Origin: Thermodesulfobacteriota bacterium
GTDB taxonomy: Bacteria; Desulfobacterota_D; UBA1144; Nemesobacterales; UBA2774
Length of the DNA: 64,000 nt
NCBI GenBank assembly: GCA_021604765.1
Contig: BQJP01000001.1
Coordinates: forward strand, 1-64,000
Direction of reading: 5' to 3'
A model generated the notes under the pieces. It did no database searches. It was not told the origin of the DNA and saw only the letters and a list, made by a program, of their open reading frames with translations. This document shows, piece by piece, positions 1 to 64,000 of the stretch. The position numbers and the translations under genes are program-made. Position 1 is the stretch's first letter; the number at the start of each line of letters is the position of its first letter.

Positions 1-2
1 AT

Positions 3-134
3 GGTAGCGGAGTTGCGGAGCTGATATTCTTCGTTCCGTCGCTTGGAAATATTGCACAGGTCTTTACTCAAGCTGTCGATATTGGTACCTGCCGTACAAG
101 TGAAGTAGTCCAGAATACTCTGGGAGGTAATTAG
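3..134 (+). CDS. 3' end of an unrecognised gene (partial)
   Basis: An open frame runs in from the left edge and stops after 43 codons. The visible tail is moderately hydrophobic (it contains ELIFFVPSLGNIAQVF) and ends TLGGN. It is too short to identify and no family motif is visible. A hairpin followed by T residues lies about 70 nt after the stop, which fits the end of a transcription unit. Whether the frame is really coding cannot be judged from this fragment. Confidence 0.4.
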   Translation, partial: GSGVAELIFFVPSLGNIAQVFTQAVDIGTCRTSEVVQNTLGGN

Positions 135-201
135 GCGGACCTAGGCGTAATGGTATAAAGCTTTGTGTGATATGGTAATAAACAAGAAGAAAACTATAGT
201 A

Positions 202-236
202 AAAAAGGCAGAATACGATTTGTATCCTGCCTTTTT
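202..236. terminator. bidirectional rho-independent terminator
   Basis: GGCAG pairs with CTGCC and ATAC with GTAT around a short loop, with one mismatch between the two stems. The hairpin is flanked by a run of A on the left and T on the right, so it can terminate both the plus-strand gene to the left and the minus-strand secreted-protein gene to the right. Confidence 0.75.
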
Positions 237-265
237 CCCCTTCTTTAATTTTCTAGCTCCTAATG

Positions 266-1330
266 TTAATTAAGTTTTATTCTTCGTCTTCTGTGAAGCA
301 TGAATATTGCTGCCAATAGAAGAGCCCCACCAAGTCCAACTATGCCCAGAATGTCCAGAGCTGGAACTGAGGTCGGTCCACCTGGTCCAGAGCCCGGAGG
401 TACTGGAGTAGGTGTAGCGCCGGGTTCTGTGGGAGTTGGTGTAGGAGTTGGTGGCGGTATCCTCTCATCGAAAGTAAGTTGAACTAAACCCAGATACGAA
501 CCTTCAGACTCATTAAAACAGCATGGTGGCGAGACTGGGACTATGTTGTTGATATCGCTTCTAGTAAATCTGATAGATGAAAGAGTTCCGTTTGTAACAG
601 ATAATTCCAAGAATGCTCCATCATCACAGCCAGAAGGGAAGACGCCTTTAAGATCGTTGTTAGGCAAAGGATCAAAAGTTGTTCCACCACCGCACATACC
701 TGCTACAGGTGGATTAGTATGAATACTAGTATGCATAAAATTGGTTGATCCTGTTACATTAAATCCCGTGTTGTCAAAAATTTGAAAACCTCCGAACTCT
801 TCAAGTCCATTTACATTGTTGTTGATGCCGTTGAATCTCAAAAGCACACTATCTACAGGAAGCAAATTATTTGTTCCTGTTTCCAGAATATCAATTTGAT
901 AAGTTTCAGTTCTTACCGCATTGCCATTAGCTCCTGGTGCAGGGCATGATGCACACCCAAACCATGCCCCTTCTTCCTGCGGAAAAGGAGCTCCCGGTGC
1001 AGGCTCACCCCAGATATCTGAGGAGTTACCACAATTTCCGGAACATCCTCCTCCACCGCAGTTGTCCATACAAGTCCCGGAAATCTTTCTTAACCTCACA
1101 TCCGCAATACCCATAGCATCTACATCGTTATAATCTATATCGTTATTATTTGCCGAAGGGGTTGCGCCGGGTCCAGTGTTATTGAACAGCTCTGTTGCAT
1201 CTAGTGTAAGTACTACTTGGGCTGATGAATTCTCAGTATTGAAAAATAAGGACATAGAGCCAAATAATAAAAGTCCTAACAAAAACGTTGTTACATATTT
1301 GTAAGATAAGTTAATTTTATAATCTAGCAT
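266..1330 (-). CDS. secreted protein with C-terminal membrane anchor/sorting tail
   Basis: The 354-aa product starts with a signal peptide (hydrophobic stretch about residues 13-30, Ala-Gln near 37-38). The middle is Gly/Cys/Asn-rich, with a cluster of cysteines near residues 87-101. Then comes a Pro/Thr repeat linker (PTPTPTPTEP-like), and the end is a tripartite tail: a VPALD motif, one hydrophobic helix and HRRRR. This is the architecture of proteins processed by exosortase- or rhombosortase-like enzymes, and the Pro/Thr linker probably spans the cell surface. The exact sorting class is uncertain, because the motif is neither canonical PEP nor IPTL. The function of the middle part is not recognised. 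The start is supported by AGGAG-like sequence just upstream and a TTGACT promoter behind it. Confidence 0.75.
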   Translation of the reverse strand: MLDYKINLSYKYVTTFLLGLLLFGSMSLFFNTENSSAQVVLTLDATELFNNTGPGATPSANNNDIDYNDVDAMGIADVRLRKISGTCMDNCGGGGCSGNCGNSSDIWGEPAPGAPFPQEEGAWFGCASCPAPGANGNAVRTETYQIDILETGTNNLLPVDSVLLRFNGINNNVNGLEEFGGFQIFDNTGFNVTGSTNFMHTSIHTNPPVAGMCGGGTTFDPLPNNDLKGVFPSGCDDGAFLELSVTNGTLSSIRFTRSDINNIVPVSPPCCFNESEGSYLGLVQLTFDERIPPPTPTPTPTEPGATPTPVPPGSGPGGPTSVPALDILGIVGLGGALLLAAIFMLHRRRRIKLN

Positions 1331-1358
1331 ATATTTTCTCCTTAACTGTGTTAATTGA

Positions 1359-1388
1359 ACTATAAAATATTTTAGTACATAAAGTCAA
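1359..1388 (-). promoter_or_regulatory. sigma70-type promoter of the secreted-protein gene
   Basis: On the minus strand TTGACT is followed 17-18 nt later by TTATAG/TATAGT. It lies about 30 nt before the start codon of the secreted protein. Confidence 0.5.
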
Positions 1389-1467
1389 TATTCATGAAAT
1401 CTTATTTCTAGGAACAGTTACAGCTTAATAAATTCTCAATCAAGTTAGGTTAAGAATTCAGGTGTTA

Positions 1468-1496
1468 TAGACAACTCCAGCCTTATTCCTTATTAT
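1468..1496 (+). promoter_or_regulatory. promoter of the aminotransferase-tpiA-secG operon (leaderless type)
   Basis: TAGACA, 17 nt, TATTAT. The -10 hexamer ends 8 nt before the ATG and no Shine-Dalgarno sequence is present, so transcription probably starts at the A of the start codon. Confidence 0.5.
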
Positions 1497-1504
1497 TAAG
1501 CCCC

Positions 1505-2656
1505 ATGCCCTCAAAATTATCAGATGGGATTTCCCCTTTTTATGTTATGGACGTGTTGGAACGAGCTAAGGAGATCGAATCTTCCGGGGAGAGCGTCATA
1601 CATTTTGAAGTCGGAGAGCCTGATTTTCCAACTCCTGATGTTATTGCAAATGAAGCTATAAAGTCTATAAATGAAGGGGATACTAAATATACACATAGCT
1701 TAGGCATACCTGAGCTTAGAGAAGCGGTTTCTGAGAACTACAAAAGCGAGTATGGTGTAAACATTGATCCTGGGTTAGTTGTTATAACTATGGGCAGTTC
1801 GCCGGCTCTATATTTGTCAATTATTTCAATAATTGAACCAGGAGATGAAGTTGTAATTACCGATCCACATTACGCTTGCTATCCGCAGATCATTAAAATT
1901 GCAGGCGGAGTTCCTAAAACATTTAGAATTTTTGAAGAAGAAGGATTTCAAATTGATATTGATAGATTAAAAGAAGTTATTACACCAAAGACAAAAGCCA
2001 TAATAATTAATTCTCCAGCAAATCCTACGGGAGTTGTTCTAAAACCTGAAGTAATGAAAGAGATTTCTGAGCTTGGAGTAATGGTGATTTCTGATGAGAT
2101 ATATCATGGACTTGTTTATGAGGGAGAAGCCAGAACAATATATGAAGTTACAGATAAGGCTTTCGCGGTAAATGGATTTTCAAAATTTTACTCCATGACT
2201 GGCTGGAGGCTGGGTTATATGATTGCCCCTGAAGAATTTATTCGACCTATACAAAAACTTCAGCAGAATTTATTTATTTCTCCTAACTCTTTTGTTCAAA
2301 AGGCTGGAGTTCAGGCATTAAAAAATGCAAAAACTGATGCGTTAAAAATGGTTGAGATCTTTGATGAAAGAAGAAAAACAATGATTGAAGGAATAAAAGA
2401 GCTTGGTTTTAATTTAGAAAGTGAACCTAAGGGAGCATTCTACGTGTTTGTTGACGCAAGCAAACTCAATCCTGATTCACATGAACTTGCTTTTGATATT
2501 TTAGATAAGGCACATATTGCTGTTACACCCGGGATTGATTTTGGAGAAGGTGGAGAGGGATATTTAAGGCTATCTTACGCAACATCTACGTCGAATATCA
2601 AAGAAGGCATTCAGCGACTGGGTGAATATATAAACAACAAAGGCATTACTTTATGA
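1505..2656 (+). CDS. class I/II aminotransferase (aspartate aminotransferase-like)
   Basis: PLP-dependent fold-type I aminotransferase of 383 aa, a normal length for the family. Visible landmarks are NPTG with Asn173, Asp197 and Tyr200 in SDEIYHG, the Schiff-base Lys227 in GFSKFYSMTGWRLGY, Arg235, and a C-terminal substrate-carboxylate Arg in YLRLSYA. The sequence reads as an aspartate/alanine/aromatic-type enzyme, but substrate cannot be assigned. It is the first gene of a tightly coupled operon: its stop overlaps the start of the PGK homologue by 4 nt. In many bacteria gap occupies this place before pgk-tpiA-secG, so an aminotransferase here is unusual. It appears to be translated from a leaderless message. 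Confidence 0.9.
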   Translation: MPSKLSDGISPFYVMDVLERAKEIESSGESVIHFEVGEPDFPTPDVIANEAIKSINEGDTKYTHSLGIPELREAVSENYKSEYGVNIDPGLVVITMGSSPALYLSIISIIEPGDEVVITDPHYACYPQIIKIAGGVPKTFRIFEEEGFQIDIDRLKEVITPKTKAIIINSPANPTGVVLKPEVMKEISELGVMVISDEIYHGLVYEGEARTIYEVTDKAFAVNGFSKFYSMTGWRLGYMIAPEEFIRPIQKLQQNLFISPNSFVQKAGVQALKNAKTDALKMVEIFDERRKTMIEGIKELGFNLESEPKGAFYVFVDASKLNPDSHELAFDILDKAHIAVTPGIDFGEGGEGYLRLSYATSTSNIKEGIQRLGEYINNKGITL

Positions 2657-3846
2657 CACTACCCTCAATAGCAGAACTAGATATTTCAGATAAAAGAGTC
2701 CTAATTAGGGTTGATTTTGATGTGCCCCTTGGTAAAGACGGAGAGGTCTTGAATAAAGCTAAGATTCTAAGCGCAATTCCTACAATAAAATATGCTTTGG
2801 GACAGAAAGCCAAGGTTATAATTGCTTCTGGATTAGGCCATCCAAAAGGGCGGTATAACAAAAATTTCAGCCTAGAACCTGTAGGGAGAATACTTTCAGA
2901 GATTTTGGATGCTGAGATATTCTTTCCTGATAATTCTATTGGTGAAGCGGTTAAAAAAATTGGATCTGATATGCAGCCCGGTCAGGTTGCGCTACTAGAG
3001 AATCTGGAATTTCATAAAGCAGAGTTAGAAAACAGTCCCGAATTTGCAAAGAAACTTGCGAATTGCGCTGATATATATGTAAATGAGGCTTTTGCTCTTT
3101 CAAATCAGAAAGGTGCCTCGTTAAATAGTATCTTTGGGTATTTTGAGAAACTTTGCGTGGGGTTTCAGTTCAAGAAGGAATTAGAAAATTTAGATCGTAT
3201 TAGAAACCCGGAAAGACCTTTTACTGCAGTATTTGGCGGTAGTAATGTGTTAGAGAAACTTGATATTATGGAAAGCATGTTAGAATATGTCGACATGGTC
3301 TTAGTTGGCGGAGTTTTGGCTAACACATTTCTTAGTGTGCTTGGTGGAGAGACTGGTAAATCCAAGATAGATGAGACTGCAATATATAGTGTGAAGAGAT
3401 TTATGTCTTCTGCTGAAATTAGAAACATTAGAGTTATTCTTCCAGAAGACATCGTAGCAATTGATGGTGAGTTGAACAATTACTCCAGTTCCTTTATAAT
3501 TTCTGGCGGTCGCGTTCCGCAGAATATGAGGGTAGTTGATATTGGACCCGCCGCTCAGGCTGATTTTGCAAAAAGGTTGGCAAAAGCAAAGACGATTTTA
3601 TGGGCTGGACCACTAGGTGTTTGTGAAGACCCTGAGTTTAAAAAGGGGACTGACTTTCTAGCAAAAACACTAGCCGAAACAGATACTTTTAATGTAATTA
3701 TAGGGCAAGATACTATAGAAGCCGTCCTTGAGTCGAATGAAAAGGGGACAAGTAGTTTTATTTCCCAAGCTGGCGAGACAGGGCTCAATTACATTATTGG
3801 AAATAGATTGCCTGTTATAGTTTCTATGGAAGAGAGAATTAAATGA
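2653..3846 (+). CDS. pgk: phosphoglycerate kinase homologue with replaced active-site residues
   Basis: Full-length PGK fold (397 aa) lying between an aminotransferase and tpiA, with 4-nt ATGA overlaps at both ends. It aligns without large gaps to E. coli PGK as I recall it, but the substrate-contact signature is largely gone. RADLNVP becomes RVDFDVP. The Arg of the ARIRASLPTI segment becomes Lys37. SHLGRP becomes SGLGHP (His to Gly60, Arg to His63). NVRF becomes NLEF (Arg to Glu119). AHRAQAST becomes SNQKGASL (Asn151, Gln152). GGSKV becomes GGSNV (Lys to Asn198). GGGDT becomes IGQDT, and STGGGA becomes SQAGET. Structural positions such as WAGPLGV and GGVLANTF remain. The frame is intact, so it is not an ordinary pseudogene. 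It is probably a repurposed or inactive PGK paralogue; the gene name reflects homology, not proven activity. Confidence 0.85.
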   Translation: MTLPSIAELDISDKRVLIRVDFDVPLGKDGEVLNKAKILSAIPTIKYALGQKAKVIIASGLGHPKGRYNKNFSLEPVGRILSEILDAEIFFPDNSIGEAVKKIGSDMQPGQVALLENLEFHKAELENSPEFAKKLANCADIYVNEAFALSNQKGASLNSIFGYFEKLCVGFQFKKELENLDRIRNPERPFTAVFGGSNVLEKLDIMESMLEYVDMVLVGGVLANTFLSVLGGETGKSKIDETAIYSVKRFMSSAEIRNIRVILPEDIVAIDGELNNYSSSFIISGGRVPQNMRVVDIGPAAQADFAKRLAKAKTILWAGPLGVCEDPEFKKGTDFLAKTLAETDTFNVIIGQDTIEAVLESNEKGTSSFISQAGETGLNYIIGNRLPVIVSMEERIK

Positions 3847-4601
3847 AGAAAAATATGATTGCTGGAAATTGGAAAATGAATATGCTCCGCCATGAAGCGC
3901 GTGAGCTTACTCAAAATATTATTTCTGGTGTAGCCAAGGTGAAACACGATTTGGATATTTTGCTCGCCCCACCATTTACCTCGCTAGATGTTGTGCGTGG
4001 ATTAATAGAGGGTACAAAAGTTAAGTTATCCGCCCAGAATGTATTTTGGGAAGATCGAGGCGCTTTTACAGGGGAGATATCACCTGCCATGTTAATTGAT
4101 GCCGGGTGTGAATGGGCTATTATAGGGCACTCAGAGAGAAGAGGTATTTTGGGAGAGACTGATTCTATCGTAAGGAAAAAGATAAAGGCTTCACTTAATG
4201 ACGGGCTAAATGTAATAGTTTGCGTAGGAGAGACACTCGAAGAGAGAGAACAGGGTAAAACGATTAAGATTGTTCAATCCCAGGTGGAAAGTGCTCTTAT
4301 GGATTTGGAGCTGGAAGATTACAGTAAATTTGTTATTGCGTACGAACCCGTATGGGCTATTGGGACTGGAAAAAATGCGACTCCAGAAGAAGCTGAACAC
4401 GTACATGCCACAATTCGTGAAATAACAGGTAATATATTCGGTCAAGATTCTGACCTTATAAGAATTATTTATGGGGGAAGTGTTAAAGTAGATAACATTA
4501 AGGAATTATTAGCAATGGACAACATTGACGGTGCGCTTATTGGAGGTGCCGGTCTTAATGCAGAATCATTTGTGAAAATAGTAAAAATTGCAGGAGAGTA
4601 G
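3843..4601 (+). CDS. tpiA: triosephosphate isomerase
   Basis: Interconverts dihydroxyacetone phosphate and glyceraldehyde 3-phosphate in glycolysis. The 252-aa TIM barrel has all catalytic landmarks: Lys11 in NWKMN, His96 in IIGHSERR, Glu168 in AYEPVWAIGTG, and the phosphate-binding YGGSV. Its length is typical and it looks fully active, in contrast to the altered PGK homologue that overlaps it by 4 nt upstream. secG follows after 6 nt, the usual tpiA-secG arrangement. Confidence 0.97.
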   Translation: MKKNMIAGNWKMNMLRHEARELTQNIISGVAKVKHDLDILLAPPFTSLDVVRGLIEGTKVKLSAQNVFWEDRGAFTGEISPAMLIDAGCEWAIIGHSERRGILGETDSIVRKKIKASLNDGLNVIVCVGETLEEREQGKTIKIVQSQVESALMDLELEDYSKFVIAYEPVWAIGTGKNATPEEAEHVHATIREITGNIFGQDSDLIRIIYGGSVKVDNIKELLAMDNIDGALIGGAGLNAESFVKIVKIAGE

Positions 4602-4607
4602 AGAAAA

Positions 4608-5084
4608 GTGGAACTAATAATTTATTCAATACAAGTCATACATGTATTAGTAAGTATACTTCTTATTGTTGTTGTCCTTCTTCAACCCGGTAAAAGCGGA
4701 GACCTAGGTTCAGTCTTTGGAGGGGGAGGATCAAGTGAATCGGTTTTTGGAGCAAGTGGAGCCGTGCCTTTTCTCTCAAAGGTAACTAGAGTGCTTGCTG
4801 TTCTATTTTTGCTGAGTTCTCTTACACTGGGGTATTTCGCTGCCCAGAATGTAAGTTCTTCAGTTGTAACTGATGTTCCTTCTACACAGCAGACTACTGA
4901 TATTGCGCCTCCAGCTGAAGTTTCAACACCTGAAACAGCTGAAGAGCAAAGTGCGCCGGCTGAAGTAACTCAGGACAGCGGAGAAGCAGCACCCACACAA
5001 AGTGAAGGGCAAATGTCTGCAGAGCCAGATGCATCATCAGGTAATGAAGAATCATCCCCTGAAAACACTGAAGGGACTCAATAG
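4608..5084 (+). CDS. secG: preprotein translocase subunit SecG
   Basis: Small inner-membrane subunit of the SecYEG channel. The N-terminal half has two membrane helices (about residues 5-25 and 55-77), joined by the typical SecG loop (LLQPGKSGDLG, then GGGGSSESVFG). After residue 80 there is a long, low-complexity acidic Ala/Glu/Ser/Thr/Pro tail, which makes the protein 158 aa instead of the common 70-110. The start is GTG, preceded by AGGAG that overlaps the tpiA stop. It is the last gene of the tpiA operon. Confidence 0.93.
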   Translation: MELIIYSIQVIHVLVSILLIVVVLLQPGKSGDLGSVFGGGGSSESVFGASGAVPFLSKVTRVLAVLFLLSSLTLGYFAAQNVSSSVVTDVPSTQQTTDIAPPAEVSTPETAEEQSAPAEVTQDSGEAAPTQSEGQMSAEPDASSGNEESSPENTEGTQ

Positions 5085-5110
5085 CAAACTTGATTTAATC
5101 AATCAATTTA

Positions 5111-5139
5111 TTGCGTGCATACAACCCATTAAGTATATT
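5111..5139 (+). promoter_or_regulatory. promoter of the ferredoxin gene
   Basis: TTGCGT, 17 nt, TATATT. It is followed about 20 nt later by a strong CGGAGG ribosome site before the ferredoxin ATG. Confidence 0.45.
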
Positions 5140-5171
5140 AATTTAGAATAATGATTCGGAGGTATTAAAGA

Positions 5172-5438
5172 ATGGCATATATAATTGCAGAGCCATGCAT
5201 AGATGTAAAAGATAAAGCATGCGTTGAAGCGTGCCCTGTAGACTGCATTTACGAGGCAGATAACATGCTTGTAATTCATCCTGAAGAGTGTATTGATTGT
5301 GGCGCCTGTGTTGATCCTTGTCCGGTTGATGCTATTTTTCATGAAGATGAGCTTCCTGAGAAATGGAGTGAATATACTGCTATTAATGCCGACTTCTTTG
5401 AAGGAAAAGAGGGACTTGAACCGGCTCGTAAAGACTAA
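5172..5438 (+). CDS. fdxA: 7Fe-type ferredoxin ([3Fe-4S]/[4Fe-4S])
   Basis: An 88-aa electron carrier. Cysteines at 9, 17, 21 and 25, then C-x2-C-x2-C-x3-CP near 40-50, match the Azotobacter ferredoxin I layout. There, the first, third-from-start and last cysteines hold a 3Fe cluster and the rest a 4Fe cluster. The extra cysteine found at position 11 of that protein is Val here, consistent with a 3Fe site. The C-terminal segment ([15 protein letters not shown]) is the usual tail of this subgroup. It is monocistronic: it has its own promoter and a strong terminator follows. Confidence 0.9.
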
Positions 5439-5471
5439 CAAATTTGCAAATCAAATTTTTTAAAGGAGACC

Positions 5472-5510
5472 AAAGGGGATATGTCCAAAGCATATCCCCT
5501 TTTTTGTTTT
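5472..5510 (+). terminator. rho-independent terminator after the ferredoxin
   Basis: AAAGGGGATATG pairs with CATATCCCCTTT across a 7-nt loop and is followed by a T-rich tract. This is a perfect 12-bp stem placed 33 nt after the ferredoxin stop. Confidence 0.9.
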
Positions 5511-5535
5511 TGATGACTTTTAGAGTTGAATTGAG

Positions 5536-6207
5536 ATGAAAAAGAAAGGGTCAATAAAAAATATAGAAATACTCTTGGAGAAAAAAAAGAGAGCTGTAAA
5601 AATTCTTTCACTTCTTGAAGATGAATATCCTGAAGCAAAATGTCATTTAAATTTTGACGGCCCTTTTGAGCTTCTAATTGGATGTATTTTGTCGGCCCAA
5701 TGTACTGACAAGAGGGTAAACGAGGTAACACCGGGATTATTCAAAAAATATCCAACTCCATTTGAATTCTCTAAAGCAGATCAATCAGAATTAGAGCAAG
5801 AAATACATTCATGTGGTTTTTATCGAGCGAAGACAAAGTCTATTATAAATTGTTCAAAGGCTTTGGTTGAAGAACATGATGGAGAAGTTCCAAGAACTAT
5901 GGATGAGCTTACAAAGCTTGCTGGTGTTGGGAGAAAAACCGCAAATGTTGTTCTTGGTAATTACTTTGGCATTCCCGGAATAATAGTAGACACTCATATA
6001 AAAAGGCTCTCAACCAGGCTTGGCTTAACAACTAATTCAGACCCAACGAAAATTGAGTATGATCTCAATGAATTAATGCCTCAGAAGAAGTGGACCATCT
6101 TCTCAAACTCACTTGGTGATCACGGACGTACGGTCTGCCATGCAAGAAAACCTTTGTGCGGAGATTGCATAATTAGTCTTCTCTGTCCTTCTGCGGGGTT
6201 GGTATGA
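5536..6207 (+). CDS. nth: endonuclease III (DNA glycosylase/AP lyase)
   Basis: Base-excision repair enzyme that removes oxidised pyrimidines and nicks abasic sites. The 223-aa protein has the helix-hairpin-helix LAGVGRKTANVV carrying the catalytic Lys, the catalytic Asp in VDTHIKRL, and the [4Fe-4S] loop C201-x6-C208-x2-C211-x5-C217. The N-terminus is some 10 residues longer and lysine-rich compared with the E. coli protein. Its stop overlaps the next start by 4 nt (ATGA), so it is coupled to the radical SAM gene downstream. Confidence 0.96.
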   Translation: MKKKGSIKNIEILLEKKKRAVKILSLLEDEYPEAKCHLNFDGPFELLIGCILSAQCTDKRVNEVTPGLFKKYPTPFEFSKADQSELEQEIHSCGFYRAKTKSIINCSKALVEEHDGEVPRTMDELTKLAGVGRKTANVVLGNYFGIPGIIVDTHIKRLSTRLGLTTNSDPTKIEYDLNELMPQKKWTIFSNSLGDHGRTVCHARKPLCGDCIISLLCPSAGLV

Positions 6208-7124
6208 TGCCGCGCCATAATACTTACAGACCGTATATCAAAGAAAAGCTCGGATATAGAGTAAATAAACTCTCAGTTGATATGGGTTTTACCTGTCCAA
6301 ATCGTGACGGGAATTTAGCAGTTGGCGGATGCATCTATTGTAACAATGATAGTTTTGTCCCTCCATATGCCAGGGCAAGATATTCCATGGATCAGCAGAT
6401 AGCAAACGGCATGGAATATCTCAGAAATCGATTTAAAGCCGAGAAGTTTATTATCTATTTTCAGTCATATACAAACACCTATGATTCAGTAGAAAAACTA
6501 GAAAAAATGTATCGCGAAGCACTTGAATATGATGATGTAATTGGATTAGCAGTGGGCACTAGATCTGACTGTGTCGATGAAGAAAAATTAGACATGTTTG
6601 AAGAGCTGGCAAAAGACTATTATGTATGTGTTGAATACGGCATAGAGTCGATATATGATAAAACGCTGGATTATATGAACCGTGGGCATGACTATCAGTC
6701 AGTATTAGATGCTATTGAGATGTCAAAGGGTAGGGGTTTTGAGATAGGCGCTCATGTAATAGTGGGGATGCCTACAGAAACGAAGGAAGAGATGCTTAAA
6801 ATGGCAGATGTAGTTTCCTCATTGGGAATTGATGTGTTCAAAGTCCATAATCTGCATATTGTAAGAAACACTCAACTTGCTAGAATGTATAAAGAAGAGC
6901 CATTTCAACTTTTTACGTTTCAAGAATACGTTACTTTCATTGTTGATTTTCTTGAGAGAATTTCACCAGATATGATAATTGAAAGACTTTTTACTGATAC
7001 ACCTCATCAACTGCTGATAGCTCCCGATTGGGGAAAGTCGCATCTTCAAATTTTACAAGCTATAGAAGCTGAGCTGGAAAAGAGGGACACTTATCAAGGA
7101 AGGCTTTATCAAAAGAGCGCTTAA
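6204..7124 (+). CDS. TIGR01212-family radical SAM protein
   Basis: A 306-aa radical SAM enzyme of the YhcC/TIGR01212 type. The cluster cysteines have the widened spacing characteristic of this group: C31-x11-C43-x2-C46, where most radical SAM proteins have CxxxCxxC. Other family landmarks are GFTCPNRDG, IYFQSYTNTY, VGTRSDC, EYGIES and GAHVIVGMPTET. The reaction is not established for the family. It is translationally coupled to nth, which may be operon convenience rather than a functional link. Confidence 0.88.
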   Translation: MMPRHNTYRPYIKEKLGYRVNKLSVDMGFTCPNRDGNLAVGGCIYCNNDSFVPPYARARYSMDQQIANGMEYLRNRFKAEKFIIYFQSYTNTYDSVEKLEKMYREALEYDDVIGLAVGTRSDCVDEEKLDMFEELAKDYYVCVEYGIESIYDKTLDYMNRGHDYQSVLDAIEMSKGRGFEIGAHVIVGMPTETKEEMLKMADVVSSLGIDVFKVHNLHIVRNTQLARMYKEEPFQLFTFQEYVTFIVDFLERISPDMIIERLFTDTPHQLLIAPDWGKSHLQILQAIEAELEKRDTYQGRLYQKSA

Positions 7125-7153
7125 TTCTTTTTCATGCAATTATCACAATCGAA

Positions 7154-7162
7154 TGATATAAT
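7154..7162 (+). promoter_or_regulatory. extended -10 promoter of the BI-1 gene
   Basis: TGATATAAT is an extended -10 element with no convincing -35. It precedes a CCGGAGG ribosome site and the BI-1 start. Confidence 0.4.
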
Positions 7163-7220
7163 ATTTCACTATAAATACTAATTTCTATGATAATCAATTA
7201 TTAATCCGGAGGTAGCAGAA

Positions 7221-7982
7221 ATGAAGAGTTCTAACCCAGCTCTAGGTGGAAAAACTTTTGAGCAGTACCAGCCAGGCATACAATCTGCCGGTGCTATGAC
7301 AATTAACGGCACTATTAATAAAACTTTCATACTCCTAGCTCTAGTAGTGATTCCGGCAGTTTGGGTATGGGATATGTTTTATGCAAGCGGAATTGATACT
7401 GAAGGCGGATTACAAAATGCTAGTTTGATGTATTGGTTATATGGCGGCCTTTTTGGGGGCTTAATATTCGCTTTTATTACCATATTTAAGAAAACCTGGG
7501 CACCATTTACTGCTCCTATTTACGCAGTTCTAGAAGGTTTGTTCATAGGAGGGATTTCTGCAATATTTGAAGTGCAGTTTTCTGGTATTGTTTTTCAAGC
7601 CGTAGCACTTACCTTTGGCACGTTGTTCGCCATGTTAGTTACATATAGATTGGGTCTTATTAAAGTTACAGAAAAGTTTAAGATGGGAGTTGTTGCCGCT
7701 ACAGGAGCCATTTTTGTAGTTTATTTGCTGTCCTTTGTCCTCAGCATGTTTAGTGTAAATGTTCCTTTCATACATTCGGGCGGCACAATTGGAATACTTT
7801 TCAGTCTTTTTGTCATAGTTATAGCGGCGCTGAACCTTGTTCTGGATTTTGACTTTATTGAAAAGGGCGTTGAGCATGGAGCACCAAAGTACATGGAATG
7901 GTACGGTGGATTCGGGCTTATCATAACTCTGGTTTGGCTATATATTGAGTTCTTAAGGCTTCTTTCAAAGCTAAGACAATAA
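7221..7982 (+). CDS. Bax inhibitor-1/YccA-family membrane protein
   Basis: Multi-spanning inner-membrane protein of 253 aa with about seven hydrophobic helices, after a soluble 35-residue N-terminus (SNPALGGKTF, AMTINGTINKT). That N-terminus is typical of the bacterial BaxI_1 (PF12811) branch. Related proteins are pH-sensitive calcium leak channels or protease-interacting factors; the role here is unknown. The start is supported by GGAGG 10 nt upstream. Confidence 0.85.
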   Translation: MKSSNPALGGKTFEQYQPGIQSAGAMTINGTINKTFILLALVVIPAVWVWDMFYASGIDTEGGLQNASLMYWLYGGLFGGLIFAFITIFKKTWAPFTAPIYAVLEGLFIGGISAIFEVQFSGIVFQAVALTFGTLFAMLVTYRLGLIKVTEKFKMGVVAATGAIFVVYLLSFVLSMFSVNVPFIHSGGTIGILFSLFVIVIAALNLVLDFDFIEKGVEHGAPKYMEWYGGFGLIITLVWLYIEFLRLLSKLRQ

Positions 7983-8043
7983 ATCAGGTTTAGAATATAC
8001 TTAAATCATTAGCGATATTGAAGAATTATTAAAGGAGAGGGAA

Positions 8044-8589
8044 ATGTTTAATAGTATGGGCAGATTTTTCTTAGGATTCAGTGTTTTTGTTGTCATATTC
8101 TCAGTTGGTATAAAAGCGGGTTTTGCTCAGCCGAACCCAACTCCCGATGCTCTTGCGAAGACAATGGTAAGTAGTATTGCTGCAAAAAATCAACAAAGCG
8201 TACAGGCATTGATTCACCCACAGGTAGTTTCTTACTTGAGAGTGACTGATCCTACGATGTTGAACAATATAACAGCCTCCTTAATGGCTCTTAAAATTCC
8301 ACCGGATTATAAAATAGGGGTCGTTAGTCTCGATGATCTGGAGAAGAGTGGTAGCGAAATGGCTAAATACGACAAAGCTACACAGGTTCTTACTCTGATG
8401 GGGGCACCTGCTTATTATAAGATTCCACCAAGTCACTTAATGGCTCTTGTTGTCGAAAAACAAAAAACTGTAGAAGTTGATGGAAAGAAAGAAAATAAGA
8501 TTGTTAAAGTTCCACTTACTCCGACTCCACTTCCTATAGGTCAGTATAAAGGTAATTGGTATATTGTAATTGCTGTGGGCAAAAAATAG
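8044..8589 (+). CDS. secreted protein of unknown function
   Basis: A 181-aa protein with a clear signal peptide, hydrophobic about residues 8-25 and probable cleavage after GFA at residue 28. The mature part is a small soluble domain with a predicted helical start (PDALAKTMVSSIAAKNQQSVQAL) and later strands, reminiscent of NTF2/DUF4878-type periplasmic domains; that resemblance is weak. An AAAGGAGAGGG ribosome site precedes the ATG. It is probably exported to the periplasm. Confidence 0.7.
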   Translation: MFNSMGRFFLGFSVFVVIFSVGIKAGFAQPNPTPDALAKTMVSSIAAKNQQSVQALIHPQVVSYLRVTDPTMLNNITASLMALKIPPDYKIGVVSLDDLEKSGSEMAKYDKATQVLTLMGAPAYYKIPPSHLMALVVEKQKTVEVDGKKENKIVKVPLTPTPLPIGQYKGNWYIVIAVGKK

Positions 8590-8628
8590 TAGAAAGTTCT
8601 TCCAATTCACTAATTTCTAGGACATTTT

Positions 8629-9042
8629 ATGAGTATGTCTGAAGTCCAATATCCGGTGGTTTTATTTGACGGAGTTTGCAACTTATGCAATGGCTCTGTT
8701 GAGTTTATTATCAATAGAGACCGCATGGGTGAATTCAGATTTGCTTCTCTTCAATCAGATACTGCAAAACATCTTATCTCAGAATTGGATATTCCAAATG
8801 ATACAATGGATTCGATTATTCTTGTCGAGAATAATAAGCAATATTTCAAATCATCTGCAGTGCTACGCATTTGCAAAAAATTAGGTGGGCTTTGGTCACT
8901 GCTATACATGTTCATTCTAGTTCCAGTTTCAATCAGAGACTATTTTTATGATATAGTAGCTAGAAATAGATATAGGTGGTTTGGAAAACGAGAAAACTGC
9001 ATGGTTCCAAGTAAAGAACTTGAAAGCAGGTTCCTAAATTAA
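8629..9042 (+). CDS. DCC-family (DUF393) thiol-disulfide oxidoreductase-like protein
   Basis: A 137-aa protein with the family hallmark LFDGVCNLCNG (Asp14-x2-Cys17-x2-Cys20) near the N-terminus, a thioredoxin-like redox motif. Further on it has the typical YDIVARNRYRWFG segment near the C-terminus. The DCC family is predicted to exchange thiols and disulfides; substrates are unknown. The gene ends 6 nt before the GNAT/aminotransferase fusion, so the two are probably co-transcribed. Confidence 0.85.
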   Translation: MSMSEVQYPVVLFDGVCNLCNGSVEFIINRDRMGEFRFASLQSDTAKHLISELDIPNDTMDSIILVENNKQYFKSSAVLRICKKLGGLWSLLYMFILVPVSIRDYFYDIVARNRYRWFGKRENCMVPSKELESRFLN

Positions 9043-9048
9043 CAATAA

Positions 9049-10674
9049 ATGAAAACGAAACTAGAATTTAAAATCGCAAGTGAAGACTGGGAGTTTGAGC
9101 AAATAAATGAGCTTAACTATAAGACATTTGTAGAAGAGATCCCGCAGCATCATAGAAATGATGATAGATCGTTATTAGATAAGTTCCACACCGAAAACAC
9201 CTATATTATATGCACTCGAGGTAATAAGTTATTAGGCATGATGGCTGTAAGGGATAAACGTCCCTTTTCTCTCGATTCTAAACTCAATGACCTCAACTCT
9301 TATTTGCCTGATCATAGTTTTGCCTGTGAATTTCGCTTACTATCAATTGATCAAGAAGTTCGTAACTTAAGAATTATTCAGGGTTTGTTGGTAATATTAG
9401 CGAGATTGGCAGATGAAAAGGGTTATGATATTGCTCTTATTTCAGCAAATGTTAACCGGATCAGATTTTATAAACAGTTTGGATTTAAGCCTTTTGGTCC
9501 AGAAGTGGGGACAGAAGGGGCATTTTACCAGCCTATGTATTTAACATTGGAATCATCCAGGAAGTTTAGAAAAAAATCAAAAATATTATCTAGATTGCCT
9601 AGTAACTTTTCTATTCAAAACAATCAATCTGTAAATCTCTTGCCAGGTCCTGTAGATGTCAGTGATGAAGTTAAAAAAACAATGAACAGAGCTGCAGTAT
9701 CCCACCGCTCAGAAGAGTTCAAAAGAGACTTTAACATTGTACGATCTCAACTTTGTAAACTAACAAACTCAAAGAGTGTTGAAATACTAATGGGATCTGG
9801 ATCACTTGCGAACGATACTGTGGCAGCTCAATTGTCCCAAGAAATAGGCCAAGGCCTGATCCTATCAAATGGAGAATTCGGCGAAAGACTTATTGACCAT
9901 GCCAATAGGGCCGGACTTAACTTTGAGTCGCTAAAACTTCAGTGGGGCAAGATCTTTGATTACAAGCAAATAGAAAACCTCCTGGAACATAATTCTGATA
10001 CTAAATGGCTATGGGTAGTCCATTCAGAAACTTCAACAGGAGTTTTGAATGACTTAGATGAATTAAAAAAAATCTGTTTAAATAGGAACGTGCACATATG
10101 TGTTGATTGTGTTAGTTCTCTTGGAACCGTGCCTATTAATCTTAATGGAGTTTATCTTGCATCTGGAGTTAGCGGCAAGGGACTCGCATCATATCCTGGG
10201 CTATCATTTGTTTTTTATAACCACGATATAATGCCTTCAAATTCAATACCAAGATATCTTGACATAGGTTTTTATAATCAATCAGAAGGAATTCCTTTTA
10301 CTATATCCTCTAATCTCATTTATGCCTTAGGTGAAGCACTTAAAGCTTGCAATAATGGGGATAGATATCAAGAAATAATAGAGATTACAGATTGGGTAAG
10401 GGATAAAATACAAGATATTGGTTTTAAGATTATTGCGAGTAAAGAAACCGCAAGCCCTGGACTGCTCACTATATCGCTACCTGATTGGCTCAGTTCAAAG
10501 GAACTGGGTCAGAAAGCGCAAGATAAAGGCTTTCTTCTTCACTGGAGGAGTAAGTATCTGTTTGAGAGGAATTGGGTTCAAATTGCACTCATGGGTAGAT
10601 ATTCCAAAGATCAAATAAACCCACTATTCAAATATCTATATGATATTGAGAATCCAGTCCGTAGGGCTCTATAA
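9049..10674 (+). CDS. fusion: GNAT-like acyltransferase + class V aminotransferase
   Basis: One 541-aa polypeptide holds two enzymes. Residues 1-170 look like a GNAT acyltransferase of the FeeM/autoinducer-synthase-like branch: a CEFRLLSID strand, a degenerate acyl-CoA loop VRNLRIIQGLL, then NVNRIRFYKQFGFKPFG. Residues 193-541 are a class V PLP aminotransferase of the alanine-glyoxylate/phosphonate type. They show NLLPGPVDVS, HSETSTG (325-331), Asp353 in CVDCVSS, and the Schiff-base Lys377 in SGKGLASYPG. A lysine-rich linker (171-185) joins them. The arrangement suggests an amino compound made by one half and acylated by the other, but neither substrate can be read from the sequence. No Shine-Dalgarno site is visible, so translation may be coupled to the upstream DCC gene. 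Confidence 0.85.
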   Translation: MKTKLEFKIASEDWEFEQINELNYKTFVEEIPQHHRNDDRSLLDKFHTENTYIICTRGNKLLGMMAVRDKRPFSLDSKLNDLNSYLPDHSFACEFRLLSIDQEVRNLRIIQGLLVILARLADEKGYDIALISANVNRIRFYKQFGFKPFGPEVGTEGAFYQPMYLTLESSRKFRKKSKILSRLPSNFSIQNNQSVNLLPGPVDVSDEVKKTMNRAAVSHRSEEFKRDFNIVRSQLCKLTNSKSVEILMGSGSLANDTVAAQLSQEIGQGLILSNGEFGERLIDHANRAGLNFESLKLQWGKIFDYKQIENLLEHNSDTKWLWVVHSETSTGVLNDLDELKKICLNRNVHICVDCVSSLGTVPINLNGVYLASGVSGKGLASYPGLSFVFYNHDIMPSNSIPRYLDIGFYNQSEGIPFTISSNLIYALGEALKACNNGDRYQEIIEITDWVRDKIQDIGFKIIASKETASPGLLTISLPDWLSSKELGQKAQDKGFLLHWRSKYLFERNWVQIALMGRYSKDQINPLFKYLYDIENPVRRAL

Positions 10675-10694
10675 GAAATGAATCTTATGAGGCT

Positions 10695-10723
10695 TTGACG
10701 AAACCGTCTTAAAGTTTTATTAT
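10695..10723 (+). promoter_or_regulatory. promoter of the first Yip1 gene
   Basis: TTGACG, 17 nt, TATTAT. It is followed by a 5' leader of about 30 nt with AAGGAGG before the start. Confidence 0.65.
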
Positions 10724-10755
10724 GTTTTGAATCAGGAAATTCCCAAGGAGGATAA

Positions 10756-11295
10756 ATGATGGCTAGTTTAATAGATCGTATGGTAAGAGCTTCAAAACTC
10801 GATATTAATCTATATGAAGAGGTGGAAGCCGATAAGAGTTCTATGGGGCAGGCCATTACGGTTGTTGTTCTTTCAAGTGTGGCGAGCGGAATAGGGACTA
10901 TAGGAATTTTGGGTATTCAAGGCCTTTTTATTGGTACAATCTCCGCTTTAATAGGTTGGTTTGTGTGGGCTTATTTAACTTACTTAATTGGAACGAAACT
11001 TTTGCCTGAGCCTCAAACAAAAGCGGACGTAGGAGAACTTCTTCGTACAATTGGATTCTCTAGTGCGCCGGGAGTGCTTAGGATTTTCGGGTTTATACCT
11101 CTGATAGGTGCAATCGTAACTTTTGTTGCAGGCATTTGGATGCTCGTTGCAATGATAATTGCTGTTCGCCAGGCGCTTGATTATAAAAGCACTTGGAGGG
11201 CAATTGGTGTATGTGCTATAGGCTTCGTTATATACCTAGTAATAATAGCTGTAATATTTTCAGTATTAGGACTTCCTGCGGGATTCTCGGGCTAA
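10756..11295 (+). CDS. Yip1-domain membrane protein, copy 1
   Basis: A 179-aa integral membrane protein of the YIP1 (PF04893) type with about five helices. The conserved start DINLYEEVEADKSSMGQA is followed by small-residue-rich helices. AAGGAGG precedes two adjacent ATG codons; either could initiate. The bacterial family has no firm function. The gene immediately downstream is a paralogue of equal length. Confidence 0.8.
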   Translation: MMASLIDRMVRASKLDINLYEEVEADKSSMGQAITVVVLSSVASGIGTIGILGIQGLFIGTISALIGWFVWAYLTYLIGTKLLPEPQTKADVGELLRTIGFSSAPGVLRIFGFIPLIGAIVTFVAGIWMLVAMIIAVRQALDYKSTWRAIGVCAIGFVIYLVIIAVIFSVLGLPAGFSG

Positions 11296-11351
11296 AATTT
11301 GTATCTTAATGGATTGCGCCTACCTATTAATATTTATGTCGTATTCGTATT

Positions 11352-11380
11352 TTGACTAATATGTCTGAGCCGATTATGTT
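11352..11380 (+). promoter_or_regulatory. promoter of the second Yip1 gene
   Basis: TTGACT, 17 nt, TATGTT in the 127-nt gap between the two Yip1 genes. The paralogues can therefore be transcribed separately. Confidence 0.6.
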
Positions 11381-11422
11381 CTTTGTGGCATCATAATTAG
11401 GAAATAGGAGAATCAAACTATA

Positions 11423-11962
11423 GTGTTCATTTCCCGAATAATCAGAGCTTTATTGCTGGACATTAATCTGTACGAAGAGGTTGAGAACGATAAGAGTTCT
11501 ATCTGGCAATCCATGGGTGTGGTTTTTCTTGCCAGTCTTGCCGCCGGTATTTATACATATGAATTAGGTGGGCTGAGCGGCTTATTTATAGGAACCATCC
11601 TTTCATTTGGGGGATGGATAGTGATGTCTTTTATCATTTATCTTGTTGGGACTAAACTCTTCCCAAGCACGGAAACTAGAACTGATATTGGGGAAATTCT
11701 AAGAGTGCTTGGATTCGCAGCATCCCCCGGCATTTTTCTTTTAGTAGCGCTGATTCCCTTACTAAGTAGCTTTGTGTGGCTTATTATACTTGTTATATGG
11801 GTCTGGAGACTGGTGGCAATGATAATTGCCATAAGACAGGCTTTGGACTTCAAAAATACCTGGAGTGCAATCTGGGTTTGTGTTATAGGTCTAATAGCCT
11901 ACTTATTGGTATACATAATACTTCTGTTTGCCTACGGGCTGCCTAAACCTATCTGGTCTTAA
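11423..11962 (+). CDS. Yip1-domain membrane protein, copy 2
   Basis: The second 179-aa Yip1-type protein shares the DINLYEEVENDKSS start and the MIIAIRQALDFK(N/S)TW motif with copy 1, and it is clearly a tandem duplicate that has diverged. The start is GTG (GTGTTCATTTCC) with a purine-rich TAGGAG upstream. It has about five membrane helices. It is unusual that each copy keeps its own promoter. Confidence 0.8.
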   Translation: MFISRIIRALLLDINLYEEVENDKSSIWQSMGVVFLASLAAGIYTYELGGLSGLFIGTILSFGGWIVMSFIIYLVGTKLFPSTETRTDIGEILRVLGFAASPGIFLLVALIPLLSSFVWLIILVIWVWRLVAMIIAIRQALDFKNTWSAIWVCVIGLIAYLLVYIILLFAYGLPKPIWS

Positions 11963-11992
11963 TTCTGAACAATTACAGACCAAGTCGGAGAA

Positions 11993-13594
11993 TTAACCTC
12001 TTGCTTTAGCAGCTTTTTTGGCTTCGTCTTTTAAGATTTTATAGTCAATGCTGTCTATTAGTGCTTTCCAACTGGCCTCAACTATGTTTTCTGAAACTCC
12101 AACTGTGCTCCAGTCGCTCTCTCCGTCGCCTGACTCAATAAGCACTCTTACCACAGCGTCTGTGCCTTGTTTTGCCGACAGCACTCTTACTCGATAGTCT
12201 TTTAATTTGACTTCTTTTAGGCTCGGATAGAATCTCTCAAGCGCTTTTCTCAGCGCTTGGTCCATAGCATTCACAGGACCGTTACCCCTAGCTACCATAT
12301 GCTCCGTTACTCCGTCTACCTCAACTACAATTGTAGCTTCTGTGCTTGGATCTTCATCATCCGCACGTTTTTCAGTAATAGTTCTTGCGCTCTGGAGATG
12401 GAAAGGCTTTCTGTATTCTCCAATAGCTTTTCTAACAAGGAGCTCAAAAGAAGCGTCAGCTCCTTCGAATTCATACCCTTCATTCTCAAGTTTCTTAAGC
12501 TCATTTAATATTGCAATTACACGCTCGTCTTTGGGGTCAAGCTCGACACCAAGCTCTTTGGCTTTGTAGAGTATGTTGCTACGACCTGATAGATCAGATA
12601 TCAAAATACGTCTTCTGTTGCCGACTACATCGGGTTCCACGTGTTCGTAAGTTAGTGGGTTTTTCATAACTGCGCTAACATGAATTCCACCTTTATGGGC
12701 AAAAGCGCTTTCACCAACGAATGCGTCGTGCTTTATTGGAGGCAGGTTGGTTAGTTCATGTATGAAATGTGAAACATCATAAAGGTTTTTAAGCTCTTCA
12801 TTTTCTAAACATTCCACATCCATTTTGAGTTTCAGATTTGGAATGATTGAACAAAGGTTAGCGTTGCCACACCTTTCTCCATATCCATTCATGGTTCCTT
12901 GTATTTGAGCCACGCCGCCCCTGACGGCATATAAAGTGTTTGCAACCCCAAGTTCTCCATCATTGTGAGTATGAATGCCAAGGCTTGGGTTATCTAATTG
13001 AGAATTGACATCACTTACAATAGATTCTATATCCCAAGGCATTGTCCCACCGTTCGTGTCACAAAGAACGATAACGTTGGCTCCAGCGTCCTTAGCAGCC
13101 TTAATTGCCTGTATTGTGTATTCAGGGTTGTTTTTGTAACCGTCAAAGAAATGCTCAGCATCAAAAAATACTTCATCAACATTTTTCTTTAGATAAGTGA
13201 CAGAATCGTGGATTACCTCTAAATTAGCCTCAAGAGATATTTTGAGTGCCTCAGTTACATGGAAATCCCAACTCTTACCCACTATTGTTACAGCTGGTGT
13301 TTCAGCCTGGAGAAGAGCTTGAATACTACTGTCTTCTTCACAAGTAACTTTTGCTCTTCTAGTACTACCGAAAGCAGCAATTTTTGCTTTTCTAAGTCTC
13401 AATCTTTTAGCTTCTTCAAAGAAGCCTTCGTCTCTTTCGTTGGAACCTGGCCATCCACCCTCAATGTAGTGCACGCCAAGTTCATCTAATTTTTGAGCGA
13501 TACGGAGTTTGTCATGAATAGAGAAAGAAATGCTTTCTCCCTGAGTTCCGTCTCTTAGAGTTACATCATATATCTTTACTGTACTATCACTCAT
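11993..13594 (-). CDS. cimA: (R)-citramalate synthase
   Basis: Condenses pyruvate with acetyl-CoA to citramalate, the first step of the threonine-independent isoleucine route. The 533-aa protein has a HMGL-like barrel opening ([18 protein letters not shown]), the metal site HTHNDGE, and the RCGNANL and KGGIHVSAV loops. It ends in a LeuA-type allosteric domain (about 390-525) that would bind isoleucine. DGTQGE and the overall length fit the TIGR00977 citramalate synthases rather than 2-isopropylmalate synthase. Its ATG overlaps the lysC stop by 4 nt. It supplies 2-oxobutyrate for the ilvBNC enzymes encoded further along. Confidence 0.92.
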
Positions 13595-14826
13595 TTTTCT
13601 TCTCCTAATTCAAATGCATCATGCAGTGTTCTTACTGCAAGCTCAGTGTATTTCTCTTCTATCACACAGGAAATCTTTATTTCCGATGTACTAATCATCA
13701 TAATATTTATTCCCTCTTTTGCAAGAGCTTTAAACATTGTAGTAGCTACTCCTGAGTGTGTTTTCATTCCAACTCCGACCAAAGATACCTTGGTTATCTT
13801 GTCATCTGAAAGTACATCTCTTGCACCAAGATTCTTTGCAATCTCTTCCATAATTATAATAGATTTTTTAAAATCTGTCCTTGGCACTGTGAAGGTCATA
13901 TCCGTATGTCCTTCTATGCTAATGTTTTGGACTATCATATCTACAACGATACCATTATCACCAAGAGGGGTGAATATTTTAGCCGCAACCCCAGGGCTGT
14001 CAGGAATTCCAGTGATGGTAATCTTTGCCTGATTTTTATCAAATGAAATACCAGATATAAGTATATTTTCTAAATTGGACATTTCTTCAGTCTCCTCTAC
14101 AACCCATGTTCCTTCAGTATCTGGATTAGAAGTGGGTCTTACGTGAAGTGGTACTCCAAATTTTTTTGCGAATTCAACAGCTCGTGCCTGAAGCACTTTT
14201 GATCCAAGGCTAGCCATCTCTAGCATTTCTTCATAAGAGATCTGCTTCAGTTTTCTAGCTTTTGGAACCATTCCCGGATCCGTGGTATATATGCCGTCCA
14301 CATCGTCTTTGTAGAGTTCACAAGAGTCGGCATTTAAAGCCGCTGCAAGTGCAACTGCGCTTAGGTCAGAACCACCTCTTCCAAGAGTTGTAACATTTCC
14401 ATTGTCATCAACACCCTGAAACCCCGCAACTACAATTATATGACCATGTGCTAGTGAATCTTTTATTCTCTCTGCATCTATTCTAACGATCTTCGCCTTA
14501 GAGTGAGCATTGTCGGTAACAATGCGCACTTGGTGACCTTGAAATGATAGCGCTTCATGACCCAAGGCTTTTATCGTCATTGAAAGTAATCCTGAAGATA
14601 CCTGCTCACCGCTGGATGTAATTACATCCAGCTCTCTTTCATCAGGTGGGTCCATGACCTGAAGGCACAATTTTACCAGCCTGTCGGTCTCGCCTGCCAT
14701 TGCAGAGACTACTACAAGAACGTCATTCCCTTTCCTTTTTGTATTTACGACATGCATGGCTACCGACCTTATTTTTTCAAGGTTGGAAACGCTTGTTCCG
14801 CCGTATTTCTGAACGATAAGACCCAT
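13591..14826 (-). CDS. lysC: aspartate kinase
   Basis: Phosphorylates aspartate at the entrance to lysine, threonine and methionine synthesis. The 411-aa monofunctional enzyme has KYGGTSVSN at residues 7-15, the [18 protein letters not shown] catalytic segment, and two C-terminal ACT domains (about 265-400) for feedback control by amino acids. The conserved [11 protein letters not shown] start fixes the initiation codon, so the gene overlaps the end of tsaE by 58 nt. It is in an operon with cimA, which also draws on amino acid carbon. Confidence 0.95.
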
Positions 14827-15278
14827 TTTGTTACACCTTCAATTCTAATATCTCTCTGTTTCTCTGAATCCTCACTTTCTGACTCAGGTATTTTAATCTC
14901 AATATCTATTGTATGTTCTGGGAATATGTTCTCAATCCTGTCGGCCCATTCTACTGCGGCTACTCCGTCGCCGAAAAAATATTCATCATAGCCTATTCCC
15001 AGCAATTCTTCTTCATCCGACAACCTATAAAGATCAAAGTGATAAAGAGGTAATCGACCTTCATAGCTGTTCATTATTACAAACGTGGGACTATTAGGCT
15101 CTTCATCAATGCCCAGCCCCTTAGCAATCCCTTTAACAAGCACTGTTTTGCCTGCTCCAAGATCACCCACAAGGGCAATAATACTACCGGGATTTAGAGA
15201 TTTTCCAATAATCTCACCAAGTTTGAGGGTCTCATCAGTATTATTTAGATGTAATTCTATAGTTTTTCTATCTGCCAT
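14769..15278 (-). CDS. tsaE: tRNA threonylcarbamoyladenosine ATPase TsaE
   Basis: ATPase partner of TsaB/TsaD in t6A37 tRNA modification. It has the Walker A GDLGAGKT at residues 38-45, then SPTFVIMNSYEG and HFDLYRL, and the Trp-containing VAAVEWADR motif. The 169 residues are slightly more than usual because the C-terminal 20 residues are read through the beginning of lysC in another frame. The partner tsaB is also in this window, about 12 kb away. It lies 27 nt after nnr in the same direction. Confidence 0.93.
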   Translation of the reverse strand: MADRKTIELHLNNTDETLKLGEIIGKSLNPGSIIALVGDLGAGKTVLVKGIAKGLGIDEEPNSPTFVIMNSYEGRLPLYHFDLYRLSDEEELLGIGYDEYFFGDGVAAVEWADRIENIFPEHTIDIEIKIPESESEDSEKQRDIRIEGVTKWVLSFRNTAEQAFPTLKK

Positions 15279-15305
15279 TTTATTTGTTAAGGTGTTGGAT
15301 TGATA

Positions 15306-16859
15306 CTATCGGATTTTGGTAATGAAATTATCATCCATTTTGGGGATTTTTCTAATAGCATTAGGTAATTTATTAGCGACATCGCTTGCTATTATACCAG
15401 CCTCACCACTTTGTTCAGCAGCAAGGTCTCCAGCAAGGCCATGAGCAAAGACACCAAGTGTACATGCATCAGCAGGCTCTATCTGTTGTGCCAATAATCC
15501 GCCAATAATTCCAGTAAGGACGTCTCCCATTCCACCTGAAGCCATTCCGGCATTGCCCGTTGTATTTATATAGATTTCGCCTTGAGGTGTAGAGATGACC
15601 GACCGGGCTCCTTTTAACACTAAATAAACGTTATATTTTGTTGAAAAATCTAGAGCCACCCCAATTCTATTAGCTTGCACTTCTTCTGTAGAAATTCCCG
15701 CCAATCTCGACATTTCACCAGGGTGGGGTGTCAGAACAATTGGAGCTTTAGCTACATTTAAGATTTTTGGATTATCAGCTATCAGAGTTAAGGCGTCAGC
15801 ATCTATAACCATAGGCAATTCTAAGTTTCTAATTATCTCATATAAAAATTCACGAGTCTCATTAGTTGTAGATATGCCCGGACCAATTGCAATTGCTGTT
15901 TTTTTGTTTTCTGCAATTTCCATTGCTCTATCTAGCGAAACAATTCCAAAGGTCTCAAGATCGGTCTCAGGCAATGGTTCAGTCATGGCTTCTATGGTTT
16001 TCTGCTCCATAATTGGGTTTAAGCTTTTTGGTATTCCAACTGTAACCAATCCGGTTCCTGATCTCTGAGCCCCTAATGCTGATAGGGCAGCAGCGCCTGA
16101 TTTGCCCGGAGATCCCGCTAATATAAAAAGATGTCCATAAATACCTTTGTGAGTGTCCTCGTATCTGGGCTCTATGATATCAACTACTGATTCACTTGAA
16201 AGAAGCTCATAAGGGATATCATCCTCAAGAAAATCAGGAGTTGTAATATCCGCTACATATATTTCTCCAGCGAATTCAACGCCTGGATAAATAGATATGC
16301 CTAACTTTGGAAGAACAAAAGTAACTGTAATATCTGCTAGAATAGCTGTGCCTAAAGGGTAACCGCTATTAGAATCGAGCCCGGAGGGAATGTCTACTGC
16401 AATTGTAGGCACGCCCTGAACATTAATAAACTCAATTACTTTTTTGTAAAAGCCGGTCACTTCTCGGTCAAGTCCAGTGCCGAATAATGCGTCAACAATA
16501 ACATCTGCCTGTTTGTATTTTCTAAGATTATCTTTGAGTTCAATAATATTTCCACCTATTTTCACAAGCGCCTTATAGTTGGTAAGAGCGTCACCTTTGT
16601 ATTTTTTTGGATCAGAGACTACGTAAGTATTAACATCCAAGCCCTCTGATATTAAATGCCGGGCCACTACAAAGCCGTCTCCGCCATTATTACCGCCGCC
16701 CGCGAATATGGCGACTCTGTCAGCGTAATCAAAGTTGTCCAATAATACGTCGGCAACAGCCCTCCCTGCGTTCTCCATTAGTATGAGACCGGGAACACCA
16801 TATTTCTTTATAGTAAGTCTGTCTATCTCTCTTATAATTTCTCTAGTAGCAATTTTCAT
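15306..16859 (-). CDS. nnr: bifunctional NAD(P)H-hydrate epimerase/dehydratase
   Basis: Repairs hydrated NAD(P)H. Residues 1-215 are the epimerase (YjeF_N; AGGGNNGGDGFVVARHL, DALFGTGLDR, DIPSGLDS). Residues 225-510 are the ADP/ATP-dependent dehydratase of the ribokinase-like fold (AGSPGKSGAAALSA, LTPHPGEMSRL, TTGNAGMASGGMGDVLTG). At 517 aa it is a standard length. Linkage of nnr to tsaE is common in bacteria. It is probably the first gene of the nnr-tsaE-lysC-cimA operon. Confidence 0.95.
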   Translation of the reverse strand: MKIATREIIREIDRLTIKKYGVPGLILMENAGRAVADVLLDNFDYADRVAIFAGGGNNGGDGFVVARHLISEGLDVNTYVVSDPKKYKGDALTNYKALVKIGGNIIELKDNLRKYKQADVIVDALFGTGLDREVTGFYKKVIEFINVQGVPTIAVDIPSGLDSNSGYPLGTAILADITVTFVLPKLGISIYPGVEFAGEIYVADITTPDFLEDDIPYELLSSESVVDIIEPRYEDTHKGIYGHLFILAGSPGKSGAAALSALGAQRSGTGLVTVGIPKSLNPIMEQKTIEAMTEPLPETDLETFGIVSLDRAMEIAENKKTAIAIGPGISTTNETREFLYEIIRNLELPMVIDADALTLIADNPKILNVAKAPIVLTPHPGEMSRLAGISTEEVQANRIGVALDFSTKYNVYLVLKGARSVISTPQGEIYINTTGNAGMASGGMGDVLTGIIGGLLAQQIEPADACTLGVFAHGLAGDLAAEQSGEAGIIASDVANKLPNAIRKIPKMDDNFITKIR

Positions 16860-17050
16860 AACCTACTATAGAAAATAACAAATTATCAGATGGTTGTATA
16901 GGGACAGAAAATACTGTTATTAAATAAAGGATATCAACTTAATTAAAAATAGGGTTAGCAATATTGTGCTTATTGTCTCTAAGATCTATACTTCAATATG
17001 TTTGTTATATCGTCAATCAGCTATATTCTTATCTTAAAACCAATGTCAGA

Positions 17051-17692
17051 ATGAAAACAGATAAATCTAAATACAAATTATTAGTCTTATTAGTTCTCAC
17101 GGACTTTCTTTTAATAGTTCTCCATATTCTTTACACACACACAGATTTCAGCTCGAATCGTTTATTCTCAATTGAACAGGATTTGGGTTTCGCAGAGATA
17201 TTTCAGTACATCAAGGAGTATTGGATTGGCTTGATGTTGTTATGGTTAGCTCTAAAAATACGATCATTCTTATTTCTAGTATGGTCTCTCTTGTTTTTCT
17301 TTCTGCTTTGTGATGACGCTTTAAGTTTTCATGAATTTGGAGGCGCTATGTTAGCTAAGTATTTCAATTTGAAAGGTAGTTGGGCACGGGAGATTGGGGA
17401 ACTAGGTGTCTTTATTGTTATGGGAGTTATTTTTTTCTCGATAATTGGTATATCTCATTATTTCAGCAAACAAAGGTTTAGAGAGATTTCAAAACACTTA
17501 GCTATTCTAATTGTTGCACTGGCGTTTTTTGGAATATTCATGGATGCGGTTCATTCATTGTTCAAGTACACGAAAGCATCTGATTTTTTATTACTCATAG
17601 AAGACGGCGGAGAAATGTTGGTTATGAGTCTGATTACTTGGTATGTTTTCAATATTGACCAGGAAAGCTTAGCTCATGATGAACTTAAATGA
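17051..17692 (+). CDS. polytopic membrane protein of unknown function
   Basis: I prefer the ATG that begins MKTDKSKYK (213 aa), because it puts a positively charged end directly before the first helix. A longer frame from a TTG at 16964 adds 29 residues without membrane-protein character. About six hydrophobic helices are visible. Charged and His-containing pairs (DDALSFHEFGG, DAVHSL, EDGGEML) lie at or inside helices and could bind metal or be catalytic. No family is recognised. Confidence 0.65.
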   Translation: MKTDKSKYKLLVLLVLTDFLLIVLHILYTHTDFSSNRLFSIEQDLGFAEIFQYIKEYWIGLMLLWLALKIRSFLFLVWSLLFFFLLCDDALSFHEFGGAMLAKYFNLKGSWAREIGELGVFIVMGVIFFSIIGISHYFSKQRFREISKHLAILIVALAFFGIFMDAVHSLFKYTKASDFLLLIEDGGEMLVMSLITWYVFNIDQESLAHDELK

Positions 17693-17714
17693 AAATGCCT
17701 AAATGAGCCCAAAA

Positions 17715-18596
17715 TTACTGCGTGAATATTTCTTCTATTACATGCCCATCTATGTTTTGAGGCTGTTTTATACCCAGGGCTTTTAGGACAGTAGGTGCAG
17801 TATCATAAATGTTTACTTGTTCTTGTATTACATAATCTTGTTTCACTTTTTTCCCAACTGCAAGCCATGGAATTGTTGTTACGTAAGGATGGTCCCCTTT
17901 GTGGGTATCGCCTTTACCACCGTGATCAGCTGTAATAATAAGAAGTGTCTTTTCATAAATGCTAGTTTGTTTAAGTGAATCGACTATTTTGCCAAGTTCA
18001 ATATCAACTCTGTTAATCGAGTTTAAATATTCTTCTGACATCCAGCCTTCTTTGTGTCCAGGTATATCAGGTTCTGGGAAGTGTATAAGTGTGACTTTGG
18101 GCATATTTTCTTTCATATATGAAATAAAACTTTCGGCAATTTCCTTTACGCTTGTTGGGCTATATTCTATGACTTCTAATTTATCAATACTTCCAGGAAC
18201 GGCTATAAAGTTGAGTTTGTCTTTGCCGACAAACATTGCGGTACTAAAGCCCTCTTCCTTGGCTATTGTAAATATTGTCTCAAACTCTGTATAGCCCATA
18301 CTCTCTATCCATTCATTAATAATAGTAAGGTGTTTTTTGGGAACAAGACCTGTTACAAGTGATGTGTGGGATGGCAGAGTTTTGGGAGGGTCAACCGTCT
18401 TTGCGGTCAATGTAAAAGAACTTTTCTTAATAAGCGTTTTTAGGTTTGGAGCATTAGCCTCTAAGATCGCATCAGGTCTAAGACCATCAATTGTTATAAC
18501 CAGCGCGTATTCTGCGCTCTTATTATCAGGAGCTTTGATTGAAGTTAGAAATACCGGAGTAAAGACTATTAAAAAAATTAGGACTATATTTCGCAC
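17715..18596 (-). CDS. alkaline-phosphatase-superfamily phosphodiesterase
   Basis: A 293-aa secreted hydrolase with a signal peptide (about residues 1-20). Two-metal landmarks of the nucleotide pyrophosphatase/phosphodiesterase group are present: TIDGLRPDA, the nucleophile region PKTLPSHTSLVTG, PEPDIPGHKEG, ITADHGGKGDTHKGDHP. Members cleave phosphodiester or pyrophosphate bonds in the periplasm or outside. The substrate is unknown. It is a compact member, shorter than the eukaryotic-like 400-aa proteins. It points toward and nearly meets the plus-strand membrane protein gene. Confidence 0.88.
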   Translation of the reverse strand: MRNIVLIFLIVFTPVFLTSIKAPDNKSAEYALVITIDGLRPDAILEANAPNLKTLIKKSSFTLTAKTVDPPKTLPSHTSLVTGLVPKKHLTIINEWIESMGYTEFETIFTIAKEEGFSTAMFVGKDKLNFIAVPGSIDKLEVIEYSPTSVKEIAESFISYMKENMPKVTLIHFPEPDIPGHKEGWMSEEYLNSINRVDIELGKIVDSLKQTSIYEKTLLIITADHGGKGDTHKGDHPYVTTIPWLAVGKKVKQDYVIQEQVNIYDTAPTVLKALGIKQPQNIDGHVIEEIFTQ

Positions 18597-18630
18597 TACT
18601 TAATAATACCCTAATCTGTTTTTAGAAGAC

Positions 18631-18915
18631 TTACTTTGCCATACCTGCATAAGCGACAGGACGCGTGTCTCCAAATGCATTTATAATTGTATCCATGAAT
18701 TCTTTTGTGTGGTCTTCACAGAAATGATAAATGAGGGTTTCTCTTCCACCTCTGCTAGAAACTGAAACCTGTTCATAATGTCTACTGCAGAGGTCTTTGT
18801 TGCAGAGGGCGCATGGCTTAATTCCCTGGCGTTCTCCTTCGCTCTCACATCTGGTGCCATCCTCATGTTCAAAATCGCATTGGTACATTTCAACTGTGAT
18901 TGTCTTTTTGGACAT
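18631..18915 (-). CDS. small Cys/His-rich (probable zinc-binding) protein, paralogue 1
   Basis: A 94-aa protein sharing a strict ligand pattern with its two neighbours: C13-x9-C23-x11-C35-x2-C38-x4-C43-x2-H46-x19-C66-x2-H69, eight potential ligands for two zinc ions. It begins MSKKTITVEM and ends with an F-G-DTRP segment. The C-x2-C-x4-C-x2-H core recalls cross-brace fingers such as AN1, but I do not recognise a named bacterial family. It is not fused to a known domain. An AAGGAG-type site precedes the ATG. A promoter element common to all three genes lies about 100 nt upstream. Confidence 0.75.
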   Translation of the reverse strand: MSKKTITVEMYQCDFEHEDGTRCESEGERQGIKPCALCNKDLCSRHYEQVSVSSRGGRETLIYHFCEDHTKEFMDTIINAFGDTRPVAYAGMAK

Positions 18916-19017
18916 GCATATTCTCCTTATTCATAAGGCATATTTTTTCTGTATAGTTGCCATTATTTAATTACAAGCACTTTAATCTTAATAACCATTT
19001 GAGGCAACACTTTATCA

Positions 19018-19046
19018 ATTAAACTAAATCCTAGGGAATAAGTCAA
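19018..19046 (-). promoter_or_regulatory. shared promoter element, copy 1
   Basis: TTGACT, 17 nt, TTTAAT on the minus strand. The spacer (TAT, then variable bases, then GGATTTAG) is nearly the same as in the two other copies, although promoter spacers are normally free to drift. Confidence 0.7.
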
Positions 19047-19083
19047 TATAGTTTTTAGTAGATATTGGTTATTGATCAGATTG

Positions 19084-19377
19084 TTAGTTCAAAACAAGCC
19101 CATATCCAGACCCAGGTATTGGTCTGGTATCTCCAAATTTGTCCACGAGGGTTTTTAGAAATTCATCATTATGGTGCGGGCAGAAATAGTATGTAAAATG
19201 GTCTCTTGTTGACTGAATAGTAACAGTGGTTAAATCGTAATGTGTGATGCAGAGGTCTTTATTGCATATGCTGCAGACTTTTATTGCCTGATCATCTCCC
19301 TCACTAGTGCAGCGCTCGCCGTTTTCGTCTTCGTGATCACACTGGAGTATCTCAAGCTCTATCTCTCTTTTTGACAT
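19084..19377 (-). CDS. small Cys/His-rich (probable zinc-binding) protein, paralogue 2
   Basis: A 97-aa paralogue. It keeps the eight ligands at the same positions (C13, C23, C35, C38, C43, H46, then YYFC and H three residues later) and the segments QCDHEDENGERC and NKDLC. The C-terminus again has FGDTRP, followed by Gly-rich residues. Its promoter element ends only 8 nt before the start codon, giving a leaderless or very short-leader message, whereas the other copies have longer leaders. It is probably cytoplasmic, since no signal peptide is present. Confidence 0.75.
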   Translation of the reverse strand: MSKREIELEILQCDHEDENGERCTSEGDDQAIKVCSICNKDLCITHYDLTTVTIQSTRDHFTYYFCPHHNDEFLKTLVDKFGDTRPIPGSGYGLVLN

Positions 19378-19385
19378 ATCTTTCT

Positions 19386-19414
19386 ATTAGACTAAATCCT
19401 TGAATATAAGTCAA
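19386..19414 (-). promoter_or_regulatory. shared promoter element, copy 2
   Basis: TTGACT, 17 nt, TCTAAT on the minus strand, with spacer TATATTCAAGGATTTAG. The -10 is 8 nt before the start codon of paralogue 2. Confidence 0.7.
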
Positions 19415-19456
19415 TCTTAAAAAGACTGGAACAAGTTAAGTGTGTTCAACACGCAT

Positions 19457-19783
19457 TTATATCATATGTGTGCCGTCGCCTACGTTGGGCAAGTTTAGAC
19501 CCTCACCATATCGTTCTACTACGGTATCTTTGAATAGATCAGAATGTTCACTGCAGAAATAGTAGAGGAACCGCAATCGGTGTCCGTGGAATAGGGAGCT
19601 CACTTCGCCAACAGCTGTTAGGAATACTACTGTTGTAATTTGGCAATGTGATTTGCAGAGATCCATATGACAAACATGACAACTTTTAATTGTTTCCTCA
19701 TCGCCATCATTTGTACAGCGTTCACCGTTTTCGTCAACGTGGTCACACTGCAGCATTTCTATTTTGATTGTTTTCTTTGACAA
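19457..19783 (-). CDS. small Cys/His-rich (probable zinc-binding) protein, paralogue 3
   Basis: A 108-aa third copy with the same eight-ligand scaffold (QCDHVDENGERC, SCHVCHMDLCKSH, YYFCSEH). It has an 11-residue insertion between H46 and the last Cys (GEVSSLFHGHR) and a different C-terminus lacking DTRP. It is the most diverged of the three. The start codon appears as ATG in TTGTCAAAG context on the minus strand (or the neighbouring TTG), so the N-terminal residue is less certain than in the other copies. It has its own copy of the shared promoter. Confidence 0.72.
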   Translation of the reverse strand: MSKKTIKIEMLQCDHVDENGERCTNDGDEETIKSCHVCHMDLCKSHCQITTVVFLTAVGEVSSLFHGHRLRFLYYFCSEHSDLFKDTVVERYGEGLNLPNVGDGTHMI

Positions 19784-19822
19784 TTGATACCTTTGATCCT
19801 AAGATTTTAATTTCTGTACTTT

Positions 19823-19851
19823 ATTTAACTAAATTCACGAATATAAGTCAA
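19823..19851 (-). promoter_or_regulatory. shared promoter element, copy 3
   Basis: TTGACT, 17 nt, TTAAAT on the minus strand, with spacer TATATTCGTGAATTTAG. It lies about 40 nt before paralogue 3. Confidence 0.7.
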
Positions 19852-19951
19852 TATTCTTTTCAATAGATTGTTCATATTATCTCTGTTTCAACTTAAAACT
19901 TAAATAAACTAGTTTCGCAATTAAAAAAATTGTTGACCCTCGAAAATCATT

Positions 19952-20116
19952 ATGCTAATATTAAAAAAAGATGGTGGAGTTAGTGCATATGACAAGTTGT
20001 TAGAAAGAGTTGTTTTTGATTTTAGAAATGTTTCTTATCCAAAAACACGCTGGCTCATACTAAAAGTGTTAGAAGTAAGTGCTTATTGCAATTTAATGAA
20101 GTGGTCAAGGAAATAG
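19952..20116 (+). CDS. possible 54-aa small protein before the radical SAM gene
   Basis: A 54-codon frame with a mixed, protein-like composition (ERVVFDFRNVSYPKTRWL, later LEVSAYCNLMKWSRK) lies in the otherwise gene-free 445-nt gap. No Shine-Dalgarno sequence precedes the ATG. A TTGACC/TAATAT pair overlaps its first codons rather than preceding them. It could be a small protein, the remnant of a larger gene, or chance. No function is proposed. Confidence 0.3.
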   Translation: MLILKKDGGVSAYDKLLERVVFDFRNVSYPKTRWLILKVLEVSAYCNLMKWSRK

Positions 20117-20191
20117 TATTAATAATTAGATTTATTGGGGTTGCCCGTCCCATATTTTAAAAAATTGTTTATAGTTTGTCTTACTTCTCAC

Positions 20192-20220
20192 TTGATAAAC
20201 TGCTTGTAGTAATGTATAAA
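20192..20220 (+). promoter_or_regulatory. leaderless-type promoter of the radical SAM gene
   Basis: TTGATA, 17 nt, TATAAA. The -10 ends 8 nt before the ATG and there is no ribosome-binding sequence. Confidence 0.6.
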
Positions 20221-20228
20221 ATACCCTA

Positions 20229-21197
20229 ATGATTTCACCTCAAGAAAGCTTAAAAGGCGCAATTAAATTTTTTCACACTAAAGCCAAAGGTAGCCCAACA
20301 CTCCTCAATTTAGAGATTACAAAACTTTGTAATGCTAAATGCGACTTTTGTGATTATTGGCAAACTCGGCACGAAGAACGTTTATATGACTACCGCCCTG
20401 TGATTAAAAAAATTGATCCTCTAGTAGTAGTTGTTACTGGGGGGGAGCCCATGCTTCGCAAGGATCTGCCCGATATAATAAGGCAGATTAAAGAGTGTTC
20501 TTACTTTATTTTTACTTCCATGGTAACCAAAGGTGATTTGCTAACAGTCGACAAAGCCCAAGAACTCTTTGACGCTGGAATAAATCAGATTGCTGTATCT
20601 TTGGACTTTCCAAATAAACAGCATGATACATATAGAGGTATTCCAGGGCTTTGGGATAAGTTATCTAAATTGATGCCTGAGTTAGGGAAGAGGTTCCCTG
20701 ATCAGAAGATAACAATGAACACAATTATTATGGAAGATAATCTTGAACAAGTTCCTGAACTTGCCAGAAAAGCTCATGAATGGGGAGTAGGTATTTCCTT
20801 CAGCTCTTATTGTGTTATGAAAACTAATAATGAAGAGCACTTTGTTCCACAGGAAGAAATACAAAAAGTTCAGAACTTAGTAGATGAACTTATTCACATG
20901 AGAAGAAAGTATAAAGGGACAATACTTTCAACTGAATATTATTTAAATGAAATACCACGGTATTTTGAATCAGGTGGAATTCCTGGATGTACGGCTGGGA
21001 TAAGCCATATACAGGTTACTCCTAGCGGTCATTTAAAACGCTGTTCTGAGATGCCGGTCACAGCACATTATTCCGAATATCACCCCAAACTTTACGGAGA
21101 GACTAAATGCACTGAGTGCTGGTATAGTTGTAGAGGCGAAACTCAAACTTCTGCTAGTATTAAACGCGCACTTGAGTATATGGGTGTCTGGGTTTAA
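20229..21197 (+). CDS. radical SAM protein with C-terminal cysteine cluster
   Basis: A 322-aa radical SAM enzyme. It has the SAM-cluster motif C34-x3-C38-x2-C41 (EITKLCNAKCDFCDYW), followed by VVTGGEPMLRKD and the SLDFPNKQHDTYRG strand. The C-terminal part has PGCTAG, RCSEM and a CTECWYSCRG cluster (about residues 255-305) that may hold an auxiliary Fe-S cluster, as in SPASM/twitch proteins. Substrate unknown. It is preceded by a strong promoter with no leader. The small frame upstream is the only candidate partner nearby, and no maturation or export genes accompany it. Confidence 0.85.
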   Translation: MISPQESLKGAIKFFHTKAKGSPTLLNLEITKLCNAKCDFCDYWQTRHEERLYDYRPVIKKIDPLVVVVTGGEPMLRKDLPDIIRQIKECSYFIFTSMVTKGDLLTVDKAQELFDAGINQIAVSLDFPNKQHDTYRGIPGLWDKLSKLMPELGKRFPDQKITMNTIIMEDNLEQVPELARKAHEWGVGISFSSYCVMKTNNEEHFVPQEEIQKVQNLVDELIHMRRKYKGTILSTEYYLNEIPRYFESGGIPGCTAGISHIQVTPSGHLKRCSEMPVTAHYSEYHPKLYGETKCTECWYSCRGETQTSASIKRALEYMGVWV

Positions 21198-21251
21198 TTT
21201 TTTCTTAGGAATAACAACTTCTAAACTTCTACTAAGATATAAAAGTGAAAA

Positions 21252-22685
21252 TTATTTAACACGCCAGATTGTGTTGTCGGCTTTATCTTCTAGCACGATT
21301 CCTTTCGCATCAAGTTCATCTCTGATTTCATCAGCACGAGCCCAGTTTTTATCTTTTCGGGCTGAGATCCTCTCTTCAATAAGCTGTTCAATTTCTTCTT
21401 CTGTAATTTCTGTAGAAGCTTTTTCAAGCTTATGAGATTGCAAGTATTCGTTTGGGTCATATTCTAATATGCCAAGTGTCTGTGCAAACTGATCAACCTC
21501 TTTAAGCGCAGTTTTTAATGTTGGCGTCCATCCATTAGAATCAATTGATCTGTTAATAGCTCTGGTTAATTCAAATAAATTCCCAAGCGCTTCAGCCGTA
21601 TTAAAGTCGTCACACATCGCGCTTACCCAGCTTTCTTTAAAAGCCTCAATGCTAGATTCTAATTCTTTATCTGCTTCGTTTTTGGTTTCCGCTAAATCAT
21701 TGGCTCGTTTTAAGGTCATATAGAGTCTTTCAAGCGCAGCCTCTGCTTCGTTCATAGTCGTGTCTGAAAAATCAGCCGGATTGAGGTATTGATGAGACAG
21801 GAAAAAGAGCCTTATTGCTTCTTTGCTCCACATTGATACAGCTTCATTTACATTTAAAATGTTTCCGATAGATTTGGACATCTTCTCGCGGTTAATTTGG
21901 ATGAGCCCGTTATGAACCCAATACTTCGCAAACGGTTTCCCAGTAGCAGCTTCAGACTGGGCTATCTCGTTTTCGTGGTGTGGAAATATCAAATCTTTTC
22001 CGCCACCATGTATGTCAAAGCTGTCGCCTAAGTATTTTGTGCTCATTAGTGAACACTCAATGTGCCATCCAGGGCGACCGTTGCCCCATGGGCTTTCCCA
22101 AAAAGGTTCCCCGGGCTTGGCAGCTTTCCAGAGTGCAAAGTCTAATGGGTCTTCTTTTTTTTCATTTATATCAATCCTAGTCCCAGCCATCATATCATCA
22201 GGGTCTCTTTTTGAGAGTTTCCCGTAGCCGTTAAATTTCTTAACAGAGAAAAACACATCACCTTCTGACTGGTAAGCATGTCCGTTATCAATAATCCTCT
22301 GGATCATCTCGATTATCTCAGGCACATGTTCGGTAACTTTGGGTTGAGTGGTAGGAGGTTTAACTCCAATAGATGCCATATCTTCTTGATATTCCTGAAT
22401 GTATTTCTCTGAGATTTCGTTAGCAGGAATCCCCGTCTCATTGGATTTAGCTATGATTTTGTCATCAATATCTGTGAAGTTTCTTACATATGTAACTTCA
22501 TACCCTAAATAAGTTAGAAACCTTTCTATGACATCAAATGTGACTGCCGCTCTTGCGTGTCCCAGGTGTGCTGAAGAATAAACCGTAGGTCCGCAAACAT
22601 ACATCTTTATTTTGTTTTCTGAATAAGGTACTAACTCCTCTTTCTTCTGAGTGAGTGTGTTGTATAGAGTTACTTTTTTACTCAT
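21252..22685 (-). CDS. cysS: cysteinyl-tRNA synthetase
   Basis: Charges tRNA-Cys. This 477-aa class I synthetase has the zinc/active-site start MYVCGPTVYSSAHLGHARA (HIGH-type HLGH), the second metal-site Cys in GWHIECS, HHENEIAQSEA, and the KMSKS loop in REKMSKSIGN. The C-terminal helical anticodon domain (about 400-470) is intact. Length is standard. It is followed on the same strand, upstream, by the SDR gene 12 nt away, so both may be co-transcribed. Confidence 0.97.
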   Translation of the reverse strand: MSKKVTLYNTLTQKKEELVPYSENKIKMYVCGPTVYSSAHLGHARAAVTFDVIERFLTYLGYEVTYVRNFTDIDDKIIAKSNETGIPANEISEKYIQEYQEDMASIGVKPPTTQPKVTEHVPEIIEMIQRIIDNGHAYQSEGDVFFSVKKFNGYGKLSKRDPDDMMAGTRIDINEKKEDPLDFALWKAAKPGEPFWESPWGNGRPGWHIECSLMSTKYLGDSFDIHGGGKDLIFPHHENEIAQSEAATGKPFAKYWVHNGLIQINREKMSKSIGNILNVNEAVSMWSKEAIRLFFLSHQYLNPADFSDTTMNEAEAALERLYMTLKRANDLAETKNEADKELESSIEAFKESWVSAMCDDFNTAEALGNLFELTRAINRSIDSNGWTPTLKTALKEVDQFAQTLGILEYDPNEYLQSHKLEKASTEITEEEIEQLIEERISARKDKNWARADEIRDELDAKGIVLEDKADNTIWRVK

Positions 22686-22697
22686 ATGATTTCCTGA

Positions 22698-23501
22698 TTA
22701 GATTAGGTCTTCGCCGCCGTCTACTTTAATAACATTTCCTGTAAGAAAATGTGTTCCCGGTCCGCTTAGGGCAGCAATTGCTTCTGCTACATCTTGGGTT
22801 GTGGTAAGTCTATTCGCCGGGTTTACCGCTATTGCGTGCTTAACTATTTCTTCATTTCCCGGGATTTTTTCGAGTGCCGGAGTTAGTGTAACGCCAGCTT
22901 GAATTGAATTTGCAGTTATCCCTTTAGGTGAAAGTTCATAAGCGAGTTGTCTTATATGTGATTCTAGGGCTGCTTTTGAAGCAGAAACTGCGCCGTATGT
23001 TGGCCATATCCTGTGTCCTCCAGCACTAGTCATAGCAAAAATTCTGCCACCTTCACCCATTAGGCCTCTAGCTACGGCCTCCTGGGACCAGTAAACAAGG
23101 CTATGCGCCATTACATCTAAAGTCATATCAAAGTTCTTACTGTTTAAGCGTGATCTTTCATCATCTGCTATATAAGGTTTTAAAGTGCCAAAAGCAAGAG
23201 AGTGAATAAGTACTTTCAAACTTCCGGGGTTGTTATTCTGATCAAGTACCTGCTCCATCTCAACAAGTACTTCATTGCGCTTATCAGGATCTGAGGCGTT
23301 AACATTAAAAAAGTAGGCTTGTCTTCCTTTTGCTTTGATTTGCTCCTGTATTTCTTCAACATGGGGCATTGTGCCTTTTCTATCTAAATGCACACCAAAA
23401 ATATTCATGCCTTGGTTTGCTAATTCTAATGCAGCAGCTTCACCAAAACCGCTTGAGGCGCCTAGTATTAAAGCCCATTTGTTTTCTAATGCATTTGCCA
23501 T
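22698..23501 (-). CDS. SDR enzyme, enoyl-ACP reductase III (FabL)-like
   Basis: A 267-aa short-chain dehydrogenase with the cofactor loop GASSGFGEAAA. The catalytic pair is Tyr-x6-Lys (YGAVSASKAALE), the spacing of FabI/FabL enoyl-ACP reductases rather than the Tyr-x3-Lys of ordinary SDRs. LAYELSPKGITANS and GNVIKVDGGEDL complete the fold. The likely role is the last reduction step of fatty acid elongation. The divergent neighbour pgpA is also a lipid gene. No substrate proof; other SDR activities remain possible. Confidence 0.8.
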   Translation of the reverse strand: MANALENKWALILGASSGFGEAAALELANQGMNIFGVHLDRKGTMPHVEEIQEQIKAKGRQAYFFNVNASDPDKRNEVLVEMEQVLDQNNNPGSLKVLIHSLAFGTLKPYIADDERSRLNSKNFDMTLDVMAHSLVYWSQEAVARGLMGEGGRIFAMTSAGGHRIWPTYGAVSASKAALESHIRQLAYELSPKGITANSIQAGVTLTPALEKIPGNEEIVKHAIAVNPANRLTTTQDVAEAIAALSGPGTHFLTGNVIKVDGGEDLI

Positions 23502-23551
23502 TGTTAAATTGTGCTCCCTATGTAATTTAGATTAATAAAAATTCTGTACAG

Positions 23552-23579
23552 ATATTACGTAGTTTGAGTGGAATTTCAA
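23552..23579 (-). promoter_or_regulatory. promoter of the FabL-like gene and cysS
   Basis: TTGAAA, 16 nt, TAATAT on the minus strand, about 50 nt before the SDR start. A GGGAG ribosome site lies further downstream. Confidence 0.45.
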
Positions 23580-23582
23580 GGA

Positions 23583-23735
23583 TATGCCAAAGGAGTGAAG
23601 CTTTATTTTGAAGACAATATTAATGAAAAGAATATATATATTTTCAGTTTTTTTGGATATTAGAACCTTTTGTGTTTCTAAGCTTGATATGTTTCTTGAC
23701 ACATACTGTCAATGATGCAAACTCCTTTTGGCATA
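23583..23735. repeat. spaced inverted repeat between fabL-like and pgpA
   Basis: TATGCCAAAGGAGT (left arm) and ACTCCTTTTGGCATA (right arm) are reverse complements apart from one extra base. They are 124 nt apart in the intergenic region between two divergent lipid genes. The arms could be two copies of one operator in opposite orientation, or stems of a cruciform. Confidence 0.6.
23696..23712. promoter_or_regulatory. palindromic operator candidate TTGACA-N5-TGTCAA
   Basis: A perfect 6-bp inverted repeat with a 5-nt centre inside the fabL-like/pgpA intergenic region. Its left half resembles a -35 hexamer, but no good -10 follows at 16-18 nt, so an operator role is as likely as a promoter. Confidence 0.4.
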
Positions 23736-23765
23736 CTCAGAAACATTTAATTGGTGCTATATTCA

Positions 23766-24224
23766 ATGAAAAATAGTATTGCAAAAATTATTGCGACGTT
23801 CTTTTATGTGGGATTAATTCCTATAGGTCCTGGCACTTTCGGCACACTAGCTGCCATCCCACTATTTTATGCACTTACTTTTACACCGCTTTACTTATAC
23901 TTAGCAATTACAATTGTAATAATATTAATATCAGTTTGGGCATCAACTATTGCTGAGGAAATTTATAACAAACACGACCCAGGTCAGGTAGTGGCAGATG
24001 AAGTTTGCGGATATCTAGTAACTATGATTTTAGTGCCACCAACAATAAGTAACATATTCCTTGGTTTTCTATTGTTTAGACTCTTTGATATAGCTAAACC
24101 CTATCCGGTAAGAAAATTTGAGAAACTGCCCGGAGGATGGGGGATTGTAATAGATGATGTTGCAGCAGGAGTGTATGCCTGTATAACCCTGCATATTCTG
24201 GGCAGATGGGTATTCTGGACATAA
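23766..24224 (+). CDS. pgpA: phosphatidylglycerophosphatase A
   Basis: Membrane enzyme that dephosphorylates phosphatidylglycerol phosphate. The family signatures GLIPIGPGTFGTLAAIPL, VVADEVCGYL, LFRLFDIAKPYPV and GGWGIVIDDVAAG are present, with about four membrane helices. I chose the ATG (MKNSIAKIIATFF, 152 aa) over a TTG five codons earlier, because the ATG start fits the family length. cinA begins 1 nt after its stop, so pgpA, cinA and probably recA form one unit. Confidence 0.94.
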   Translation: MKNSIAKIIATFFYVGLIPIGPGTFGTLAAIPLFYALTFTPLYLYLAITIVIILISVWASTIAEEIYNKHDPGQVVADEVCGYLVTMILVPPTISNIFLGFLLFRLFDIAKPYPVRKFEKLPGGWGIVIDDVAAGVYACITLHILGRWVFWT

Positions 24225-24225
24225 T

Positions 24226-25467
24226 ATGAAAATAGAGATTCTAACTACAGGCGATGAACTAATGAGTGGACTCACGCGTGACGGGAACTTCCAGTGGGCC
24301 GGTGAGATTTTGACTGCGCTAGGGTTTGATGTTGCCTATCACACGACAGTGGGCGACGACATGATCAGGCTTAAATCTGTCTTCAAAAACGCAAAGAATA
24401 GGGCCGATGCAGTAATAGTAACGGGGGGGCTTGGACCCACGCCAGATGATCTTACAATTGAAGTAGCGGCAGAGTTTCTAAATGTCGGACTTGAACTAAA
24501 TCAACCTGCGCTGGATATGATGACTGAGAGATTTAGGAAAATTGGAAGGACTGTAAGCGAAACAAATATGAAACAGGTTTATCTGCCTAAAGGGTCAACT
24601 ACTTTACTAAACAAATGGGGAACGGCCCCGGGATTTAGCTGTGAGGTTGAGAATACCGTTTTTTTCTTTCTCCCAGGAGTGCCTAAAGAATTTAGGGCAA
24701 TGATGGATGAGTACGTACTTCCAGAACTTGAGAAAAGAAATCCCCAAATGAAAAAATCGTATATGAGGCTTGTGAAGACCTTTGGGCTTCCTGAATCTGA
24801 AGTTGCTCAGAAGTTAGAAGGAATAGAAAGAGAAGGAATTAGACTAGGATATAGAGCTCATTTCAGAGAGATTCATTTAAGAGTATCATCGTTCGCAGAC
24901 ACAGAAAATGAAGCACAATCATTAATGTCTGAATTTCTAAACGAAGTTGATTCTCGATTAGGACGCTATGTCTTTACAACTGAGGGGGAAATGTTAGAAG
25001 AGGTTGTAGGGGCGCTTCTTAAACAGCATGAGATGACACTTGCGACCGCAGAGTCTTGCACCGGAGGGCTACTTTCACACAGAATGACAAACGTGCCGGG
25101 AAGCTCGTCATGCTTTCTAGAAGGAGTAGTTTCATATAGTAATGAAGCCAAATCCAAAATTCTGGGAGTGCCAATGGCTCTTATTGATTCTTATGGTGCT
25201 GTTAGCGCGCAGGTTGTAGAGGCTATGGCAAAGGGTGTAAAGGAATTAGCTGGTTCTGACATAGGTATAGGAATTTCAGGTATCGCCGGTCCAGGAGGTG
25301 GTACCCCTGAAAAACCAGTTGGGACTGTGTATATTGGTTTGTATAGTGAGACAAAAGGTGCTGTTTCACATAAATTTCACTTCCATGGGACAAGAGAAGA
25401 GATCAAACTAGTAACAGTTTTAAACGCACTTGACCTGATTAGGCAAAGTTTATTAAATAATGTATAA
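24226..25467 (+). CDS. cinA: CinA-family nicotinamide-nucleotide amidohydrolase
   Basis: 413-aa two-domain protein. The N-terminal MoCF-like domain (TGDELMSG, VTGGLGPTPDDLT) acts on pyridine-nucleotide derivatives. The C-terminal PncC domain (about 255-410; TAESCTGGLLSHRMT, GISGIAGPGGG, KPVGTVYIG) deamidates nicotinamide mononucleotide. Gene order pgpA-cinA-recA is widespread. The start directly follows the pgpA stop, so translation is probably coupled. Confidence 0.95.
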   Translation: MKIEILTTGDELMSGLTRDGNFQWAGEILTALGFDVAYHTTVGDDMIRLKSVFKNAKNRADAVIVTGGLGPTPDDLTIEVAAEFLNVGLELNQPALDMMTERFRKIGRTVSETNMKQVYLPKGSTTLLNKWGTAPGFSCEVENTVFFFLPGVPKEFRAMMDEYVLPELEKRNPQMKKSYMRLVKTFGLPESEVAQKLEGIEREGIRLGYRAHFREIHLRVSSFADTENEAQSLMSEFLNEVDSRLGRYVFTTEGEMLEEVVGALLKQHEMTLATAESCTGGLLSHRMTNVPGSSSCFLEGVVSYSNEAKSKILGVPMALIDSYGAVSAQVVEAMAKGVKELAGSDIGIGISGIAGPGGGTPEKPVGTVYIGLYSETKGAVSHKFHFHGTREEIKLVTVLNALDLIRQSLLNNV

Positions 25468-25479
25468 TTTGGAGGTATT

Positions 25480-26553
25480 ATGGCTAAAGAACAAACTACT
25501 AACACTGCATTAGAAAACAAAAAATCCGGAGAAAAAGAAAAAACAATAGACCTTGCGATCTCGTCAATAGAGAAGCAGTTTGGTAAAGGGTCTATAATGA
25601 GGCTAGGTTCGGATTCTCCTGTCCCTCAACTCGAAGTTATCTCTTCAGGCTCAATTGGCCTTGATACAGCGCTTGGTGTAGGAGGTTTTCCAAAGGGGCG
25701 TATTATAGAGATTTTCGGACCTGAATCTTCAGGCAAGACCACTCTTGCTCTACATGTGATTGCAGAGACACATAAAAAAGGCGGCATAGCTGCGTTTGTT
25801 GATGCTGAACATGCATTAGATCCGAATTACGCTCAGAAATTAGGTGTAAAGGTTGACGACTTATTAATATCACAACCGGATTTTGGTGAGCAGGCTCTAG
25901 AAATTGTCGATACCCTTGTAAGATCTGGGGCTGTTGATGTTATTGTGCTTGATTCAGTTGCAGCACTAGTTCCTAGAGTTGAAATAGAAGGGGAGATGGG
26001 AGACACCCATGTTGGTCTTCAGGCCAGACTCATGTCTCAGGCACTCAGAAAATTGACAGCTACTGTGGGGAGATCCAAATGTATTGTAATATTTGTGAAT
26101 CAGATCAGGATGAAAATTGGTACTTTGCCTTATATGAATCCTGAAACTACTAGTGGTGGTAATGCACTTAGATTTTACTCATCTGTCAGGATTGATATTC
26201 GCCGGATTGGTTCAGTAAAAGAGGGCGATGTGGTGATGGGGAACAGGGTTAGAGCCAAAGTGGTCAAAAATAAAGTTTCGCCTCCTTTTCGTAATGCAGA
26301 GTTTGACATAGTATTCGGAGAAGGGATATCACAAACTGGCGAAATAATAGATATTGGTACAAAAGCTAATATCGTAGAAAAGAGTGGGACCTGGTATTCT
26401 TATGATGGAGAGAGACTTGGTCAGGGTAGAGAGAACTCTAGAGCTTTCTTAAAAGATAATCCAGACATTCTGGAAAAGTTGAAAAATGAAATATTGGCAC
26501 ACAGCGGTCTAATAAAAGAGAAAGAGGCAAAAGGCGAAACGCCTGCTGAATAA
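25480..26553 (+). CDS. recA: recombinase RecA
   Basis: Central homologous-recombination ATPase, 357 aa. It has Walker [10 protein letters not shown] at 80-88, [22 protein letters not shown], the L2 loop INQIRMKIG-type segment ([20 protein letters not shown]), and the family C-terminus rich in Lys/Glu. It is preceded by TTGGAGGTATT, a strong ribosome site, 12 nt after cinA. No LexA-type box is evident immediately upstream, since the gene seems to be read from the cinA transcript. Confidence 0.98.
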
Positions 26554-26790
26554 TTTTCTTCTAGTAGTAAATAATGATTAAGAAGTCTCTAGTTAAAGCC
26601 TGTTTAATCAAGACTATTTGATCATAAACGGTAATTGGGTTAGTAAATCTCCAGAAATTTTTAGACTAAATTCAGGTTTAAATACATAAGGGCTTTAATC
26701 TAAGTCGTTGTCCTCTAAGATTTAAGAGCATAAACCTAAGGAATTATATATACTTTAAATTACATTTGTTTGATACAAATAGAGTGAATC

Positions 26791-27492
26791 ATGAAAATAC
26801 TAGCAATTGAAACATCAACGTATGCCGGGAGCATCGCCGTTTTAGAAAATGAAAGGATATTAGGCGAGTATTATTTTGATATAGGTCCCGCTCATACTGA
26901 AAAATTAGTTCCATCGATAGACTGGCTTCTTTCTGAGTTAGCAATTGATAAGTCTGAACTGAAAGCTGTAGCTGTATCATTAGGACCTGGCTCTTTTACT
27001 TCATTGAGGGTTGGAATTTCAACGGCTAAGGGGATTTGCTACTCCTTGGGAATACCACTCGTTGGCGTTTCTTCGCTCAAAGCATTAGCTATGAATTTGC
27101 CTTTTTCTCCCTACAATATTTGCCCTCTCATAGACGCAAGAAAAGGGGAAGTTTTTGTAGCTCTATTTCGCTCAAATAGAGGGATATTAGAAAGAGTTCT
27201 GGAAGATGTAGTGGTTTCTCCTGAAGAATTAGTAAATTTAATAAAGGATAATACAATTTTTCTAGGTGACGGAGCTTTACTTTACAAGGATTATCTGGAA
27301 GATAATTTAAGTCATGATATAATGTTTAGCCCTGTAAATATAAATTTTCCAAGGGCCTCAAATCTTGTGCTCTCAGAAATTGGAAAATTTAAAGAGGATT
27401 GGGATGATGGTTATCTTTACAATGAGATAATGAATCTCGCTCCTCATTATTTAAGGAAGTCTGAAGCAGAAATATCAAAAGAAGGGAGTTAG
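26791..27492 (+). CDS. tsaB: tRNA threonylcarbamoyladenosine protein TsaB
   Basis: Non-catalytic partner of TsaD in t6A37 synthesis. The 233-aa ASKHA-fold protein has an AIETSTYAGSIAV start, the conserved SLGPGSFTSLRVGISTAKG segment, and VPLIDARKGEVF-like (CPLIDARKGEVFVAL). Length matches the bacterial protein. The upstream 237 nt contain no gene. TGATACAAA near 26771-26779 could serve as an extended -10. A small YdcH-type gene follows 12 nt downstream. Confidence 0.93.
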   Translation: MKILAIETSTYAGSIAVLENERILGEYYFDIGPAHTEKLVPSIDWLLSELAIDKSELKAVAVSLGPGSFTSLRVGISTAKGICYSLGIPLVGVSSLKALAMNLPFSPYNICPLIDARKGEVFVALFRSNRGILERVLEDVVVSPEELVNLIKDNTIFLGDGALLYKDYLEDNLSHDIMFSPVNINFPRASNLVLSEIGKFKEDWDDGYLYNEIMNLAPHYLRKSEAEISKEGS

Positions 27493-27504
27493 AAGGGAGA
27501 TAAG

Positions 27505-27720
27505 ATGAACGAATCAGAAATAATAGAAAAACTGCTCGAAGAAGATGAAAATTTTAAGAAGATCTATTTTGAGCATAGAGAACTTGATGAAGTAATAAGC
27601 AAGCTAGAAGCAAAGGAGAGTTTGACTTTCGATGATGAAGTAGAAGTTAGAAGACTAAAGAAGATTAAACTTTCACTTAAAGATCGACTAGAATCTCGAA
27701 TTCACGAACTGAAAAAATAA
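27505..27720 (+). CDS. YdcH/DUF465-family small coiled-coil protein
   Basis: A 71-aa protein that is nearly all charged and helical (LLEEDENFKKIYFEHRELDEVISKLE, cut here by function), ending VRRLKKIKLSLKDRL. It matches the DUF465/YdcH pattern of a short antiparallel helical hairpin. Function unknown across the family. GGGAG stands 8 nt before the ATG and it follows tsaB closely. Confidence 0.85.
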   Translation: MNESEIIEKLLEEDENFKKIYFEHRELDEVISKLEAKESLTFDDEVEVRRLKKIKLSLKDRLESRIHELKK

Positions 27721-27767
27721 ATAAAACAATTATTGGGCAATACAAACCACACGGGGGTGATTTTAAA

Positions 27768-29474
27768 ATGGCTAGAATGATTGGCGCCGAAATGTTTTTT
27801 GAAACTCTTATCGAAGAAGGAATAGATGTAATATTCGGACTTCCCGGCGGTTACGTGCTAAAAGTGTACGATGTAATGCCCAAATTTGAAGGTAAGATAA
27901 AACACGTTCTTACTAGGCACGAACAAGGTGCTACTCACATGGCTGACGGGTACGCAAGAGCTTCGGGTAAACCGGGTGTTGTTCTTTGCACGTCAGGTCC
28001 TGCTGCTACAAATACAGTTACGGGTATTGCAACAGCGCAAATGGATTCTTCTCCTATCGTTGTATTCACGGGGCAGGTTCCGTTGCCTTATCTCGGAAGT
28101 GATGCTTTTCAGGAAGCAGATCACATAGGTATTACACGTCCTTGTACAAAACATAATTACCTTGTTAGAAAAGCAGCAGATCTTCCAAAAACAATGAAAG
28201 AAGCTTTCTATATTGCAAGTTCTGGTAGACCGAGCCCAGTTCTTGTTGATATGCCAAAAGACGTAATTCTTGAAGAAGATGAGCTTGTTATCCCTGATGA
28301 AATTAACTTGAGGGGATATAAACCTCCAACAAAAGGTGACCCTAAACAAATACAAAAAGCAGTTGATATGATTTTGAAATCTAAACGTCCTATAATATTT
28401 GGTGGTGGCGGATTAATACATGCAGAGGCGACAGAAGAGCTAAAAGAATTTGCTCACAGATTGGAAATACCAGTAACTTCCACGTTAATGGGCTTAGGGG
28501 CTTATCCTAGTAACGATCCTTTATTTGTTCATATGCTTGGTATGCATGGATCTTATGCTGCTAACATGGCGGTACATTCAAGTGATCTTGTAATATCGAT
28601 AGGTGCTAGGTTTGATGACAGGGCTACTGGAGGTAATTTTGAAGAGTTCTCTCCAAATGCCGAAATTATACATATAGACATAGATCCATCAACAATTGAT
28701 AAAAATATTGTAGTTCATTGTCCAATACTTGGAGATGCCAAACTAGTTCTACAGCAACTTCTCGACGCGCTTCCTGAAAAAATTGATAAAGACCGTAAAG
28801 AGTGGCGTGATCAGATAAAAAAATGGGACGATGAACATCCAATGAGCTATAATCAAACTGGAGATAAGATTTTAACTACCTATGCAATAGATACTTTGAG
28901 TAAAATAACTGATGATGACGCAATTATTGTTTCAGACGTAGGCCAGCATCAAATGTGGGTAGCACAGTTTTATAAATTCAATCATCCTAGAACTCATATT
29001 ACCTCGGGGGGACTCGGGACTATGGGTTTTGGTTTTCCGGCAGCTATGGGAGCTAAGTTCGCCTGTCCTGATAAGCAGGTTGTTTGTGTAAGCGGGGACG
29101 GCAGCTTCCAGATGAACATGCAAGAACTTTCCGTTGCAGTTGAGCACAACATGGATCTTACAATAATGCTTCTTAATAATGGTCATCACGGGATGGTTAG
29201 GCAGTGGCAAACTATGTTTTTTGATAGCAATTATTCAGCCTCACGTTTTGGAGTATTGCCTGATTTTGTTAAGCTTGCTGAATCCTTTGGAGCCAAGGGG
29301 CTTAGGGTTGATAAACCTGAGGAGTTAGAATCTACTCTTAAAGAAGGGTTATCTACAAAAGGGGTTGTTCTAATAGAGATCATGGTTGATTGTGAAGAGT
29401 TGGTTTATCCTATGATTGCTCCGGGCGGTGCCATGAGTGATATGATATTAGGCGCTACTCCTGATGTAGCTTAA
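27768..29474 (+). CDS. ilvB: acetolactate synthase, large (catalytic) subunit
   Basis: Makes acetolactate or acetohydroxybutyrate for valine/leucine and isoleucine. The 568-aa TPP enzyme has the catalytic Glu in RHEQGATHMADGYARA, the FAD loop GARFDDRATGG, and the TPP/Mg motif GDGSFQMNMQEL continuing to LLNNGHHG. GGGGGTGA precedes the ATG. It starts the branched-chain cluster followed by the regulatory subunit and ketol-acid reductoisomerase. No leader peptide or attenuator is visible upstream. Confidence 0.97.
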   Translation: MARMIGAEMFFETLIEEGIDVIFGLPGGYVLKVYDVMPKFEGKIKHVLTRHEQGATHMADGYARASGKPGVVLCTSGPAATNTVTGIATAQMDSSPIVVFTGQVPLPYLGSDAFQEADHIGITRPCTKHNYLVRKAADLPKTMKEAFYIASSGRPSPVLVDMPKDVILEEDELVIPDEINLRGYKPPTKGDPKQIQKAVDMILKSKRPIIFGGGGLIHAEATEELKEFAHRLEIPVTSTLMGLGAYPSNDPLFVHMLGMHGSYAANMAVHSSDLVISIGARFDDRATGGNFEEFSPNAEIIHIDIDPSTIDKNIVVHCPILGDAKLVLQQLLDALPEKIDKDRKEWRDQIKKWDDEHPMSYNQTGDKILTTYAIDTLSKITDDDAIIVSDVGQHQMWVAQFYKFNHPRTHITSGGLGTMGFGFPAAMGAKFACPDKQVVCVSGDGSFQMNMQELSVAVEHNMDLTIMLLNNGHHGMVRQWQTMFFDSNYSASRFGVLPDFVKLAESFGAKGLRVDKPEELESTLKEGLSTKGVVLIEIMVDCEELVYPMIAPGGAMSDMILGATPDVA

Positions 29475-29587
29475 TTTGAAGCATTAAGTATAATATTGGG
29501 GTTTTTTAAAGTATTTGGGATCTCGCTTTAATTCCCTTTTAGTAAAACAGTTTATATTAATCGACTAATTCCGGAGGTTCATAATCG

Positions 29588-31109
<1,522 letters not shown>

Positions 31110-31110
<1 letters not shown>

Positions 31111-31784
31111 TGAAGATAAGGCGGGCGCCTGTAGCCTCAGAGGGATTTGTCTACATAGGCATTTTGGCTCTTCTAGCCTGGGCTACTGCTATTGTTGGAC
31201 TCACAGTTTTATCTTTTATCTTAGCGCTTCTTGCAATTCTGAATGTTCTTTTCTTTCGCGATCCGGAGCGCAACATTCCTGATGATAAAAACGCATATTT
31301 GTCCCCCGCAGATGGGGTGATTATCCTTGTTGAGGATTCCTACGAAAAGGACTTCCTAAATTCTAATGAATTAAAAATAAGCATATCGCTTGCAGTGTAT
31401 GACTGTCATATTAATAGAATGCCGGTAACATGCAAAGTTGCGGCAACGAAATACACTTCTGGAAGTTTTCATATTGCGAATATGCCGAGCTGGTTATATC
31501 CGGAGGATATGAAGAAGAAATCTGAAGATAATGAGAGATTGTCTACTCTAATAAAAACTTCTGATGGTAAAGAAATTGTAGTCACACAAATAGCAGGCTT
31601 CTTAGCTCGTAGGATCGTTTCATATGCCAAACCAGATATGGAATTTAAAAGTGGTGAAAGATTTGGTATGATTAAATTTGGTTCCAGGGTAGATTTGTAC
31701 CTACCTGAGGAATCTTTGCTAGAGGTTAAAGTAGGACAAAGAGTCTGGGCTGGTGAAACCATACTGGCTAGGATGGGGGATTAG
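31110..31784 (+). CDS. psd: phosphatidylserine decarboxylase proenzyme
   Basis: Forms phosphatidylethanolamine from phosphatidylserine. This 224-aa short form has SPADGV with Asp68, His100 in DCHINR, and the self-cleavage site Gly191-Ser192 in KFGSRVDLYLP, where Ser becomes the pyruvoyl group. N-terminal membrane helices span about 14-48. It overlaps the ilvC stop by 1 nt, and pssA begins directly after its stop, so substrate-producing and substrate-consuming enzymes are adjacent. Confidence 0.94.
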
Positions 31785-32600
31785 ATGAGAGAAAAAAGAA
31801 AAAAGTCCAAACGACAAAGAGTAATACCAGTACTGCCAAACCTGTTTACAACTGGCAACCTATTTTGCGGGCTTTTGTCAATTATGACCTCAATTGAGGT
31901 TATAGTTGCTGTTTCCACAGGAGGTGCATCCGAAGAGTGGGTTTTTAGAAGGTTTTGGTGGGCAGGGGCTTTTATTGTAATATCAGCCTTTTTGGATATG
32001 ATGGATGGCAAACTTGCCAGATTCTTCAACCATGAAAGTAAATTTGGCCTATCTTATGATTCCTTGTCTGACCTTGTCTCATTCGGTGTAGCCCCAGCTG
32101 TGCTTATATATTCTTGGGTACTCATGGGATCAGGGAAAATCGGCTTGATGGCAGTATTGTTTTATGTTGTGTGCACAGCACTTAGGCTTGCAAGGTTCAA
32201 TGTGCAGTCTGGAAATGAAGAGAAACTCAGTTTTACAGGGCTTCCAAGTCCCGCAGCCGCGGGATTGATGATCGCGCCTGTTATGTTACTAACAGCTCTT
32301 AATATTATTCCTGATTCTAGAGTAGTGTGGTTTTTTCTTATAGCCGCACCAGTAATAGGTCTCTTAATGGTTAGCAATGTTAGATATAGCAAAAGACCTT
32401 ATTTTAATATTGGCGGACCTTTCAATGCACTCGTAGTCGCAGCAATAATCATAGCCGCTATTATTACACACCCTGAGATAATGTTTATTTTTATAGTTTA
32501 CTTATATGCTGTTATCGGTCTGGCATTACATGCTATAAAACAGCTAAAAGGCAAGCCTAAGCTTGGTGATGAAGTAGAAACACCGGAGAGCGGTTCTTAA
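31785..32600 (+). CDS. pssA: CDP-diacylglycerol-serine O-phosphatidyltransferase
   Basis: Transfers a phosphatidyl group to serine in the membrane. The CDP-alcohol phosphotransferase signature is complete: Asp74-Gly75-x2-Ala78-Arg79-x8-Gly88-x3-Asp92-x3-Asp96. The 271-aa protein has a basic N-terminus and about seven hydrophobic segments, as usual for the B. subtilis-type enzyme. It starts immediately at the psd stop. The combination ilvBNC-psd-pssA is typical of several former deltaproteobacterial lineages. Confidence 0.94.
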   Translation: MREKRKKSKRQRVIPVLPNLFTTGNLFCGLLSIMTSIEVIVAVSTGGASEEWVFRRFWWAGAFIVISAFLDMMDGKLARFFNHESKFGLSYDSLSDLVSFGVAPAVLIYSWVLMGSGKIGLMAVLFYVVCTALRLARFNVQSGNEEKLSFTGLPSPAAAGLMIAPVMLLTALNIIPDSRVVWFFLIAAPVIGLLMVSNVRYSKRPYFNIGGPFNALVVAAIIIAAIITHPEIMFIFIVYLYAVIGLALHAIKQLKGKPKLGDEVETPESGS

Positions 32601-32764
32601 AATAGTAGTGGTGTTCTGAAAACTCCCGGATATATTATTATGTGTAATCTTATTTGGTCTCGGTCAACTTAAACTTTTATCGGTACTACGCCTAATAAAT
32701 TTACTAAAACTGAGTTGTGATTAGTTACATATAGATTATAAAAATCATCACTAAAGGTAGACAT

Positions 32765-35623
32765 ATGAAATTTGAGAATATATCAAATCAATTATCAGGA
32801 ATATACAAAAAAAACAAATCATTAGCTAAATTAATCTCGTTTTCTTCAATGTTTTTAATCTTAGGTATACTGATTGTTTCTTGTAACCAAGGAGAGAAAT
32901 CAATGGATAGTCAGAATGTAGAAACGTCAAATACAAGCAAAGCTCCTTTATTAGCAGAGTCTGAGGGTGTAACTAAATATCAGCTTGATAATGGCTTAAC
33001 GGTTATTCTAGAGGAAAACCATTCTTCGCCTGTTGTAGCGGTAAATGTTTGGGTTAAGACTGGAAGTGCATGTGAAGTCGAAGGGGAATACGGACTTGCT
33101 CATGTTCATGAGCACATGTTGTTTAAGGGGACTGAAAAAAGAAAAGTTGGTGAGATTGCTAGAGTTATAGAAAGCAGTGGGGGAGATATAAATGCTTTTA
33201 CTTCTTTTGATGAAACTGTCTATTATGTAGTAATTGCAAGTAGATTCCTGGACACGGCACTTGATGTGCTAGCTGATGCAATGCAAAACTCTACTTTCGA
33301 TCCTGATGAGCTTAATAAGGAACTTGAAGTTGTTGTCGAGGAAATAAGGCGATCCGAAGATTCACCATCTCGAAATCTTAACGAAAAAATGTTTTCAACT
33401 ACGTTTACTGAACATCCATATGGACGACCTGTAATAGGCTCTGAAGAGAGCGTCAGAAGTTTTACCCGAGAGGGTATTACTAACTTTTACAAAAAATGGT
33501 ATTCACCGAATAATATGGTGCTTGTTGTAGTGGGAGACTTTGATGCTGCCGAAGTTATGCCGAAGATAGAAGAGCTTTATGGAAAACACCCTTCGAGCGA
33601 ACTTCCAGAATGTGTAATAAACGAAGAGCCTGAACAAGAGGGTATGAGAACATATGTTTTAGATAAACCCCTTCAGGAAGGCTACTTTTCTCTTGCTTAT
33701 CATGTGCCCAATGCTAAACACGAAGATACTCCAGTTATGGATGTTTTGTCGAATATTTTAGGTGGTGGAGAGAGTTCAAGGCTATTCAGAAATATTAAAG
33801 AGGACAAAGGATTAGTTAACAGCATATATGCTTATGCTTTTACACCCAAATATGAGGGGCTATTTGCAGTAGGTGGGAGTATTGATCCTGCTAGTTCAAA
33901 AGAAGCTATATCAGAGATAATAAAAGAAATAAATCTTCTCAAGTATGAGCCTGTCAGTGATGACGAATTACAAAGGGTTAAGGTAAATCTTGAGAGTGAC
34001 GCATTATATACAAAAGAGACTATGCAGGGCCAAGCTCAGAAGCTTGGTTTTTTTGAAGTAGAAACAGATGACTTCAGATATGAGCAGGAGTATTTGGACC
34101 GAGTTTCTAAGGTAACAAAAGAAGATATTATGCTTGCTGCCCAGACATATTTCTCAGATGATAATTTAACTGCAGGATTTTTGCTTCCCTCAGATCGAAT
34201 TACAATTAGTCAGAAAGAAATTAAAGATATAGCACACAAGGCCTCTAAGGAAGTTAATGATAATAATGCAGGAAATGGCGAAGTCCTAATTGAAGAAGAT
34301 ACAATGGCAAAATCTGATGTGCCACCGGCGGACTCTTCTGATATAACACGAAACCCCAGCGAGCCGCAAGCTGCAACTATTGGCGATGTTAATAAATATG
34401 TCTTGGAAAATGGCATCACTGTTTTAATAAAGAGAAATGATTCTGTGCCTTTATTTGCCGCTAGAGCAGCATTTTTAGGTGGTGTTAGATATGAAGATGA
34501 GGCTAACAACGGAGTTTCCAATTATGTGTCTCGCATGCTTACAAGAGGAACAGAGAACAGAAGCGCACTTCAAATAGCTCAAGAGATTGAATCCATAGCT
34601 GGAGAGATTGATGGTTATTCCGGAAGAAACAGCTTTGGTGTTACCGTTGAGTCCCTTAGTAAAAACTTTGTCCCTGCGATGGATATATTTGCGGATGTTA
34701 TTCTCAACCCGAGCTTTGCCCCTGAAGAAGTAGAGCGTGCCAGGAGAGAGATACTCGCGGATATAAATCGGCAAGGAGACAACCTTTTAAGGACTACCGT
34801 GAATCTTTTTCTTGAGACCCTTTACACTGAACATCCATATAGGCTTAATCCACTAGGGACAGTTGAGAATGTAAATGGGTTAGATAGTAAGGGGTTGAGT
34901 GAATTCTACAAAAAATATGCTCGCCCGGAAAACATGGTTATAACGGTTGTAGGGAATGTAAACGAAGAAGAAGTTCTCAATGTTATAAAAATGGATTTTG
35001 GTGGAATGAAAAAAAGTGGTATGCCAGATCCTGATATTAGAGCAGATGCGCCTCCTTCGGAAATTAGAGAAAAAATTGAGAAAAAACAGGATAAAGCCCA
35101 GACTCATATACTTCTTGGATTTCAGGGTCCAACACTTATGGGTGAAGACCATTATTCAATAGAAGTGCTCAATACTATAATGTCTGGTATGGGTGGGAGG
35201 TTGTTTAGTGAACTGAGAGATAAGAAGAGCCTTGCCTACACTGTGACCTCTTTCTATACACCTGGTCTAGAGCCCGGGTTCTTAGGGGTTTATATAGGAA
35301 CAGCGCCTCAGAAAGAAGAAGAGGCGATACAAGGCATGAAAGAGCAGCTAGAGTTATTAATTAAAGAAGGTGTTACTCATGAAGAAATCTCACGCGCGCA
35401 AAACTACCTCGTAGGCAATTTTGAGATAGGTCTTCAGCAAAACTCAGCCCAGGCGGCTAAGATTACATTTGACGAGCTATACGGCATAGGATGGGAAGAA
35501 TACAACTCATACCCCGAAAAAATCTATGGAGTTACGAAACAAGATGTATTAGACGTAGCCCATAAATATATTGACCTTGATAAATATACTCTTGTGATAG
35601 TAAAGCCTGAAGATGAGTCCTAA
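32765..35623 (+). CDS. lipoprotein M16 zinc peptidase with two tandem M16 units
   Basis: A 952-aa exported protease. The first 40 residues are a long n-region, a helix and a lipobox ending in Cys40 (LIVSC), indicating lipidation. The first M16 unit (about 68-500) is catalytic: His113-x2-Glu116-His117 (HVHEH) with the third ligand Glu near 192. An acidic linker (about 505-545) leads to the second unit (about 550-950). There, the zinc motif is replaced (NNGVSNY), but the Arg/Tyr closing segment near the C-terminus is kept. This matches the paired active/inactive halves of pitrilysin-like periplasmic peptidases, here on a single chain. Target peptides are unknown. Confidence 0.9.
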   Translation: MKFENISNQLSGIYKKNKSLAKLISFSSMFLILGILIVSCNQGEKSMDSQNVETSNTSKAPLLAESEGVTKYQLDNGLTVILEENHSSPVVAVNVWVKTGSACEVEGEYGLAHVHEHMLFKGTEKRKVGEIARVIESSGGDINAFTSFDETVYYVVIASRFLDTALDVLADAMQNSTFDPDELNKELEVVVEEIRRSEDSPSRNLNEKMFSTTFTEHPYGRPVIGSEESVRSFTREGITNFYKKWYSPNNMVLVVVGDFDAAEVMPKIEELYGKHPSSELPECVINEEPEQEGMRTYVLDKPLQEGYFSLAYHVPNAKHEDTPVMDVLSNILGGGESSRLFRNIKEDKGLVNSIYAYAFTPKYEGLFAVGGSIDPASSKEAISEIIKEINLLKYEPVSDDELQRVKVNLESDALYTKETMQGQAQKLGFFEVETDDFRYEQEYLDRVSKVTKEDIMLAAQTYFSDDNLTAGFLLPSDRITISQKEIKDIAHKASKEVNDNNAGNGEVLIEEDTMAKSDVPPADSSDITRNPSEPQAATIGDVNKYVLENGITVLIKRNDSVPLFAARAAFLGGVRYEDEANNGVSNYVSRMLTRGTENRSALQIAQEIESIAGEIDGYSGRNSFGVTVESLSKNFVPAMDIFADVILNPSFAPEEVERARREILADINRQGDNLLRTTVNLFLETLYTEHPYRLNPLGTVENVNGLDSKGLSEFYKKYARPENMVITVVGNVNEEEVLNVIKMDFGGMKKSGMPDPDIRADAPPSEIREKIEKKQDKAQTHILLGFQGPTLMGEDHYSIEVLNTIMSGMGGRLFSELRDKKSLAYTVTSFYTPGLEPGFLGVYIGTAPQKEEEAIQGMKEQLELLIKEGVTHEEISRAQNYLVGNFEIGLQQNSAQAAKITFDELYGIGWEEYNSYPEKIYGVTKQDVLDVAHKYIDLDKYTLVIVKPEDES

Positions 35624-35714
35624 TTAGTTCCGGTTTATATCTTTAATGAACAATACTGTCAGTTGAGAACAAATTTAGGATTTGCTCTGAAATGGAATTT
35701 CCCTATATCTACTC

Positions 35715-35744
35715 TTGAATTTTTTTGTGGAGTTATAGTATAAT
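35715..35744 (+). promoter_or_regulatory. promoter of the candidate structured RNA
   Basis: TTGAAT, 18 nt, and a consensus TATAAT. The predicted start, about 7 nt after the -10, falls right at the 5' flank of a strong long-range stem. Confidence 0.65.
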
Positions 35745-35750
35745 GAAAAG

Positions 35751-35860
35751 TTAAGGAGCCCGGGGGGTCAAATCTTACCCATACAATCTCATTAAAGGAG
35801 GGTTTCTTTTAATAGAGAGGGTTTGATTTAAGAGATATGGAGAGACCCCCGGACCCAATT
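35751..35860 (+). ncRNA. candidate structured noncoding RNA
   Basis: About 110 nt with no credible reading frame, directly after a consensus promoter. The closing stem pairs CCGGGGGGTC (35760-35769) with GACCCCCGG (35844-35852), with one bulge. Inside it, TCAAATC can pair with GGTTTGA. The apex is a hairpin of ATTAAAG and CTTTTAAT around GAGGGTTT, extended by TCTC/GAGA pairs. The result is a rod with an asymmetric internal loop. The G/C-rich arms stand out strongly against AT-rich surroundings. I saw no SRP RNA tetraloop core, and it is shorter than most 6S RNAs, so the class is open. A U-rich region begins about 25 nt further on. Confidence 0.6.
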
Positions 35861-36005
35861 CTATATGTCTTAATATCCAATTATTTTTCTTTACCTTTTA
35901 AGTATAGCGGAATATTTCTGACTTTCAGAATTATTTTCATTCCAGAATTAAATTATAATATTCTCTTATCCAAGAAATGCTTATTGCCATAAAATCGTAA
36001 CCTTA

Positions 36006-36033
36006 TTGATTTTAACTACAGGCTAATTATAAT
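36006..36033 (+). promoter_or_regulatory. promoter of the tRNA-Lys/tRNA-Leu pair
   Basis: TTGATT, 16 nt, TATAAT, ending 24 nt before the tRNA-Lys 5' end. Confidence 0.6.
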
Positions 36034-36057
36034 AATCCATCCTTTGCTGAATTTAAC

Positions 36058-36134
36058 GGGCTGTTAGCTCAGCTAGGTAGAGCAGATGACTCTTAATCAT
36101 CGGGCCGGGGGTTCGATTCCCTCACAGCCCACCA
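36058..36134 (+). tRNA. tRNA-Lys (CTT)
   Basis: Complete cloverleaf: acceptor GGGCTGT/ACAGCCC, anticodon stem GATGA/TCATC with loop CTCTTAA (anticodon CTT), T arm GGTTCGATTCC. The CCA end is encoded. Confidence 0.97.
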
Positions 36135-36141
36135 AAACAGT

Positions 36142-36226
36142 GCGAGAGTGGCGGAACTGGCAGACGCGCTGGATTTAGGATCCAGTACCGCAAGGTGTGG
36201 GGGTTCGACTCCCCCCTCTCGCACCA
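36142..36226 (+). tRNA. tRNA-Leu (TAG)
   Basis: Class II tRNA with a variable arm: acceptor GCGAGAG/CTCTCGC, anticodon stem CTGGA/TCCAG with loop TTTAGGA (anticodon TAG). CCA is encoded. It is 7 nt after tRNA-Lys, so both are probably on one transcript. Confidence 0.97.
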
Positions 36227-36285
36227 CTTTTTTTAGATTATTTTTCGACCTGTTGAGATTAATCCAAAGTCCTATTTATTCCATA

Positions 36286-36291
36286 TATAAT
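36286..36291 (+). promoter_or_regulatory. -10 hexamer of the mutarotase gene
   Basis: TATAAT ends 6 nt before the ATG of the mutarotase gene, with no ribosome site between. No clear -35 is seen at 16-18 nt. It suggests a leaderless message, although read-through from the tRNAs is also possible. Confidence 0.4.
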
Positions 36292-36297
36292 AAAGAT

Positions 36298-37215
36298 ATG
36301 ACGAATAGAGCTATAGATAGTCTAAATCAAGAATTCCATATTAATGGATACTTGCTTTTCAAAGAAGGACCCAATGGGTTCATCTTTGCTCAGATTAATA
36401 ATGGCAGCGCCTCAGCGCAAATATTCTTACACGGGGCTCATCTCACATCATTTATACCAAATGACCAAGAACCTGTTTTGTTTCTCAGTGCTCTAAGTCA
36501 ATTCAAATCCAGTAAAGCAATTCGGGGTGGAATTCCTATAAGTTGGCCATGGTTTGCTGATCATCCGACTGATAGCTCAAAACCCGCTCATGGCTTTGCT
36601 AGAACTTCACTCTGGGAGGTGAGGGGGACAAAATCTGTATCTAAAGATGAAACCCAGATTACGCTTGGACTTAGGGATAATGAAGAGACTCGTAAAATTT
36701 GGGATTATAGTTTTGATCTGCAAATTGTTATTAACATTGGCAAAGAGTTAAACTCAGAGCTCACTATGACAAACTGTGGGAAAGAAGATTTTACTATAAC
36801 GAGTGCTTTTCACAGCTATTATAATGTTGGAGATGTAAGTGATATTGCAATCCACGGCTTGGAAGGTAAAAACTACATAAATAAGGTTGACAATTTTACA
36901 AAAGAGACACAAGAATGTCCTATCAAGATTACTGATGAGACGGATAGAATTTATTTAGATACAATTAGTGATTGTGTCATATTTGATCCAAGTTTAAGTA
37001 GGAAAATACGAATTCGAAAATCAGGTAGTAATTCTACGGTCGTATGGAATCCTTGGATGGAAAAAGCTAAACAGATGAAAGACTTGGGGGACCAAGATTA
37101 CTTAAATTTTGTATGTGTGGAAACTACAAATGCTGGGACAGATTTGATTACCTTGGTTCCAAATCAGCAGCATAAGTTGAGAATGAATGTCTCGGTTGAA
37201 GGTTTAACTAGCTGA
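36298..37215 (+). CDS. D-hexose-6-phosphate mutarotase (aldose epimerase-like)
   Basis: A 305-aa galactose-mutarotase-fold protein of the YeaD type. It shows LHGAHLTSF, RGGIPISWPWFADH, KPAHGFARTSLWEV, SAFHSYYNVGD and a final VETTNAG strand with the catalytic Glu. It equilibrates alpha and beta forms of hexose 6-phosphates. A longer frame reaches back into the tRNA-Leu gene, where it encodes a MAELADALD-type artefact peptide. The true start is the ATG that encodes MTNRAIDSLN. Confidence 0.88.
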   Translation: MTNRAIDSLNQEFHINGYLLFKEGPNGFIFAQINNGSASAQIFLHGAHLTSFIPNDQEPVLFLSALSQFKSSKAIRGGIPISWPWFADHPTDSSKPAHGFARTSLWEVRGTKSVSKDETQITLGLRDNEETRKIWDYSFDLQIVINIGKELNSELTMTNCGKEDFTITSAFHSYYNVGDVSDIAIHGLEGKNYINKVDNFTKETQECPIKITDETDRIYLDTISDCVIFDPSLSRKIRIRKSGSNSTVVWNPWMEKAKQMKDLGDQDYLNFVCVETTNAGTDLITLVPNQQHKLRMNVSVEGLTS

Positions 37216-37301
37216 AATTACTGAATAATATCAATAATAAATATAAATGAATCTGAATTTCTAAACAGTCCGTATATTTTGATAAATAGGAGGTAATAAT
37301 A

Positions 37302-37847
37302 ATGAAAACATATTTAATAATTGCTATCGCTTTGGTTTTGTTTCTAGGATTTAAATTAACGACTAAAAATGATTCGACAGAGAATATTTCTACAGCAGCT
37401 GAAGCTTCAGTTGGTGAAAAACCGTCTAAAGAAGAGCTTAAGAAGAAGCTTACACCTCTTCAATATAAAGTAACTCAGGAAAATGGTACCGAAAGGGCAT
37501 TTAGTAACGAGTACTGGGATAATAAAGAGCAGGGCATTTATGTGGATATTGTTTCCGGAGAACCTCTCTTTAGTTCTAAAGACAAATTCAAATCCGGCAC
37601 AGGTTGGCCAAGCTTTACAAAACCCCTTATAGATGAAAATATTGTAGAAGTTGAAGACAGCTCTTTTATGATGAAAAGAGTTGAAGTTAGAAGTAAAAAT
37701 GCTGACTCACACCTAGGGCATGTTTTTAATGATGGGCCCGGTCCTAAAGGCCTTAGGTATTGCATAAACTCAGCATCGCTAAGATTCATTCCTGCTGCTG
37801 ATCTAAAAGATGAAGGCTATGAAGAATATGTAGAGATTTTCAAATAA
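37302..37847 (+). CDS. msrB: peptide-methionine (R)-S-oxide reductase, membrane-anchored or exported
   Basis: 181 aa. An N-terminal hydrophobic helix (about 3-18) acts as signal or anchor. A linker rich in Glu, Ala and Ser follows, then the MsrB domain (about 45-175): GTERAF(S)[22 protein letters not shown] and the catalytic Cys154 in [11 protein letters not shown]. Cys154 is the only cysteine, so both zinc CxxC pairs and the usual resolving cysteine are missing. Such 1-Cys MsrBs depend on an external reductant. It probably repairs oxidised methionine in envelope proteins. GGAGGT precedes the start. Confidence 0.93.
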
Positions 37848-37869
37848 AACACCCTTCTTTAGAGAATAT

Positions 37870-37921
37870 AATGCCGGGACGGTATCAAATAATTATCGAT
37901 TCTGAACCCGGCATTTACTTA
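37870..37921. terminator. convergent bidirectional terminator
   Basis: AATGCCGGG and CCCGGCATT form a 9-bp stem around a 28-nt loop, with A/T runs on the flanks. It lies between convergent msrB and the secreted-protein gene. Confidence 0.6.
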
Positions 37922-37942
37922 ACTTTTAATAGATTTCTGGTT

Positions 37943-38695
37943 TTATTTAACCTTGTAAGGCAAGGATAAATTCCCAGAAAGAACATCATAAACTTCATAT
38001 ACTCCTAGAAGAGGTCGATTCTTATCAGTCGTATTGACCTCCATATATGCGCTGACCGCGTCATAATTAAATTCCTTTTTATTATCAACACGCTGTGCGG
38101 GTACTAGCACTTTAAGGCTCTTACCTTTTGGAACTACAGAATACCCTGGTGAGTCCATATACATATTCATTCCAGGATTCGTAGGTGGCAGGACTACGGA
38201 TTTATCCTCTCTTTTAAACTCTATTACAGCTAATCCCCCTTTAACGCGCTTGTCCGGTCCCAGAATTACCCAATGGGTATGCCATGTAACTCCGTCATTT
38301 TGATAATTCCCGTCATTGTTCTCATCCCATAGCGGTGTATCATCAAAATCAGGATGTGCAGTAACAGCCAGTGCAACTACTCCGTCGATTTTCCCAAATC
38401 CTACATCTTCCGATGTTAAACTCGTTGGAAAAACATATCCAAGTACAGGGGCGCCGTTTAGTTCTCCCCGGGCGTTAGGAACAGTATTGCCTGCTTGACC
38501 TTTTGTCTCCATCTCAAACACCAACAGGTCCAAATCTTCCGAATATTCTACTTCTGCACTTTTAATTTGCAGATCTTTGGTATTAAGCGCCTTTATCTCA
38601 TCCTCAGTTGCTACTTGTGTGAGGGCTGAAGAAGCACCTAACATAAATGTTATTAAAACTAAAAAGCTTGGTAACAATACTCTTGATAAAGTCAT
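37943..38695 (-). CDS. secreted protein of unknown function divergent from marR
   Basis: 250-aa exported protein starting MTLSRVLLPSFLV, with signal peptide cleavage near ALTQ (about residue 25). A longer frame adds 29 residues but would place the start before the promoter. CAAGGAGGT 7 nt ahead of this ATG settles the choice. The mature part has a beta-rich look and a distinctive WHTHWVILGP motif with DENNDG just before it, suggesting a metal or calcium site. No family is recognised. Regulation by the divergent MarR protein is likely, because their promoters overlap. Confidence 0.75.
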   Translation of the reverse strand: MTLSRVLLPSFLVLITFMLGASSALTQVATEDEIKALNTKDLQIKSAEVEYSEDLDLLVFEMETKGQAGNTVPNARGELNGAPVLGYVFPTSLTSEDVGFGKIDGVVALAVTAHPDFDDTPLWDENNDGNYQNDGVTWHTHWVILGPDKRVKGGLAVIEFKREDKSVVLPPTNPGMNMYMDSPGYSVVPKGKSLKVLVPAQRVDNKKEFNYDAVSAYMEVNTTDKNRPLLGVYEVYDVLSGNLSLPYKVK

Positions 38696-38731
38696 TATAA
38701 ACCTCCTTGTAGTATAGTATCGACTCAAAAC

Positions 38732-38760
38732 TATTATGCATTTTAAATTATAAGTTGTCA
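38732..38760 (-). promoter_or_regulatory. promoter of the secreted-protein gene
   Basis: TTGACA, 17 nt, CATAAT on the minus strand. Its -35 overlaps the -35 of the divergent marR promoter, so one bound repressor could shut both. Confidence 0.7.
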
Positions 38761-38783
38761 AGCTCGTTTCGACGCGATACAAT
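38754..38783 (+). promoter_or_regulatory. promoter of the marR gene (leaderless type)
   Basis: TTGTCA, 18 nt, TACAAT. The -10 ends 8 nt before the ATG and there is no ribosome site. It shares bases with the divergent promoter. Confidence 0.6.
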
Positions 38784-38791
38784 ATAAGTAA

Positions 38792-39373
38792 ATGGATAAA
38801 ACTAGAATTGCCTCACTTATTGAAAGAATTGGTAATTTGCTCAGGTCAGAAGAAAGGGCATCAGGTGCTGAATCCGGCCTTCAATCTGTACATGTTCAGA
38901 TACTGAGTTATCTCTCTCAATGTAATCGTTATAGCAATACCCCTGCCGGTGTGACGGAGTTTATAGGCTCTACTAAAGGTACAACTTCACAGAGTATAAA
39001 TATTTTGGACAAGAAGGGATTTCTTAAAAAAAGCATAGATGATAAAGACGGCAGAGTTGTACGTCTCTACTTGACCGAGAAAGGTGAGGATTTTATAAGA
39101 AATGAGTTTCCGCCAGCTGAGTTTTGTGCCACACTCGATATGTTCAGTGCAAAAGATTCTGAGTATCTTTCTCAACTATTAACAAAATTACTAGTTCAGC
39201 TTCAGCTGAAAAATAATAGTAAGCTGTTTGGCTTATGTAATACATGTAATCATTTCAAAAAGTTTGGATTAGGCAACACACACCAATGCGGACTAACTCT
39301 TGAACCACTTAGTGAAGAGGAAAGCTTTTTAATTTGCCGGGAACACGAGCAGTCTGCTAATAAGACTGTCTAA
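38792..39373 (+). CDS. MarR-family regulator with Cys-rich C-terminal extension
   Basis: 193 aa. A winged-helix domain covers about 30-105 (GVTEFIGSTKGTTSQSINILDKKGFL and the DDKDGRVVRLYLTEKG wing). A C-terminal extension of about 50 residues carries C149-x2-C152, His164/Cys166 and C182-x2-H185 (LCNTCNHFKK, CGLTLEPLSEEES, ICREHE), a probable zinc or redox site absent from classical MarR proteins. It probably represses itself and the divergent secreted-protein gene, and could sense metal or oxidants through the tail. Its mRNA appears leaderless. Confidence 0.85.
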   Translation: MDKTRIASLIERIGNLLRSEERASGAESGLQSVHVQILSYLSQCNRYSNTPAGVTEFIGSTKGTTSQSINILDKKGFLKKSIDDKDGRVVRLYLTEKGEDFIRNEFPPAEFCATLDMFSAKDSEYLSQLLTKLLVQLQLKNNSKLFGLCNTCNHFKKFGLGNTHQCGLTLEPLSEEESFLICREHEQSANKTV

Positions 39374-39383
39374 TACTCATTCT

Positions 39384-39408
39384 CTAATCTTATCAGTTAT
39401 AAGATTAG
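39384..39408. terminator. hairpin between convergent marR and DUF3179 genes
   Basis: CTAATCTTAT and ATAAGATTAG form a perfect 10-bp stem with a 5-nt loop, and TACTCA/TGAGTA can extend it outward. It overlaps the last codons of the DUF3179 gene. T-tracts are weak, so a terminator role is probable rather than certain. Confidence 0.45.
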
Positions 39409-40791
39409 CTCAGTATTTGAGTATGCTCCATACCATCCGAACCAAAATGCTCGATGTGCTGGAAGGCGGAAAAGCTGGGTACCATCCGGCGATGTTAACT
39501 TGGATTCGGTTAATACCCATTTCTTGCCGTTGACATCAGTGACAGAACTCTCCTGGTCCCAGTTCTTAAACTTTAAACCCTTTGCTTCATATACTCTCGC
39601 AGCTCCTGATTTGTCTGTTAGAACAACAAAATCAATCTCTCCGATTTGTTTATGAAATACAGGATTTTTTAAAAGATAGTCAACACGTATTGCCACAGGT
39701 TTATCAGCATGCTGACTAAATACAAGACCCAGAACCTCGTCTTTGTTCTTAAGCCTTTTATCGAGCTTGGGGACATTAAACATAAGCTCGTCAGTAGCAA
39801 AATATTCTCTATAAGCGGCACCCTCAGCGTAATCCCTTTTATGCCCTGTATCCAAAGAAAGCACCTTTGTTTCCGGATGCCGTTTTTTCCACTCTCCCCA
39901 GGTAGTAGTCACAACACTCATACGCTCAAGCTCTATATCCTTGTCAGCAAGCTCGCCTATTACGGGTTTACCCCAAAGAGTGTTCCAAAGTGATTGAGTG
40001 TCTTTGTCATACATGAGTTTGTTTGATCTATATAAAAATCCACTTGTTCCTATTTTATGATTAACGCCTTCATGCTCAGTATTGTATAAAATCATCGAGC
40101 CACATAACGTACAATAAACACCTGCAACTGGCGTATCACCAACATTGTCTACAAACATCTCATGCCATGCCATTATGCGCTTAGGGTAAGCTCTGGCGTC
40201 TCCATTTACCTCAATTCCAAATACGATGTTGTCATCGTCTAGATACTTTGCTTGCTTGGCATTGATCATTTTTGGGTTTCTTAGCGGTGGTATCCCGTCT
40301 TGTCGAACTCCTCCCCATCTAACTTCATCTAGTCTAATATTAGAGGTCTTGCCACTCGAGAAATAACCCGCAAATTTAGGGTCAATGAGGCCATATAGCA
40401 ATGATTTGAATTCAGGATATTGCGAATGAACCATTTCATCATTATTCCAGATCCAATCGTACCATCTATCAAGCTGATATCCGTAATCCTTCCCTGTTTT
40501 TTGTTCAAGAAGCTTTATTAGTTTAGCAGCAAGAGGTGGGTCGTTGCTGAGATAGATTGCTTCTATGACCATTATCGGAAAAGTAGGTTCCCAGTTCTCG
40601 CTTATATATTGAAATGCCTTTTCTTTGTCTTCAGAAGGCGAAGCCACCAGTGCTACAAATGCAACTGGGACTATATTTTCTTTGGATACGGAAGAAAACG
40701 ATTCTTGAGCATGGGATAATTTCAAATATGCTAAGAATGTAAGAATGAATAATAGTGACAGCGTAAAATTAAATATCCTTTTGTTTCTCAT
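39397..40791 (-). CDS. secreted DUF3179 protein
   Basis: 464 aa with a signal peptide (helix about 8-25, cleavage near SHA-QE at 28). The DUF3179 core (about 180-450) has GIEVNGDARAYP, the paired cysteines of VYCTLCGS, LYRSNKLMYDKDTQSLW, and the end motif LPAHRAFWFGWY. The family is found in bacteria and archaea without a proven activity; the CxxC in a periplasmic protein may be redox-active. It converges on the MarR gene. TCTAAT lies 8 nt before the ATG and no ribosome site is seen, again suggesting a leaderless start. Confidence 0.87.
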   Translation of the reverse strand: MRNKRIFNFTLSLLFILTFLAYLKLSHAQESFSSVSKENIVPVAFVALVASPSEDKEKAFQYISENWEPTFPIMVIEAIYLSNDPPLAAKLIKLLEQKTGKDYGYQLDRWYDWIWNNDEMVHSQYPEFKSLLYGLIDPKFAGYFSSGKTSNIRLDEVRWGGVRQDGIPPLRNPKMINAKQAKYLDDDNIVFGIEVNGDARAYPKRIMAWHEMFVDNVGDTPVAGVYCTLCGSMILYNTEHEGVNHKIGTSGFLYRSNKLMYDKDTQSLWNTLWGKPVIGELADKDIELERMSVVTTTWGEWKKRHPETKVLSLDTGHKRDYAEGAAYREYFATDELMFNVPKLDKRLKNKDEVLGLVFSQHADKPVAIRVDYLLKNPVFHKQIGEIDFVVLTDKSGAARVYEAKGLKFKNWDQESSVTDVNGKKWVLTESKLTSPDGTQLFRLPAHRAFWFGWYGAYSNTELIL

Positions 40792-40955
40792 AGTAGAGGA
40801 TTAGATATTTCCAATTCAAAAAAGGTTCATGTAACACAATTTATATATAAATCTTTATTTCTAGTAACTCTTTTTATACTGAGATATAACAACATTGTCC
40901 GACAAATATGTTATAAGCGTTTTAAATTGCCTTGTCTATCCATTTTTCATTTATC

Positions 40956-40964
40956 TGGTATAAT
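40956..40964 (+). promoter_or_regulatory. extended -10 promoter of tig
   Basis: TGGTATAAT, an extended -10 with consensus hexamer, about 85 nt before the trigger factor start. No good -35 is present. Confidence 0.55.
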
Positions 40965-41048
40965 TTACGGCTTGATTTGAATAATAAGTGCTTAAAAACA
41001 CTAAAAAAATACGCGTAAGGTCTACGTAAAACTAAGGGGTTTGAAATT

Positions 41049-42359
41049 ATGAAAGTGAATATGGAAAACGTAAGTGCAACACAGAGGAAGCTTGTGGTAA
41101 CAGTTCCTATGGATGTAGTAAAAGAAGAGAGGGACTCAATATTTAAAGAGATATATAATGCTGCCAAGGTAAAGGGCTTTCGCCCTGGGAAAGCGCCTGT
41201 AAATGTTGTTGAGTCAATGTATAAAGGCGAAATACTCAGCGAAACTATCCAAAAAATAATATCTAAGACACTCGAAGAGGCACTCAAGGAAGTAGAGGTC
41301 AATCCTCTTAACCGTCCTGAGATAACCCCTCCTGATAATCTTGAATTGGATAAAGATTTTGAATATACAGTAGAATTTGAAGTTCTGCCCGAAATTGAGC
41401 TTGGAGAGTATAAAGAACTACCACTCAAGAAAGAGAAACAGATTGTAAAAGATCAGGATGTAGAGGATTCAATTAAGCACCTTCAGGAGCATAAGGCTGA
41501 GACCAAACCTTACGAGAAAAAGAAAGCAGCCAAAAACGGCGATGTCGTCATTGTAGATTTTGAAGGATCACTCGATGGAGAGCCATTGCCGGACCTTAAA
41601 CGAGAGGATGTACAGTTTGTATTAGGTGAGAACAAGATGATCCCGGAATTCGAAGAGGCTGTAATCGGCATGAAAAAAGAAGAGGAAAAAGAGTTTGATG
41701 TTACATATGATGAGACTTTTCCTATCGAACACGCCCGTGGTAAAGCAGTGCATTACGACTTGAAACTAAAAGACGTATTAAAAAGAACACTTCCTAAGAT
41801 AGATGATGAACTTGCCAAATCTATTGGGCTTGAATCTCTGGACGATCTTAGAACTAAGATAAAAGAGGATTTGGGACACCAACTGGAGAAGCAGGCACAA
41901 ACAAAAATGAGAAGAGAACTAATGGATCTTTTGGTTGAAAAGAACCCGTCCATAGAATCTCCGGCAAGTCTTGTAGAGCAAGAAGCTGAAAGGCTTGTGC
42001 AAAGTGTACAGCAGAATGCTGAGCAACAGGGTCTTCCTCCCATGAATCTTAGTGAGCAGCAATTGGGAGAAATCAAGGATCATGCTGTTAGAAATGTTAA
42101 GGCCTCTATTGTACTGGGAGAAATCTCCAGAAAAGAGGGAATTAGCGTCTCTGATGAAGATATTAACGAAAATCTCAGTTCTATTGCCCAGCAATATAAT
42201 ATGGGGACAGATCAAATACGTGAATTATATGAACAAAATAATTTATTAGAAGGGCTTGAAGCTACTCTAGCAGAGCGAAAAGTCATTGATTTTATTGTAG
42301 AAAATGCCGATATAGACGAGGTCGTGGCAGAAGAAAATCACGTTGACAATAATCCGTAG
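41049..42359 (+). CDS. tig: trigger factor
   Basis: Ribosome-bound chaperone, 436 aa. The N-terminal ribosome-binding domain carries the GFRPGKAP signature (residues about 39-47). A PPIase domain (about 155-245; [15 protein letters not shown]) and a long helical C-terminal domain follow. It heads the standard tig-clpP-clpX-lon cluster, linking nascent-chain folding with proteolysis. Confidence 0.97.
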
Positions 42360-42379
42360 TATCTGTATACTCATCTGTA

Positions 42380-42979
42380 ATGTCCAGCTATGTACCGATC
42401 GTAATTGAGCAAACCAGCAGGGGCGAGAGGGCATATGATATTTTTTCCCGCTTATTAAAAGACAGGATTGTTTTTATTGGTTCTGCGATTAATGACGCTG
42501 TCGCTGACACTGTAATAGCACAGCTCCTATTCTTAGAATCTGAAAACCCGGAAAAAGATATATATGTCTATATAAACTCACCTGGTGGTCATGTAACTTC
42601 AGGGCTCGCAATATATGATACTATGCAATATGTAAAGCCAGATGTGGCAACTATGTGCATGGGTCAGGCGGCGAGTATGGGGGCAGTTCTATTGGCGGCT
42701 GGCACAAAGGGTAAAAGATACGCCCTGCCACACGCTAGGGTTATGATACATCAGGTTCTGGGTGGGGTAGAGGGGCAGGCTACAGATATTGACATACATG
42801 CAAGAGAAATACTCAGAATAAGAGAAGATCTAAATGAAATACTTGCTAGGCATACTAATCAGCCAATCGATAAAATTCGAGTAGATACTGAAAGAGATTT
42901 TTTCTTAAAACCAGAAGATGCCTTAGAATATGGACTGATTGATGCTATAATTAGTCATAGAGAGGAGGCGCTCAAGTGA
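42380..42979 (+). CDS. clpP: ATP-dependent Clp protease proteolytic subunit
   Basis: 199-aa serine protease of the ClpXP/ClpAP barrel. The triad is Ser99 (GQAASMGA), His124 (MIHQVLGG) and an Asp near 175 (TERDFFL). [18 protein letters not shown] is typical. There is essentially no propeptide. Its stop overlaps the GTG start of clpX, so the protease and its unfoldase are produced together. Confidence 0.97.
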
Positions 42980-44253
42980 CTTCGAAAAAAGACGCAAAAG
43001 AGGGAAAGTTATATTGCTCTTTTTGCGGAAAGAGCCAGAAAGAAGTTAGAAAGCTCATTGCCGGGCCAACAGTATACATTTGTAACGAATGTATAGAGCT
43101 CTGTAATGAGATAATAGCTGATGAAGAAGCCAAGGAAGGCGTACTTAAAAAACGCTATTCCAGTCTTCCAACTCCACCGCAAATAAAAAAATTCCTTGAC
43201 GAATATGTTATTGGACAGAATAATGCAAAGAAAATTTTGTCAGTAGCAGTTTATAACCACTACAAAAGAGTGGAGATAAACGCTTATTCTAATGGAAAAC
43301 GAAATGCTGATGTAGAGGTGCAAAAGAGTAATATCCTTATGATAGGACCTACAGGTAGCGGTAAAACCCTGCTGGCGCAGACTTTAGCCAGGCTTTTGGA
43401 TGTGCCGTTTACAATTGTTGATGCTACTTGCTACACTGAAGCGGGTTACGTAGGTGAAGATGTAGAAAATATGATAGTTAGTCTTTTGCAAGCTGCAGAT
43501 TATGACCTTGAAAGAGCTTCAAAAGGTATTATATATATAGATGAGATTGATAAGCTGGCCCGTAAATCAGGGGATAGTCCTTCAATTACAAGGGATGTTT
43601 CTGGTGAAGGTGTTCAGCAAGCCCTTCTTAAGATTATGGAAGGCACAAAGGCGAATGTACCACCTAAGGGCGGTAGAAAACATCCGCAGCAAGAGTTTTT
43701 ACAGATAGATACAACGAACATTCTGTTTATTTGTGGCGGCGCTTTTGTGGGTCTTGAAGATTTGATTAAACAAAGGATAGGTGAGAAATCAATAGGTTTT
43801 GAAGCAAGTCTAGGAAATATAGACGAAAAAGATCTTGGAGCTGTTCTAAAGGAAGTACAACCAGAGGATCAAATATTATTTGGTCTGATTCCTGAATTTG
43901 TGGGAAGGATACCTGTTGTGGCTACTCTAGAAGAGCTAAGCGAAGACTCTTTTATAGAGATACTCACAAAGCCTAAGAATGCGATTATTAAGCAGTTCCA
44001 AAAATTAATGGAGCTTGAAGGTGTTGAGCTTGAAGTCACAGATGAAGCTCTTGCTGAAATTGCTCGTGAAGCTATTAAGAGAAAAACAGGAGCAAGAGGA
44101 CTAAGGGCTATAATTGAGACTGTTATGCTTGATATTTCTTATGAAGTTCCATCATTAAAAGGACTTACACGTTGTGTTATATCTGAAGAGGTGATAAAGG
44201 GTACGGGCGATCCGCTGTTTATATACGAAGAGGAAGCCCGCTTAGGTACATAA
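42976..44253 (+). CDS. clpX: ATP-dependent Clp protease ATPase subunit ClpX
   Basis: AAA+ unfoldase, 425 aa. The N-terminal zinc-binding domain has C-x2-C-x18-C-x2-C ([19 protein letters not shown]). Walker A is [12 protein letters not shown] and Walker [13 protein letters not shown]. The ClpP-docking IGF-type loop (here SIGFEA) and the family end follow. The start is GTG, overlapping clpP by 4 nt. Confidence 0.97.
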
Positions 44254-44302
44254 AAGGTATTTAGGTACATAGGATGTAATTCCAGATGTAAAGGAGAATA
44301 AC

Positions 44303-46732
44303 ATGCCAATGTTCTTTAACAATGAAGACGGAAAAGGGCAAATAGAGACTCTGCCGTTATTACCACTAAGAGATGTCGTAATATTCCCCTATATGGTAGC
44401 ACCGCTTTTTGTAGGTCGTGAAAAATCAATTCGCGCCCTGGAGGAAGCAATGAAGAAAAACAAGGAAATTTTCCTTGTTGCTCAGAAGGACGCGAAAACT
44501 AACGATCCAACGGAAAAAGACATTTATGACATAGGAACGATTGGTACAATTGTTCAGATGCTTAGACTTCCCGATGGTACTGTGAAAGTTCTTGTAGAGG
44601 GGAAAGGAAGAGCTTGCGTCAAAAATTACCTTCCTAATAAGAGCTATTTTATGGTTGAAGTTGAGACCATCCCTGAGGCTGATAATATCGGGGTTGAAAC
44701 AGAGGCTCTTATACGCACTCTAATTACGGCTTTTGAAAACTATGTAAAATTGAACAAGAAGATACCATCTGAAGTACTTGTAACTGTCTCTTCAATACAA
44801 GAGCCTGGCAGGCTTTCAGATACTATTTCTTCTCATTTGAGCTTTAAGCTTGAAGACAAGCAAGAAATACTTGAAACCCTCAATCCTGCAGAAAGACTTG
44901 AGAAGATTTATGAAAAGATTCAGTCTGAAGTCGAAATTATGCAGATAGAAAAGAAAATTAGGGGCCGTGTTAAGAAACAGATGGAAAAGGCTCAGAAAGA
45001 GTACTATCTGACAGAGCAGATGAGGGCCATTCAGAAAGAGCTCGGTGAAAAAGATGATCTCAAATCAGAGATTCAGGAATTTGAAGATAAACTAAAGAAA
45101 AAGAAAATGCCTGAAGAGGCTGAGCAGAAAGTAAAGAAAGAGATAAAGAAACTAAAACAGATGTCACCAATGTCAGCTGAAGCAACTGTAGTCAGAAACT
45201 ATATTGACTGGTTGCTTTCACTTCCTTGGGAAGGTGAATCAACAGAGGACAGGATTGATATTGACGAAGCTCAGAAAATTCTTGATGACGATCATTTTGG
45301 TCTTGAGAAACCAAAAGAGCGTATTGTTGAGTATCTCGCTGTCCAGGCGCTAACAAAGAAAGTTAAAGGGCCAATATTATGTTTCGTCGGACCTCCGGGA
45401 GTTGGTAAAACTTCTTTGGCTAAATCCATAGCTCAAGCTATGGGACGCAAATTTGTTAGAATCTCATTAGGCGGAGTCAGGGACGAAGCCGAAATTAGAG
45501 GACACCGTAGAACTTACATTGGAGCTCTTCCAGGAAAAATAATACAGGGAGTTAGAAAAGCGGGTACCAATAATCCTGTATTCTTACTTGATGAAATTGA
45601 TAAACTTGGAATGGATTTCAGGGGCGATCCTGCATCCGCACTTCTAGAGGCATTGGATCCTGAGCAAAATGGAACCTTTAACGATCATTATCTCGAAGTG
45701 GACTATGATCTTTCAAATGTAATGTTTATAACTACGGCAAATGTTCTACACACCATACCGTGGGCGCTGCAGGACAGAATGGAGATAATAAGAATCTCAG
45801 GCTATACGGAAGATGAAAAGCTCGAGATTGCTAAGAAATTCTTAGTTCCAAAGCAGCGTGAAGCTCATGGACTAAAAGATGAAAACTTGAAGATGTCTGA
45901 TAATACTGTTCTAGATGTGATTAGATACTACACTAGAGAAGCTGGAGTAAGGACCCTAGAGCGTGAAATTGCTACTCTTTGCAGAAAAGCTGCAAGGGAT
46001 GTTGTCAAAAAAGGTCCAGACCATACGGTTAAGTTAACTCCTGCTGTGATAAAGAAAGATAACTATCTCGGCATTGCAAAGTTTAAACATGGCGAGATTG
46101 AAGAAAAAGACCATATTGGAATGTCCACAGGACTTGCATGGACAGAAGTCGGTGGAGAGCTTCTCACAATAGAAGTCTCAATCGTTCCAGGTAAGGGTAA
46201 CTTCACTGTAACAGGTAAGCTTGGAGAAGTTATGCAGGAATCTACACAAGCTGCTATGAGTTACGTAAGGTCCAGAGCTGAGAGGCTTGGGCTTGAGCGC
46301 GGTTTCCACCAGAAGGTTGATATCCATATTCATGTTCCTGAGGGCGCTACTCCTAAGGACGGACCTTCAGCTGGTATAGCAATTTCAACGGCTATAGTTT
46401 CCGCTCTGATTAGAAAACCAGTTAAACACGATGTTGCCATGACGGGTGAAATAACCCTTAGAGGAAGAGTTCTTCCTATAGGTGGTCTTAAAGAAAAGAT
46501 CTTGGCAGCACACAGGGGTAAAGTAAAAACAGTAATTATCCCACATGAAAATGAAAAGGATCTCAAAGAGATTCGTGACTCGATCCTTAAAGATGTAAAA
46601 ATAGTGATTGTGGAACATATGGACGATGTTCTTGATGCAGCCATTGTATCAGACACTCCTGTTCTTCAGGATATTGTGATTCCGCCTCCAACCATGACAA
46701 TTGGTGATGAGGTCGGAGCTAACGTAAACTAG
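44303..46732 (+). CDS. lon: ATP-dependent Lon protease
   Basis: 809-aa AAA+ serine protease. The N-terminal substrate domain opens [13 protein letters not shown]. Walker A is [13 protein letters not shown], Walker [12 protein letters not shown]. The catalytic dyad is the Ser of [11 protein letters not shown] and the Lys of [12 protein letters not shown]. Length is normal for LonA. A ribosome site AAAGGAG stands 8 nt before the ATG, and a strong terminator closes the cluster. Confidence 0.98.
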
Positions 46733-46740
46733 AAAACAAA

Positions 46741-46771
46741 GGGGCTGATTAAGCAATCAGCCCCTCTTTTT
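46741..46771 (+). terminator. rho-independent terminator after lon
   Basis: GGGGCTGATT and AATCAGCCCC form a perfect 10-bp stem with a 4-nt loop, followed by TCTTTTT. Confidence 0.95.
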
Positions 46772-46840
46772 ATTGCCGTTTTAATACCAATATATCAATA
46801 AGTAATAGTAGTTAGCTTTTTTGGATTGTGGGAGATCGTT

Positions 46841-47230
46841 ATGGCTCGAGTAGTCCATTTTGAAATTCATGCTGATGAACCGGAGCGAGCAATTGAGTTC
46901 TATCAATCTGCGCTTGGGTGGGAGTTTTCTAAATGGGGGGGGCCAGGTGAATATTGGTTGATTATCACTGGTTCCCAAGATGAACCGGGAATCAATGGAG
47001 GTTTAATGAGACGACAGGTTCCACTTGACGGTGATGGGGTTAAAGCCTTTGTATGTACCGTTCATGTGGAGTCTATTGATGATATAGCATCTAAAGTTGA
47101 AGGGAATGGAGGCAGAGTTTCTATCCCTAAATTTTCGGTGCCCGGAGTGGGATGGGTCGGATATTTTGAAGACACGGAAGGCAATACTTTTGGTGCTCTA
47201 GAGCCCCTTGAACATCCAGAAGCGCATTAG
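46841..47230 (+). CDS. VOC-family (glyoxalase-like) protein
   Basis: 129-aa vicinal-oxygen-chelate fold protein. It has VVHFEIHADEPERAIEFYQSALGW and ends GYFEDTEGNTFGALEP, the two beta-alpha-beta-beta-beta units of the family. His7 and a C-terminal Glu could be metal ligands. I use the ATG preceded by GGGAG, not the TTG five codons earlier. Substrate unknown; members include lyases, dioxygenases and resistance proteins. Confidence 0.85.
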   Translation: MARVVHFEIHADEPERAIEFYQSALGWEFSKWGGPGEYWLIITGSQDEPGINGGLMRRQVPLDGDGVKAFVCTVHVESIDDIASKVEGNGGRVSIPKFSVPGVGWVGYFEDTEGNTFGALEPLEHPEAH

Positions 47231-47334
47231 ATATTGGTTTGGTTGTGTAATCTCCGAAATAAATTATTAAAACCACACTTTGTCTGTGGACAAGGGGCAT
47301 AAATTCAGTTATATATTAAGCCCTTGTTAACGCA

Positions 47335-47411
47335 GGGCGGTTAGCTCAGCACGGGAGAGCGCTTGCCTTACAAGCAAGATGTCACAGGTTCAAATCCTGT
47401 ACCGCCCACCA
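47335..47411 (+). tRNA. tRNA-Val (TAC)
   Basis: Acceptor GGGCGGT/ACCGCCC, anticodon stem CTTGC/GCAAG with loop CTTACAA (anticodon TAC), T arm AGGTTCAAATCCT. CCA is encoded. Confidence 0.97.
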
Positions 47412-47429
47412 CTCGAAATACTATTTTGC

Positions 47430-47507
47430 GGAGCCGTAGTTCAGCCTGGTTAGAACGCTGGCCTGTCAAGCCAGAGGTCGCGAGTTCAAATCTCGTCGGC
47501 TCCGCCA
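47430..47507 (+). tRNA. tRNA-Asp (GTC)
   Basis: Acceptor GGAGCCG/CGGCTCC with discriminator G and encoded CCA. Anticodon stem CTGGC/GCCAG with loop CTGTCAA (anticodon GTC). It lies 18 nt after tRNA-Val. Two decayed copies of its 3' part occur further right in the window. Confidence 0.96.
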
Positions 47508-47543
47508 CTTAATACCAAGTTTTTTGCTAAATCCCCTATAAAT

Positions 47544-48929
47544 TCAGAGTCTAGCTTCATGAAGTTTCATGCTAGTTTCGTCAACAACAATAAATTTGTC
47601 TGATTTTTTTAGTAATCCCGATGTTATTTTGCTTTTTATTAATCGCTTCAGATTTCTCTGGTTAAATTTTTTACGATCAATGAAGAATGGAATTACTCCC
47701 CAAACTAGAGTGAGATAATGGTAGGTACTGAGACTTGGTGAAAGGGCAATAATTTTCTGTCTAGGACGGTGTTTGGATATTTGTTTTGCTGTCGCTCCGC
47801 TTTCTGTATATGCAATGATTGCCTGAGCATCAATATTGTCTGCGAAATTACACGCTGCTAAACAAAGCGATTCACTATCACTTTCTGGAGCAGATTCTCT
47901 GAGTGTCCATATCAACTCATCAAAAAGATCACTCTCGATTGTTCTTCTTGAAATCTTGCCCATGATTTCAACTGAGCGGCTTGGATATTTCCCCACTGCA
48001 CTCTCTTCAGACAACATGACAGCATCGGTGCCGTCAAGGATAGCATTTGTTATATCCGCCGCTTCAGCCCTGGTAGGCCTCGCATTTTCAACCATAGACC
48101 TCAACATTTGAGTAGCAGTGATTACTGTTTTTCCACTATAGTTGGCTTTGTTTATAAGTTCTTTTTGCACAATTGGGACTTCTTCCAGAGGTATCTCAAC
48201 ACCCAGATCTCCTCTAGCTACCATGATTCCTTCTACAGCTTCCATAATGCTGTTAATCTGCTCGAGTGCCTCATGAGTTTCTATCTTAGCTATTATGGGT
48301 ATATCACTCTTTCTTTTTTTGATAAAACGCCTAACTTTTAAAATATCATCTACGTTCTTCACAAAAGATAGAGCTATTATATCAATACCATTTTTGATCC
48401 CAAAATCGAGGTCATTTTTATCTTTTCTTGTAAAAGTTGATATATCTAGAGACCTTGCAGGTATGTTAAGACCTTTTTTCGAAGTTAGCTCACCACCTAT
48501 TAGAACTTTAGTTCGAATATCGGATTCTAGTACCCTTTTGACAATGAGTTCAATTGAACCATCACTAAGTAGTATTGTATCGCCTGTCTGAACTTGGTTT
48601 GGTAAATCTCGGTAATTAATTGAGACTTCTTTTTCGTTTCCCGGGACTTTGCGAGTAGTTAAAACGAATTCACTGCCGGACTCAAGGTTTATAGATCCCT
48701 TGTCTATTTCTCCTATTCTGATTTTAGGTCCGGTTAAATCTTGAAGTATTGAGATAGGTGTTCTCAATTCTTTTGATATCGCTCTTATTCGGGAAATAAC
48801 TCTTTTATGTTCTGAGTGAGTGCCGTGAGAAAAATTAAGTCTAGCGACATTCATCCCGGCTTTTATCAATTTTTTTAAAGACTCTTCTGATTCTGATGCA
48901 GGTCCTATCGTGCACACAATTTTTGTCAT
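47544..48929 (-). CDS. pyk: pyruvate kinase
   Basis: Transfers phosphate from phosphoenolpyruvate to ADP. The 461-aa protein has KIVCTIGPAS, MNVARLNFSHG, LQDLTGPKIRIG, the catalytic Lys in IIAKIETHEAL, the metal site VARGDLGVEIP, and TATQMLRSM. It ends after the C-terminal domain, without the extra PEP-utiliser domain found in some bacteria. Together with tpiA it covers lower glycolysis. Its message may be leaderless, because an extended -10 lies 6 nt before the ATG. Confidence 0.97.
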   Translation of the reverse strand: MTKIVCTIGPASESEESLKKLIKAGMNVARLNFSHGTHSEHKRVISRIRAISKELRTPISILQDLTGPKIRIGEIDKGSINLESGSEFVLTTRKVPGNEKEVSINYRDLPNQVQTGDTILLSDGSIELIVKRVLESDIRTKVLIGGELTSKKGLNIPARSLDISTFTRKDKNDLDFGIKNGIDIIALSFVKNVDDILKVRRFIKKRKSDIPIIAKIETHEALEQINSIMEAVEGIMVARGDLGVEIPLEEVPIVQKELINKANYSGKTVITATQMLRSMVENARPTRAEAADITNAILDGTDAVMLSEESAVGKYPSRSVEIMGKISRRTIESDLFDELIWTLRESAPESDSESLCLAACNFADNIDAQAIIAYTESGATAKQISKHRPRQKIIALSPSLSTYHYLTLVWGVIPFFIDRKKFNQRNLKRLIKSKITSGLLKKSDKFIVVDETSMKLHEARL

Positions 48930-48935
48930 AACTGT

Positions 48936-48944
48936 ATTATAGCA
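48936..48944 (-). promoter_or_regulatory. extended -10 promoter of pyk
   Basis: On the minus strand TGCTATAAT ends 6 nt before the pyk ATG. There is no ribosome site and no good -35. Confidence 0.55.
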
Positions 48945-48977
48945 CTAAGGTGTTAATTTGGGATAAAGATTGTAGAC

Positions 48978-49027
48978 TCCTGGCTTGACTATCCAAAGAT
49001 TGCCAGTTCGAATCTCTCGGCTCCGTC
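48978..49027 (+). pseudogene. decayed tRNA-Asp 3' portion, copy 1
   Basis: From the anticodon stem onward the sequence aligns with the intact tRNA-Asp (CCTGGCTTGACTATCCA, then AGTTCGAATCTC, then CGGCTCCG). The anticodon arm and the T stem are broken and the end reads TCA in place of CCA. The 5' half is not recognisable. It precedes lipoprotein gene 1 by about 195 nt. Confidence 0.7.
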
Positions 49028-49079
49028 AGTTTCCTGTAATGATTCTCAAATAAGGTAATTGTTTTTAACATAGCGGGTC

Positions 49080-49108
49080 TTGACTTAGTCGGGTGATTTT
49101 CCTATGAT
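49080..49108 (+). promoter_or_regulatory. promoter of lipoprotein gene 1
   Basis: TTGACT, 17 nt, TATGAT, about 115 nt before the start codon. Confidence 0.6.
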
Positions 49109-49222
49109 TGATATAGATGGTGGTATTTTATCTGAAATTAAAAATTATAAGTCTGGGGATACATTGCTATACAATCTATTAGCTGCATTCTGATTATTGA
49201 TAATGAAAAGCATGGAGGAAAT

Positions 49223-49831
49223 ATGATATCCAAAATTATGAACCTCAAGTTAGTAGTAAATCCTACTGTATATATTTTAATAGCACCGTTGGTGATTAGT
49301 CTGTCTCTAATTGCGGGGTGCACTTTTGGCGGAGGGCTTGGTTCTGGTCTTCCCACAAATTTGGGTGTTTACTGCTTAAGAAGTGCAACTCGTTACGCTC
49401 CTACTCCAGGTTCTTTAGCGGGAGGTCCACCAACTCAACCTGCATTGCCACTTACAGAGAAGGGTTGTGAGAGTTCGCTAGAGGGACTAGTTGTGCAGTG
49501 GGAATTTCTTAGAACTGATATACCCAGTGCATCACCACTTGTAGCAAACAGTTGGGATGTAGTTGATGCGGTAACCAGTAGCGGGAACCCTTCCTGTATA
49601 TTTAAAGTTTATGTCCCCTCAGAAGCAGTTATAGACAAAGGGCTTGGTGTTTGGCAAATAACGCATAAAGTCGGCGACTGGTCTGTTACCTGTCCTGAAG
49701 TTGTAATTACTAAATGTCCCACGAATGAAAACCCAACTATCAATTTCTGGACTTCACACACTACAATTGGGCAGGAAGGATGCATACAAAAAGAAATAGG
49801 GATTGATATTGTAGAGCCTGGATTTCCGTGA
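49223..49831 (+). CDS. lipoprotein of unknown function, paralogue 1
   Basis: 202 aa with a long basic-hydrophobic signal and lipobox LIAGC (Cys33), followed by TFGGG. The mature domain has several conserved cysteines (GCESS, CIFKV, VTCPE, KCPTN, GCIQK) and ends in VEPGFP, identical in the neighbouring paralogue. The many cysteines suggest disulfides in the envelope. Family not recognised. GGAGG precedes the ATG. Confidence 0.75.
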   Translation: MISKIMNLKLVVNPTVYILIAPLVISLSLIAGCTFGGGLGSGLPTNLGVYCLRSATRYAPTPGSLAGGPPTQPALPLTEKGCESSLEGLVVQWEFLRTDIPSASPLVANSWDVVDAVTSSGNPSCIFKVYVPSEAVIDKGLGVWQITHKVGDWSVTCPEVVITKCPTNENPTINFWTSHTTIGQEGCIQKEIGIDIVEPGFP

Positions 49832-49870
49832 TCAAAATAGATTAACTATATGAAAATTTTCATTACTGAT

Positions 49871-49920
49871 CTGCCCTATCAATCCGGAGCTTGAAGGTCT
49901 AAATCTTGTCGGCTCCGCTA
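49871..49920 (+). pseudogene. decayed tRNA-Asp 3' portion, copy 2
   Basis: About 48 nt aligning without gaps to the intact tRNA-Asp from the anticodon stem to the acceptor (CTGCCCTATCAATCCGGAG, then TCTAAATCTTGTCGGCTCCG). The anticodon reads ATC, the stem pairs are broken, and CCA is changed to CTA, so it is not functional. It stands in the same position relative to lipoprotein gene 2 as copy 1 does to gene 1. Confidence 0.75.
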
Positions 49921-49967
49921 CTTTCTTATAACAATTTTCAAATCTATCTTCATTAATATCAACCAAC

Positions 49968-49997
49968 TTGACATAGGACGGTAGTTTCTTTTATTAT
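49968..49997 (+). promoter_or_regulatory. promoter of lipoprotein gene 2
   Basis: TTGACA, 17-18 nt, TTATTA/TATTAT, at the place corresponding to the promoter of gene 1. Confidence 0.6.
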
Positions 49998-50129
49998 GAA
50001 AACAGGCGGTAGTTCTGAATTTCTCAAATCTTCCTTATATGTTTTGTTATACAGGGGAGTTGCTTGCCTCTAAGTAAGAGTTTTGGAGTATTCTAGAATT
50101 CAAGTCACATGAAACGGAGGATTAGGTTA

Positions 50130-50723
50130 ATGAAATTTTTTAATATCCAAAATAGATTTGATAGATATATTTGCCTTTTATCACTGATCTTTATTATAAG
50201 TCTTTCTGTTTTACTTGGATGTACGTTTGGTGGTGGACATCAAGCTCCTCTTGGAGACCTGGGTACTCCTTGCATAAGGGCTGCAACACAATATGCCCCT
50301 ACTCCCACTTCTTTAGCGCCATCTGGTCCTCAGGCATTACCACTTACTGAGGAAGGTTGTGAGAACTCACTTGAAGGTGTGGATGTGAAGTGGGAATTTG
50401 TGCGCACTGATATATCCAACTCAACCCCTATAATTGTGAATCATTGGCAAGTTGTTAACGCAGCAACGAGTAGTGGAGAACCTGCCTGCATTTTTAAGGT
50501 GTTCGTCCCTACAGAGGCAGTAAAGGACAAAGGGCTTGGCACTTGGCAAGTAACACATAAGGCTGACGACTGGTCCGTTACCTGTCCAAATATTACTATC
50601 ATCAAATGTCGTACGGATGAAAGCCCCGCCGTCGATTTTTGGACTTCACACACTACCATCGGACAGGAAGGATGCATACAACAAGAAATAGGCCTAGATA
50701 TTGTTGAGCCTGGATTTCCGTGA
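50130..50723 (+). CDS. lipoprotein of unknown function, paralogue 2
   Basis: I start at the ATG encoding MKFFNIQNRF, because GGAGG lies 9 nt ahead of it; an earlier in-frame ATG lies before that site. The 197-aa product has lipobox VLLGC (Cys31) followed by TFGGG. The mature domain is clearly homologous to paralogue 1, with the same cysteines and long shared blocks (FWTSHTTIGQEGCIQ, DIVEPGFP). Function unknown; the two may be variants of one envelope component. Confidence 0.75.
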   Translation: MKFFNIQNRFDRYICLLSLIFIISLSVLLGCTFGGGHQAPLGDLGTPCIRAATQYAPTPTSLAPSGPQALPLTEEGCENSLEGVDVKWEFVRTDISNSTPIIVNHWQVVNAATSSGEPACIFKVFVPTEAVKDKGLGTWQVTHKADDWSVTCPNITIIKCRTDESPAVDFWTSHTTIGQEGCIQQEIGLDIVEPGFP

Positions 50724-50770
50724 TCATCGTAGATTCAGTATTCAGAAGCTAATTAGCTACATACAATAAT

Positions 50771-53725
50771 CTATTTTAAAGCATCCCAGAGTACTTCTGC
50801 TGGGTGGAGCGCATGTCTATGGGCGCCGTCTTTGATTTGGTGGCGGCAGCTTGTCCCGGGCGCTACTACAATAACCTCTTCACCATGTTTTCTGACAGTC
50901 GGAAGCAGAACAAGTTCGCCTACTTTCATAGACACATCAAAATGCTCGCTTTCGTATCCAAATGATCCTGCCATACCGCAACAACCTGATTGAATCATCT
51001 CCACGCTATAGTTCTCCGGTATAGAGAGCATCTTTTTAGAATGATCAAGAGTTGTAAGGGCTTTTTGCTGACAGTGTCCGTGAAATATCAACTGTTTGTC
51101 ATCTTTATTGAACATGTCTGACGTTATGTTTCCCTTATCAATTTCATTGGCAATAAACTCATCAAAAATATATGTATGGCTAGCAATATCTTTTGAGGCT
51201 TGCTTAACGTCTGCATCAGCCAAATCAGGATATTCATCCCTAAAGCTGAGCACTGCTGAAGGTTCGATTCCGACAAGAGGCGTCTCTTCTGAGATGAGAT
51301 CTTTAAAAATCCTGAGATTGTTATTAGCTATGACTTTGGCGTCACGGATTAGGCCTTTGGAAATATGTGCACGTCCGCTTTCATCGTGTTCAATCACTTC
51401 AGGGGAATAACCCAATTTATCTAACAGCTTAATCATTGTAATTCCGATCTCGGCATCAAGATAATTGGTGAATTCATCACAAAATACGTAAACTTTTCCG
51501 TTTTTGCCCGATTTAAGTGTGTGCTTGTTTTTTTTATACCAGTCTCTTGTCGTTTGAAGAGAAAGTGGGGGAACTGAGCGATTTAAAGCAAATCCCGTTA
51601 GTTTCTTAATTATAGGGGCAGTGATAGAATTGCTGAACATAAAATTATAAGCTTGTGGGAAAATGGAGTTCAGTTTTGCGAATTTATTAAAGTTAGCAAT
51701 CATGCGAGACCGCATTGGTACCCCATGTTTATCGTAATAATGCTGCAGAAATTCTCCTTTGAGCTTGGCAATGTCTACATCTGAAGGACACTCCGACTTG
51801 CACCCCTTGCATGAAAGACAAAGGTCCAAAACGTCATGAATCTCTTCATTCTGAAACGGATCAACATCAGTTGAACGAGTGAATATTTCCCTAAGCATGT
51901 TGGCTCTAGCTCGAGTAATGTGCATTTCATCGCGGGTAGCCATGTAAGAAGGGCACATTGTACCGCCTGCATGCTCAGTTTTTCTGCACTCAGCGGTTCC
52001 AATACACCTTTCCGCGTGTCCTACAAACCCTTCCTTGCCAAAATCAAACACAGTTTCAAAACGGGGTTCTTTATAGTCACCGTCGTATCTCAGGTTTATA
52101 TTGTTACGTGGGGCATTTACTATTTTTGTTGGGTTAAAGATTCCTTGCGGGTCCCACGTAGTTTTTATGTCTTTCATTAAATTGTAAATCTTTTCTCCTA
52201 GCATAAATTCTGTGAACTCACCTCTGAGCCAGCCGGTTCCGTGCTCTCCTGAAATAAAACCCTTATATTTCTTTACGATTTTGGCGGTTTCAAATGTTAT
52301 ATCCCTGAATAATTTGATTCCTTCTTTCGTTTTTGTATTGAAATAAGGAGTAACATGAAGCTCGCCTGCGCTTGCGTGAGCGTAGTACATGACAGGCAGG
52401 TTGTTCTTCTTAAGTAGAGCATCAACATCCTGAATAAAGTCCGGAAGGTCTTCAATAGACACTGCGCAGTCATCAATATTTGTTGCCGGTTTATCGTCTC
52501 CTTCAACATTTGAAGCAACTCCAAGAGCCGCATTTCTCAGATGCCACACATGGTCTACATCATCACCTGTTACTATTGGGAAATGGTATCCGTAACCAGC
52601 TTTTTTAACGTCCTCTATTATTTTTTCTATTTTCTTTCTTGATTCTTCTGCGGTATCTCCTGCAACTTCAATAATCAATACTGCTCCTGGCTTATCTTTA
52701 ATAAAAAAGAGTTCTTTACTTAATTGTGGATTTTCCCTGGCGTATTCAATTGTATAGTCGTCAATTAACTCACATGACATAATTGTGTTCTGGCAGATTG
52801 CTATATTAGCTCTGAGCGAGTTATCTAGAGTTTTAAAATTAATGCAAGCAAGTGTTCTATGTTCAGGAGGGTGGGGCACCAAGTTTACTTTGAGCTCTGT
52901 AATAAACACGAGCGTTCCTGCAGAGCCTGCAATGAGTTTGCAAAAATTAAATGGCTCTCCATCATCTTTAAACGGCTCCATCTTCGATATTACATCCAGT
53001 GCATAACCTGTATTCCGTCTGAAAATCTTTTCATTAGGAAACTGGCTTTTTATCTCTTCCAGATTCCCCTGGTCATTTAAGATATCTCTTATTTGTCTAT
53101 AAACTTTGGTTTCTAGTAAGTCTTCATCTCCACTACATTTTGCTTCAAATTCTTCTTTGGTAAGCTCTCCAAAAGTCACTTCAGACCCATCAGCCAAGAA
53201 GCCCTTTACTTCGAGAAGATGTTTTCTACTATCTCGATAGACTACCGAGTTTGCTCCGCAAGAGTTATTTCCCATCATTCCGCCAATCATGGCGCGGTTT
53301 TGTGTGGAGGTTTCCGGGCCAAAAAATAGATCATAGGACTCTAAGTATTCGTTTAGTTCGTTTCTTATTACTCCTGGCTGAATTCGTGCCCAGCTTTCCT
53401 CTTTGTTAACCTCCAGCACTTGGTTCATATGCCTTCCTACATCTACAACTATTCCATTTCCTATAGGTTGGCCTGAAAGTGAAGTTCCCGCAGCCCTGGG
53501 AGTAAGCGGTATATCATGCTCTATAGCAAATTTAACTAGTTGTCGGATATCGTCATGGGTTTTAGGCAAGGCTACAGCTGATGGGAGTATTCTGTATGAG
53601 GAGGCGTCAGTTGCATAAATGGTACGCATTGTATGGGAGTAATGCAGGTCTCCGACAAGCCTCAGTCTGAGGTTCTCCCATTCTAATGATTCGATATTAT
53701 AAGTAGCTGTGCCGTTTTCACCCAT
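50771..53725 (-). CDS. FAD-linked oxidase / Fe-S (GlcD-Dld-like) oxidoreductase
   Basis: 984-aa fused flavoprotein of the D-lactate/glycolate dehydrogenase group. The N-terminal FAD_binding_4 domain (about 30-190; TPRAAGTSLSGQPIGNG, GGMMGNNSCG) and FAD-oxidase C domain (to about 540; ISGEHGTGWLRGE) are followed by a ferredoxin-like section (CLSCKGCKSECPSDV). The C-terminal CCG-type domain (HGHCQQKAL, SGCCGMAGSFGYE) probably holds another Fe-S centre. It oxidises a 2-hydroxyacid and passes electrons to the respiratory chain; D-lactate is a reasonable guess. It stands alone, facing the lipoprotein pair. Confidence 0.9.
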   Translation of the reverse strand: MGENGTATYNIESLEWENLRLRLVGDLHYSHTMRTIYATDASSYRILPSAVALPKTHDDIRQLVKFAIEHDIPLTPRAAGTSLSGQPIGNGIVVDVGRHMNQVLEVNKEESWARIQPGVIRNELNEYLESYDLFFGPETSTQNRAMIGGMMGNNSCGANSVVYRDSRKHLLEVKGFLADGSEVTFGELTKEEFEAKCSGDEDLLETKVYRQIRDILNDQGNLEEIKSQFPNEKIFRRNTGYALDVISKMEPFKDDGEPFNFCKLIAGSAGTLVFITELKVNLVPHPPEHRTLACINFKTLDNSLRANIAICQNTIMSCELIDDYTIEYARENPQLSKELFFIKDKPGAVLIIEVAGDTAEESRKKIEKIIEDVKKAGYGYHFPIVTGDDVDHVWHLRNAALGVASNVEGDDKPATNIDDCAVSIEDLPDFIQDVDALLKKNNLPVMYYAHASAGELHVTPYFNTKTKEGIKLFRDITFETAKIVKKYKGFISGEHGTGWLRGEFTEFMLGEKIYNLMKDIKTTWDPQGIFNPTKIVNAPRNNINLRYDGDYKEPRFETVFDFGKEGFVGHAERCIGTAECRKTEHAGGTMCPSYMATRDEMHITRARANMLREIFTRSTDVDPFQNEEIHDVLDLCLSCKGCKSECPSDVDIAKLKGEFLQHYYDKHGVPMRSRMIANFNKFAKLNSIFPQAYNFMFSNSITAPIIKKLTGFALNRSVPPLSLQTTRDWYKKNKHTLKSGKNGKVYVFCDEFTNYLDAEIGITMIKLLDKLGYSPEVIEHDESGRAHISKGLIRDAKVIANNNLRIFKDLISEETPLVGIEPSAVLSFRDEYPDLADADVKQASKDIASHTYIFDEFIANEIDKGNITSDMFNKDDKQLIFHGHCQQKALTTLDHSKKMLSIPENYSVEMIQSGCCGMAGSFGYESEHFDVSMKVGELVLLPTVRKHGEEVIVVAPGTSCRHQIKDGAHRHALHPAEVLWDALK

Positions 53726-53861
53726 GATTAAACCCTCCTAAGCTATATATACACTTTTTTTTGCTTTCAGACAATGACAATAGCAGGTAAATATAATTAT
53801 ATTATAAGATTCGAATCATTGATTTAAGTTGCTATAGTTTGTTGAAATGTATTTGATAGTA

Positions 53862-53899
53862 AAAAGCCCTGTGACTCTTATATAGAATCACAGGGCTTA
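53862..53899 (-). terminator. terminator of the IPTL-CTERM gene
   Basis: AAGCCCTGTGA and TCACAGGGCTT form an 11-bp stem. On the minus strand it is followed by a T-run. It stands 25 nt after the stop of the anchored protein gene. Confidence 0.9.
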
Positions 53900-53923
53900 A
53901 TAATTTTAGATAAATAATGTTTT

Positions 53924-54871
53924 TTATTTTTGGAAAGCGGATCTTCTTCTTAATACGAAGAAACCGATCAATCCTAATGCCAGAACTGTTGTGATAAGTC
54001 CCCACTCAGACATTGTTGGGACTCCAACATTATCAGCAAAACCACAATTAAAAGCCAGACCTTTTGAAACATGATCCATATCGCCGAGTTCAGTAACAAA
54101 TCCGTCAGATGTTATAGAGAAGAAAATCTCATCTATTGTTCCTGTAAGAAAAACGTTGCCTGACCTACGCACCATGGAAGACTGTTCTTCAAAAGTCTCG
54201 TCTAATACGGCAGGTCCTTGTAGTGTACGAGGGGAAATTTGTATCATGCCAGGTTGTATAGAAAGAGCTTCAAAGATTTGACCGGCTGGATCATTATAGG
54301 GACTACCGTTACCTGAACCGTGGTACATCAATCCGTCTACAGGATTAAAAGCTATCACCTCTCCATCGTCTCCGTTTCCAAGGGGAGCAATAAGTGTTGT
54401 GTTCCCATTATTGGCATCTATCCTAAAAAGCGTCTCCGGCGTTCCGCCGCCGTCTCCAGTCACTCCGTAAAGAGTGCCATCATTAGTGAATGCAATTGAG
54501 GCGAATGTCTGGTTTGCTCCTCCAATTTGAGTTGCTAAACCTGTAGCCGGGTCAATTGTTGCCAGTATTCTTGGAAAAGTTTCTTCAGGTTCTGTAATGT
54601 TGAGTATCAAATAGCAAACACCTGTCTCAGGGTGTTTTGCCATACCGTTACAGCCTCTTACAGTTTCACCAGGAAGAATGATTTCTGTAGAAGAAAGAGT
54701 AGCACCGGTATTGGGATTTATCGTGTGGAGAAATGGTGCATCATCCCCAGATCTCTCACAGGAATATAATGTCTGTGCGTTTGTAGATAATGTAAAAGAT
54801 AATAAAAATAGTGTTAAAGCTAAGAAAGCAAAGACTAAGGTTATACTTTTAGTCATAAATTTCATGGGCAT
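53924..54871 (-). CDS. secreted beta-propeller-like protein with IPTL-CTERM sorting tail
   Basis: 315 aa. A signal peptide (about 10-32, cleavage after TNA) leads to a region with repeated short blocks (TINPNTGATLS, TIDPATGLATQIGG, RIDANNGNTTLIAPLG, AFNPVDGLMY) typical of DUF4394/NHL-type propellers. The end is VPTMSEWGLI, a hydrophobic helix and RRR, the IPTL-CTERM anchor recognised by a dedicated sorting protease. It is likely displayed on the outer surface. AGGAGG precedes the ATG. The sorting enzyme itself is not in this window. Confidence 0.85.
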   Translation of the reverse strand: MPMKFMTKSITLVFAFLALTLFLLSFTLSTNAQTLYSCERSGDDAPFLHTINPNTGATLSSTEIILPGETVRGCNGMAKHPETGVCYLILNITEPEETFPRILATIDPATGLATQIGGANQTFASIAFTNDGTLYGVTGDGGGTPETLFRIDANNGNTTLIAPLGNGDDGEVIAFNPVDGLMYHGSGNGSPYNDPAGQIFEALSIQPGMIQISPRTLQGPAVLDETFEEQSSMVRRSGNVFLTGTIDEIFFSITSDGFVTELGDMDHVSKGLAFNCGFADNVGVPTMSEWGLITTVLALGLIGFFVLRRRSAFQK

Positions 54872-55075
54872 CCTCCTTTTTTGTTCAAAACCTACCTATT
54901 ATGAACACTCTATCACAATTGGTTTTAATAATCAAAGAATTTAATTGTTAACGCCAGCCGTCTAGTTGCAGCTAGTTTATAGGATTTATGAATTTCTTGT
55001 TACAATTCTTGGGATTGGTTCCATTTCCGTTTAATATATTCCTTGATAATAATTTGAGCTATAAAGGGGATATAA

Positions 55076-56653
55076 ATGAATACTCAATCTGAAGTTCTCT
55101 CTAATGAAATATTGTCCCAATTACAAGATAAGGGTGTTTCCAAAGAGACGGCATTATCTCAAATTGAAACCTTCAACAGAGGCATACCATTTACAAATCT
55201 TGTCCGACCTTGCACAGTTGGGGATGGAATCGAGAACATAGATCAGGAACTGAATAAGTATATCAGCATTTATGAAAGGGAATCAGCATCAAAAAAGATA
55301 ATTAAGTTTGTTCCGGCATCGGGCGCTGCAAGCAGGATGTTTAAAGAGTTGCTAGCTGTTAGTGAAAGAGATGCCAAAATACTGAAAACTGATCTGATTA
55401 GCGCTAGTGACCAGGAATTTAAAACCTTTCTACAATTTATTGATAATATCTTAAAATTTGCATTCATCGACGAGTTAAAAACGGCTCTCAAAGAGGATGA
55501 CCTTAACTTAGACGATCTGCTTAATGAAGGAGATTATAAACACATAGCTGAATATACCCTAGGTCCAAGTGGACTTAACTATGCAAACCTTCCAAAAGGA
55601 ATAATCGAGTTTCATAGATACAAAGACAAATCTCGTACTGCTTTTGAAGAGCACCTGGTCGAAGCAAAAGAGTATGCAAAAGACGAAAAAGGCGCATCCC
55701 GGCTACATTTCACCGTGTCTCCTGAACATCTAGAAAGAGTTAAGAGCCTCATTGAGCGCGAATTAGATAATTATGAGACTGAGGGAGTTAAATTTGAGAT
55801 AAATTATTCAATTCAGAAGCCTTCCACAGATACTATAGCTGTTGATTTGGATAACCAACCGCTCTTAGACGACAACGGTAAAGTTGTACTGAGACCTGGC
55901 GGGCATGGTGCTTTGATTGAAAATCTCAATGATCTTAACTGTGACGTTGCCTTTATTAAAAATATAGATAATGTGGTTCCCGACGGTTTAAAAGATGATA
56001 CTTTCCTATATAAGAAAGCACTCGGAGGGTATCTTTTAAATCTACAAAATAAAATTTTTGGTTATATGAATGATTTGGAATCAGATATTTTAAATAATGA
56101 GCTTTTACTGAGCATTATAGAATTTGTCGAAGAAGAACTAAATATAGAGTTGCCGTCTCAGTTTGATAATCTATCTTCAGAAGAAAAGATAAAAACTCTA
56201 CGTGCTAAACTTGACCGTCCAATTAGAGTTTGCGGGGTTGTGAAAAATGTTGGAGAACCTGGGGGCGGGCCATTTTGGATAAGTGATAAAAATGGAAATA
56301 TATCCAAACAGATAGTGGAATCTGCCCAAGTTGATCTAGAGTCAAAAGAACAACGAGCTATTTGGGATTCTTCGACCCACTTTAATCCTGTGGATATTGT
56401 GTGTGGATTAAAAAATTATAAGGGGCAAAATTTTGATTTGAGAAATTATGTGAATCAGGATATGGGATTTATTTCTCACAAATCCAAGGACGGAATTGAT
56501 CTAAAAGCACTTGAGCTGCCCGGGCTTTGGAATGGAGCGATGGCAGACTGGACTACTTTGTTTGTGGAAGTGCCGCTTATTACATTTAATCCGGTCAAAG
56601 GCATTTTGGATTTGCTTAGACCTGAACATCAACCTCAAGAGGCAATTAAATGA
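55076..56653 (+). CDS. DUF4301-family protein
   Basis: 525 aa. The region around residues 77-92 (IIKFVPASGAASRMFKELL) resembles the start of sugar-nucleotidyltransferases (L-x2-G-x-G-x-R), and DUF4301 is predicted to have that fold. RPGGHGALIENLNDL (about 275-290) is another family block, and GGGPFWI lies near residue 400. The activity is unproven. AAAGGGG precedes the start. It overlaps the next gene by 4 nt, so the two products are made together. Confidence 0.82.
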   Translation: MNTQSEVLSNEILSQLQDKGVSKETALSQIETFNRGIPFTNLVRPCTVGDGIENIDQELNKYISIYERESASKKIIKFVPASGAASRMFKELLAVSERDAKILKTDLISASDQEFKTFLQFIDNILKFAFIDELKTALKEDDLNLDDLLNEGDYKHIAEYTLGPSGLNYANLPKGIIEFHRYKDKSRTAFEEHLVEAKEYAKDEKGASRLHFTVSPEHLERVKSLIERELDNYETEGVKFEINYSIQKPSTDTIAVDLDNQPLLDDNGKVVLRPGGHGALIENLNDLNCDVAFIKNIDNVVPDGLKDDTFLYKKALGGYLLNLQNKIFGYMNDLESDILNNELLLSIIEFVEEELNIELPSQFDNLSSEEKIKTLRAKLDRPIRVCGVVKNVGEPGGGPFWISDKNGNISKQIVESAQVDLESKEQRAIWDSSTHFNPVDIVCGLKNYKGQNFDLRNYVNQDMGFISHKSKDGIDLKALELPGLWNGAMADWTTLFVEVPLITFNPVKGILDLLRPEHQPQEAIK

Positions 56654-57939
56654 GAAGACAGACAGTATTGGTTGATATTCCAGTTGATATTCCTAAAGAG
56701 CTTGCAGAGTTGTCGAAAACATTTGCTTATGTGCTTCTGAATATAGGTTCCCTTTATAGCTTGCAGTTAAAAAAAGAGTTGCCATTAGATGTTGAGAATG
56801 GCATATGGAATGAAATACCAAAACAGTTAAGAACTGCAGCTGTACCCGAAGAACTAAAGCATAAATTTGAAGAACAAATACAAAACTTAGAAAAAGGTAT
56901 ATATGATCTCTATCCAATAAGTATCAACTGCTCACAAGGAGAAATGGACTTAATAATCGGTAAAGTGTTTGCCTCAGAAGGCGAGAGTGTGAGTTACTAT
57001 TCTGGTGTAGCCGGAGTTACAAATAATGACTATTCAAGTGTTATCGAACAGTTCGATTCTCAATTGGATATATTGAATCGAGAACTTACTAATCCTACAT
57101 CAAGCGAATCTCTCTCAATAAAGAATCAAGCTCCTGAGATTAAATGTATTGACATATTTTCACTGGCTGGCGGCTTAGATATTTCCCATAAACCAATATG
57201 CATATTCTTTTCTGGAGAGAGTCCAGAAAATATTTCATCTCTTTCTAACATGACGGTATTCCTGAATCTTTACACCTCTAGGTTTCGAGCGCTTACAATA
57301 GAAATCGCTAAGCGTTATCTGCTTGGTGCTGAATTCTTAGGGGAATTGTCAGATTCGGAAATTGCTATACTTCTTCTCATTTGGTTGAGGGGGCATGATG
57401 TAGGGCACTTTATTGGTGAGGACAATTTAGTGGATGGGATGTCGGAATTTGACACGGATTATATGATCTTACATGAACTTAAATCAGATATGATAGCTCT
57501 TTATTCATTCCGATTTTTTGTTGACGACCTTTTGGATAATGGATTGGATGAAAAGATTTATTATCTCTCAGTTGCTGAGATGCTGCGCTATATAAGAAGA
57601 GGTGATCTTTTGAATCATCCGGATTCGGCATCTGCTTATCTGGCTTGGCGTTATTTTGAGTATATAGGAGCTATAAAATATGATCCAAGAGATGGAGAAT
57701 TCATTGTTGATTTAGTTTTGTTGCAAGATGCTGTCTCAGATTTTACTAAGGAACTGATAGAGATATTTGTCGAAGGCCATGTGGAATCCGCAAGACAGTT
57801 GGTTCGACGTTTTGGAAGTATGGAGATTTCTAACGAAAACGATTGGTCACCTAAGGACTGTTCGGAAAATTTGAGGCAAGTCATCAACGATACCGATGTT
57901 CCTCATTACATAGATTGCAATTTTGTCATTGTAGATTAG
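56650..57939 (+). CDS. unknown protein with HDxxH and HExxxD motifs
   Basis: 429 aa with no family that I recognise. The C-terminal half carries RGHDVGHFIG (His249, Asp250, His253) and, 21 residues on, LHELKSDMIALYSF (His275, Glu276, Asp280). This looks like a metal site; HDVGH is an HExxH motif with Asp for Glu, and the second block resembles the E-x-K/R-x-D motif of M49-like enzymes. The N-terminal half (1-160) is a mixed domain without landmarks. Translational coupling to the DUF4301 gene implies a common pathway. Peptidase, other hydrolase, or binding protein all remain possible. Confidence 0.7.
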   Translation: MRRQTVLVDIPVDIPKELAELSKTFAYVLLNIGSLYSLQLKKELPLDVENGIWNEIPKQLRTAAVPEELKHKFEEQIQNLEKGIYDLYPISINCSQGEMDLIIGKVFASEGESVSYYSGVAGVTNNDYSSVIEQFDSQLDILNRELTNPTSSESLSIKNQAPEIKCIDIFSLAGGLDISHKPICIFFSGESPENISSLSNMTVFLNLYTSRFRALTIEIAKRYLLGAEFLGELSDSEIAILLLIWLRGHDVGHFIGEDNLVDGMSEFDTDYMILHELKSDMIALYSFRFFVDDLLDNGLDEKIYYLSVAEMLRYIRRGDLLNHPDSASAYLAWRYFEYIGAIKYDPRDGEFIVDLVLLQDAVSDFTKELIEIFVEGHVESARQLVRRFGSMEISNENDWSPKDCSENLRQVINDTDVPHYIDCNFVIVD

Positions 57940-58042
57940 ATATGATTAATCTTACTAAATGTTTTTTTGTTTAAGCTGATATTTAGGACTGCTATATAGC
58001 GGGAGTACAAAACGGAGACCAAAAATAGTAGCGGAGAATAGT

Positions 58043-59512
58043 ATTATCCAAAAAAGAATAGGGATAGCAATTTTTTTATTGCTGTTCTTTTCCTACTGTT
58101 ATTTCTTTCAAAGTCCTTGGAACTGGAATTCTATCCCAAGGGTTGCTCTTGGCATTTCCTTGATTGAAGAGAGTTCTCTAAACATAAATAAGTTTCATTT
58201 TGCAACTGGTGATAAAGCCCTTTACCAAGGAAATTATTATTCGGATAAAGCTCCTGGGATGACATTTAGCGCATTACCGGCAATTTCTGTCTCAAAGCTC
58301 TATCTTGATTTAAATAAAAATAATTATAAATGGATAAACGATGACGGTAAGATTACTTCTCCATTTATTTTTGTTGCGCAAATTGCAACCATAGCTACCT
58401 CTGGATTATTGACCGCCTTGGCTGGGGCGGCTTTGTTTTTTGTTGCAATTAAATTAGGGGCGGGACCTGCTGGTGCTATATTTGGAGCACTTGCCTTTGG
58501 TCTTGCGACGCCTGCTTGGGGTTGGTCAACGGCTTTTTTCGGACATGCTTCAGCTGGGTCATGTCTATTTTTAGGGCTTACTGCAATCTTGTACCTGTTG
58601 AATTCAACTTCAGGAAAGAGAAGAGATATAGTGCTTGGATTTATATCCGGCGCTCTTCTTTCATGGGCTGTAGTAATAGAATATACTTCTGCCCCCGTAT
58701 CAGTGATTATAGCTATTTATGGTCTGATTAGTGCCTGGAATTGGGAGCGTCGAAAGTTTATGAAGGTATTTTTTAGTGCTTTTGTTGGTGCCTTTATCTT
58801 TATTTGTCCACTCTTAATATATAACTATGCTATATATGGCAATATCCTGACTTCGGGTTATGAATACACAGTCCTGTTTCCAGGAATGAAAGCCGGGTAT
58901 TACGGTATTGTAGCTCCAAAACCTGAAGTGCTTTTTAATCTTCTTTTTAGTCCTTACAAAGGCATATTCTGGTTTTCCCCATTGTTGCTATTTGTTCCAT
59001 TTGCACTATATAAACTATGGCAAACTAGGGGCCAAAAAGGACTGTCTATAACAATAGTTGCTGTTACTTTGTACTACTTATTATGGAACTCTGGGTATGT
59101 TTACTGGACAGGAGGCGGATCATTAGGGCCTCGGTTTTTAACTCCAATGCTGCCATTCTTGTGTATCTCGCTGGCTTTTCTATGGGCTCAAGCCGGGAAG
59201 AAATTCAAGCTCGTTTTATTTGTATTTTTCGTAATCAGTTTCTTGATATCTTTAATGAGTGTTTCCGTATCTATGATAAAAGACATAGGATCTGAAATAA
59301 ACCCTATTACTGAATATCTAATTCCAGAGTTTTTCACGGCAAATCAATTAGATGTATCCTTTCTTTTCAGGCTTACCTCACCGTCATTTGATGGAACTAG
59401 TCACCTGCATATATTGCCGTTATATCTAATCCTAGCAATCGGTTTTATATATATTCTTTGGGAGTTATATGAATATTCTAATAGTGATGTTAATTCTACA
59501 AGTTTCCGCTAA
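58043..59512 (+). CDS. GT-C-type membrane glycosyltransferase-like protein (probable ATT start)
   Basis: Polytopic membrane protein (about 489 aa) with 10-12 hydrophobic helices. The first periplasmic loop contains YYSDKAPGM, close to the YSDKxPG segment of GT39/ArnT-like lipid-linked sugar transferases, so it probably moves a sugar or phosphoglycan from a lipid carrier. The frame has no ATG in its first part. A TTG at 58079 lies inside the first helix and has no ribosome site. An ATT seven nt after GGAG gives the N-terminus (M)IQKRIGIAIFLLL, with positive charges before the helix, so I take ATT as the probable start. Confidence 0.75.
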   Translation: MIQKRIGIAIFLLLFFSYCYFFQSPWNWNSIPRVALGISLIEESSLNINKFHFATGDKALYQGNYYSDKAPGMTFSALPAISVSKLYLDLNKNNYKWINDDGKITSPFIFVAQIATIATSGLLTALAGAALFFVAIKLGAGPAGAIFGALAFGLATPAWGWSTAFFGHASAGSCLFLGLTAILYLLNSTSGKRRDIVLGFISGALLSWAVVIEYTSAPVSVIIAIYGLISAWNWERRKFMKVFFSAFVGAFIFICPLLIYNYAIYGNILTSGYEYTVLFPGMKAGYYGIVAPKPEVLFNLLFSPYKGIFWFSPLLLFVPFALYKLWQTRGQKGLSITIVAVTLYYLLWNSGYVYWTGGGSLGPRFLTPMLPFLCISLAFLWAQAGKKFKLVLFVFFVISFLISLMSVSVSMIKDIGSEINPITEYLIPEFFTANQLDVSFLFRLTSPSFDGTSHLHILPLYLILAIGFIYILWELYEYSNSDVNSTSFR

Positions 59513-59536
59513 TGAGCTTGTTGTCAGATCTTATAG

Positions 59537-59887
59537 CTAAGGGTTTAGCAGGCCCATTAATATAAATAGCGCCGCAAACCATAAGCCAAAAGCCAACATG
59601 CATATAGACACTACAATGGATACATATTCAAATCTCGTAGAGCCGAATAGGCGTGCACGTTTGACTGATTCAGGCTCCTCATATTCTTCTATTCCAAACA
59701 TCTTGATGCTTTTTTTATAGTTTGACGCTAGATTGTAGTATGTCAGACCACACCCTATAACACATATCCATAGTGAAACAGTAGCTGATTTGATATAATA
59801 CTCATTAATAGTTTGCTCTACATTAGTTCTAAAAATTAGTATCCCGCCGAGAATTAGCAATGACAGTACTGACAGGATTCTTATCAA
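59537..59887 (-). CDS. small membrane protein of unknown function
   Basis: 116 aa with three or four hydrophobic helices (about 4-20, 34-53, 85-112) and an acidic-basic cytoplasmic loop (FGIEEYEEPESVKRARLFG). Begins with TTG; no strong ribosome site is visible and no ATG alternative exists nearby. No family recognised. It converges on the GT-C-like gene. Confidence 0.6.
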   Translation of the reverse strand: MIRILSVLSLLILGGILIFRTNVEQTINEYYIKSATVSLWICVIGCGLTYYNLASNYKKSIKMFGIEEYEEPESVKRARLFGSTRFEYVSIVVSICMLAFGLWFAALFILMGLLNP

Positions 59888-59950
59888 ACTAATAGTTGAG
59901 TTGTAATAGACTAGTTTATTGAGCTTAAATGTCTGGGGTCCACTGTTTAA

Positions 59951-59983
59951 TATCTTTACGTCTCCTCCAATATTCTTACGTCT
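59951..59983. repeat. 13-nt direct repeat at 20-nt phase
   Basis: TATCTTTACGTCT and TATTCTTACGTCT start 20 nt apart, about two DNA turns, in the 295-nt gap between the divergent small membrane protein and a lipoprotein gene. It may be a regulator site. The rest of this gap shows nothing further. Confidence 0.35.
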
Positions 59984-60182
59984 TTATCTTAACATTAATC
60001 CGGTGTATTTGTATGGTGACCTATAAAAAAATATTATATTTCAAACAGAATATAGGAAATAAGTTGGAGATTTAAAGAATAATTCAATTATACTGCATAT
60101 CCGAATTCAATTTCATATTACTTGAATTCTATTGTAAATTGAGTTGACTATATAAAGAGAAATAATAATAGGGAGAAGATAA

Positions 60183-60803
60183 TTGAAAAGATCTATAAAT
60201 CTTATATTAACATTGTCATTAGTATTTTTAGTCCTCGCGTGTTCAGGTTCTGAAGATGAATCCGCAAAAGAAGTGTCCGATAAGCAAGAATCTCCAACTA
60301 CAAGTTTCAGAAAGTCCAACTGGGGGATGACTCCTGAGGAAGTAAAAGCAACTGAGTCCGCTATACCAATTAGTGATAATGAGAACCTAGTTTTATATCA
60401 AGAGACTTTTCTAAATATGCCAGCTAAGATGGGATATGTTTTTAAGGATGGGAAACTTATTAAAGGCGCTTATTTATTTGAAGAGAGGTTTGAGAATCCT
60501 GATGATTATATTCTTAGTTATGAAAAAGTTAAAAACTCTGTGATAATCGATTTAGGTCCCCCTAGTCTTGATGAAATAAAATGGGTTGATGAGGATTCGA
60601 GCCAGCTAGAAGCATCAGGTTCTGAAGTATGCGAGGGTAAGGTTGTTTATAGGTCTGAATGGGTAGAACGAGATACATTAGTTACTTTGCTTCTTGAAGG
60701 AGCTAATAATAAATGTAGGCAGGGGATAGTCTTTCAAAGCAAGAGTAATTACTTGATTGAGAACCCAGAGAACGAAAACTTTAATGAAAGCAATCCTAAT
60801 TAA
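60183..60803 (+). CDS. lipoprotein of unknown function
   Basis: 206 aa, TTG start after GGGAGA. Signal helix and lipobox LVLAC (Cys20), then an acidic Ser-rich linker (SGSEDESAKEVSDKQES). The mature part opens with a FRKSNWGMTPEEVKATE segment, which is typical of small periplasmic domains that read Trp-Gly-Met at their start. Two cysteines (CEGKV, KCRQG) may form a disulfide. Probably an envelope lipoprotein; function not known. Confidence 0.7.
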   Translation: MKRSINLILTLSLVFLVLACSGSEDESAKEVSDKQESPTTSFRKSNWGMTPEEVKATESAIPISDNENLVLYQETFLNMPAKMGYVFKDGKLIKGAYLFEERFENPDDYILSYEKVKNSVIIDLGPPSLDEIKWVDEDSSQLEASGSEVCEGKVVYRSEWVERDTLVTLLLEGANNKCRQGIVFQSKSNYLIENPENENFNESNPN

Positions 60804-61094
60804 TAGTAGTAAATCGACTGATAGTATGCTCTATAAGGTACTTCACGAATTTATACTTGTTTCTAATATGTAGCTTCCTTTGTCCTAAAGTTTTATGGGC
60901 AAGAGACTTACCTGGTTAAGATCAAAGAGCACAATTTTGTTTGCCGCATTGCAATATTTTCTAGGAGCTTATATAATCAATTGAGAGTAGAATCTAATTG
61001 GTGTTTATTCAGTTAGTTGCATTGAATAAATAAAGTATTCTATAAAGGTTTTAGTAAAGGTAACAGACAATTCGAAGAATAAGGATTAAAAAAC

Positions 61095-61334
61095 TTGATA
61101 GATTATAAAGTAGAAAATATTACTCTTACAGATGATGAAAAATCCTTTGTTGTAGATATGACTGTTGAAATGGAAGATATAGATTTTGACTCTGAACCGG
61201 TATATATCTCTTTAAGCTTTTCTCTTGTAAATGATTCTAGTGATCTGGATGTTATTAAGGAGAAAGCTGTTGTAAAAGGAAAGAACATATTAAAAAGAGT
61301 TTTACTTGAAGATGCTCAGCAGGAACTGTTTTAG
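61095..61334 (+). CDS. small hypothetical protein
   Basis: 79 aa, TTG start, with purine-rich AAGGATT about 13 nt upstream. Composition is acidic with alternating hydrophobics (FVVDMTVEMEDIDF, VYISLSFSLV), suggesting a beta-sheet domain with a helical end. No cysteine, signal or membrane segment. The 291 nt before it contain no gene I can support. Confidence 0.5.
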   Translation: MIDYKVENITLTDDEKSFVVDMTVEMEDIDFDSEPVYISLSFSLVNDSSDLDVIKEKAVVKGKNILKRVLLEDAQQELF

Positions 61335-61472
61335 AGTTTCTTAAAACTTTATAGATTGGTTTTAAATATTATCGATAAAGGTTTATATCTGTCCTCCCTC
61401 CTTTTTTTACTTTTTTATGACCGTGTCCGAAAATGGCCAGCAATCTGTTCTTATTGAGTGTATATTTCTCAT

Positions 61473-62924
61473 ATGCTTACGCAAGATGATATTTTCTATG
61501 AGGCGATTTTAACAAGGGATTATAGATTTGACGGGAAGTTCTTTGCAGGATCAAAAAGCACCTATATTTATTGCAGACCTATTTGTCCAGCAAAACCAAA
61601 AAGGGAAAATGTAGAATTCTTTGACTCCTCTATAGAAGCTGAACAAGCTGGATATAGACCCTGTATAAGGTGTCGGCCAGAGAGCGCTCCTTCATCACCC
61701 GCATGGGTTGGAAAAAGCGAAACAGTAAGGCGTGGACTGAATTTGCTTCTAGGTCCGGAATTCTATGAATATGATGAGGATAGCTTTGCTTATAGTCTAG
61801 GGGTAAGTTCACGGCACGTAAGAAGGATGTTTAAAGAAGAGACTGGAAAAACTGCCAAACAAATCGCCGATAATAATCGACTTGATTTTGCTCGGAAACT
61901 AATAACTGAAACCTCATTGCCTATTAGCAGAATTGCATATTCTTCTGGATTTTCATCAATTAGACGTTTTAATGATGCTGTTAAAAAGCGCTTTGCAAGA
62001 CCACCGTCTGCTCTAAGGAAATCAAAAACAACAAAATATGATAAATATTCGGGTATTACTCTAGAGCTATCTTACCGTCCTCCATTTTTATGGGATGATC
62101 ATTTAAGATTTTACAACTCACATAAAATAATAGGGGTAGAAAATGTTACTGAGGGGTCTTATTCCCGATCTTTTAATAAATACGGCACTTCGGGACATAT
62201 CAGAGTGTCTCAGGTGCAACATAAGCCGTCGTTGTCAGTAACTGTTATGGCTGAGGATATGAAATGCCTATATCCTCTAATGCAGCATATTAGGCAAATG
62301 TTTGATCTAAATGCTGACCCCGTAGTTATTGCTAATTTTTTAGAGAGAAGTAATTCTATTTCTAAGATAGTAAGTTTGTCTCCAGGGCTTAGGCTCTCGA
62401 GGTTCTGGGATCCTTTTGAGGGAGCAATATGCACTATATTAGGCCAGCTGGTTTCTGTAGACCAAGCCAGGAAAGTGATAGGTAAACTAGTAGCTCAGTA
62501 TGGAGAGACAGTGACCAGTTTCGAGACTGGGGAAGATACAAAACTTTTCCCAACTGCAGAAATTCTATCGCAAGCCAAGATTGAAAATCTTGGAACTACA
62601 AAAGTAAGGGCAGAAGCTATTAACAAATTGTCTCGGATGGTAGCTGACGGCTCTCTTTGCTTAGACTCCGGAGCTGACTATGCTTTATTGAGAAGAACTC
62701 TTTTGTCTATTAAGGGGATAGGGTCTTGGACTGCTGATTATATTTCTCTTAGGGCCTTAGGTGAACCTGATGTCTTTCCTTCGAAAGATTTGATATTAAA
62801 AAGAGCTCTCGAACGATGCCCCGATATTAATACTGAGGACTATGCCCCTTATCGTTCATATTTAGCGGCTTATCTTTGGCATCAACATATAAAACATTCT
62901 TCAAAAAAGGAGAAAGTGGAATGA
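61473..62924 (+). CDS. Ada-type regulator fused to AlkA DNA glycosylase
   Basis: 483 aa from the ATG (a GTG five codons earlier is the alternative). The Ada zinc domain (to about 75) has YCRPICPAKPKRENV and RPCIRCRPE, with four cysteines; the acceptor Cys repairs methylphosphotriesters. An AraC-type HTH region follows (about 85-190; LGVSSRHVRRMFKEETG, RIAYSSGFSSIRRFN). An AlkA N domain and an HhH glycosylase make up the rest (SIKGIGSWTADYISLRAL, catalytic Asp region FPSKD). Such fusions sense alkylation damage and excise 3-methyladenine. The stop overlaps ogt by 4 nt. Confidence 0.93.
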   Translation: MLTQDDIFYEAILTRDYRFDGKFFAGSKSTYIYCRPICPAKPKRENVEFFDSSIEAEQAGYRPCIRCRPESAPSSPAWVGKSETVRRGLNLLLGPEFYEYDEDSFAYSLGVSSRHVRRMFKEETGKTAKQIADNNRLDFARKLITETSLPISRIAYSSGFSSIRRFNDAVKKRFARPPSALRKSKTTKYDKYSGITLELSYRPPFLWDDHLRFYNSHKIIGVENVTEGSYSRSFNKYGTSGHIRVSQVQHKPSLSVTVMAEDMKCLYPLMQHIRQMFDLNADPVVIANFLERSNSISKIVSLSPGLRLSRFWDPFEGAICTILGQLVSVDQARKVIGKLVAQYGETVTSFETGEDTKLFPTAEILSQAKIENLGTTKVRAEAINKLSRMVADGSLCLDSGADYALLRRTLLSIKGIGSWTADYISLRALGEPDVFPSKDLILKRALERCPDINTEDYAPYRSYLAAYLWHQHIKHSSKKEKVE

Positions 62925-63409
62925 AATATTATTACACAGTTATGGGAAGCCCAGTTGGAGATATTACTTTGATTTCAGATGCACACAGTCTTTGTGCTAT
63001 ATATTGGCCAAATCAAAAACCAGATAGTAAAAAATTCCCTGAACTTGAAAAAAAAGATAGTAAGGTTTTAAGATCTGCGGTCAAACAATTAAATAGCTAT
63101 TTTGAAGGTCAGAGGAAGGAGTTTGATTTGCCACTAAGACCAGTTGGTACGGATTTTCAAGAGCAGGTCTGGGAAGCACTAACCACTATCGGGTATGGGG
63201 AAACGGTTTCTTATGGTGATATTGCCGACCACATTAAGAACCCCAAAGCTGTGCGGGCTGTTGGAGCAGCTATCGGTCAAAATCCCATCTCGATCATAAT
63301 ACCTTGTCATCGTGTAATAGGTTCTAACGGCAAGTTGACTGGTTTCGCGGGTGGTCTTAGTACTAAGGAATTTCTCCTTAATCTGGAAAACAGATTGGGA
63401 CTTAAATAA
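62921..63409 (+). CDS. ogt: methylated-DNA-protein cysteine methyltransferase
   Basis: 162-aa suicide repair protein that takes methyl groups from O6-methylguanine. The acceptor motif PCHRVIG is intact, followed by LTGFAGGLSTKEFLL. EQVWEAL and YGETVSYGDIA form the DNA-binding helix region. I start at ATG after AAAGGAG; a longer frame reaching into the fused Ada-AlkA gene is an overlap artefact. Coupling to Ada-AlkA makes a compact alkylation-response operon. Confidence 0.95.
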   Translation: MKYYYTVMGSPVGDITLISDAHSLCAIYWPNQKPDSKKFPELEKKDSKVLRSAVKQLNSYFEGQRKEFDLPLRPVGTDFQEQVWEALTTIGYGETVSYGDIADHIKNPKAVRAVGAAIGQNPISIIIPCHRVIGSNGKLTGFAGGLSTKEFLLNLENRLGLK

Positions 63410-63469
63410 TCTATTAGTGATTGTTTTATTTGAACAAATCCATTTTCAATATAGCCTGATAATCTATAT

Positions 63470-64000
63470 ATGATTGAAAAACCATTTAGCCAGTCCTCAG
63501 AAAATAATAAAGATTATATTCTTGGGGTATTACGAGAAGCCTTTGAGAATTCCGACTCAGTTTTGGAAATTGGGAGTGGTATCGGTCAGCATGCCGTATA
63601 TTTTGCAAGTAACCTTTCTTATCTAACATGGCAGCCCTCTGATTTAGATACTGATCTATCCGGAATAAAGTTATGGTTAGATGAGGCTAATTTACCTAAT
63701 ATAAATAATCCGATTAATCTTGATGTTAATAATTTGCCATGGGATATTGGCGAGTACAGAGGGGTTTTCACTGCTAACACTCTACATATAATGGGAAAAC
63801 CTGAAATAGAGAATCTGTTTTTAGGAATAGAACAAGCGCTTCTTTCTAAGGGCATTCTCTGTATCTACGGTCCTTTTAACTATGATGGTAAATACACTAG
63901 CGAGAGTAATGAACGGTTTGACGGATGGCTTAAAAAACAGAATTCCCAAAGTGGAATCAGAGATTTTGAGTGGGTCAATTCACTTGCTGAAAAAATTGGA
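63470..64000 (+). CDS. DUF938 SAM-dependent methyltransferase (5' part, cut by window end)
   Basis: 177 codons are present and the frame is still open at the right edge. The methyltransferase loop is VLEIGSGIGQHAVYFA (about 32-47). It is followed by WQPSDLD, the TANTLHIM segment and YGPFNYDGKYTSESN, all typical of DUF938. Full members are about 200 aa, so only the end is missing. GATAAT lies 6 nt before the ATG with no ribosome site. Activity on small molecules is presumed but unproven. Confidence 0.88.
   Translation, partial: MIEKPFSQSSENNKDYILGVLREAFENSDSVLEIGSGIGQHAVYFASNLSYLTWQPSDLDTDLSGIKLWLDEANLPNINNPINLDVNNLPWDIGEYRGVFTANTLHIMGKPEIENLFLGIEQALLSKGILCIYGPFNYDGKYTSESNERFDGWLKKQNSQSGIRDFEWVNSLAEKIG

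Follow-up and report, generated by a model that had tools for sequence, protein, structure and literature searches.

Three tandem paralogues of a small Cys/His protein family in Dadabacteria with a predicted two-zinc fold

The AN1 zinc finger (PF01428) has the signature C-x2-C-x(9-12)-C-x(1-2)-C-x4-C-x2-H-x5-H-x-C, and the phosphoinositide motif of FYVE fingers is the basic sequence R(R/K)HHCR. The FYVE-like fingers of Rim2 and rabphilin (2a20 and 1zbd), which are eukaryotic Rab effectors, form a two-zinc cross-brace containing a treble clef that ends in a C-terminal helix. DUF2180 (PF09947) comprises archaeal proteins of unknown function. The RING-like group (RING, B-box and ZZ) is defined by a C-terminal strand that joins the primary hairpin, with the last ligand at the start of that strand (PMC4506424). 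Finally, small standalone zinc-finger micro-proteins of one domain, lacking any catalytic domain, have been described in the archaeon Haloferax volcanii, where 12 of 16 deletions gave condition-specific phenotypes (PMC6562870).

The window analyzed here is a 64,000-nucleotide stretch of a Dadabacteria genome, and it contains three adjacent small genes that lie on the minus strand in the order P3 (108 codons), P2 (97 codons) and P1 (94 codons). P1 (18631..18915, minus strand) starts with ATG behind a strong ribosome-binding site, AAGGAG, and ends in GDTRPVAYAGMAK. P2 (19084..19377, minus strand) also starts with ATG and has the class-specific tail GDTRPxPxxGYG..., while P3 (19457..19783, minus strand) starts with TTG, carries an 11-residue insertion in its hairpin and has the tail PNVGDGTHMI. 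The TTG start of P3 is supported because most of its orthologues likewise begin with M-S-K, translated from a TTG or GTG codon. P2 and P3 are 47% and 38% identical to P1, respectively, and a search of the same genome with P2 revealed the other two paralogues at E=1.6e-28 and 9.6e-23 and no further member of the family.

All three proteins contain the pattern C13-x9-C23-x11-C35-x2-C38-x4-C43-x2-H46, followed by a last C-x2-H pair at residues 66/69 in P1 and P2 and at residues 77/80 in P3. The ligand core comprises residues 13-69 of P1 (18709..18879, minus strand; C13, C23, C35, C38, C43, H46, C66 and H69), which form the confident part of its model, residues 13-69 of P2 (19171..19341, minus strand), as placed by the alignment, and residues 13-80 of P3 (19544..19747, minus strand), as placed by the alignment and an AlphaFold2 model. 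The eight ligands were invariant in 39 of 39 aligned members, and only five other columns of this alignment (M1, D14, G27, D41 and G82) were invariant. Comparison with orthologues gave dN/dS values of 0.03 for P1, 0.08 for P2 and 0.12-0.15 for P3, with synonymous sites saturated in the wider comparisons. Because the ligands are invariant and dN/dS is low, we regard the three open reading frames as real genes. The sequence-only reading of this DNA, which had described three tandem paralogues with eight common Cys/His residues and no catalytic domain attached, was thus borne out on these points; its statement that the ligands occupy fixed positions holds exactly for the first six, but the last pair is shifted in P3.

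Comparison with known families revealed no Pfam, NCBIfam, PHROG or PADLOC model that scored above its cut-off, in agreement with the earlier description of the family as undescribed. None of the curated libraries searched had the family, although its kind, the small treble-clef zinc protein, is already known. Below threshold, the sequence libraries gave contacts with DUF2180, DUF5763 and B-box models. The DUF2180 model aligns over C23...C35-x2-C38-x4-C43-x2-H46 and touched 16 of the 39 members (best E=0.00035), but the alignment covers only about 26 residues in most members, and the scores (17.0 bits for P2 and at best 20.1 bits in 58 genomes) lie below the gathering cut-off of 22.2 bits, so we did not assign the family to DUF2180. 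The resemblance to AN1 that had been proposed from the sequence is confined to the central C-x2-C-x4-C-x2-H block and the idea of two zinc ions; the AN1 signature itself does not occur, as the first pair is C13-x9-C23 and the last is C66-x2-H69, and the Pfam zf-AN1 model touched only one of the 39 members (E=0.98). Weak matches to zf-B_box_Trim66 and TRIM25 around C35-H46 recall the B-box and other RING-like binuclear treble clefs. Searches of the PDB by sequence found no significant relative; a match to DEPDC5 (E=0.0043) was rejected, as the matched stretch lacks the ligand pattern. The Haloferax micro-proteins resemble the family in being small, standalone proteins, but they are archaeal, shorter than 70 aa and built on C(P)XCG motifs.

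To describe the fold, AlphaFold2 models were made for P1 (pLDDT 81) and P3 (pLDDT 73) from an input alignment of only 19 related sequences. Both models showed strands at residues 32-34, 41-43, 48-53 and 60-65 (the last two at 48-55 and 69-76 in P3), with a knuckle at residues 35-38 and a beta-hairpin followed by a C-terminal helix. In both, the helix starts just past the seventh ligand (C66 in P1 and C77 in P3) and contains the eighth, which differs from the C-terminal strand of the RING-like group and places the family outside it. The P1 and P3 models are likely to represent a treble clef with an additional N-terminal ligand pair, and a two-zinc cross-brace, as suggested by the sequence-only reading, is the natural interpretation of this predicted fold. 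As judged from the secondary structure, the treble clef would use the second and fourth ligand pairs, therefore leaving the first and third for a second site. The metal is presumably zinc; AlphaFold2 is unable to tell whether such motifs bind zinc, and of 14 Haloferax C(P)XCG proteins that were purified, 5 contained no zinc (PMC11241148).

All Foldseek matches had E values above 0.001. Against the PDB, the best non-ribosomal match was the Rim2 zinc finger (Foldseek probability 0.98, TM 0.67 by target length), with rabphilin lower, and these FYVE-like fingers are the most credible neighbors of the modeled fold. They show no sequence match to the family, and the FYVE basic motif is absent, the third pair region of P1 reading DLCSRHY. 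The top Foldseek rows were mostly 40S ribosomal proteins, including eS26, which would fit a ribosome- or RNA-associated factor whose zinc core binds rRNA or mRNA in the manner of small zinc ribosomal proteins. We consider this explanation unlikely, as the ribosomal matches were weak (E values of at least 0.04, and an rmsd near 10 in many cases) and the family proteins are mostly acidic. Their pI ranges from 4.5 to 7.6, and their net charge is zero or negative in nearly all members and 0 or +1 in a few. The eight thiolate and imidazole ligands within 94 residues could alternatively serve a zinc or redox buffer or sensor that stores zinc or releases metal on oxidation. This function seems improbable: the treble-clef spacing, the invariance of residues other than the ligands and the invariant tail fit a structural zinc core better than a metallothionein-like store, and no zinc-uptake or redox genes were recognized beside the family.

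The C-terminal tail of P1 (residues 82-94, GDTRPVAYAGMAK; 18634..18672, minus strand) was highly conserved. In particular, G82, D83, G91, M92 and K94 were invariant in 22 of 22 P1 sequences, all of which keep the end GM(A/G)K, and most P1 members end in GD(T/S)RPxxxxGM(A/G)K. Residues 88-94 of P1 nevertheless had pLDDT values below 50 and are predicted to be disordered. Since ends that are conserved yet disordered are typical of docking motifs, the P1 tail may be such a motif. The tails of P2, P3 and P4, a fourth paralogue class described below, differ from that of P1.

Taken together, we propose that the family consists of Dadabacteria-specific, acidic cytosolic adaptors. The small, mostly acidic protein would fold around two zinc ions, with site A formed as a treble clef by the knuckle C35-x2-C38 and by C66-x2-H69, where the C-terminal helix begins, and with site B joining the N-terminal pair C13/C23 to C43/H46 to complete the cross-brace. 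The zinc core would be a scaffold with a structural role, and a protein partner would dock to the hairpin loop and to the C-terminal tail, which is flexible yet invariant. Binding to protein is favored over binding to nucleic acid because the pI is low, the charge is mostly zero or negative and no further domain is attached. P1 would be the ancestral housekeeping adaptor, and P2, P3 and P4 would have arisen by tandem duplication, retaining the promoter while the loop and tail changed; the paralogues would thus be made together, under the same conditions, and would differ in the partner that they bind. The fold part of this proposal is fairly likely on the basis of the models, and the chances of the adaptor part, a plausible role that the sequence-only reading had also raised, are about even; the proposal as a whole, including the partner-selecting loop and tail and the shared promoter, may equally well be right or wrong. 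A broader form, in which these phylum-private adaptors constitute a co-expressed, partner-specific set around a conserved Dadabacteria process, is tentative and somewhat doubtful. The invariant GM(A/G)K of P1 and the class-specific tails offer a direct handle on the adaptor idea.

Upstream of each gene in the window, we found a promoter-like box, TTGACTT-N11-TTTAGTTTAAT or a near copy. The box of P1 (TTGACTTATTCCCTAGGATTTAGTTTAAT; 19018..19046, minus strand) lies 102 nt before the ATG, that of P2 (TTGACTTATATTCAAGGATTTAGTCTAAT; 19386..19414, minus strand) 8 nt before the ATG, and that of P3 (TTGACTTATATTCGTGAATTTAGTTAAAT; 19823..19851, minus strand) 39 nt before the TTG. Its spacing fits a sigma-70-type promoter (TTGACT, 17 bases, TTTAAT) and tolerates 16 or 17 bases. 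The promoter scan does not list the box because it demands an A as the second base of the second hexamer. Allowing up to three mismatches to the specific pattern, the window's genome contained only these three sites. Across 58 genomes, 39 sites were found at up to one mismatch, compared with two for the reversed-pattern control; 32 of them precede a family gene, and one more lies near a contig end where P1 would be expected. The remaining six occur in the genome families f2 and f3 (loci L079, L078, L096, L097, L082 and L083), five upstream of an aldehyde dehydrogenase gene and one upstream of an acyl-CoA dehydrogenase gene. At two mismatches, the additional sites were little above the control. 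Shared boxes inside one array are explained by duplication; conservation of the box between the genome families f1, f2 and f6 implies function, and the box is a candidate promoter class of Dadabacteria.

These data support separate promotion of the genes, as had been read from the sequence. The accompanying idea that the copies act under different conditions was not supported, as a near-identical box before each gene argues for shared regulation. The near-exclusive occurrence of the box before family genes in f1 (up to one mismatch), together with a viral fold match annotated as 'Lsr2-like DNA bridging protein', could point to a transcription factor or nucleoid protein acting on the repeated box upstream of its own gene. 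Such autoregulation is very unlikely, since the protein family is absent from genome G002, where the box precedes an aldehyde dehydrogenase gene, the family members in genus g17 (family f7) have no such box, the box has the -35/-10 spacing and tolerance of a promoter, and the protein is acidic. In g17 (e.g., L026, L031 and L061), another conserved promoter-like element, TTACCA-18-TATAAT, replaces the box. In four genomes, 8-10 nt separate the end of the P2 box from the start codon, so that the P2 mRNA may be leaderless. P2 lacks a box in G034 and on one contig of G036, where it lies less than 30 bases after P3 and is probably co-transcribed with it.

Of 58 Dadabacteria genomes, 35 matched a profile of the three window paralogues. 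A 39-row profile found no match in approximately 329 genomes outside this phylum (387 searched in all, with positives solely among Dadabacteria, 35 in number). A phage or plasmid origin was rejected, as tblastn against phages and plasmids and a search of viral contigs revealed no relative; a role as a defence gene was likewise rejected for lack of a PADLOC match. Fourteen of the 23 Dadabacteria genomes without the family belong to f8, whose genomes are near 1 Mb. Genome streamlining has been described in pelagic Dadabacteria (PMC8115339), and we infer from genome size that f8 corresponds to that group. Five other negatives (G010, G035, G039, G040 and G043) also lack the neighboring radical SAM gene and may reflect assembly gaps, while G001, G002, G011 and G012 have the radical SAM gene without a family member. 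In G012 and two f8 genomes, the order radical SAM, Nnr, TsaE, LysC, CimA is kept and the family gene is missing. Streamlined lineages thus lack the gene and keep its neighbors; this clean absence is a further point against a ribosome- or RNA-associated factor. Because the gene is widespread in Dadabacteria yet missing where flanking genes remain, we conclude that it is conserved but dispensable.

Four paralogue classes, P1 to P4, were distinguished on the tree. P1 formed a single group (100/99), as did P3 and P4, and P2 was not resolved as one group. P1 is the slowest-evolving class and the only one found outside f1; the tree is unrooted, so the simplest reading, that the array grew from P1 inside f1, rests on distribution. 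The family adds a strongly conserved, probable zinc protein to a little-studied and mostly uncultured phylum; its ligand signature is clear, its origin is defined, and there are genomes that naturally lack it.

The gene order around the family is often conserved, although no neighbor was found to be obligatory; an operon with phosphodiesterase or Nnr/TsaE/LysC genes was rejected on this ground. A radical SAM protein is encoded divergently from the array (20229-21197) and occurs in 52 of the 58 Dadabacteria genomes; no NCBIfam equivalog scored above its cut-off (best rSAM_PTO1314, 92 versus 306 bits). A pairing of radical SAM maturase and precursor peptide was rejected, as the radical SAM gene is also present in streamlined genomes without the family and is separated from the family gene in G005 and G014. 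In G036, which may be a mixed MAG, the region is found on two contigs (L044 and L045) and includes two radical SAM copies. We also observed a protein of about 178 aa (cluster c9) near the array (window 11423-11959; L044 677-1889; L049 727-2553), which occurs in tandem in some relatives.
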